From contig JAJZNT010000002.1 in NCBI GenBank assembly GCA_021811685.1, forward strand, positions 1-35,081: DNA of 35,081 bases, written 5' to 3'. Under the pieces are notes generated by a model. The model was not told the DNA's origin, did not search any database, and was given only the letters and a program-made list of their open reading frames with translations. The stretch is from a bacterium. GTDB lineage: Bacteria > Patescibacteriota > Saccharimonadia > Saccharimonadales > UBA4665. This document shows positions 1 to 35,081 of this stretch, in pieces; within the stretch, counting starts at the first letter, position 1, and every line of letters starts with the position of its first letter. The position numbers and the translations under genes are program-made.

Positions 1-3000
1 TAAACTGGCCGAATGATATAGCCATTTCCGGCAACTACGCCTATGTTATCGATTCTAACAATAAGGACCTAGTAGCATTTAACATATCTACTGGAGTACC
101 GGTTTATGCCGGAAGAAGTACGGGTGGAGGGCTAAATAATCCACAGTTCTTAGCCATCTCCGGCAACTACGCCTATGTGACCGATGGATCAAACTCCAAC
201 AATTTAATTACATATAATATCGCTGGAGGCGTACCAGTATATGTGGGTGCGGCTTCATATAATGGTGCCGTAAGTTATCCTGTGGGGATAGCAGCCTCCG
301 GTAACTATATTTATGTAACAGATGCAGGCCTTAGTACCCTACAGGTTTACTCAGTCGGGTCTTCTCAATCGACTAATACGCCGGGATTACAAGATTACGG
401 GTCGGCGTTAATACAAGACTCTCAGCCGTCCACATCGGCATTTGCTGTTCAGAACTCATCCGGTAACGGTATTTTAACAGTTGATTCAGTTGATAATAAT
501 GTCTGTATTAACTTAAATTCATGTAGTAATGCGTTAAGCGTTAGTGGCAATGCATCATTCCAAAATACAGCTAACTCCAGTAATGCTTTCCAGATCCAGA
601 ATGCCAATGGGTCGAGTGTTCTTAATGTAAATACCACAAATACCGGTATAAGCTTCGGACAAGGATTGTTTGACGCTACAGGTCTCTTGGTGCCTGGCAA
701 CGTTAGCGTGGTGGCAGGCTCCAATACCGGCGGAACTCTGTCCGGATCCAGCTCTAGTGCTTATTACTATAAAGTAACTGCTGTTAATAGTGTCGGAGAG
801 AGCTTAGCCAGTACCGAAGCTTCTATTTCCGGACAAGGCTTTAAAACACTTTCTGCACCTGTAGTTACATCAACTACGGCAACTGCTGCTAGCGGTACTG
901 CTTTAGGCATAGGAACTTATCAATATGAGATTACTTATGTCACCGCCAACGGTGTAACCAACCCGAGCTCGCCGATCAGCGTAACTACTACATCCGGTAA
1001 TCAGGACGTAATTCTAAGCAACATTCCTACGGGTCCTAGCGGCACTATAGCTAGGAATATATACAGAACCGACGTAGGAGGCTCCAGCTTCTATCTAATA
1101 GCCAGCGATACGATAAACGACAACACAACAACTACATATACCGACTCAGTACCGGACGCCAATCTTACTACGACCCAAATTTACTCTTTTTCATTTGACA
1201 CTGCTACCACTAATACTAATGCGGCAATAATTTCTTGGGATGCAGTTCCTGGGGCTACTTCGTATAATGTCTATAAAGGAACAACTTCCGGAAGCGAGAG
1301 TGAATACTTCAGTACTACCGCTACTACATTCACCGATACCGGAACAACCGGCACTTCCGGTTCAGTTCCGGTTTATGATACGGCTGGTCAACTAGGAATC
1401 GGCACTACCTCTCCGCTAGCTACTCTAGACGTTGCTGGAACTACACTGCTCCAAACTCCCGTTAACAGTACCACCGCCTTCCAAGTGCAGAACGCATCAG
1501 GAACTAATATGCTAAGCGTAGATACTCTAACAGGAAGTCTCATGGTGGACGGAACCTCCCAGGCAAACGCAACACTTTATGCAAATAACAGCCTCACTAA
1601 CATATCTTCAATTGCTACTGGATCAGCCAGTGCTCCTTATTCTGTCGCCGTCTCGGGCAACTATGTATACGAGGTAAACAATAGTAGCGGTACCTTAGAG
1701 TCCTTCAGTGTAAGCAACGGTGTAATCTCCAGCTCGCCTATATCTTCTGTCACTCTTAGCTCCGGCCTTTACGATGTTGTTGTCTCAGGCAACTATATTT
1801 ATGTGGTGAATTGGAGTAGCTCTACTCTACAATCTTTCAGTGAAAATAATGGTGTAATCAACGGCACTGCTCTTTCAGATATCACCACAAGCAATTATCT
1901 TGAATCTGTCGCCGTCTCCGGTAGCTACGTATATGTAGTGATAGCTAGTTCGGGCAACAACTATGTGGAATCCTACAGTGAAAGTAATGGCGTAATCTCT
2001 AGTTCATACATATCTAGCATCAATACCGGATCAGGCTCCGGGCCTGTTTCCGTTGCCGTCTCCGGCAACTATGTATATGTTGCTAACAGCGGCAACAATA
2101 CCCTGGAATCATTCAGCATTAGCAGCGGTGTAATTTCCAGCTCACCTATATCTAATATTGCTATAGGGTCTAGGCCTAGTTCGGTCACCGTATCGGGTAA
2201 CTATGTTTACGTCGTGAATGGTATCGCTAATACACTTCTATCTTACAGTGAAAGTAATGGCGTAATCTCTAGTTCATACATATCTAGCATCAATACCGGA
2301 TCAGGCTCCGGGCCTGTTTCCGTTGCCGTCTCCGGCAACTATGTATATGTTGCTAACAACGGTAACAACACCATAGAATCCTTCAGCGAAAGTAGCGGGG
2401 TAATAGATAGTACTTCAGTTTCAACGGCCACTACCGGTACCGGTTCTGCTCCTATCTCCGTTGCCGTCTCGGGCAACTATGTATATGTTGCTAACAACGG
2501 TAACAACACCATAGAATCCTTCAGTGAAAGCGGAGTCCAACAGCCTGAAGTTAATGCCGGGAATGTAAACGTAACTAGTGGCTTAACGGTAACCAGCCAG
2601 GTAAATAACCAGCAACTGTTAAGTGTAGATACTGCAGAGAATAATATAAACATAGGGAATTTTGGACAGGGGTTAGCTGCAACTACCCCTACTTCATCCA
2701 CTTCATCCGTTACTACCGGCTCTGGCCCTTACTCTATAGCTGTATCTGGTGGTTATGTCTATGAGGTGAATGAAAGCAGCAACACCCTAGAGTCCTTCAG
2801 TGAAACTAATGGAGTGATGAACAGCACTCCACTCTCAAACTTTACCGTAGGGTCTGCTCCTTACTCTGTTGCTGTCTCTGGTAACTACGTGTATATATGT
2901 AATTACACAAGTGGAACGCTCGAATCCTTCAGTGAGAGTAGTGGGGTAATCAATACTTCAGCACTTTCATCAGTTACTGTCACTGCTGGCGGGCCTCGTT

Positions 3001-4943
3001 CGATTGCTGTCTCCGGTAATTTCCTCTACGTTGTAGATAGTGGCAATAATTCTCTAGAATCCTTTAGTATTAGTAGTGGTGTTATTTCCAGTACGGCAAC
3101 TTCAAATATTGCTTTGGGCTCTGGCACCACTCCTTACTCTGTTGCAGTCTCAGGAAACTACATCTTTGTAGCTAATGAGGGTAACGGCACCCTAGAATCC
3201 TTCAGCGAGAGTAGTGGGGTAATCAATAGCACGCCGGTTTCAACTGTTACCGCTAGTTCGGGCATCTTTGAGGCTGTAGTCTCTAGTAATTACCTCTATA
3301 CTGTGAACTTCACCACTTACGCAGTGAATTCTTATAGTATAAGCGGTAGTGGAGTAATCTCTAGTTCGCCAATCTCTAGCGTAAGCGGCGTTCATCCTGA
3401 GTCTGTAGCTGTCTATAACGGCTATGTATATGTAGTAAACACTAGTTCTAATGACATGGAGGTTTTTAGTGAGAATAATGGCACGATCTTAAGCACTCCT
3501 GCAGCAACCATAGCTACCGGTACAAGTCCGGCCTTTGTGACTGCTTATGGGGGCTATATTTATGTAGCAAACACCGGAAGCAACTCGGTGGAATCCTTCG
3601 CTGCTGCCTCTGCTGGCACCAATAGCGACACTACAACCAATATCCAGGGCTTTGCCAATATTCAAGGTTATGCCAATGGCTTTATAGCTACGATTCAAAA
3701 TACCTCAGCTGCCACCCAGTCAGGTTACTTAGGTAACAGTTCAGACGGCCTGCTCATTGAGATAGGTACACCCAAGGCCAGTTGGACAACAGGCAATACC
3801 TTCATTGCTTTTGCAGATAGCGCAGGTAATATTGACGGTAATATAGCGGCAGTAGCCGCAGGAGGAGTAAGCTACAATACTTCAGGAGCCGACTATGCCG
3901 AGTACTTTAACTTTGACTCCGGAGTAAGTCTAGCTAACAATCCTAATAGCATAGCTACTCTTAATAGTAGTAGTACTACAAATAATCTAACTTCAGCTAC
4001 TAGCACAATGCCAAGTGCCGGGTATATGGTATCTCTAACTACTAAGGGTGGAGTAGCCTTAAGTAACAATACAGAACCTATGGGCATAGTCTCTAAAGAC
4101 TCCGGCTTTATTGGTAACGGCCCAACCTGCTCATACAAAGACTCTACTTGCCTAACTAACTTCTACGCTAATAACGTTCTGGTATCCCTGCGTGGACAAG
4201 TACCCCTGGAAGTCAGTAACATTAATGGCAATATACAAGTAGGAGATCCTATTACCTCCTCATCCATACCAGGTGTAGGAGAGTTAGCTACATCCACTAG
4301 CTATATTATTGGCTATGCCCTAAGCTCCAGCAGCAGCTCAACCGGTACGGTACAAGTACTAGTCCAGCCTGGACTATATACCCCAACCGCCTCCAGTCAA
4401 TTACAACAGTCCAACTCATTACTCAATAACCTAACCCTAAACAGTGGTCTTAGTGTAGGAGGTGATCTAAACGTCTCAGGTATGACCACCCTAACCGATT
4501 TAAGTGTATCCGGCTCAGTTACTATAGCTACCAACCTAAGTGTAGCTGGTATGACTCAAGTAAATGATCTAACCATCAACGGACACATAACTACTTCAGG
4601 CAATACTCCAACTATAACTGTTCTAACTGCAGCCGGCACTAATGCAAGCGCTACTATAAGTGGAAATGACACATCAGGAACTATTACCATTACTACCGGA
4701 GCCCAGACTACACTGAATGGTGTAGTTACGGGTAATAATCCAAGTTCTGGGGATGAGGTGAAGATTGTATTCAATAAGGCATATGGGGCTGTACCCAACG
4801 TACTGTTTACCCCAGTAGGGGACAGCTCGGCTTTAATCGGGTCCAACCTAGGATCAACTACAACCTCATACTTCATAATTAGCGCAGCTAATAATCCACT
4901 GCCTAATACTACATATATATATAAGTACTTCGTGGTGCAGTAA
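1..4943 (+). CDS. Giant repeat surface protein, N-terminus outside window; YVTN-like beta-propeller repeats, FN3-like segment and tail-fibre-like C-terminus
   Basis: The frame of the 177..4943 ORF stays open back to position 3 (NWPNDIAISGNYAYVIDSNNKDLVAFNISTGVPVYAG...), so ATG 177 is probably internal. Many ~45 aa repeats of the form SVAVSGNYVYVANNGNNTIESFSESNGVISSSPIS; modules such as AFQVQNASGTNMLSVDTLTG; C-terminal SGADYAEYF and TTLTDLSVSGSVTIATNLSVAGM repeats. Confidence 0.85.
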   Translation, partial: NWPNDIAISGNYAYVIDSNNKDLVAFNISTGVPVYAGRSTGGGLNNPQFLAISGNYAYVTDGSNSNNLITYNIAGGVPVYVGAASYNGAVSYPVGIAASGNYIYVTDAGLSTLQVYSVGSSQSTNTPGLQDYGSALIQDSQPSTSAFAVQNSSGNGILTVDSVDNNVCINLNSCSNALSVSGNASFQNTANSSNAFQIQNANGSSVLNVNTTNTGISFGQGLFDATGLLVPGNVSVVAGSNTGGTLSGSSSSAYYYKVTAVNSVGESLASTEASISGQGFKTLSAPVVTSTTATAASGTALGIGTYQYEITYVTANGVTNPSSPISVTTTSGNQDVILSNIPTGPSGTIARNIYRTDVGGSSFYLIASDTINDNTTTTYTDSVPDANLTTTQIYSFSFDTATTNTNAAIISWDAVPGATSYNVYKGTTSGSESEYFSTTATTFTDTGTTGTSGSVPVYDTAGQLGIGTTSPLATLDVAGTTLLQTPVNSTTAFQVQNASGTNMLSVDTLTGSLMVDGTSQANATLYANNSLTNISSIATGSASAPYSVAVSGNYVYEVNNSSGTLESFSVSNGVISSSPISSVTLSSGLYDVVVSGNYIYVVNWSSSTLQSFSENNGVINGTALSDITTSNYLESVAVSGSYVYVVIASSGNNYVESYSESNGVISSSYISSINTGSGSGPVSVAVSGNYVYVANSGNNTLESFSISSGVISSSPISNIAIGSRPSSVTVSGNYVYVVNGIANTLLSYSESNGVISSSYISSINTGSGSGPVSVAVSGNYVYVANNGNNTIESFSESSGVIDSTSVSTATTGTGSAPISVAVSGNYVYVANNGNNTIESFSESGVQQPEVNAGNVNVTSGLTVTSQVNNQQLLSVDTAENNINIGNFGQGLAATTPTSSTSSVTTGSGPYSIAVSGGYVYEVNESSNTLESFSETNGVMNSTPLSNFTVGSAPYSVAVSGNYVYICNYTSGTLESFSESSGVINTSALSSVTVTAGGPRSIAVSGNFLYVVDSGNNSLESFSISSGVISSTATSNIALGSGTTPYSVAVSGNYIFVANEGNGTLESFSESSGVINSTPVSTVTASSGIFEAVVSSNYLYTVNFTTYAVNSYSISGSGVISSSPISSVSGVHPESVAVYNGYVYVVNTSSNDMEVFSENNGTILSTPAATIATGTSPAFVTAYGGYIYVANTGSNSVESFAAASAGTNSDTTTNIQGFANIQGYANGFIATIQNTSAATQSGYLGNSSDGLLIEIGTPKASWTTGNTFIAFADSAGNIDGNIAAVAAGGVSYNTSGADYAEYFNFDSGVSLANNPNSIATLNSSSTTNNLTSATSTMPSAGYMVSLTTKGGVALSNNTEPMGIVSKDSGFIGNGPTCSYKDSTCLTNFYANNVLVSLRGQVPLEVSNINGNIQVGDPITSSSIPGVGELATSTSYIIGYALSSSSSSTGTVQVLVQPGLYTPTASSQLQQSNSLLNNLTLNSGLSVGGDLNVSGMTTLTDLSVSGSVTIATNLSVAGMTQVNDLTINGHITTSGNTPTITVLTAAGTNASATISGNDTSGTITITTGAQTTLNGVVTGNNPSSGDEVKIVFNKAYGAVPNVLFTPVGDSSALIGSNLGSTTTSYFIISAANNPLPNTTYIYKYFVVQ
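1974..2358 (+). repeat. Exact 115 bp direct repeat within the surface protein gene (copies 1974-2088 and 2244-2358, offset 270 bp)
   Basis: Both copies read tacagtgaaagtaatggcgtaatctctagttcatacatatctagcatcaataccggatcaggctccgggcctgtttccgttgccgtctccggcaactatgtatatgttgctaaca. Confidence 0.9.
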
Positions 4944-5000
4944 GTGGTAAATATCTTAGGATTTGCTTAGAAAAGTCTTGAAGTAAAAACATTTAACATT

Positions 5001-5029
5001 TGCGTCAAGTTAACCCCTTAAGGTACACT
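5001..5029 (+). promoter_or_regulatory. Putative rpsU promoter, TTGCGT-like -35 and TACACT -10 (5024-5029)
   Basis: tttgcgtcaagttaaccccttaaggTACACT, with the -10 ending 7 nt before ATG 5037. Confidence 0.5.
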
Positions 5030-5036
5030 ATCGTCT

Positions 5037-5252
5037 ATGATACAGGTAAGTAGAAAAGATTCGAAAGAGTCACTAGAGAATATGTTGCGCCGGTTTAACC
5101 GTAAAGTGCAGCAATCCGGAGCCCTGGCGATTGTTAAGCAGCGCCAATATTTTGAGAAACCGATTAGCAAGCGCGAGCGACGGGTTAAAGCTATTTTGCG
5201 CCAGGAACGTAAGGTGCAGAAGATCAAACGCATTAAGCTCGGGCAAAAATAG
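5037..5252 (+). CDS. rpsU: 30S ribosomal protein S21
   Basis: Short basic protein MIQVSRKDSKESLENMLRRFNRKVQQSGALAIVKQRQYFEKPISKRERR, typical of bS21. Confidence 0.92.
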   Translation: MIQVSRKDSKESLENMLRRFNRKVQQSGALAIVKQRQYFEKPISKRERRVKAILRQERKVQKIKRIKLGQK

Positions 5253-5256
5253 CGTA

Positions 5257-5709
5257 ATGATTGAAGCGCAAATAGATAAAGATCTTAAAACTGCGCTTTT
5301 AGGCGGGGACCGCACTCAAGCGGATACCTTACGCGGGCTTAAGAGCGCGTTGCTATATGCCAAGGTGGAAAAAGGCAAGAGAGACAGCGGACTCAGCGAA
5401 GAAGAAGAGATAGCTGTGTTGGCTCGAGAGGCTAAAAAGCGCAGTGAAAGCGCCGAATTATATGAAAAAGGCGGTAGTAAAGAGCGGGCGGAAGCGGAAC
5501 TAAAGGAAAAGAGTATAATCGAGAGGTATCTGCCTAAACAGATTAGCGAGGCCGAACTTAAACCGATTGTCGATCAGGCCATATCTGAGGTGGGAGCAGA
5601 AGATATGAGTAAAATGGGAGCAGTTATAGGGCTGGTTAAGCAGAAAACGGCGGGCAGTGCCGACGGGGCCTTAATAGCTAAGATAGTCAAGGAGAGTTTA
5701 AGCCAATGA
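5257..5709 (+). CDS. yqeY: GatB/YqeY domain protein
   Basis: MIEAQIDKDLKTALLGGDRTQADTLRGLKSALLYAKVEKG...IIERYLPKQISEAELKPIV. ATG 5257 preferred over ORF-track start 5131, which would overlap rpsU extensively. Confidence 0.87.
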   Translation: MIEAQIDKDLKTALLGGDRTQADTLRGLKSALLYAKVEKGKRDSGLSEEEEIAVLAREAKKRSESAELYEKGGSKERAEAELKEKSIIERYLPKQISEAELKPIVDQAISEVGAEDMSKMGAVIGLVKQKTAGSADGALIAKIVKESLSQ

Positions 5710-6239
5710 TACTACTAATGGGACTTCCGGGGGCAGGCAAGGGCACACAGGGCAAGATTATGGCTGACCAGCACGGCATGCATCTTGTTTCCATGGGCGA
5801 AATTATCCGTATGTATGTGACCGGTAATCGCCGCTCTAGGATGCTTGCCGGTGAACTGCTCGAGGACAGCGAGGTTATAGAGTTGGTTAGCCGCATTCTT
5901 GACGGTATAGAAAACAAGAACCTGTGCGTATTAGATGGTTTTCCGAGAACCGTAGCTCAGGCTGAATGGCTGCTAGCTAAGGCCAAGGCAGACGGGTTTT
6001 CCATAAGCCATGTAATCCACCTGATTGCTAGTGAGAACACGGTTAAAGACAGATTGCACGCGCGGGGCAGGCTGGATGACCGTGACGATGTAATCAATGA
6101 GCGGTTTAAGGAGTACAAGGAGCTCACCGAACCCTTGTTCAGTTGGTTTAAGCAACATAATGTTAATGTTATAAATATAGATGCCGGGCGCAGTGTTGAC
6201 GCAGTTAATGACGACGTAACCAAGTCTTTAAATCTGTAA
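5706..6239 (+). CDS. adk: Adenylate kinase-like nucleotide kinase, short form without zinc LID insert
   Basis: P-loop GLPGAGKGTQ, LDGFPRTVAQAEWL, R-rich LID region; start overlaps yqeY stop (ATGA). Confidence 0.82.
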   Translation: MILLMGLPGAGKGTQGKIMADQHGMHLVSMGEIIRMYVTGNRRSRMLAGELLEDSEVIELVSRILDGIENKNLCVLDGFPRTVAQAEWLLAKAKADGFSISHVIHLIASENTVKDRLHARGRLDDRDDVINERFKEYKELTEPLFSWFKQHNVNVINIDAGRSVDAVNDDVTKSLNL

Positions 6240-6262
6240 AACACATATTCGTTTATCCGATT

Positions 6263-7021
6263 ATGACTACCAAGGTTAAAACTCAAACGGAAATTTTGGC
6301 TATTAGGGAAAGCGGAAGGTTGTTAGGCGAGATTTTAAGTAAGCTGGAGAGTTTCGTCGGGGTTGGGGCGTCCACTAAGGATATAGCCGTGCTGGCGGAC
6401 AGGGAGCTTAAGGCGGTGGGTGCCGGAGCTCCTTTCTTCGGTTACCAGGGATTTCCTGACGTTATCTGTATATCCTTAAATGATGAGATAGTTCACGGAA
6501 TACCCCGTCCGGACCGGATTATTAAAGAAGGGGATATAGTCAGTTTGGATTTTGGAGTTAACTGGCGCGGCATGATAACCGATAGCGCCTTATCCCTGAT
6601 TGTGGGAAAGGCTAAGGATCCTAGGCACGAGCAGCTGCTTCGCTATACCGAAGCTTCACTCAATGAAGGGATTGCGGCGGTTCATGACGGAGTAAGAACC
6701 GGAGATATTGCGTCTTCAATCGAGAAAGTCCTAAAGAAACACGAGTACGGCATAGTCAGGGATCTTGTGGGCCACGGAGTAGGTCATCAGTTGCACGAGG
6801 ATCCTAATATACCTAATTACGGTCGGGCTAACACCGGTCCGTGGCTAAAAGCGGGTATGACAATCGCTATAGAACCGATGGCCACCCTTGGAAGCGAAAA
6901 TATAGTCGTAGATTCCGACGGGTGGACGGTGCGTACGGCAGATCATTCAATGAGTGCTCACTTCGAGCATACGGTGCTAATAACTGAAGCCGGATCTGAA
7001 GTATTAACCATCAGGGACTAA
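6263..7021 (+). CDS. map: Type I methionine aminopeptidase
   Basis: ISLNDEIVHGIPRPDRIIKEGDIVSLDFGVNWRGMITDSALSL...GHGVGHQLHEDPNIPNYG...AIEPM. Confidence 0.95.
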   Translation: MTTKVKTQTEILAIRESGRLLGEILSKLESFVGVGASTKDIAVLADRELKAVGAGAPFFGYQGFPDVICISLNDEIVHGIPRPDRIIKEGDIVSLDFGVNWRGMITDSALSLIVGKAKDPRHEQLLRYTEASLNEGIAAVHDGVRTGDIASSIEKVLKKHEYGIVRDLVGHGVGHQLHEDPNIPNYGRANTGPWLKAGMTIAIEPMATLGSENIVVDSDGWTVRTADHSMSAHFEHTVLITEAGSEVLTIRD

Positions 7022-7111
7022 ATGTGCTAACCTTAAACGGCTAGTATTATAAAGCTACGATGCATTTAGACTTATTTATGTCTGCTACCAAGGGGTGTAT
7101 TATGCTCAACC

Positions 7112-7141
7112 TTGCCGAATTAAAAGAGTTAGCGTTATACT
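7112..7141 (+). promoter_or_regulatory. Putative ftsA promoter TTGCCG-18-TATACT immediately preceding the start codon
   Basis: -35 TTGCCG 7112-7117, -10 TATACT 7136-7141, ATG at 7149; no Shine-Dalgarno in between. Confidence 0.55.
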
Positions 7142-7148
7142 TACGACA

Positions 7149-8378
7149 ATGAATGAAACTCAAAATCAGTGTTATGTTGGCCTGGACATAGGTACCAGCA
7201 AGGTTCGCTGCGTGCTTGGTATGATTGAACCGGGGACGCCGGGGCATCTGTCGATTATCGGTCACGGATCGGCCAGGAACAGTGGAATGCGCAAGGGTAC
7301 GGTTGTTCATATAGATGATGTTGCCGAGGCAACCATTCAGGCTATAACCGAGGCTGAACGGATTAGCGGACAGCAAATTCGCCGGGCAACAGTTAATATT
7401 AACGGTTCACATATGCTTGGTTTTAACTCCAAAGGGGTTATCGCTATCAGTGCGGCTAATCGTGAGATAACCGAAGAAGACAGGGTGAGGGTTGAAGAAG
7501 CGGCGACTGTAGTGTCGCTGCCGGCCAATAGAGAAATTATCCAGTTTTTCGCAAAAGGTTACTCGTTAGACGGTCAGACTAATATAAAGGATCCGGTCGG
7601 CATGCACGGTATTCGTTTGGAAGTTGACGCGCACATCGTAACTGCCGCCAGTCCTAACTTGCGTAATTTAGCCCAAGCTCTAGAAAAGGCCGAGATTGCT
7701 CCGTCGAACTATACGGTTTCCTCCCTAGCTTCAGCTGAGGCGGTGCTAAGCAGGCAGCAGAAAGAAGCAGGCACATTGGTTATGGACATCGGTGCCGGTA
7801 CCACCAACCTGATCGTTGTAGAAGACGGAGAGATTCAGCATGTGGCCGTAATACCGGTAGGAGGGATTAATCTGACTAATGATTTAGCAATCGGGTTAAA
7901 AACTGATCTGGACATCGCCGAAAAGGTAAAACTTAAACACGCGACACTAGAAGAAAAAGACGATTCGGCCAATGTAGATGTAAAAGTAGGGAAACAGGTT
8001 TACTCTTTTGATGCCGATGACATTGCCATGATTACCGAAGCCCGTATTGAGGAGTTGCTGGAGCTGGTAGATAAGGAGCTTATGAAAATTAAACGCTCCC
8101 GTAAACTGCCCGGCGGCGTTGTCTTGACCGGCGGCAGTGCGTCACTGCCTGGGCTGGCGGAGTTTACCAGGGAGAAGCTGCAGCTTTCCGCCAGAGTCGG
8201 CAAGGTCCAGAATATAGGGGGTTTGGTCGATACGGTTGAGGGACCGGCCTATGCTACGGTAGTCGGGCTGATGATGCTCGACATGCTGTTACTGCCCAGT
8301 ACGGTACTGCCTCAATCGGGTTTTGCTCAGACGTTTAACTTAGCCGATAAGTTGTTAAAGCGCTTCAAGAAGGGCTGA
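7149..8378 (+). CDS. ftsA: Cell division protein FtsA
   Basis: MNETQNQCYVGLDIGTSKVRCVLG...VMDIGAGTTNLIVVEDGEI...GVVLTGGSASLPGL; amphipathic C-terminus NLADKLLKRFKKG. Start 7149 chosen over 7095. Confidence 0.93.
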   Translation: MNETQNQCYVGLDIGTSKVRCVLGMIEPGTPGHLSIIGHGSARNSGMRKGTVVHIDDVAEATIQAITEAERISGQQIRRATVNINGSHMLGFNSKGVIAISAANREITEEDRVRVEEAATVVSLPANREIIQFFAKGYSLDGQTNIKDPVGMHGIRLEVDAHIVTAASPNLRNLAQALEKAEIAPSNYTVSSLASAEAVLSRQQKEAGTLVMDIGAGTTNLIVVEDGEIQHVAVIPVGGINLTNDLAIGLKTDLDIAEKVKLKHATLEEKDDSANVDVKVGKQVYSFDADDIAMITEARIEELLELVDKELMKIKRSRKLPGGVVLTGGSASLPGLAEFTREKLQLSARVGKVQNIGGLVDTVEGPAYATVVGLMMLDMLLLPSTVLPQSGFAQTFNLADKLLKRFKKG

Positions 8379-8489
8379 TTTACCCCTAAAGAATAAAAAA
8401 ATAGTGCACCTAGTTTTGCGGAGCTTAAATGCTGAGCAACAAATTGAGCGGACCTAATAATTGGTATTTTTTAATGCACACAATTTTTG

Positions 8490-8517
8490 TTGACCTAATC
8501 TATAAGCAGGGTATACT
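8490..8517 (+). promoter_or_regulatory. Putative ftsZ promoter TTGACC-16-TATACT
   Basis: -35 TTGACC 8490-8495, -10 TATACT 8512-8517, followed by SD aaggagaga before ATG 8554. Confidence 0.6.
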
Positions 8518-8553
8518 TATTCTTAGCATATAAAGGTCAAGGAGAGATTATTC

Positions 8554-9876
8554 ATGGCCCAAGTGGTTGAGCCTGAAATTGAAACATTCGCTCAAATTAA
8601 GGTAGTCGGTGTCGGCGGTGCCGGAGGCGCGGCGATTAATAGAATGGTGGAAGCCGGAGTTGAAAACGTCGAATTTATTGCGGTTAATACTGATGCACAG
8701 GCGCTACATCACTCTAAAGCAGGTAAGAAAGTACACATCGGAAAAGACACAACTCGAGGACTAGGTGCCGGCGCAGATCCGAAAGTCGGTGAACAGGCGG
8801 CAGAGGAGTCAATTGAAGAGATAAAAAAAGCTCTAACCGGTGCGGACATGGTCTTTGTTACGTTAGGCGCCGGAGGGGGCACCGGAAGCGGAGCCGGCCA
8901 TGTTGTGGCTAAGATTGCTAGAGAAAACGGGGCTTTGGTGGTCGGTTTTGCCACCAAACCATTCGCCTTTGAAGGGGATAAGAGACGGCGTAATGCCGAA
9001 GATGCAATTGAGAAGTTGCGACGTGAGGTAGACACTCTGATCATTGTTCCTAACGACCGCCTGCTTCAAACGATTGATCGCCAAACTCCTCTCATTGAAG
9101 CGTTTAAGGTGGCTGATGACGTATTGAGACAGGGAGTTCAGGGAATATCTGACCTGATTACAGTTCACGGCTTAATTAATCTGGACTTTGCGGATGTTAA
9201 GTCAGTTATGAGCAATGCCGGAACGGCGCTAATGGGTATAGGCCGCGCTAGCGGGGACGAGAGGGCAATTAAAGCCGCCAAGCAGGCTATTGAATCTCCT
9301 CTGCTTGAGGTATCAATTGACGGAGCGCGGGGCATCCTGTTTAACGTCATCGGCGGAAATGATCTGGCGATGCATGAAATTAATGCGGCAGCCGAAGCTA
9401 TTACTAATGCCGCTGATCCTGATGCCAATATTATTTTCGGAGCTACCATTAATCCGGAAATTGCCGGAGAGTTGATTATTACGGTTGTAGCTACCGGCTT
9501 TGATGCAAGTTATTTCGCCCAAAGACAGGTTAAGACAAGGTCTAGGGATAAAGATGACCACGAGTTTTTGTTACCGGCTGACGAAGAAGAAGCGATGAGC
9601 GGTATAGATACAACGCTGGAAGATGACAGTGAGAATGACTTTGTCAGCGAGGCTCCGATGCCCAATATCTGGACGATTGACGAAGAGAAACAAGAGGATA
9701 GCGACAGCCATAAAGAGAATAAGGGCGAGTCTGAAGATTCTGACACTACGCATGGTGAGGCCATAGTCGCAAGCAAGTTAGAAGAAGACCTTGAAAAGCC
9801 ATCGTTCTTGCGGTTACGCCGCAAAAACCGTAAGCATAAAGACGAAGACGCTAAAGAGAGCCAGAGCAAAGAGTAA
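8554..9876 (+). CDS. ftsZ: Cell division protein FtsZ
   Basis: [37 protein letters not shown], tubulin signature [19 protein letters not shown]-terminal [10 protein letters not shown] peptide. Confidence 0.97.
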
Positions 9877-9914
9877 ATTATACAGCGTTTATGCTATTGC
9901 AATGCGCTATGGAT

Positions 9915-9950
9915 AGAGTTATATTGGTGTTAACAAGCGCTATATATGGG
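9915..9950 (+). promoter_or_regulatory. Candidate tandem NrdR boxes upstream of nrdR
   Basis: agagttatattggtgt (9915-9930) and aagcgctatatatggg (9935-9950) resemble the AT-rich palindromic NrdR-box core; centres ~20-21 bp apart. Visual match only. Confidence 0.35.
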
Positions 9951-9987
9951 CTTTAAATCCCGCGCGCTAGGGTACATTTAAAAACAA

Positions 9988-10073
9988 ACACCTCAAAAAA
10001 CCGAAAAATCTTAATAAATTCTGATTTTATTTAGTTTAAAGATTTTTTGGCAAAATTTTATTAATGGAGGTGT
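9988..10073 (+). promoter_or_regulatory. Structured nrdR leader: AT-rich hairpin enclosed by a possible anti-SD/SD pairing
   Basis: ACACCTC (9988-9994) is complementary to GAGGTGT (10067-10073), which includes the nrdR SD; between them CCGAAAAATCTT (10001-10012) pairs with AAGATTTTTTGG (10039-10050). Confidence 0.45.
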
Positions 10074-10079
10074 AAACAG

Positions 10080-10559
10080 ATGCAGTGCAGCAAGTGCCAC
10101 AGTGAAGACATTCGAGTAATCGAATCACGTGATTCGGCCGACCGGCAAGCAATCAGGCGGCGACGCATGTGTAATGCTTGTGGTTATCGATTCACTACCT
10201 ATGAACGCATCGAGCGACCCCAGTTGATCGTTATAAAAAACGATGGGACCAGGCAGATGTTCAGCCGCGAAAAACTATTGGCCGGACTATACAAGGCCTG
10301 TGAAAAGACTTCGGTTACAAGCGTTCAATTAGAGAGCATGGTTAGTGACATCGAGGACGGACTGTATGCTTGCGGTGAGCAAGAAGTAAGCTCAGCCATG
10401 ATCGGAGATATGGTTATGCAGCGACTAAGCTTACTAAACGAAGTTGCCTATGTACGTTTTGCGAGCGTATACAGACGATTTAAAGACATTGCGGGTTTTG
10501 AGAAGGAACTAAGTCATATCCGCGAACAGAACCGCCTGAGTAAAGCAGCACGCACCTGA
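10080..10559 (+). CDS. nrdR: Transcriptional repressor NrdR
   Basis: MQCSKCHSEDIRVIESRDSADRQAIRRRRMCNACGYRFTTYERIE zinc ribbon followed by ATP-cone domain. Confidence 0.96.
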   Translation: MQCSKCHSEDIRVIESRDSADRQAIRRRRMCNACGYRFTTYERIERPQLIVIKNDGTRQMFSREKLLAGLYKACEKTSVTSVQLESMVSDIEDGLYACGEQEVSSAMIGDMVMQRLSLLNEVAYVRFASVYRRFKDIAGFEKELSHIREQNRLSKAART

Positions 10560-10628
10560 AATATATCGGATTGAATGTTGTCTTTAGCTAACAACGATTA
10601 GTATTGTGAGCTGAAGAGAGCTTTCAGG

Positions 10629-10651
10629 AAGCGTTAGTCATAACGCTTTTT
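10629..10651 (+). terminator. Rho-independent-type terminator after nrdR
   Basis: AAGCGTTA-gtca-TAACGCTT, perfect 8 bp stem, followed by T run. Confidence 0.65.
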
Positions 10652-10677
10652 GACAACTCAAATAAACACATTAAAAT
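10650..10677 (+). promoter_or_regulatory. Putative nrdJ promoter TTGACA-16-TAAAAT
   Basis: -35 TTGACA 10650-10655 overlaps the terminator T-tract; -10 TAAAAT 10672-10677. Confidence 0.6.
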
Positions 10678-10698
10678 ATTAAAAAACTAAAAAAGTTT

Positions 10699-10751
10699 TC
10701 GGGTAATATGTAAAAGCTTAACGTGTGAGGGGCTTTTAGAATGGGACCCGA
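10699..10751 (+). promoter_or_regulatory. Nested stem in the nrdJ 5' leader
   Basis: TCGGGT (10699-10704)/ACCCGA (10746-10751) encloses AAAAGC (10712-10717)/GCTTTT (10732-10737), ~20 nt before ATG 10772. Confidence 0.45.
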
Positions 10752-10771
10752 TCTAAGAAAGGGTAAAAACT

Positions 10772-13540
10772 ATGGGACAGGCTACCGACCTAGGGGTGGG
10801 GCGGGTATTCACCCCCGCTAAAAGTAAGGCGTATGATCAGCTGGATTGGGAAGAGAGGCATTCTTTGCTCACTAATCCGCAGACCAATGAAGTAGTATTC
10901 GAGCAGGAAAACATTAAATTTCCTACCGGCTGGTCTCAGAATGCCGTTAACATTGTTGCGCAGAAATACTTTAATGGCACTCCGGGCACCAGTGACCGGG
11001 AGTACTCTTTAAAGCAGCTGATTGACAGAGTGGTAGATACCATTGTCAGCCATGGAGTTAGTGAGGGATACTTTGATTCAGATACGACAACCGAGAACTT
11101 CAGAGAAGAACTTAAATATGTATTGGCTACCCAAAGGGCGGCTTTTAATTCACCGGTTTGGTTCAATATAGGGGCACCAGATAGGGCTCAGCAGGCCAGC
11201 GCCTGCTTTATTTTAGGTATTGAAGATACTATGCCGGCCATTCTTAACTGGTACGTTGAAGAGGGAATGATCTTTAAGGGCGGATCAGGTTCCGGTATTA
11301 ACTTAAGCGTGCTTCGCTCAAGTATTGAGCCGTTAAGTAAAAGCGCCGGTACGGCCAGCGGACCCCTAAGCTTTATGCGCGGAGCAGATTCTAGCGCCGG
11401 GGCGATTAAGAGCGGGGGCAAGACCAGGCGGGCAGCTAAAATGGTCATCTTAAATGTTGATCATCCGGATGTTTATGACTTCATTTGGTGTAAGGCGATT
11501 GAAGAGCGTAAAGCCCGTGACTTACAGAATTTAGGTTGGGATATGAGTCTGGACGGCAAGGATGCTTTCTCGGTCCAGTACCAGAACGCTAATCTTTCCG
11601 TCAGAGTAACAGATGATTTTATGCATGCCGTTGAGAATGATGACGACTGGGACCTAAGAGCGGTAACCACCGGTAAGGCTTTGCGCACAGTTAAGGCGCG
11701 CGATCTGTTCCATCAGCTGTCTGAGGCGGCCTGGGAATGCGCAGACCCCGGTATGCAGTTTGATACGGTAATTAACCACTGGCATACAACTCCTAAGGCG
11801 GGCCGCATTAACGGATCTAACCCTTGCAGTGAATATATGCACCTGGACAACTCAGCCTGTAACTTAGCTAGCATCAACCTGCTTAAATTCTTAAGAGATG
11901 ACGGTACCTTCATGATCGACGAATTCAAGCATACGGTAGAGCTGATCTTTACTGCCCAGGAAATTCTGGTCGGTTACAGTACTTATCCCACCGAGCGTAT
12001 TACTAAGAATGCTAAAGCCTATAGGGAGCTAGGGATAGGCTACGCTAATCTGGGAGCTTTGTTGATGGCCCAAGGTCTGCCCTACGACAGTGAAGAGGGA
12101 AGAGCTCAAGCAGCAGCGATAACCTCCTTACTTACTGGGCATGCTTACGCTACGTCGGCTAAAATGGCTGCCAAAGTTGGTCCGTTTGCCGGGTTCAGTA
12201 AAGACCGGGAAGGCATGATCCGTGTACTTAAGCAGCACCGGGCTGAGGTTTCTAAGATCAATGCCAGCTTAGTAAGTGAGGATTTGCTTAGTGCGGCAAC
12301 TAACGCCTGGGACGAAGCAGTTGAACTGGGTCAACGTTACGGCGTTCGTAACTCTCAGGCCAGCGTACTGGCTCCTACCGGTACTATTGGGCTGATGATG
12401 GATTGTGACACGACCGGAATTGAACCTGATCTTGGGCTGGTTAAGGTAAAGAAGCTGGTTGGCGGGGGAACAATGAGCATCGTTAACCAGACAGTGCCCA
12501 GGGCGCTCAGGTCATTAGGCTACCGCAAGGCCCAAGTTGACGATATCGTTAAGTATATAGATTCAGAAAAGACGATTGTCGGGGCACCGCACCTTAAGGA
12601 TGAGCACTTGCCGGTGTTTGCCTGCTCTATGGGGGATAACACTATTCATTATCTTGGCCACGTTAAGATGATGGCAGCAGTTCAGCCGTTTATTTCCGGC
12701 GCAATTTCCAAGACGGTTAACATGCCCGAAGAAGTTAGCGTAGAGGACGTTGAACAACTACACATGGATGCCTGGAAGATGGGGCTTAAGGCAATAGCTA
12801 TTTATAGGGACAACTGTAAGGTCGCTCAGCCGCTGTCGATGGCTAAGCGGGACGGTGAAGAGAATGATAAGTCTTCTGTTAAAGAAGATAACAGAATAGT
12901 AGTTACCGGTCCTGCTAGGCGTAAGCTGCCAAAAGTCAGGACCAGCCGAACCTACAAATTCCAGATTTCAGATCTAGACGGTTACTTTACGGTCGGGGAA
13001 TACGAGGATGGTAAGCCCGGAGAGCTATTCATAAATGTCAGCAAACAGGGCAGTACTCTGCGTGGACTCATGGACTCCTTTGCTATTTCGGTCAGTCTGG
13101 GTCTGCAATACGGGGTTCCGCTTAAGCACTATGTGCGTATTCTGCGCGGTACTTCGTTTGCCCCCGCAGGAGTAACAGACGATAAGCAGATCGGTACGGC
13201 TAGTTCAATTACCGATTACATCTTAAGACGTTTAGCGCTGGACTACCTGAGCTTTGAGGACCGACTTGAGCTGGGACTGGCAGATATCTCAGATATGGAA
13301 ACTTCTGAGCTGCAAACTTCACTGATTACCGAGCAGACTCAGGTAGTTGAGAGTGAACCGGTGGTTGAAGCGGGCGAAACGGTTGATGTAACTCTGGAAG
13401 TAGAGCAAGTTAGCACCAGTGTCGTTCAGGCTGTAACTGACCAGACGGCACCACTGTGCTATAACTGCGGCAATATTACCCAGCGCTCAGGCAGTTGTTA
13501 CGTATGTACTTCCTGTGGTAGCACTACAGGTTGCAGCTAG
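10772..13540 (+). CDS. nrdJ: Adenosylcobalamin-dependent (class II) ribonucleotide reductase
   Basis: FNSPVWFNIGAP, GSGSGINLS, NPCSEYMHLDNSACNLASINL, APTGTIGLMMDCDTTGIEPD; C-terminal Cys-rich CYNCGNITQRSGSCYVCTSCGSTTGCS. Confidence 0.93.
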   Translation: MGQATDLGVGRVFTPAKSKAYDQLDWEERHSLLTNPQTNEVVFEQENIKFPTGWSQNAVNIVAQKYFNGTPGTSDREYSLKQLIDRVVDTIVSHGVSEGYFDSDTTTENFREELKYVLATQRAAFNSPVWFNIGAPDRAQQASACFILGIEDTMPAILNWYVEEGMIFKGGSGSGINLSVLRSSIEPLSKSAGTASGPLSFMRGADSSAGAIKSGGKTRRAAKMVILNVDHPDVYDFIWCKAIEERKARDLQNLGWDMSLDGKDAFSVQYQNANLSVRVTDDFMHAVENDDDWDLRAVTTGKALRTVKARDLFHQLSEAAWECADPGMQFDTVINHWHTTPKAGRINGSNPCSEYMHLDNSACNLASINLLKFLRDDGTFMIDEFKHTVELIFTAQEILVGYSTYPTERITKNAKAYRELGIGYANLGALLMAQGLPYDSEEGRAQAAAITSLLTGHAYATSAKMAAKVGPFAGFSKDREGMIRVLKQHRAEVSKINASLVSEDLLSAATNAWDEAVELGQRYGVRNSQASVLAPTGTIGLMMDCDTTGIEPDLGLVKVKKLVGGGTMSIVNQTVPRALRSLGYRKAQVDDIVKYIDSEKTIVGAPHLKDEHLPVFACSMGDNTIHYLGHVKMMAAVQPFISGAISKTVNMPEEVSVEDVEQLHMDAWKMGLKAIAIYRDNCKVAQPLSMAKRDGEENDKSSVKEDNRIVVTGPARRKLPKVRTSRTYKFQISDLDGYFTVGEYEDGKPGELFINVSKQGSTLRGLMDSFAISVSLGLQYGVPLKHYVRILRGTSFAPAGVTDDKQIGTASSITDYILRRLALDYLSFEDRLELGLADISDMETSELQTSLITEQTQVVESEPVVEAGETVDVTLEVEQVSTSVVQAVTDQTAPLCYNCGNITQRSGSCYVCTSCGSTTGCS

Positions 13541-13561
13541 ATTGGTGTAAACTAAAGGCAC

Positions 13562-13837
13562 ATGAAGGTGCTAGTGCTTTATAGACCGAAGTCCGAACAC
13601 AGGGTGGCTGTTGAGGAGTTCATTAGGCGATATAAAGAGCAGTTTATAGACTCTCAGCTGGAGATATTAGACATAGATCAACGGGACGGCGCTGCCATGG
13701 CCAGTCTCTATGACATTTTGCAGTACCCCGGATTCTTGGTGCTGCGTGATGATGGAAGTGTTATGCAGAGCTGGCAGGGCAGCGACAATATACCAAGCGT
13801 TGAAGATATTCACTACTACGCTACTCCTCCTATCTGA
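13562..13837 (+). CDS. Thioredoxin-fold-like protein without cysteines
   Basis: MKVLVLYRPKSEHRVAVEEFIRRYKEQF...YDILQYPGFLVLRDDGSVMQSWQGSDNIPSVEDI; cis-Pro-like QYPGFLVL motif but no Cys in 91 aa. Confidence 0.6.
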   Translation: MKVLVLYRPKSEHRVAVEEFIRRYKEQFIDSQLEILDIDQRDGAAMASLYDILQYPGFLVLRDDGSVMQSWQGSDNIPSVEDIHYYATPPI

Positions 13838-13856
13838 TTGATGTTACAATGGATCT

Positions 13857-14059
13857 TGATAAGTCCGCTTGAGCAGCTATCAACTGCAATGGACCGGGAA
13901 GAAATACGCTTTAGTGTAGATTAGAACCCGCCGTCCGGGAGTCGATAATCCCCTTAAAATGAGTGCTTTTAGAGTTAAACCTTTAAAAGAAGTCGGATGG
14001 TACCGTCCCTTGAAATAAGGGATTCCGATGGATTTTAGAGGTTTTTATAATTAAGGGAC
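13857..14059 (+). promoter_or_regulatory. T-box leader of ileS, probably translational
   Basis: T-box core GTCGGA-TGGTACC-GTCCCTT-gaaat-AAGGGAT-TCCGAT (13992-14029), possible AUU specifier at 13920-13922, stem III-like hairpin 13966-13989, and GTCCCTT complementary to AAGGGAC at the ileS SD (14053-14059). Confidence 0.85.
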
Positions 14060-14063
14060 AGAT

Positions 14064-16970
14064 ATGAAGTTTACCCAAAACAGCAGAAGAGCAGCCAAAG
14101 AATACGAAGCTGACCTAGTTAAATACTGGGGAGATAAAAAGATCTTCGAGAAGTCTGTTGAACAGCGTTCGGCGGATAATTCCTATATATTTTACGACGG
14201 ACCGCCGTTTATTACAGGGGTTCCGCATCACGGTACGCTTTTATCCAGCATCGTAAAAGATGCGGTGCCGAGGTATTGGACGATGAAAGGCAAACGGGTT
14301 GAACGAGTTTGGGGATGGGACTGCCACGGTTTGCCGGCTGAAGTGTTTACCGAGAAAAAGCTGGGAATCCACGACAAAAGGGATATTGGTTCTAAAATAA
14401 GCCTTGAGGACTACATTCTAACCTGTAGGGAGAATATGGTGGTCACCGGCAACGCCTGGGAAGACACTATTGCGCGGATCGGCAGGTGGGTAGACTTTAA
14501 GGGTGCCTACCGTACGATGGATAAAGACTATATGGAGTCGGTATGGTGGGCGTTTAAGCAGCTATATGATAAGGGTAAGATTTATGAAGGCGAAAAGGTT
14601 CTACTTTATTGTATCCGTGACGCAACTCCTATATCTAAGGCCGAGGTTGCCCAGGATAACTCATACCAGGAAGACACCGATCCGTCGGTATATGTAAAAC
14701 TGAAACTTAAGGATAGCGACGCCTACTTACTGGCCTGGACGACTACGCCGTGGACTCTGCCAGCCAATACGGCTGCAGCCGTCAACTCCTCTATAGAATA
14801 CTCAGAAATAGAAATGGATGGCGAGCATCTAATAATGGCCAGTGAGCTAATAGACAAGGTCTTAGTCGATGAGAAACATCAGCCCCTGGATCACCGGGTG
14901 ATTAGGACTTTTAAAGGGTCTGAGTTGGTCGGTAAAAGCTATGAGCCGCTGTTTGAAGACCGTGGGGCTAATGCCCATATGATATGGGATGCGGATTACG
15001 TTAGCGTTGATGAAGGCACCGGTGTAGTTCATCTTGCGCCAGCCTACGGAGAAGAAGACTATGAACTAGCACGCGCTCATAATATCCCCGTCGTTGCAAA
15101 TGTTGATGATTACGGTGTCTATAGCAGCGGCGAATGGCAAGGATTAAATGTCTGGGAAGCAAATCGGCTTATTGCTAAAACCCTTCATAAACGGGGCGTA
15201 GTTTGGCGCATTGACTTTATAACCCACTCTTATCCCCATTGTCACCGCTGCGCAACCAAGCTGATTTACCGGGCTCACCCCAGCTGGTTTTTGGATATAG
15301 CCTCACAGCGAGAGCAAATGCTTGAGCTCAATAAAAATATCTATTGGTTTCCTGAGCATATTAAATACGGCAGATTCACTAAAACTGTAGAAAGTGCTCC
15401 TGACTGGAATATTAGCCGGGACCGGTTCTGGGCGACGGCAATGCCGGTATGGAAGGGTGTTGATAAAGACGGTAATGAACATATTAAGGTAGTCGGCAGT
15501 TACGCTGAGCTTAAGGAGCTATCCGGGGTTGAACTGGAAGATTATCATCGGCCATGGGTTGATGACATCAGCTTTAAGATTGACGGAGTTGAGTATAAAC
15601 GTATCGATAAAGTACTTGATTGCTGGTTTGAAAGCGGCAGCATGCCTTTTGCTCAATTTCACTATCCTTTCGAGAATAAAGATAAATTTGAAAAAGATTT
15701 TCCTTCGGACTTTGTTGCTGAATATGTCGGTCAGGTACGGGCCTGGTTTTATTATTTGCACACTATCGCAACTGGCTTGTTTGATACCCATGCCTTTAAT
15801 AATGTTATAGTTAGCGGAACTTTAGCCGGTAACGACGGCAGGAAAATGAGTAAAAGCTACGGTAATTTTACAGATCCGGGTGAGCTTATGGACCGATATA
15901 GCGCCGACGCCCTAAGATTTCTGTTGCTTAGCTCTCCGCTACTGAATGCGGAAGATTATTCGCTTGTCGATAAAGATGTGGCTGATGTTAGCCGTAAGTT
16001 AGCTATGATCTGGAATATATATGACTTCTTTAGTTTATATGCCGATGTTGACGGCTGGGAATGGAAGCCAGGAGATAGCGAGGCGCCTAAACCTGAACAC
16101 ATTCTGGACCGCTGGATATTGTCCAGACTAAACGAGCTTAACCTGATAATTGACTCCAGAATGCAGGCTTATGATATTCCAGGAGCTCTCAAAGAAGTTC
16201 TGCCGTTTGTCGATGACGCGTCAAATTGGTATGTCAGGCGCTCCCGCAAGCGCTTCTGGAAGAGTGAGAACGACCAGGACAAAGATCAGGCTTATGAAAC
16301 ACTGCATTATGTACTGACGCAGCTGTCCATATTGCTGGCGCCATTTATTCCGTTTCTAAGTGAAGAGCTATACCGCAAATTAACCGGAGGCTTAAGCGTT
16401 CATTTGCTCGATTGGCCGGCACCGGGAAAGGTAGAGGAGGATTTAATCAGCCAAATGTCCTACGTGCGTGAAGTTATTAATGAGGGACTTAGGCAGCGGG
16501 CAGGCGAGGGCGTTAAGGTCAGGCAACCGCTTGGATCAGTCAGTGTTTCTTTTGAGAGAGTTAATTTATCTGATGAGCTTAAGTCGATTATCGCCGAAGA
16601 GCTTAACGTCAAAGAAGTTAAAGAACTGAACGTTAGAGGTTCAAGCCAAACGGCAGTTATGGACTTAAGGGTTACTCCTGAACTAAAAAGGGAAGGTATT
16701 GCCCGGGAAATTATCCGAAACGTGCAGAATGCCCGCAAGAAAGCCGGACTAAAGGTTGATGATCGGATTGAGCTTCAGTTAGGCTCGGATAGCAAAGAAA
16801 TATCACAGGTATACACGGATGCGGGATTAGCCGACCTAATTCAACGGGAGACTCTTGCCCTAGAGCTTAATGAGTCCGAGCTTAAAGATGCATACTGGGA
16901 GAATGTGCAAGTAGACGGGTTAGAGCTAGTAATAAAGCTTAAAGTAAAAACAAATAGTGTGCAGAGATAA
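14064..16970 (+). CDS. ileS: Isoleucyl-tRNA synthetase (looks like the eukaryote-like type)
   Basis: FYDGPPFITGVPHHGTLLSSIVKDAVPRYWTMKGKRVERVWGWDCHGLPAE, KMSKSYGNFTDP. Confidence 0.95.
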   Translation: MKFTQNSRRAAKEYEADLVKYWGDKKIFEKSVEQRSADNSYIFYDGPPFITGVPHHGTLLSSIVKDAVPRYWTMKGKRVERVWGWDCHGLPAEVFTEKKLGIHDKRDIGSKISLEDYILTCRENMVVTGNAWEDTIARIGRWVDFKGAYRTMDKDYMESVWWAFKQLYDKGKIYEGEKVLLYCIRDATPISKAEVAQDNSYQEDTDPSVYVKLKLKDSDAYLLAWTTTPWTLPANTAAAVNSSIEYSEIEMDGEHLIMASELIDKVLVDEKHQPLDHRVIRTFKGSELVGKSYEPLFEDRGANAHMIWDADYVSVDEGTGVVHLAPAYGEEDYELARAHNIPVVANVDDYGVYSSGEWQGLNVWEANRLIAKTLHKRGVVWRIDFITHSYPHCHRCATKLIYRAHPSWFLDIASQREQMLELNKNIYWFPEHIKYGRFTKTVESAPDWNISRDRFWATAMPVWKGVDKDGNEHIKVVGSYAELKELSGVELEDYHRPWVDDISFKIDGVEYKRIDKVLDCWFESGSMPFAQFHYPFENKDKFEKDFPSDFVAEYVGQVRAWFYYLHTIATGLFDTHAFNNVIVSGTLAGNDGRKMSKSYGNFTDPGELMDRYSADALRFLLLSSPLLNAEDYSLVDKDVADVSRKLAMIWNIYDFFSLYADVDGWEWKPGDSEAPKPEHILDRWILSRLNELNLIIDSRMQAYDIPGALKEVLPFVDDASNWYVRRSRKRFWKSENDQDKDQAYETLHYVLTQLSILLAPFIPFLSEELYRKLTGGLSVHLLDWPAPGKVEEDLISQMSYVREVINEGLRQRAGEGVKVRQPLGSVSVSFERVNLSDELKSIIAEELNVKEVKELNVRGSSQTAVMDLRVTPELKREGIAREIIRNVQNARKKAGLKVDDRIELQLGSDSKEISQVYTDAGLADLIQRETLALELNESELKDAYWENVQVDGLELVIKLKVKTNSVQR

Positions 16971-17035
16971 CAATTAATACAATTTAATTTGGTGTCGAGC
17001 TATCTTGTTTGAGCGAGGACACTAGTGCATCCTCT

Positions 17036-17065
17036 TTGACAGCCACCCCCTATATCTGGTAGAAT
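17036..17065 (+). promoter_or_regulatory. Putative rplU promoter TTGACA-18-TAGAAT
   Basis: -35 17036-17041, -10 17060-17065. Confidence 0.55.
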
Positions 17066-17107
17066 CTATCGGTAACTTTTTAAGACCTCTAAAGGTAAAT
17101 CTAAATT

Positions 17108-17413
17108 ATGAAAAAGGCAGTAATAGTTGCCGGATCAAAGCAATATCTGGTGTCGGAAGGCGATGTTTTAGATGTTGAAAAGCTTAAGGCTGAAAAGAAA
17201 GTAGACTTTACGCCCATATTAGTCATAGATGGGGCTAAAGTAAGCGTCGGAAAACCAGATGTAGCGGCCTCTAAAGTAACCGCAGATATTCTTGAAGCAG
17301 ACAAGTTAGGGGAGAAAAAAACCTCCGTTCGTTATAAGGCTAAAAAAAGAGTTCACACGGTTCACGGACATCGTCAGCACTTAACTACGATAAAAATAAC
17401 TAAAATCGTTTAA
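17108..17413 (+). CDS. rplU: 50S ribosomal protein L21
   Basis: MKKAVIVAGSKQYLVSEGDVLDVEKL...GEKKTSVRYKAKKRVHTVHGHRQHLTTIKITKI. Confidence 0.94.
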   Translation: MKKAVIVAGSKQYLVSEGDVLDVEKLKAEKKVDFTPILVIDGAKVSVGKPDVAASKVTADILEADKLGEKKTSVRYKAKKRVHTVHGHRQHLTTIKITKIV

Positions 17414-17424
17414 TTTAAAACTAG

Positions 17425-17468
17425 TGCAGTTAAATTTTTGATTGTGGATAACTTTAAACTGCAATTTT
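17425..17468 (+). terminator. Inverted repeat followed by T run after rplU; loop contains a DnaA-box-like 9-mer
   Basis: TGCAGTT (17425-17431)/AACTGCA (17457-17463) then ATTTTTA; loop holds TGTGGATAA (17443-17451). Confidence 0.4.
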
Positions 17469-17480
17469 TAGTGTGGTTAA
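17443..17480 (-). promoter_or_regulatory. DnaA-box-like sites
   Basis: TGTGGATAA (17443-17451) is the exact reverse complement of TTATCCACA; TGTGGTTAA (17472-17480) differs at one position. Confidence 0.4.
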
Positions 17481-17689
17481 AAACGCAACTGGAAAAAAAC
17501 GCATATCATGTAAATAACACCGCAATATCTCTGCCCTAAAACTGAAAATTTACTTAAATCGTATATTTTGACAACATAATTCATAGCAAAAAATACAAAT
17601 TTACCACTACTATACGCATGCAAAAATTACTCAAAAAGACCTTGATTACTCTTTAAACATGATAGATACTTACATGCATAGGATTGGAT

Positions 17690-17870
17690 GGTCCCTGGCC
17701 TTGGGAGACTCGCACCAGTCCTAGGCCAACAAAAATTGGTTAAAACAACAAAACAAGCCTTATAACAAATAAAGGCGGATAAAAACATTTAATAGCGCCT
17801 AATAAGCGCAAAAAAGTGTTAAACGGGGTGCTATATCGAAGCAATAGCTAAGATGTAAGCACCCCGTAAT
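17690..17870. other. Structured non-coding region with serial hairpins, candidate ncRNA or DNA site
   Basis: TGGCCT/AGGCCA (17696-17728) with inner GACT/AGTC; GCCTT/AAGGC (about 17757-17776); GCGC/GCGC; ACGGGGTGCT/AGCACCCCGT (17823-17867). No ORF. Confidence 0.4.
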
Positions 17871-17935
17871 AGTATCTGAACGTTTTACCTCGAGTAAGTA
17901 AGGTGATAAGCTAATAATTACAAGCTAAAACGCTT

Positions 17936-18697
17936 ATGGGACATATAATTGCGGTCATAAATCAAAAGGGTGGTGTTGGTAAAACAACCACAGTAATAAA
18001 TTTAGCCTCGTTTTTAAAGAGGCTCAATCAGTCTGTTTTGGTTGTAGATATTGATCCTCAGGGCAATGCAACTAGCGGACTCGGGGTAGACAAGCAGCTC
18101 CTTGAGGGATCAATTAAAGAGTTATTGCTTAATGAGCGTCCGCTTGAGCAGGTTGTGGTCCATGCTGCCGACGGAATTCACTTAATACCCACAAATCAAT
18201 CTTTGGCGGCTTCCGAACTAGACTTGGTGAATCTGGAAAGGCGCGAATTTAGGCTTAAGCAGTATTTAGAACGTAGTAATTATGACTATGTAATTATTGA
18301 CTGCCCGCCGTCGTTAAGCTTACTAACCGTTAATGCTTTGACCGCAGCCGATAGTATTTTAATTCCAGTCCAGGCAGAATACTATGCCTTGGAAGGCTTA
18401 GGTCAATTATTAGAGGTGTTCCAGCTGGTAAAAAACGGCCTTAACCCAAACATCGAATTGCTTGGTGTATTACTTACAATGTATGATAAGCGCACGGCGC
18501 TGTCTGAGCAAGTACGCTTAGAGGTGAAAAATCACTTCGGAGATAAGTTATTTACAACAGTAATTCCCAGAAATGTGCGTTTAGCGGAAGCGCCAAGCTT
18601 CGGAAAGACCATTAATTCATATGATAAATGGAGTAAGGGGGCTAGGGCTTATAGCTCCCTGGCTAAAGAGGTGCACAAACGGGTTAAGTCACCCTAA
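17936..18697 (+). CDS. parA: Chromosome-partitioning ATPase ParA/Soj
   Basis: IIAVINQKGGVGKTTTVINLASFLKR deviant Walker A, VVDIDPQGNATSGLG, YVIIDCPPSLSLLTVNAL. Confidence 0.95.
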   Translation: MGHIIAVINQKGGVGKTTTVINLASFLKRLNQSVLVVDIDPQGNATSGLGVDKQLLEGSIKELLLNERPLEQVVVHAADGIHLIPTNQSLAASELDLVNLERREFRLKQYLERSNYDYVIIDCPPSLSLLTVNALTAADSILIPVQAEYYALEGLGQLLEVFQLVKNGLNPNIELLGVLLTMYDKRTALSEQVRLEVKNHFGDKLFTTVIPRNVRLAEAPSFGKTINSYDKWSKGARAYSSLAKEVHKRVKSP

Positions 18698-18749
18698 CCC
18701 CTTTTAATTAAAGGATTGTGTTATAGTTTTAAGCGTAATCTAGACAACC

Positions 18750-19613
18750 ATGACGAATAAACAAAAACACGGATTAGGCAGCGGTTTAGGGTCTTTAATA
18801 CCTAAAGATATAGACCAGAGTATATTGACTGAGAGCTTAGAAAAGGTCCATAAGCTGGCTTTAGAGGTAATTACACCTAATAAAGAGCAACCAAGGAAAC
18901 ATTTTGAAGACAATAGCCTAAAAGAACTGGCTGAGTCTATCAAGGAGCACGGAGTGCTTCAGCCGATAATCGTATCTCCTAAAGGAGACGGCAAGTATCA
19001 TTTGGTGGCAGGAGAGAGACGCTGGAGAGCGGCTAAACAGGCTGGATTAAAAACCATTCCGGCAATCGTACGCACCTTTAAAGACCTCGAAAAACTTGAG
19101 GTTGCCTTAATCGAGAATGTTCAACGAGTTGATTTAAACCCGATTGAGCAGGCTTTAGGCATTGAGCGGCTACATCAGCAGTTCTCTATGACTTATGAAG
19201 CAATAGCTAAGAAGCTGGGGAAGGCATTATCGACCGTGAACAATATTTCGAGACTCCTTCAATTGCCTCCCGCCGCCATTGAAGCTTTGAACACAAAAAT
19301 TATCACAGAGGGTCATGCTCGTGCGGTTTTGGCTTTGAAAGATTTTCCCGAGCATCAAGCCGAGCTTTTAAAAAATTGCATTAAAGGCTGGAGCGTGAGG
19401 CAGGCTGAGCGATACGTTACTTCAATTAAGTCTGGCGTAAATGACGATAAAGAAGCTAAAGCCAGGGTGGAATTGGATACTCCTGAGACAGAAGTTTTAG
19501 GTAAAGCTCTGGGCACCACTGTACATGTTCGGCGTATGGCAAAGGGTGGACGATTGGAGATTATCTTTAAAGACGATAATCAACTAAAGCAGATTATTGA
19601 GCGGATCCACTAA
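18750..19613 (+). CDS. parB: Chromosome-partitioning protein ParB/Spo0J
   Basis: KHGLGSGLGSLIP, GVLQPIIVSP, LVAGERRWRAAKQAGLKTIPAIVR, ALIENVQRVDLNPIEQA, HTH region. Confidence 0.95.
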   Translation: MTNKQKHGLGSGLGSLIPKDIDQSILTESLEKVHKLALEVITPNKEQPRKHFEDNSLKELAESIKEHGVLQPIIVSPKGDGKYHLVAGERRWRAAKQAGLKTIPAIVRTFKDLEKLEVALIENVQRVDLNPIEQALGIERLHQQFSMTYEAIAKKLGKALSTVNNISRLLQLPPAAIEALNTKIITEGHARAVLALKDFPEHQAELLKNCIKGWSVRQAERYVTSIKSGVNDDKEAKARVELDTPETEVLGKALGTTVHVRRMAKGGRLEIIFKDDNQLKQIIERIH

Positions 19614-20263
19614 AAGGTTTGAGCTTTAGAAACAGGCAACATTCTAAGCACTACCTGTCCTATGACCTGGCTGGTGTTAATAGGCCCGAAACGTGTTGAG
19701 TCACAGGAAACCGTACGATTATCTCCCATTACAAAAAGCTGGTGCGAATTTAATTGGACAGTTTCATTAGTTAGGGTGAAGGGGTGAATTAAGTGCGCCT
19801 TATTGTAGGCCATGACGCTATCCGGGCGGAAACCATGCGGGTGTTTCTTATCGTAAATCGTTACCACGCCGTTTTTAATGACTACCTTATCGCCGGGTAG
19901 ACCAATTACGCGCTTTATAAGGGTCTTAGTTGAATCAGGCTGAGAACATACCGCAAGATTACTTTCGCTAAAAACTATTACATCGCCTCTTGCCGGTACG
20001 TATTGGTGGCCGGTAATCCTGGCCCAGGTTCTTGGTACTTTCCAAATGAGCAGTTTGTCCTGGTTATGGAAAGTTGGCTCCATGCTTATGCCTTCTACGT
20101 CGTAAGTGCGGAAGACATAAGTTATAAGCAAAAATGCTATCGCTACAGCGACCAGAACGACGCCCAAAATAGACAAGGCGTCATGGATGCGTAAGGATCT
20201 TTTTCTGGATTCGATGTCGAATTTCTCTTTATCGTCATCTTCTGGGTTTGATTTGGTAGTCAC
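19610..20263 (-). CDS. lepB: Signal peptidase I
   Basis: N-terminal TM, EGISMEPTFHNQDKLLIWK (catalytic Ser), KTLIKRVIGLPGDKV (catalytic Lys), FVMGDNRTVSCDSTRFGPI. GTG start. Confidence 0.93.
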   Translation of the reverse strand: MTTKSNPEDDDKEKFDIESRKRSLRIHDALSILGVVLVAVAIAFLLITYVFRTYDVEGISMEPTFHNQDKLLIWKVPRTWARITGHQYVPARGDVIVFSESNLAVCSQPDSTKTLIKRVIGLPGDKVVIKNGVVTIYDKKHPHGFRPDSVMAYNKAHLIHPFTLTNETVQLNSHQLFVMGDNRTVSCDSTRFGPINTSQVIGQVVLRMLPVSKAQTF

Positions 20264-20397
20264 GTTTTACCAATATACCACGTAAAGTCTAAGCCCCAAT
20301 AGCATAAGCTAAAAATGAAGTTACATGGCTATTTAGATTGTTTCAAACCGGTATTAAGTCATTATCTCTAAATCTGTAGTACTATATTAGATTATAG

Positions 20398-21156
20398 ATG
20401 GATGAAGTACTCAGGCGGTTAAGGCCGACAAAAGGCTTTTCTTTTTTGGTTCACTATTCTTTGCTTATTGCATTGCCTTTAATTATTTTTGCCCTGGTTC
20501 GTTTAAATCAGAGCCAGTTTACTCAGTTAGCTATTGCCCTGGTAATTTTGAGCAAGTGGCGCATTTTCGCGGTTAGGCCTCGTTTTTGGCCGGCAAATAT
20601 ACGGGCCAACGCCGTAGATTTAATGGTCGGGGTATCCATAGTGGTGTTTATGATGCACGCCAACAGCGCATGGGTGCAGCTTGGCTGGGCGGTCGCCTAT
20701 GCTGTTTGGCTTATATATATAAAGCCGGCTAATTTTAGCCTTGCGGTGTCTTTGCAGGCGGGAATTGCGCAGCTAAGCGGTCTGAGCGCACTATATTTGG
20801 CTTGGCCGAATGGGCCGCTATACGGGCTGACATTAATAACCGGATTGATCTGTTTCTTGACAGCGCGTCACTTCTTTGATGCTTTTGATGAAAGCTATTC
20901 AAGATTGCTTAGTTACCTGTGGGGATATTTTGGCGCAGCACTCGTTTGGTTACTAAGTCACTGGCTGTTGTATTACGGCGTATTCTCCCAGCCTACAGTA
21001 ATCCTTACGGCAATCGGTTACGGCGTAGGCGCAATTTATTATCTGGACCATAACGACAAGCTATCCAAGTCGCTAAGGCGTCAGCTTATTTCCGTTATGC
21101 TTCTAATAGTCCTAATTATCATTGTTTTCTCAGATTGGGGAAGTAAAGTTGTCTAG
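20398..21156 (+). CDS. Polytopic membrane protein of unknown function
   Basis: 252 aa with multiple hydrophobic segments; no motif recognised. Confidence 0.7.
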   Translation: MDEVLRRLRPTKGFSFLVHYSLLIALPLIIFALVRLNQSQFTQLAIALVILSKWRIFAVRPRFWPANIRANAVDLMVGVSIVVFMMHANSAWVQLGWAVAYAVWLIYIKPANFSLAVSLQAGIAQLSGLSALYLAWPNGPLYGLTLITGLICFLTARHFFDAFDESYSRLLSYLWGYFGAALVWLLSHWLLYYGVFSQPTVILTAIGYGVGAIYYLDHNDKLSKSLRRQLISVMLLIVLIIIVFSDWGSKVV

Positions 21157-21169
21157 TATTTAATAAACC

Positions 21170-22456
21170 ATGGCAGATATAACTAACGAACCTAAACTAA
21201 GCGTGAGTACAAAGAGCCCTAAGTCTCCCAAGACTATTACTATTACGCTACCTAAATTACCACGCCCCAGAGTTAAGCATTTAATTACTAAGGGCAGGGT
21301 ATTCTTCTTGGTGCTAACTTTATTGATCGGCTTGGGCGGTGGAGTACTCGGGGGATGGATTGAGCATTCAAACTACCAGGGAGCACTGCTTAATGCTACT
21401 ACCGGAAACAACGAAATTCATGTCAGTAACTATAACAGCCTGGTTAGTACCATTGCCCAGAAGCTTGATCCAAGCGTGGTCAGCATCAACGCCACGACTA
21501 CTACTCAGGGATCAAACTTCTTTGGCTATACTCAGCCGATTCAGTCACAATCTGCAGGCACCGGGATTATTATATCGAGTAATGGACTAGTATTAACTAA
21601 CCGTCACGTAGTTCCGGCCGGCACCACTTCGCTTAGCATCACTTTAAGTAATGGCACGGTACTTAATAATGTGTCTGTAGTTGGGCGCACCGCATCAACC
21701 GATAGCCTGGACATCGCCATTTTAAGAATAAACAATGCTCAGGGACAAACTCTAGTACCCGCAACTCTAGGAGATTCTAGCCAGATGCAGGTAGGCGACG
21801 GAGTAATAGCGATTGGTAATGCTCTGGGTCAGTTCCAGAACACGGTAACCAGCGGCATCATTTCCGGGTTCGGGCGTAATATTCAGGCTAGCTCAGGAGG
21901 CGGAAGCAACATCTTTGGCTTTAATTCCTCGACTAACAGCGAGAACTTAACGGATATGTTCCAAACCGACGCGGCAATCAATGAAGGGAACTCCGGAGGC
22001 CCATTAGTTAATCTAAACGGGCAGGTGATCGGCGTAAATACGGCGATTGCATCTAACTCTCAGAATATAGGTTTTGCAATTCCGATTAATGAGGTTAAGG
22101 GCCTAATCAAGGAAGTTATTACTACCGGCAAATTCGAAAGGCCGTTACTGGGTGTGAGATTTGAGCTATTAACTCCTGAACTGGCTAAGCAAAACAATCT
22201 AAGCGTTAATAGCGGAGCTTATATACCAAAGAACAATAACAGTTCAACTCCTTCGGTAGTTGCCGGCTCAGCAGCTGCAAAGGCGGGAGTTAAGCCAGGC
22301 GACGTCATAACTCAGGTTGATGGCATATCGGTAAACCAGAAAAATGACCTGACCATGATTATTGACCAATACGAGCCGGGATCAAAAGTTACACTGACGG
22401 TTGTTCGCGGAGCAAAAACACTAACCCTGCACGCTACACTAGGCAAGCTCTCTTAA
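21170..22456 (+). CDS. HtrA/DegP-family trypsin-like serine protease with PDZ domain
   Basis: GLVLTNRHVV (His), SLDIAILRI (Asp), NEGNSGGPLVNLNGQVIGVNTAI (Ser), C-terminal PDZ KAGVKPGDVITQVDG. Confidence 0.92.
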   Translation: MADITNEPKLSVSTKSPKSPKTITITLPKLPRPRVKHLITKGRVFFLVLTLLIGLGGGVLGGWIEHSNYQGALLNATTGNNEIHVSNYNSLVSTIAQKLDPSVVSINATTTTQGSNFFGYTQPIQSQSAGTGIIISSNGLVLTNRHVVPAGTTSLSITLSNGTVLNNVSVVGRTASTDSLDIAILRINNAQGQTLVPATLGDSSQMQVGDGVIAIGNALGQFQNTVTSGIISGFGRNIQASSGGGSNIFGFNSSTNSENLTDMFQTDAAINEGNSGGPLVNLNGQVIGVNTAIASNSQNIGFAIPINEVKGLIKEVITTGKFERPLLGVRFELLTPELAKQNNLSVNSGAYIPKNNNSSTPSVVAGSAAAKAGVKPGDVITQVDGISVNQKNDLTMIIDQYEPGSKVTLTVVRGAKTLTLHATLGKLS

Positions 22457-22477
22457 ATCACCGTATCGACCCTAAGG

Positions 22478-23305
22478 TTATTGAAGCCGTTTATATACTT
22501 GAATAAAGTCGTTAGTTTTAGTCAGTTGATACCTATGCCTGGCGGCTATATCTACAAGCTCTGGATGTTGGGGCGGCATTGATTCGGTTAGTACATATTC
22601 TGGTTTTAGCGAAAGTCCAGACAGCTGTTTAAAAAGTTTTCTGTATATATCCAGCCCGTCAGTTCCGCCAAAAATAGCTATCCTAGGCTCCCTCATAGCT
22701 TCAGGATTTATTTGCCAAGATTCTGGCACATAGGGCAGGTTAGCGATAATTACCGCTTTATTTGACCATGCACTTAACGGCAAAGGTTTAATCAGGTCTC
22801 CTCTAAAGAAACCAATATTAATTCGATATAGTCTCGAATTAAACTTAGCGACTGAAAGGCAACGGCTAGATATATCTACTGCAAAAACTTTTAACGACGG
22901 AAATTCAAGCTTTGCTGTAATCGCTAATGCTCCTGAACCGGTGCCAACATCAATAACGGAGCTAAGCTTAGGCTCCCTGTTGATTAAAAGTCCAAGTTCC
23001 TCAATTATGGTTTCACTTTCCGGGCGCGGCTCTAGAACGCTCCGACTAATTTTAAACTCCCGTCCGTAAAACTCAGTTTTACCCCTAATGAAGGATAGGG
23101 GTATGCGTTTTGATCTTTGTTTAACTTGTAATTTAAATTGTTTAAGAGGCCCAGACCTTATTATTTGATCCTTTTCGGCTAATAGTTTAGCGCGGTCTAT
23201 ATTGGTAGCATCCTCTAGGAGTACCAAGGCATCTAGCCTGGCACTATCAACACCTTTTGTTTCTAATTGGCTTTGTGCCCAGATTAATGCCTCAGAAGCA
23301 TTCAA
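22478..23305 (-). CDS. prmC: Release factor glutamine methyltransferase-like protein
   Basis: RIPLSFIRGKTEFYGREFKISRSVLEPRPESE, DVGTGSGALAI, ANLPYVP. Confidence 0.88.
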   Translation of the reverse strand: MNASEALIWAQSQLETKGVDSARLDALVLLEDATNIDRAKLLAEKDQIIRSGPLKQFKLQVKQRSKRIPLSFIRGKTEFYGREFKISRSVLEPRPESETIIEELGLLINREPKLSSVIDVGTGSGALAITAKLEFPSLKVFAVDISSRCLSVAKFNSRLYRINIGFFRGDLIKPLPLSAWSNKAVIIANLPYVPESWQINPEAMREPRIAIFGGTDGLDIYRKLFKQLSGLSLKPEYVLTESMPPQHPELVDIAARHRYQLTKTNDFIQVYKRLQ

Positions 23306-23308
23306 TAT

Positions 23309-24367
23309 TTATGACTCCCGGCTGATTATTTCGTGTTCGGCGCTGCTCAAGGCCTCAATTAAATCGTCAATTTCTCCATTTAATGCCCCTGAGATATTAC
23401 TCCTAGAGTAACCTATGCGGTGGTCGGTAATTCTGTCTTGGGGGAAGTTATATGTCCTAATTTTTTCGCTTCTATCGCCGCTACCGATTAATTTTCGCCT
23501 CGATTCGGATAGCTTAAATTGTTCCTCTTCAATCTTACGCTGCAATAGACGGCTTCTTAAAACGCTCATAGCTTTAGCGCGGTTTTTAATTTGCGACTTC
23601 TCGTCCTGGTTAGAAACAACTATACCCGTAGGAAGATGGGTAATCCTGACGGCGGAGTCGGTAGTATTTACGCTTTGCCCTCCATGACCGCTGCTGCGGT
23701 AAACGTCAACCTTAAGATCTGAGGGGTTAATTTCAACATCTGTTTCTTGTGCTTCCGGCAGTACGGCAACGGTGGTAGTTGAAGTATGGATTCTGCCTTG
23801 ACTTTCGGTGAGCGGAACGCGCTGTACTCGATGTACTCCAGCCTCATATTTGAGATTCTTGTAGGCATTTGGTCCGTGAACGGCGAAAATCAATTCTTTA
23901 AATCCGCCGACTTCATTAGGACTTTCACTGATAAGCTCTATCTTATAACCATGATTTTCTGTCCAGCGGCTGTACATTCTAAACAGGTCACCGGCAAACA
24001 AGCTTGATTCATCACCACCGGCGGCGGCACGGATTTCCATGATGACGTCTCGTTCGTCGTTCGGGTCTTTTGGCAGCGTAGCGTCCGCTATGCTAGCCTC
24101 TATATCCTGTAATTTTGGGGTTAATTCGGCTATTTCTTCACTAGCCATTTCCTGCAGGTCTTTATCTGAAGAGTAAGAAAGTTCTTCAGCTTCGCTTAGA
24201 GATTTAGAGAGACTGGCTCGTTTGTCATATAGCTCAACCAGGGCGGTTAGTTCGCTGTGTCGCTTGGCAAGAGCAGGGTATGCGCTATCGCTATATATAT
24301 TAGGGTCAGTAAGTTTTTGGCTAATCTCAAAAAGCTCTTGTCTAATTTGATTCTCGTGTTGGTCCAT
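23309..24367 (-). CDS. prfA: Peptide chain release factor 1
   Basis: GGQ motif [49 protein letters not shown] 24367 (MDQHENQ...) preferred over upstream GTG 24373. Confidence 0.94.
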
Positions 24368-24442
24368 AGGCACAATTTTACTCTAAAAGCTACTCTGGTC
24401 TTTAATTGGCTGTGATTTCGGCTAGAGACACTGACTAAACTT

Positions 24443-24781
24443 TTAAGCTTTTGTCTTTTCTGCGCTTTCAGCTCTTGCAGCTTTTCGTTTAGCCTGTTTT
24501 TTGGCAGCGTTAGCTCTTTTTTCGCGCGCTTCTTTAGCGGCATTTGTCCTGGCCCTAAACTTATCGACGCGTCCTTCAATATCTAGAATCTTTTCCTCAC
24601 CCGTAAAGAAGGGGTGTGAAGCGGAACTAACGTGGACTTTAATCAGGGGGTATTTATTACCGTCTTCCCAGTCTATTGTTTCCTCGCTTGTAGCGGTTGA
24701 ACGTGTCAGCAATCGCCAACCGTTATTAAGGTCTTCAAAAACCACCAAGCGGTAGTTATCTGGATGTAGGTCTTTCTTCAT
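24443..24781 (-). CDS. rpmE: 50S ribosomal protein L31 (type B-like) with basic C-terminal extension
   Basis: [29 protein letters not shown]...[35 protein letters not shown]; Ala/Lys-rich tail. Confidence 0.88.
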
Positions 24782-24874
24782 AACAGAGTACTAATATATC
24801 CTTTTACCTTATTTTTGGCAATAGGCTGTAGTGGTGACTACTAGTTCTTAGGGGATAGTCGCTATAGATGCCTG

Positions 24875-24903
24875 TTGCATATCTGTTAGTTTACTGATAT
24901 AGT
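24875..24903 (+). promoter_or_regulatory. Putative rpsB promoter TTGCAT-17-TATAGT
   Basis: -35 24875-24880, -10 24898-24903. Confidence 0.55.
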
Positions 24904-24909
24904 GCCATC

Positions 24910-25020
24910 TACATTAACGTAACAGGCTGGATTTATGCGGTTCTCTTCCTGAGGAGCAAACTTAATGCCCCGGGCGAGCGGCCAGTCGAGGATTTATAAA
25001 AGAATCGCGAGAAAGGTAAG
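24910..25020 (+). promoter_or_regulatory. Structured rpsB 5' leader, candidate r-protein autoregulatory element
   Basis: GGCTGG (24925-24930)/CCAGTC (24982-24987) encloses a GC-rich segment; second hairpin GATT/AATC (24991-25006) just upstream of the SD. Confidence 0.4.
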
Positions 25021-25028
25021 GTGTTTTT

Positions 25029-25766
25029 GTGTCTAGTGAAATTAACATGAAAGAGCTATTAGAGGCCGGAGCGCATTTCGGCCACAAGACCAGCCGCTGG
25101 AACCCCAAGATGCAGCCATTTATTCATTCCAAGCGCGGAGGCATTCATATAATTGACCTGGCTAAAACGGTTGAGGGCCTGGAGAAGGCCATGCGTTTTG
25201 TTAGTGAAACGGCTTCCTCTGGAAAGCAAGTGTTGATGGTGGGGACCAAACGGCAGGCGCAGTCAATCGTTAAGGATGCGGCGGTTGCCACTAAGCAGCC
25301 TTATGTAAGTGAGCGCTGGTTAAGCGGCCTACTGACCAACTGGAACACGATTGGTGGCCGGGTTAAGCATTTAAAAGATCTTGAAACGCGAATGGAATCA
25401 GGAGAGCTTGCCAGCCGCTACAGCAAGCTTGAGGTTCAACGCTACCAGGAAGAGATTGATGAGCTAAACCATAAATATGGTGGCATTAAGGACTTGAACG
25501 GCCGTCCCGGAGCCCTTTATGTTGTTGACGTTCTTGAGGAAAATAATGCCGTGCGTGAAGCTAAGCGGCTAGGCATACCCATAGTCGCTATAGTTGACAG
25601 CAATGCCGACCCATCTCTTATCACCTATCCTATTCCGGCAAACGACGATGCAATTAAAACGATTGAGCTAATCACCGGCTATATCCGCCAGGCAATCGAT
25701 GAAGGCATGGGCAAAAGAGCAAAAACTAATGCTGGCACAAAGACCGAGGCAAAAGAGGAAGCATAA
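25029..25766 (+). CDS. rpsB: 30S ribosomal protein S2 (GTG start)
   Basis: MKELLEAGAHFGHKTSRWNPKMQPFIHSKRGGIHIIDLAKT...RWLSGLLTNW. Confidence 0.96.
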   Translation: MSSEINMKELLEAGAHFGHKTSRWNPKMQPFIHSKRGGIHIIDLAKTVEGLEKAMRFVSETASSGKQVLMVGTKRQAQSIVKDAAVATKQPYVSERWLSGLLTNWNTIGGRVKHLKDLETRMESGELASRYSKLEVQRYQEEIDELNHKYGGIKDLNGRPGALYVVDVLEENNAVREAKRLGIPIVAIVDSNADPSLITYPIPANDDAIKTIELITGYIRQAIDEGMGKRAKTNAGTKTEAKEEA

Positions 25767-25768
25767 TT

Positions 25769-26365
25769 ATGGCTATAGATATTAAGCAGATAAAACGGTT
25801 AAAAGATCTTACCGGAGTGGGATTAACCGATGCTAAAGCCGCGCTAGAGGAAGCTAAAGGAGATTTTGACTTAGCCTTAAAAGAAATGCGCGCCAAGGGA
25901 CTGACTAAGGCGGAGAAGCGGGGCGAGAGGCAGGCAAGAGCCGGTGTTATCGGTTCATATAACCATGACCAGAGAATCGGTGTAATAGTTGAAGTAAACT
26001 GCGAGACGGACTTTGTGGCCAGAAATGAGCTGTTTACTGATATGGTTAAGGATTTAGCTATGCATATTGCCGCGACTAATCCTCAATACCTTAGCCGGGA
26101 AGATGTTCCCGAAGCAGATATTAAACAAGTTGAAGAGGAGCTGAGACAACGGGCTGAGGCTGAGGGTAAACCTAAGGCAATGATCGATAAAATAGTTGTT
26201 GGACAGCTGGAGAAACACCTGGCTGAACATTGTTTGCTAAGTCAGCCTTTTGTAAAGAATCCGGATATCACCGTTAATGACTATGTAAAGGAACATAATG
26301 CCCGCCTTGGGGAAAACATAGTTGTAAGGAGATTCTACCGCCTAGCCCTTGGCGAAAACAGTTAA
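25769..26365 (+). CDS. tsf: Elongation factor Ts (short form)
   Basis: IKRLKDLTGVGLTDAKAALEEAKGDFDLALKEMRAKG...VIVEVNCETDFVARN. Confidence 0.95.
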   Translation: MAIDIKQIKRLKDLTGVGLTDAKAALEEAKGDFDLALKEMRAKGLTKAEKRGERQARAGVIGSYNHDQRIGVIVEVNCETDFVARNELFTDMVKDLAMHIAATNPQYLSREDVPEADIKQVEEELRQRAEAEGKPKAMIDKIVVGQLEKHLAEHCLLSQPFVKNPDITVNDYVKEHNARLGENIVVRRFYRLALGENS

Positions 26366-26385
26366 GCAGATTATGATTAGGGCTA

Positions 26386-26949
26386 ATGGATTATGCAAAC
26401 GTCATCACTAAGGCGGAAGCGTCTTTTAGCGCGGCGCTTGATCACTTAAGCGGAGAATTGTCCCGTATGCGTACAGGGAGGGCAAATGTAGCTATGCTTG
26501 ATGGGATAGTTGTTGAGGCTTACGGCACACAAATGCCCCTGAATCAGGTAGGTAATATTAGCGTACCCGATGCGCAGCTATTACAGATTACCCCTTTTGA
26601 TCCGGCTAATCTTCAGCCTATAGCCACTGCTATTAGAAGTGCTCAGAGCCTAGGGTTTAACCCAAGCGATGACGGCAGGGTAGTTAGGGTGCAGGTTCCT
26701 CCTTTGACTGAAGAGCGACGCAAAGAACTGGCAAAGCAGATAGGCGAAAAACTTGAGGAGGCATTAATTAGAATGCGTAGCGCCAGGCATGAGGCGCAAA
26801 AGGAACTGGACCAGTCTAAAAAAGACAAGCAGATTAGTGAAGACGAAATGAAACGGGCCCAGAAATCGATCGATGAAAGTCTTAGCCGCTACCGTGATCA
26901 AATGGATAAAGTTGCTAAGTTAAAAGAGACCGAGATTCTAACTATGTAA
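26386..26949 (+). CDS. frr: Ribosome recycling factor
   Basis: LSRMRTGRANVAMLDGIVVEAYGTQMPLNQVGNISVPDAQLLQITPFD...PPLTEERRKELAKQ. Confidence 0.96.
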   Translation: MDYANVITKAEASFSAALDHLSGELSRMRTGRANVAMLDGIVVEAYGTQMPLNQVGNISVPDAQLLQITPFDPANLQPIATAIRSAQSLGFNPSDDGRVVRVQVPPLTEERRKELAKQIGEKLEEALIRMRSARHEAQKELDQSKKDKQISEDEMKRAQKSIDESLSRYRDQMDKVAKLKETEILTM

Positions 26950-27052
26950 TTAATGGGTATACTCGGTTTGATTGATGAGCTAGATTTAGGGAAGCCAAAT
27001 TGCTTAAAAATTAGCGGTTTAATTCAGGTTAGCTAAGGTATAATCAGTTGAT

Positions 27053-28216
27053 ATGTCAGTTTTTATTCTAGTACTAGGGATTATTCTGTTTATTGGGTTA
27101 ATTATTACTCATGAACTCGGGCATTTTTGGGTTGCCCGGCGCAATGGGGTGGTTGCTGAGGAGTTCGGCATCTTTTTCCCGCCTAAGTTATATAAAAAGA
27201 AGACCAAAAAAGGTTGGGTCTTTTCGATTAACTTGTTACCCCTGGGCGGCTTTGTAAAGTTAAAAGGCGAGCACGATTCAGATACTGAGCCGGGAAGTTT
27301 CGGCGCCGCAACTACATGGGTTAAGTCGAAGATTATGGTTGCCGGTGTAGCGGTTAACTTTGTTACCGCCGTAGTCCTGCTGATTATACTGGCGTGGATC
27401 GGTTTACCTCAGATTATTCCTAACCAGTTTGATATAAGTAGCGCAAGTAGTCCCGCAAACCACGCCGTACTCGTTACTTCCGTTCTGAGCCACAGTCCGG
27501 CGCAGTCGATAGGCATAAAAAGCAAAGACGTAATTGTTGCCCTAGGCAAAACCGGGCATACAAGTTCGGTTAAATCCTTAAGTGACCTACAACATTTAAC
27601 AAAACAATATGCCGGGCAAAAAGTTCAGGTGGTTTTTAGCAACAATGGTAAGCAAATAACTAAAAGTGTTCGTTTGCTGTCCAGCTCGGTAGTCAAAGCC
27701 AGCTTAAACACCAACAATCCTGAGGGCTATTTGGGTATATCGTCAATGGAATTTACGCAGTATAGCTGGTGGGCCGGTCCGATTGAGGGAGTAGGCTTAA
27801 CCTTACAGATAATAAAACTGACGTTTATTGGTTTAGGGCATGCGCTAGCCGGTCTGGGGCAAATGATTGGCGGGCTTATAACCGGAAATACCGTAGCCAG
27901 ACAGCACGGACAAAAAATTGCTTCATCTCAAGTTGCCGGCCCGGTAGGTATTTTCGTAATACTTAAAGACGGTAGCGCTCTAGGCATTCAGTTTATGCTG
28001 TTTATTGTTGCGATTATTGCGCTAACTTTGGCAATTATGAATATCCTACCCTTACCGGCGCTAGACGGAGGCAGGCTATGGACAATGCTGATCAGCAGAT
28101 GGCTTCACAAGCCGCTAAGCGCCTCGCTGGAGGAGGCGATTAATGCTGTCGGTATGTTAATTCTCATAGCCATTATTATTCTCGTAACTCTTGTTGACGT
28201 GCATCGCTTTTTATAG
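27053..28216 (+). CDS. rseP: RseP/site-2 protease-family membrane metalloprotease
   Basis: ITHELGHFWVARRNGVVAEEFGIFFPP (HExxH), PDZ-like region, NILPLPALDGGRL. Confidence 0.93.
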   Translation: MSVFILVLGIILFIGLIITHELGHFWVARRNGVVAEEFGIFFPPKLYKKKTKKGWVFSINLLPLGGFVKLKGEHDSDTEPGSFGAATTWVKSKIMVAGVAVNFVTAVVLLIILAWIGLPQIIPNQFDISSASSPANHAVLVTSVLSHSPAQSIGIKSKDVIVALGKTGHTSSVKSLSDLQHLTKQYAGQKVQVVFSNNGKQITKSVRLLSSSVVKASLNTNNPEGYLGISSMEFTQYSWWAGPIEGVGLTLQIIKLTFIGLGHALAGLGQMIGGLITGNTVARQHGQKIASSQVAGPVGIFVILKDGSALGIQFMLFIVAIIALTLAIMNILPLPALDGGRLWTMLISRWLHKPLSASLEEAINAVGMLILIAIIILVTLVDVHRFL

Positions 28217-28225
28217 GGCTAAACT

Positions 28226-29023
28226 GTGGCAGATAAGCAAAAACTACTTTCTCTAAAATCCAAGGAGACTCAGCCTTGGCGCAAAATACCCAAGTGGCTT
28301 TTGCCGATCATGATAATCCTGCTTGTGGCCCTAATATTTTTCGTAAGCCAGTACGCCGCCAGCTTAATACTTTCGCTCTATGCTCTTATTAGAGGCTGGA
28401 ACGCTGCTCAAGCCAATAGTTGGCTCAATTCATCAATAACCGCCCAGTTTATATATGTCGTGCTGTTCGAGAGCGCTAGTATCGGTCTTGTTTGGGCGAT
28501 ACTTCACCGTTACGGTAAATCGCTAAGGTCAATCGGGCTGAAGAAAGCCAGGTTTAGGGACGGTGGCTATGCGCTGCTCGCTTACCCGGTATATTTTATA
28601 GCACTGCTTATTGGGCTTTACATAGTCAGGGCTATCTATCCCACCTTTAATACTAATCAGGGACAGAGCATTGGCTTTAACTCGGTTCACGGAGTTTACC
28701 AGTTAACACTGACGTTTTTCAGCCTGGTAATTATTCCGCCTTTTGCCGAGGAGATATTGTTTAGAGGCGTCTTGTTTGAGGGGCTTAAGAAAGCTATGCC
28801 GGTTATTTATGCCGGTGTTTTAACCAGTGCAATTTTTGCTATCGCTCACCTGCCGGAGGGTACTTCTGGGTTGTTTTGGGTCGGCGCTCTGGATGTGTTT
28901 ATCTTGAGCCTGGTGCTGGTTTACTTAAAGCAAAAGACTAAAAGCCTTTGGCCGGGGATATTCTTGCACATGCTTAAAAACCTCGTAGCCTTTATTAGCT
29001 TGTTTTTACTAACGAATCGTTAG
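28226..29023 (+). CDS. CPBP-family intramembrane metalloprotease (GTG start)
   Basis: PPFAEEILFRGVLFEGLKK and IFAIAHLPEG motifs; multiple TM segments. Confidence 0.88.
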   Translation: MADKQKLLSLKSKETQPWRKIPKWLLPIMIILLVALIFFVSQYAASLILSLYALIRGWNAAQANSWLNSSITAQFIYVVLFESASIGLVWAILHRYGKSLRSIGLKKARFRDGGYALLAYPVYFIALLIGLYIVRAIYPTFNTNQGQSIGFNSVHGVYQLTLTFFSLVIIPPFAEEILFRGVLFEGLKKAMPVIYAGVLTSAIFAIAHLPEGTSGLFWVGALDVFILSLVLVYLKQKTKSLWPGIFLHMLKNLVAFISLFLLTNR

Positions 29024-29056
29024 GGTACAATAGAGCGAAAGTCAGAGAGAGGACGC

Positions 29057-30307
29057 ATGCGTTTAAGCGGAAATATAACTAAAACCATCAAGACCATACC
29101 TTCAGACGAGCAGGCGACTAATGCTAAATTGCTCATCCGCGCCGGTTTTATTCATAAAGAAATGGCCGGTGTTTATTCCTATTTGCCCCTAGGACTAAAA
29201 GTAATCGAGAATATAAAGCAGATAGTTAGGGAAGAGATGAATGCTCTCGGTGCAAGCGAGCTGTTGATGTCCTCGCTTCAAGCAAAAGATACCTGGACTT
29301 CCACTAAGCGCTGGGATGATTCCGTTGTAGACATCTGGTTTAAGAGCCAGCTTAAAAACGGAACAGAAGTAGGTTTTGCCTGGAGTCACGAAGAGCCATT
29401 AATGCTTATGGCTCAAAAATTGGTTCAGAGCTACAGAGACCTGCCTATAAGCGTTTATCAGTTTCAGAATAAATTTAGGAACGAGATCCGCTCCAAAAGC
29501 GGCGTAATGCGCGGCAGAGAGTTCATCATGAAAGACATGTATGCCTTTTCGCGCAGCCAAGAAGAACTTGATCGGTTTTATGCTGAGGCGCAGAAGGCTT
29601 ACTTAAAGGTATTTGAGCGAATAGGAATCGGAGACTATACCTTCATGACTTTTGCATCAGGCGGAGCATTTACTCAATTCAGCCATGAATTTCAGACTGT
29701 AACGGACACCGGTGAAGATACGATTTATATCGACCGTAAGAAACGACTGGCGGTGAATGAGGAGGTCTTTAACGACGAGGTTATAAGTCAGCTTGGACTG
29801 GCTAAGGACGAACTGGAAAAGGTTAAAGCTGCGGAAGTCGGCAACATCTTTAACTTTGGAAGCGTCAAAGGTGAGCAAATGGGCGTGTATTACGCCGCTG
29901 AGGATGGTGAGCGTCGTCCGATATTTCTAAGTTCTTACGGAATTGGTATTAGCCGGTTAATGGGAGTAATTGCCGAGCACTTTAACGACGAGCATGGTCT
30001 GGTGTGGCCGCTGCCGATTGCCCCCGTTAAGGTATATATAATTGCCATCGGCAGTAGGGCTAGTTTAAATGCGGCTGATGAGCTGTATAATGTATTGACA
30101 GAACAGGGAGTTGCAGTAATATATGATGACCGTGACGTTCGTCCCGGAGAGAAGTTTGCAGACGCAGACTTAATGGGCATACCCTGGCGAGTAGTTGTTA
30201 GTGATAAGCCACATAAGGACGGCCGATACGAAGTTAAAGCCAGAACCGAAACTACTCTTAAGCACATGAATAAGAAGGAGTTGTTGGGTTTAGTAAAACC
30301 CGAATAA
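29057..30307 (+). CDS. proS: Prolyl-tRNA synthetase, short form without editing insertion
   Basis: AGFIHKEMAGVYSYLPLGLKVIENI, FRNEIRSKSGVMRGREFIMKDMYAFS; 416 aa. Confidence 0.93.
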   Translation: MRLSGNITKTIKTIPSDEQATNAKLLIRAGFIHKEMAGVYSYLPLGLKVIENIKQIVREEMNALGASELLMSSLQAKDTWTSTKRWDDSVVDIWFKSQLKNGTEVGFAWSHEEPLMLMAQKLVQSYRDLPISVYQFQNKFRNEIRSKSGVMRGREFIMKDMYAFSRSQEELDRFYAEAQKAYLKVFERIGIGDYTFMTFASGGAFTQFSHEFQTVTDTGEDTIYIDRKKRLAVNEEVFNDEVISQLGLAKDELEKVKAAEVGNIFNFGSVKGEQMGVYYAAEDGERRPIFLSSYGIGISRLMGVIAEHFNDEHGLVWPLPIAPVKVYIIAIGSRASLNAADELYNVLTEQGVAVIYDDRDVRPGEKFADADLMGIPWRVVVSDKPHKDGRYEVKARTETTLKHMNKKELLGLVKPE

Positions 30308-30365
30308 TATTTTTGGGTAATTGACTTAGGATATTTTCTAAAGTCGGAAAGGATAATAAAGTCCA

Positions 30366-30833
30366 ATGGTAGTTAAAAAGACATTCCGTTTGACTAAAGA
30401 GGGCACAGACGAATTGCAACAGGAACTAGACAGCCTGATTGCTGAGCGTGCTGAGATTGCCGAAAGTATCCGTACCGCCCGCGAATTTGGCGATCTTGCA
30501 GAAAATAGTGAGTATCAATCGGCAAGAGTTGCCCAGGAGCGCAATGAACTACGCATTTCCGAGATTGAACATATATTACAGAACGTTGAGCTGATCAAGG
30601 CGCCGCGCGGATCCGCCAAGGTACAATTGGGATCAAGGGTAAAGCTTAAGGGCTTAGACGGTAAGACAAAAGACTTTCAAATAGTCGGTACGGTGGAAGC
30701 CGATCCCCTTAATGGAAAGATTAGTGATGAGTCGCCGATTGGGCATGCACTGCTCGGTAAACACGAGAAAGAAGAGGTCGAGATTAAAACCGCTCTCGAG
30801 AGCAGTGTTTATAAAATTGTAGCTGTCGACTAA
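30366..30833 (+). CDS. greA: Transcription elongation factor GreA
   Basis: RLTKEGTDELQQELDSLIAERAEIAESIRTAREFGDLAENSEYQSAR...PIGHALLGK. Confidence 0.95.
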   Translation: MVVKKTFRLTKEGTDELQQELDSLIAERAEIAESIRTAREFGDLAENSEYQSARVAQERNELRISEIEHILQNVELIKAPRGSAKVQLGSRVKLKGLDGKTKDFQIVGTVEADPLNGKISDESPIGHALLGKHEKEEVEIKTALESSVYKIVAVD

Positions 30834-30901
30834 ATACATAACAGTTTTTGTCTAGTGAAGTATGATCTTAGGCTATACTAAAGAGCGTTAAGCTTAAAAA
30901 T

Positions 30902-32413
30902 ATGGCGACAATAGAGGAACTGCGTAAAGAACGGCTACGAAAGCTGGATGCGCTCAGACAATTAAACATTAACCCATATCCGTCGAGTGTTAAACGGACG
31001 CATTTGCTTGGGGAGATTACTGATAGGTTTTCCGAGCTTGAGCATAAGAGCGTGACAGTTGCCGGGAGAATTTTGACAATTCGAAAACTCGGTAAAATTG
31101 CCTTTGTTGTGTTAAAAGACCAGACAGGGCAGGTACAGCTTTTACTTAGCGAATCGGTGCTTGAGGCTATTGATGCGGAGAAGTCGCAGCTGGGGTTCTC
31201 TGAATTATCTCTTCTAGATAGCGGCGACTTTGTGCAAGCCGAGGGTGATGTAGTTAAAAGCCAGACGGGGGAGATATCCGTTTCGGTTAAACAACTAAGG
31301 CTGCTGACCAAGAGCCTAAGGCCTCTGCCCCTGGAAAGGGAAGGCTTTACCAATAAAGAGGAGCGTTTGCGCAGACGCTATGTTGACATGAACGTTAACC
31401 CAAACGTGCGTGAGCGTTTCATTAGACGCAGTCTTTTCTGGAAAAGTACCAGATCTTATATGGATAAAAACGGATTTGTCGAGATCAATATCCCCGTTTT
31501 AGAGCATACGACCGGAGGAGCCGACGCCAAGCCGTTTGTGACTCATATGGATGCGCTCAACGAGGACTTTTACTTAAGGATTAGCCACGAGCTACCTCTT
31601 AAGCGGTTGCTTGGTGCCGGATTTGAAAAGGTCTATGATATAGGGCCCAGGTTCAGGAACGAGAATTATAGCGACGAACATTTACCGGAGCACGTGGCGA
31701 TGGAGTGGTATTGGGCCTATGCCGATTGGCAGGATGGACTTAAGTTTCAAACGGAAATGTTCAAATACGTAGTAGAGCAGACATTTGCTACGCTTAAGTT
31801 TAAGCTTAACGGCTTTGATATAGATCTAAGTAAGGAGTGGCCGCAGCTAAATTACGCGGATGTGCTTGCTGAGCACTATGATGGGCTGGATATATTTAAC
31901 TGCAGCCTTGAAGACGTTAAGACTTTGTTGAGCAAACACCATCTGGAGGTGGAAAAAGGCGACAGTAAGGCAAAGAGTATAGATAAGCTATGGAAGAATA
32001 TCCGCAAGGATCTTCCCGGACCTTTCTGGCTAGTTGATACCCCGACATTTATTAGCCCGCTTGCGAAAGTTAATCCGAAGAATCCACAAACCGTTCAGCG
32101 CTTCCAGGCAGTAATTGCCGGTAGTGAAGTGAGCAATGGTTTTAGTGAGCTAAACGATCCTCAGGAGCAATATAGCCGTTTCCTAGAACAGCAACAAATG
32201 CGTTCCGGGGGTGATGAGGAGGCGATGATGATGGACATCGACTTTATAGAAATGCTTGAATACGGTATGCCTCCAGCTTGCGGCCTGGGTTATAGCGAGA
32301 GGCTGTTCTGGCTACTAGAGGGCGTTAGTGCCCGTGAGGGTGTACCCTTTCCGCAACTGCGGCGGGAAATTGACGCGACCACTAAAGGGCTCTACCCGGA
32401 AGCTAACTTATAG
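30902..32413 (+). CDS. lysS: Lysyl-tRNA synthetase, class II
   Basis: RKLDALRQLNINPYPS, RRRYVDMNVNPNVRERFIRRS, GPRFRNENYSDEHLPEHVAMEWYWAYADW. Confidence 0.95.
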   Translation: MATIEELRKERLRKLDALRQLNINPYPSSVKRTHLLGEITDRFSELEHKSVTVAGRILTIRKLGKIAFVVLKDQTGQVQLLLSESVLEAIDAEKSQLGFSELSLLDSGDFVQAEGDVVKSQTGEISVSVKQLRLLTKSLRPLPLEREGFTNKEERLRRRYVDMNVNPNVRERFIRRSLFWKSTRSYMDKNGFVEINIPVLEHTTGGADAKPFVTHMDALNEDFYLRISHELPLKRLLGAGFEKVYDIGPRFRNENYSDEHLPEHVAMEWYWAYADWQDGLKFQTEMFKYVVEQTFATLKFKLNGFDIDLSKEWPQLNYADVLAEHYDGLDIFNCSLEDVKTLLSKHHLEVEKGDSKAKSIDKLWKNIRKDLPGPFWLVDTPTFISPLAKVNPKNPQTVQRFQAVIAGSEVSNGFSELNDPQEQYSRFLEQQQMRSGGDEEAMMMDIDFIEMLEYGMPPACGLGYSERLFWLLEGVSAREGVPFPQLRREIDATTKGLYPEANL

Positions 32414-32421
32414 CTCATTAT

Positions 32422-32793
32422 ATGATTAGCGTTGATGATGATTTGTTTGAGCGCCTAACGCAGGAAGCACTAGCCAGTCTCCCCGGAGAACACGCAAAGA
32501 GCATTGATAACATTGCCATTATTTATGCGGACATTCCTGACGAGCAGCAGCGCAGGCAGCTAAAACTTAGAGACGATCAGACGCTATTCGGTCTATACGA
32601 AGGTGTACCGCTGCCGTTTAGGCAGGGTCAGACTAAAATGCTCCCGGATAAAATAACTCTATTTAAGATACCTCTGTCTAATGCCAGCTCAGACCTTAAG
32701 CAGCTTAAGGAGAATATTCGTCATACACTTTGGCATGAAATAGGGCACTATTACGGGCTTGATCATGATAGGATTCGTGAGCTGGAGGGGTGA
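32422..32793 (+). CDS. Small zincin-like metallopeptidase
   Basis: TLWHEIGHYYGLDHDRIRELE (HExGHxxGLD); 123 aa. Confidence 0.8.
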   Translation: MISVDDDLFERLTQEALASLPGEHAKSIDNIAIIYADIPDEQQRRQLKLRDDQTLFGLYEGVPLPFRQGQTKMLPDKITLFKIPLSNASSDLKQLKENIRHTLWHEIGHYYGLDHDRIRELEG

Positions 32794-32944
32794 GTTAAAA
32801 ATGCTTATTTTAACCAGAAGCTGTGTTGTTTTTGACTAAGTGGATTACCTCTTACTCCTTTGTTGTATAGTTATTATCAAACGCGATGTTTATGCAGAAG
32901 CTAAATAATAAAAAAGTCCGGCTAACGGCATATAAATACTTCAA

Positions 32945-33598
32945 ATGAATGCGGTTATATTCGATTTTGATGGGACTATAGCTGACAGTTTTGACGCAGT
33001 AATTGCCATTGCCCATAAACTTACTGGCCGAAAACAACTAGCAGATATCGATCATGTAAAAGCCATGCGCGACAACAATCATATGGGTTTAAAGCATGCC
33101 GTGTTTAGCTTAGATATACCTCACTGGCGCTTACCTTGGCTGGTCAGCAGGGGTAGGCGCATAATGAGCGATAATATTCATTCAATTCCCGTATTCGAAG
33201 GTATAGAAGAGGCTTTAGCTGAGTTGGCGCATGAACAGTTTGAGCTGTTTGTGGTTACCAGCAATAGCCGTAAAAATGTTGAGCGTTTTTTAAGTGAGAA
33301 AGAACTAATTTCTTACTTTAAGAAAATATACGGCGGGGCGGGTTTATTTGGAAAAGGACGTCTTCTAAAACGAGTCCTAAAGGAGAATTCCCTTAGTAGC
33401 AATACTGCGGTATATGTTGGAGATGAGGACCGCGATGTGGTAATGGCCAGGCAGCTCAAGCTGCCGATAGTTGCAGTTACTTGGGGATATAACAGCGAGG
33501 AATTATTGCTTAAGCATCAACCTAGCGCTATAGTTAAGGACCCGAAGCAGCTAGCTACAACTATTGATAAACTTTTATTGAAAGTTGAGAACCATTAA
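32945..33598 (+). CDS. HAD-superfamily phosphatase
   Basis: NAVIFDFDGTIADSFDAV, VVTSNSRKNVERF, VYVGDEDRDVVMARQLKLPIVAVTWGYN. Confidence 0.9.
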   Translation: MNAVIFDFDGTIADSFDAVIAIAHKLTGRKQLADIDHVKAMRDNNHMGLKHAVFSLDIPHWRLPWLVSRGRRIMSDNIHSIPVFEGIEEALAELAHEQFELFVVTSNSRKNVERFLSEKELISYFKKIYGGAGLFGKGRLLKRVLKENSLSSNTAVYVGDEDRDVVMARQLKLPIVAVTWGYNSEELLLKHQPSAIVKDPKQLATTIDKLLLKVENH

Positions 33599-33652
33599 AA
33601 ACCCGTCCTTATTAGATTATACGGTTGCACCTGATACAATTAAGCTTGAATT

Positions 33653-34471
33653 ATGACTAGTAAGAGCTATTCCTACGGGCGGGCTAACTATAAGCCCGGT
33701 CAAAAAGAATCGTATAAAATATCCCGCAGCAAGATTGAAGTGTTCATGCAGTGTCGGCGGTGTTTCTGGCTTGATGCCAGGGAGCACATTGTTCGGCCTC
33801 AAGGCCCTCCTTTTACGATTAATAAGGCGATTGACGAGCTGTTTAAAAAAGAGTTCGATAGCTTTCGCAGCAAAGCTAAACCACACCCTTTGATGGTGGA
33901 GTTTTCTGTAGATGCGATACCGATGCAACATGACAAGCTGGATATTTGGAGGCAGAATTTTACCGGCGTGTCAGCCCTTTATGAGCCGGCAAACTTCTTA
34001 GTTTTCGGTGCGATTGATGATCTTTGGGTAGACTCTGAGGGCAAGGCTATAGTTGTTGATTACAAAGCTACAGCTAAAGACCAGGAGGTTAATATAGACA
34101 GTGATTGGCAGATTGGGTATAAACGCCAGCTGGAGGTCTATCAGTGGCTGCTCAGACAAAACGGTTTAGCGGTTAATGATATAGGCTATTTTGTATATAC
34201 CAACGCTAATGTCGGCGCCAAGAGTTTTGGTGACAAGGTGGAGTTTAAGACCAAGCTGATTCCATATAAAGGAGACGATTCCTGGATTGAACCAACCCTT
34301 AAGGAGATGAAGGCGACCCTTGATGATGACAGTATGCCTCCGGTTGGAACTGCTGCTATGGGGGGCCCATGCGAGTACTGTGCTTATGCGCGCGCCAGAA
34401 CGGAGCTCACCTTAAATGCCATAGAGAATCATGATAAAAAGAAAAAAAGAAGTAGATTAGGAAAAAAATGA
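33653..34471 (+). CDS. PD-(D/E)XK-family nuclease, possibly with a Cys cluster
   Basis: GAIDDLWVDSEGKAIVVDYKATAK (D-x(n)-DYK core), QLEVYQWLL; Cys pairs CRRC and CEYC. Confidence 0.75.
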   Translation: MTSKSYSYGRANYKPGQKESYKISRSKIEVFMQCRRCFWLDAREHIVRPQGPPFTINKAIDELFKKEFDSFRSKAKPHPLMVEFSVDAIPMQHDKLDIWRQNFTGVSALYEPANFLVFGAIDDLWVDSEGKAIVVDYKATAKDQEVNIDSDWQIGYKRQLEVYQWLLRQNGLAVNDIGYFVYTNANVGAKSFGDKVEFKTKLIPYKGDDSWIEPTLKEMKATLDDDSMPPVGTAAMGGPCEYCAYARARTELTLNAIENHDKKKKRSRLGKK

Positions 34472-35081
34472 ATGTTAGACATTAACTATATCCGAGATAA
34501 TCAAGATTTGGTAAGTGAAAAATCTGCTCAAAAAGGCTATAAAACCGACATTGCTGAGCTGTTAAGCCTTGATGAACAGAGACGGCAATTGCAAACACAG
34601 ATTGATACTATCAGGAGAGAGCGTAACCAATTAGCTGATTCGGTAAAAGGCCATAAACCAGAGGCCGCAGACCACGAAAAGGGACGTGGACTGAAAGAGA
34701 AGCTAGCTAGCGTTGAGGCCGAACTTAGAAATGTTGAGGAAAAATACCTTACGAGCTTAAAGGCTGTTCCGAATATGCCCTTAGACGACGTTCCGATTGG
34801 CACTTCTGAAGCAAATAACGTTATCGAAAAGACAGTTGGGGAACCTGCTCATTTTAACTTTACTCCACTTTCTCATGACCGTCTGGGAGATAAACTGGGA
34901 CTAATTGACAAGACCAGGGCAACCAAGATATCCGGAAGCCGTTTTGCCTATATAAAAGGAGATTTGGTCCGCCTGCAGTTTGCCATCATCTCATTTGTTA
35001 TGGGAGAACTGACTAATTCTGCTTTGATTAAGAAGCTAATAGAGGAAAACGACCTTAATTTGTCGGACAAACCGTTTGTAC
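34472..35081 (+). CDS. serS: Seryl-tRNA synthetase, 3' end outside window
   Basis: ATG directly after upstream TGA: MLDINYIRDNQDLVSEKSAQKGYKTDIAELLSLDEQRRQLQTQIDTIRRERNQLADSVKG...VPNMPLDDVPIGTSEANN. Absent from ORF track because it runs off the end. Confidence 0.92.
   Translation, partial: MLDINYIRDNQDLVSEKSAQKGYKTDIAELLSLDEQRRQLQTQIDTIRRERNQLADSVKGHKPEAADHEKGRGLKEKLASVEAELRNVEEKYLTSLKAVPNMPLDDVPIGTSEANNVIEKTVGEPAHFNFTPLSHDRLGDKLGLIDKTRATKISGSRFAYIKGDLVRLQFAIISFVMGELTNSALIKKLIEENDLNLSDKPFV

Follow-up and report, generated by a model that had tools for sequence, protein, structure and literature searches.

An ultrashort-Stem-I T-box with a proposed nested terminator upstream of ileS in Saccharibacteria, and its relatives across Patescibacteria

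The ileS locus and its host

The window, which is the whole stretch of 35,081 nucleotides analysed here, carries on its forward strand an open reading frame of 968 aa that encodes isoleucyl-tRNA synthetase (ileS; TIGR00392, E 2.2e-241). Judged by this gene, the host of the window is a member of Patescibacteria (Saccharibacteria) and not of Actinobacteria, because its nearest ileS relatives, with 75-80% protein identity, are found in Candidatus Saccharibacteria genomes. A 91-aa open reading frame (13562-13837) without a Pfam match lies between the gene of a B12-dependent ribonucleotide reductase (10772-13540) and the ileS leader. A consensus scan finds no promoter-like site for the leader, and the candidate extended -10 element listed in Table 1 is not picked out by it either.

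Table 1. Features of the ileS leader and gene in the window; those of the terminator and of the promoter are proposed
Feature	Position	Strand	Composition	Basis
Possible extended -10 promoter element	13845-13850	+	TG-T-TACAAT; would put the leader start near 13857	Sequence, inferred
Ultrashort Stem I	13873-13887	+	GCAG-CUAUCAA-CUGC; AUC 13879-13881 in the apical loop, then A13882	Relatives, compensatory changes
Stem II with S-turn	13895-13930	+	Lower helix 13895-13898/13927-13930; internal loop AAGAAA/GAUUAGAA; upper helix 13905-13909/13914-13918	
Stem IIA/B pseudoknot	13932-13952	+	IIA 13932-13935/13941-13944 (one mismatch); IIB GGGA 13937-13940/UCCC 13949-13952	
Stem III and purine flanks	13961-13991	+	GAGUG (RRRxG) 13961-13965; helix 13966-13974/13981-13989; AA 13990-13991	
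Proposed terminator base stem, 5' strand	13977-13988	+	12 bp with 14033-14044; shares bases with the loop and 3' strand of Stem III	Minimum free energy (MFE) structure
Antiterminator	13992-14029	+	A1 13992-13997/14024-14029; bulge UGGUACC 13998-14004; A2 14005-14011/14017-14023 with terminal G-U	Leaders, RF00230 alignment
Proposed terminator base stem, 3' strand	14033-14044	+	UUUUAGAGGUUU	Pairing kept in leaders
U-tract of proposed intrinsic terminator	14042-14046	+	UUUUUAUAAUU	T-run adjoining base stem
ileS Shine-Dalgarno-like element	14053-14058	+	AAGGGA; 3' of proposed terminator	Sequence
ileS, gene under proposed control	14064-16970	+		TIGR00392 match; start codon kept in relatives

Structure and covariation of the sensing part

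The first-pass annotation had placed a T-box upstream of ileS, and this assignment is borne out by the anatomy of the leader, by covariation and by a sub-threshold match to the RF00230 family of Rfam. Its A1 helix (GTCGGA/TCCGAT, with one terminal G-U pair), its TGGTACC bulge and its A2 helix (GTCCCTT/AAGGGAT) agree with the sequence in bases and coordinates, and AAGGGAC at 14053-14059 and the ATG at 14064 were correctly placed. The specifier hairpin, Stem II, the pseudoknot, the Stem III motif and the terminator strand were missing from it.

A search of the window against Rfam at the gathering score gives no match, and a search of the whole genome with RF00230 returns nothing. The Rfam check that had been proposed for the leader is answered in part: an E-value search of the short stretch gives an RF00230 match at 13880-14030 with 24.9 bits (E 9e-4), which is far below the 93-bit gathering score of this family. 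The ileS leader of Tsukamurella, taken as actinobacterial control, likewise reaches only 31.9 bits with RF00230. The 93-bit score is a curation cut-off that shuts out the ultrashort architecture, and not a defining structural feature. Other sub-threshold Rfam matches in the region (snoR14 and GmglnB1) were dismissed as chance. The fold of the leader is more stable than those of shuffled sequences (z -3.47).

Eighty saccharibacterial ileS loci were taken, most of which have the motif [AG]AUGGNACC 60-120 nt before the start codon, or in some cases 160-320 nt before it, and 46 leaders were aligned for the anatomy of the whole element. Across these 46 leaders, 96% of the cells of 34 pairs are paired, two-sided changes occur at 31 of the 34, and covariation scores 0.655, as compared with 0.245 for shuffled and no more than 0.153 for slid controls. 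The helices covary while the specifier, the bulge, the S-turn and the purine motif are near-invariant.

Stem I, which is not a long stem with an IDTM, is a hairpin of 4 bp whose loop of 7 nt reads YUAUCNN in almost every relative. All four of its pairs show compensatory changes (GCAG/CUGC, GCGG/CCGC, GUGG/CCAC, AUGG/CCAU, GAGG/CCUC and others). The lower helix of Stem II is paired in 100% of the 46 leaders, with compensatory changes at 4/4 pairs, and the S-turn GAAGAA/UAGA is near-invariant among them. Compensatory changes are also seen in the IIA pairs of these leaders, and the IIB loop pairing is stronger with the leader's own partner (-3.92 kcal/mol) than with swapped ones (-1.72 kcal/mol), none of 5000 permutations being as good. 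The main helix of Stem III is 94.6% paired, with compensatory changes at all seven pairs counted, and the near-invariant flanks AAG and AA give the RRRxG-Stem III-AA motif. The A1 and A2 helices covary across leaders, and the 7-nt bulge UGGNACC between them is near-invariant. Judged by sequence and covariation, the element is a genuine tRNA-sensing T-box of ultrashort-Stem-I architecture upstream of ileS.

The AUC triplet of the Stem I loop is an isoleucine codon followed by a purine (A), and in a few relatives the specifier is followed by C. The AUU at 13920-13922, in the internal loop of Stem II, was considered as a specifier and rejected, as relatives show the S-turn at this place (AGU, ACU or AUU before AGAA). 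Three same-genus genomes, and four of the same order, supplied genes of tRNA-Ile(GAU). The anticodon loop of this tRNA, CUGAUAA, contains UGAUA, the complement of UAUCA in the Stem I loop. The 3' end of the tRNA is ACCA, which is complementary to the UGGU of the bulge and agrees with the earlier statement that UGGU fits the discriminator A of tRNA-Ile. In the window's own genome, which is 63% complete, tRNA-Ile is not among the 29 tRNA matches.

A proposed terminator nested around the antiterminator

The segment between A1 and the T-run pairs with the 3' strand of Stem III, and this pairing is specific to each leader, with -15.3 kcal/mol for own and -7.4 kcal/mol for swapped partners (n=56 leaders). 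The resulting base stem has a median length of 13 bp over 52 distinct leaders and reaches 8 bp or more in 50 of them; most positions show 4-6 standard pair types. Pairs were counted by per-sequence duplexes, and the MAFFT alignment misaligns the 3' strand. In the leaders analysed, a run of at least five T (or TTTATTT) directly adjoins the base stem. For most leaders the MFE fold is a long hairpin, capped by the undisturbed A1/A2 hairpin and ending in the T-run.

In the window the base stem is A-U rich, with two G-C pairs and a duplex energy of -11.2 kcal/mol, and constrained folds give -33.7 kcal/mol for the terminator, -25.8 kcal/mol for the state with the Shine-Dalgarno (SD) sequence sequestered and -25.7 kcal/mol for the Stem III state. 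A generic terminator scan, which is limited to loops of 8 nt, does not flag this site, where the terminator "loop" is itself a hairpin, and it gives no clear excess of terminators in the window.

The 3' strand of Stem III can thus pair alternatively with the 5' strand of Stem III, with which it covaries, or with the 3' strand of the terminator. Since both folds use this strand and each of them covaries, the Stem III fold and the terminator fold are mutually exclusive, and sequence and covariation point to an intrinsic terminator with a U-tract that excludes the tRNA-bound fold. This terminator is not built from the 3' strands of A1 and A2, which stay paired. In leaders L026 and L068, and in the distant L170 and L171, an enclosing helix occurs without a Stem III hairpin, the only partner of the strand that precedes AA being the terminator 3' strand. 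Competition with Stem III is therefore not universal, and in such leaders the terminator may compete with the tRNA itself.

About ten leaders have their T-box at a greater distance upstream of ileS, in most cases with a short open reading frame in between, and they too keep the hairpin with its U-tract. Sequestration of the ileS SD is implausible in these leaders because of this distance and of the intervening frame. Extra sequence between T-box and ileS, mostly with a short open reading frame, is seen in L042, L050, L056, L057, L066, L067, L075, L077 and L079, and the frame of L056 matches no Pfam family.

Proposed mechanism and alternative readings

The ultrashort-Stem-I T-box very probably controls ileS by transcription attenuation, through a terminator that would enclose the intact antiterminator. 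The anticodon of uncharged tRNA-Ile(GAU) would pair with the AUC of the Stem I apical loop, with support from the S-turn of Stem II and from the IIA/B pseudoknot, and the ACCA end of the tRNA would pair with UGGU in the bulge. Stem III with its flanking purines would then lock onto the helix formed by A1/A2 and the tRNA, which would hold the 3' strand of Stem III and let RNA polymerase read through into ileS. Binding of tRNA by the discriminator requires Stem III (PMC7583486). With charged tRNA-Ile the bulge could not take up the 3' end, and the segment transcribed after A1 would open Stem III by strand displacement and pair with its 3' strand. The long terminator hairpin formed in this way would keep A1/A2 at its tip and end in the U-tract just before the SD, where transcription would stop. 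Actual termination, the response to charging and the direction of this response are what we infer from the sequences and their pairings.

An unlikely variant is dual control, in which the nested terminator would be the main switch and occlusion of the SD by A2 a second, strain-specific layer in the window genome. The window has both the terminator duplex and a strong A2/SD pairing, which could act in sequence on read-through transcripts. However, the A2/SD pairing needs A2 to be broken, which the terminator fold does not need, the strong pairing is absent in relatives, and the GUCC of A2 and the GGA of the SD are partly complementary by default.

Less probable again is the purely translational T-box of the first-pass annotation, in which GUCCCUU would leave A2 when uncharged tRNA is absent and sequester AAGGGAC, and tRNA binding would free the SD. 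The complementarity on which this proposal was built is real in the window, where 7 bp of perfect pairing give -13.7 kcal/mol, the strongest value of 46 leaders, and the architecture matches that of actinobacterial translational ileS T-boxes (PMC1262725, PMC7583486). The comparison of ileS leaders shows, however, no conservation of this alternative pairing over 46 leaders. In a swap test with the 46 leaders whose T-box directly precedes ileS, the A2/SD duplex averages -4.76 kcal/mol with the leader's own SD and -4.69 kcal/mol with SDs swapped between relatives, and 38% of permutations are as good (p=0.38); SD sequestration is on this ground rejected as the conserved mechanism. In the same-genus relatives checked, A2/SD pairing reaches only -1.9 to -8.4 kcal/mol, against -11.6 to -17.9 kcal/mol for the terminator stems. 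The leaders with a short open reading frame cannot use an exchange between A2 and SD, and such an exchange leaves the covarying U-tract hairpin unexplained.

A reading in which the 3' hairpin serves as a constitutive 3' end or as an RNase site, and the T-box-like fold is a relic with no response to tRNA, is hardly credible: some ileS loci in the collection do lack the T-box motif, but the near-invariant specifier, bulge, S-turn and purine motif and the covarying helices are as expected of a tRNA binder, and distant copies bear codons that match their own downstream genes.

Transcription attenuation is favoured over SD sequestration because it fits the swap tests, the hairpin with its U-tract, the folds and the T-boxes that lie well upstream. 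Against it stands the view that transcriptional T-boxes need, for speed, a long Stem I with an elbow-binding IDTM (PMC7583486), which is missing here.

Comparison with known T-boxes

Two known types of T-box share features with the window leader. The actinobacterial ultrashort-Stem-I ileS T-box, known from Nocardia farcinica and Mycobacterium tuberculosis and represented here by Tsukamurella tyrosinosolvens (L206, 909-1099), has the AUC in its apical loop, the Stem II S-turn (GGAAGAA/AGUAGAACC), the IIA/B pseudoknot, the RRRxG-Stem III-AA motif, the UGGUACC bulge and ileS downstream, as in the window. The elements listed for actinobacterial ileS T-boxes in PMC7583486 are those found in the saccharibacterial leaders. 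The actinobacterial controls are plasmid-borne copies of ileS, and the model built from saccharibacterial leaders scores 39.7 bits (E 1.6e-8) with the Tsukamurella leader and 42.4 bits with that of Microbacterium.

The actinobacterial ileS T-box is translational and sequesters the SD (PMC1262725). It has no U-tract, whereas the window leader, which belongs to another phylum, has a nested terminator and a U-tract. The Tsukamurella leader contains no run of four or more T, and its A1/A2 side pairs with the SD region (-17.9 kcal/mol), in line with a translational output, so that the sensing part is common to both groups and the output differs. The parallel with Actinobacteria drawn in the first-pass annotation therefore holds for the architecture but neither for the host, which is saccharibacterial, nor, most likely, for the output.

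With the canonical transcriptional T-box of Firmicutes (RF00230; glyQS, tyrS), the window leader shares the UGGN bulge between A1 and A2, the purine motif of Stem III, a downstream synthetase gene and, as proposed here, the choice between read-through and an intrinsic terminator. The Firmicutes T-box has a long Stem I and an elbow-binding IDTM, whereas the window leader has neither, carries its specifier in an apical loop and scores below the gathering score of the family. In the canonical T-box it is the 3' strands of A1 and A2 that form the terminator (PMC7583486), whereas the terminator of the window leader would use the 3' strand of Stem III and leave A1/A2 intact.

Distribution across Patescibacteria

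The T-box is found in 19 of 21 near genomes, usually once per genome. A survey of the phylum with the covariance model from saccharibacterial leaders (E at most 1e-3) finds it in 142 of 380 Patescibacteria genomes, which are 33/37 of the same class and 109/343 elsewhere. Forty distant matches were read in detail, and the genes downstream of the distant T-boxes are mostly ileS, valS, aspS, thrS, tyrS and lysS. Patescibacteria T-boxes (for example among L166-L205) are also seen before argG, and there are up to four in one genome, mostly with matching codons in the apical loop.

An automatic hairpin picker gives AUC in 9 of 13 Stem I loops before ileS, where it never picks GUC; it gives GUC in 10 of 13 before valS, GAC (2) or AAC (3) before aspS, ACC in one of two before thrS, and UAC before tyrS. 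Most of the ileS and valS cases that it misses also fit by eye. The specifier codon thus tracks the downstream gene in the distant matches, which counts for the tRNA-sensing reading. In these leaders both nested and canonical terminators occur, and many leaders could be assigned to neither type.

Some single leaders depart from the common pattern. In the aspS leaders L179, L185 and L188 the codon of the Stem I loop is AAC (Asn), and in others it is GAC (Asp). AAC before aspS suggests sensing of tRNA-Asn where the AspRS is non-discriminating and also charges tRNA-Asn, a reading that fits because several of the aspS products match the non-discriminating model. The tyrS leader of L203 (2999-3154, minus strand) has a T-box with a UAC specifier and no U-tract, and is possibly translational. 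In L201 a T-box-like leader (301-461) with an apical AUC precedes the gene of an HD-domain protein (473-976; PF13328/PF01966), which is not a synthetase and is possibly a nucleotide or (p)ppGpp hydrolase.

Implications for Patescibacteria

In the TBDB, the genome search for translational T-boxes was confined to Actinobacteria. A literature search made without most subscription journals and without Sherwood et al. 2015 finds no paper on T-boxes in Saccharibacteria, Patescibacteria or the Candidate Phyla Radiation (CPR). The ultrashort architecture explains why Rfam annotation misses the T-boxes of the CPR. To our knowledge, the role of switching helix has not been assigned to Stem III before.

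According to a review, T-boxes that control transcription generally need a long Stem I gripping the tRNA elbow, and most translational T-boxes have an intermediate or ultrashort Stem I (PMC7583486). The saccharibacterial leaders appear to break this rule of a long Stem I for transcriptional T-boxes. Cultured Saccharibacteria with genetic tools exist (PMC10633639), which makes the proposed switch testable.

The ultrashort architecture is common to Actinobacteria and Saccharibacteria, which raises the question of transfer versus ancestry. Actinobacteria are the hosts of most cultured Saccharibacteria.

The occurrence across the phylum is a larger point than the ileS locus alone. Ultrashort-Stem-I T-boxes are probably a phylum-wide means of tRNA sensing in Patescibacteria for several synthetase genes, one that would act on transcription without an elbow-binding domain, often through a terminator that is built around the antiterminator and has Stem III, not A1/A2, as its competitor. 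This would extend T-boxes to the CPR, a group of host-dependent bacteria with poorly known gene regulation, and would give many synthetase genes of Patescibacteria one common mechanism of gene control.
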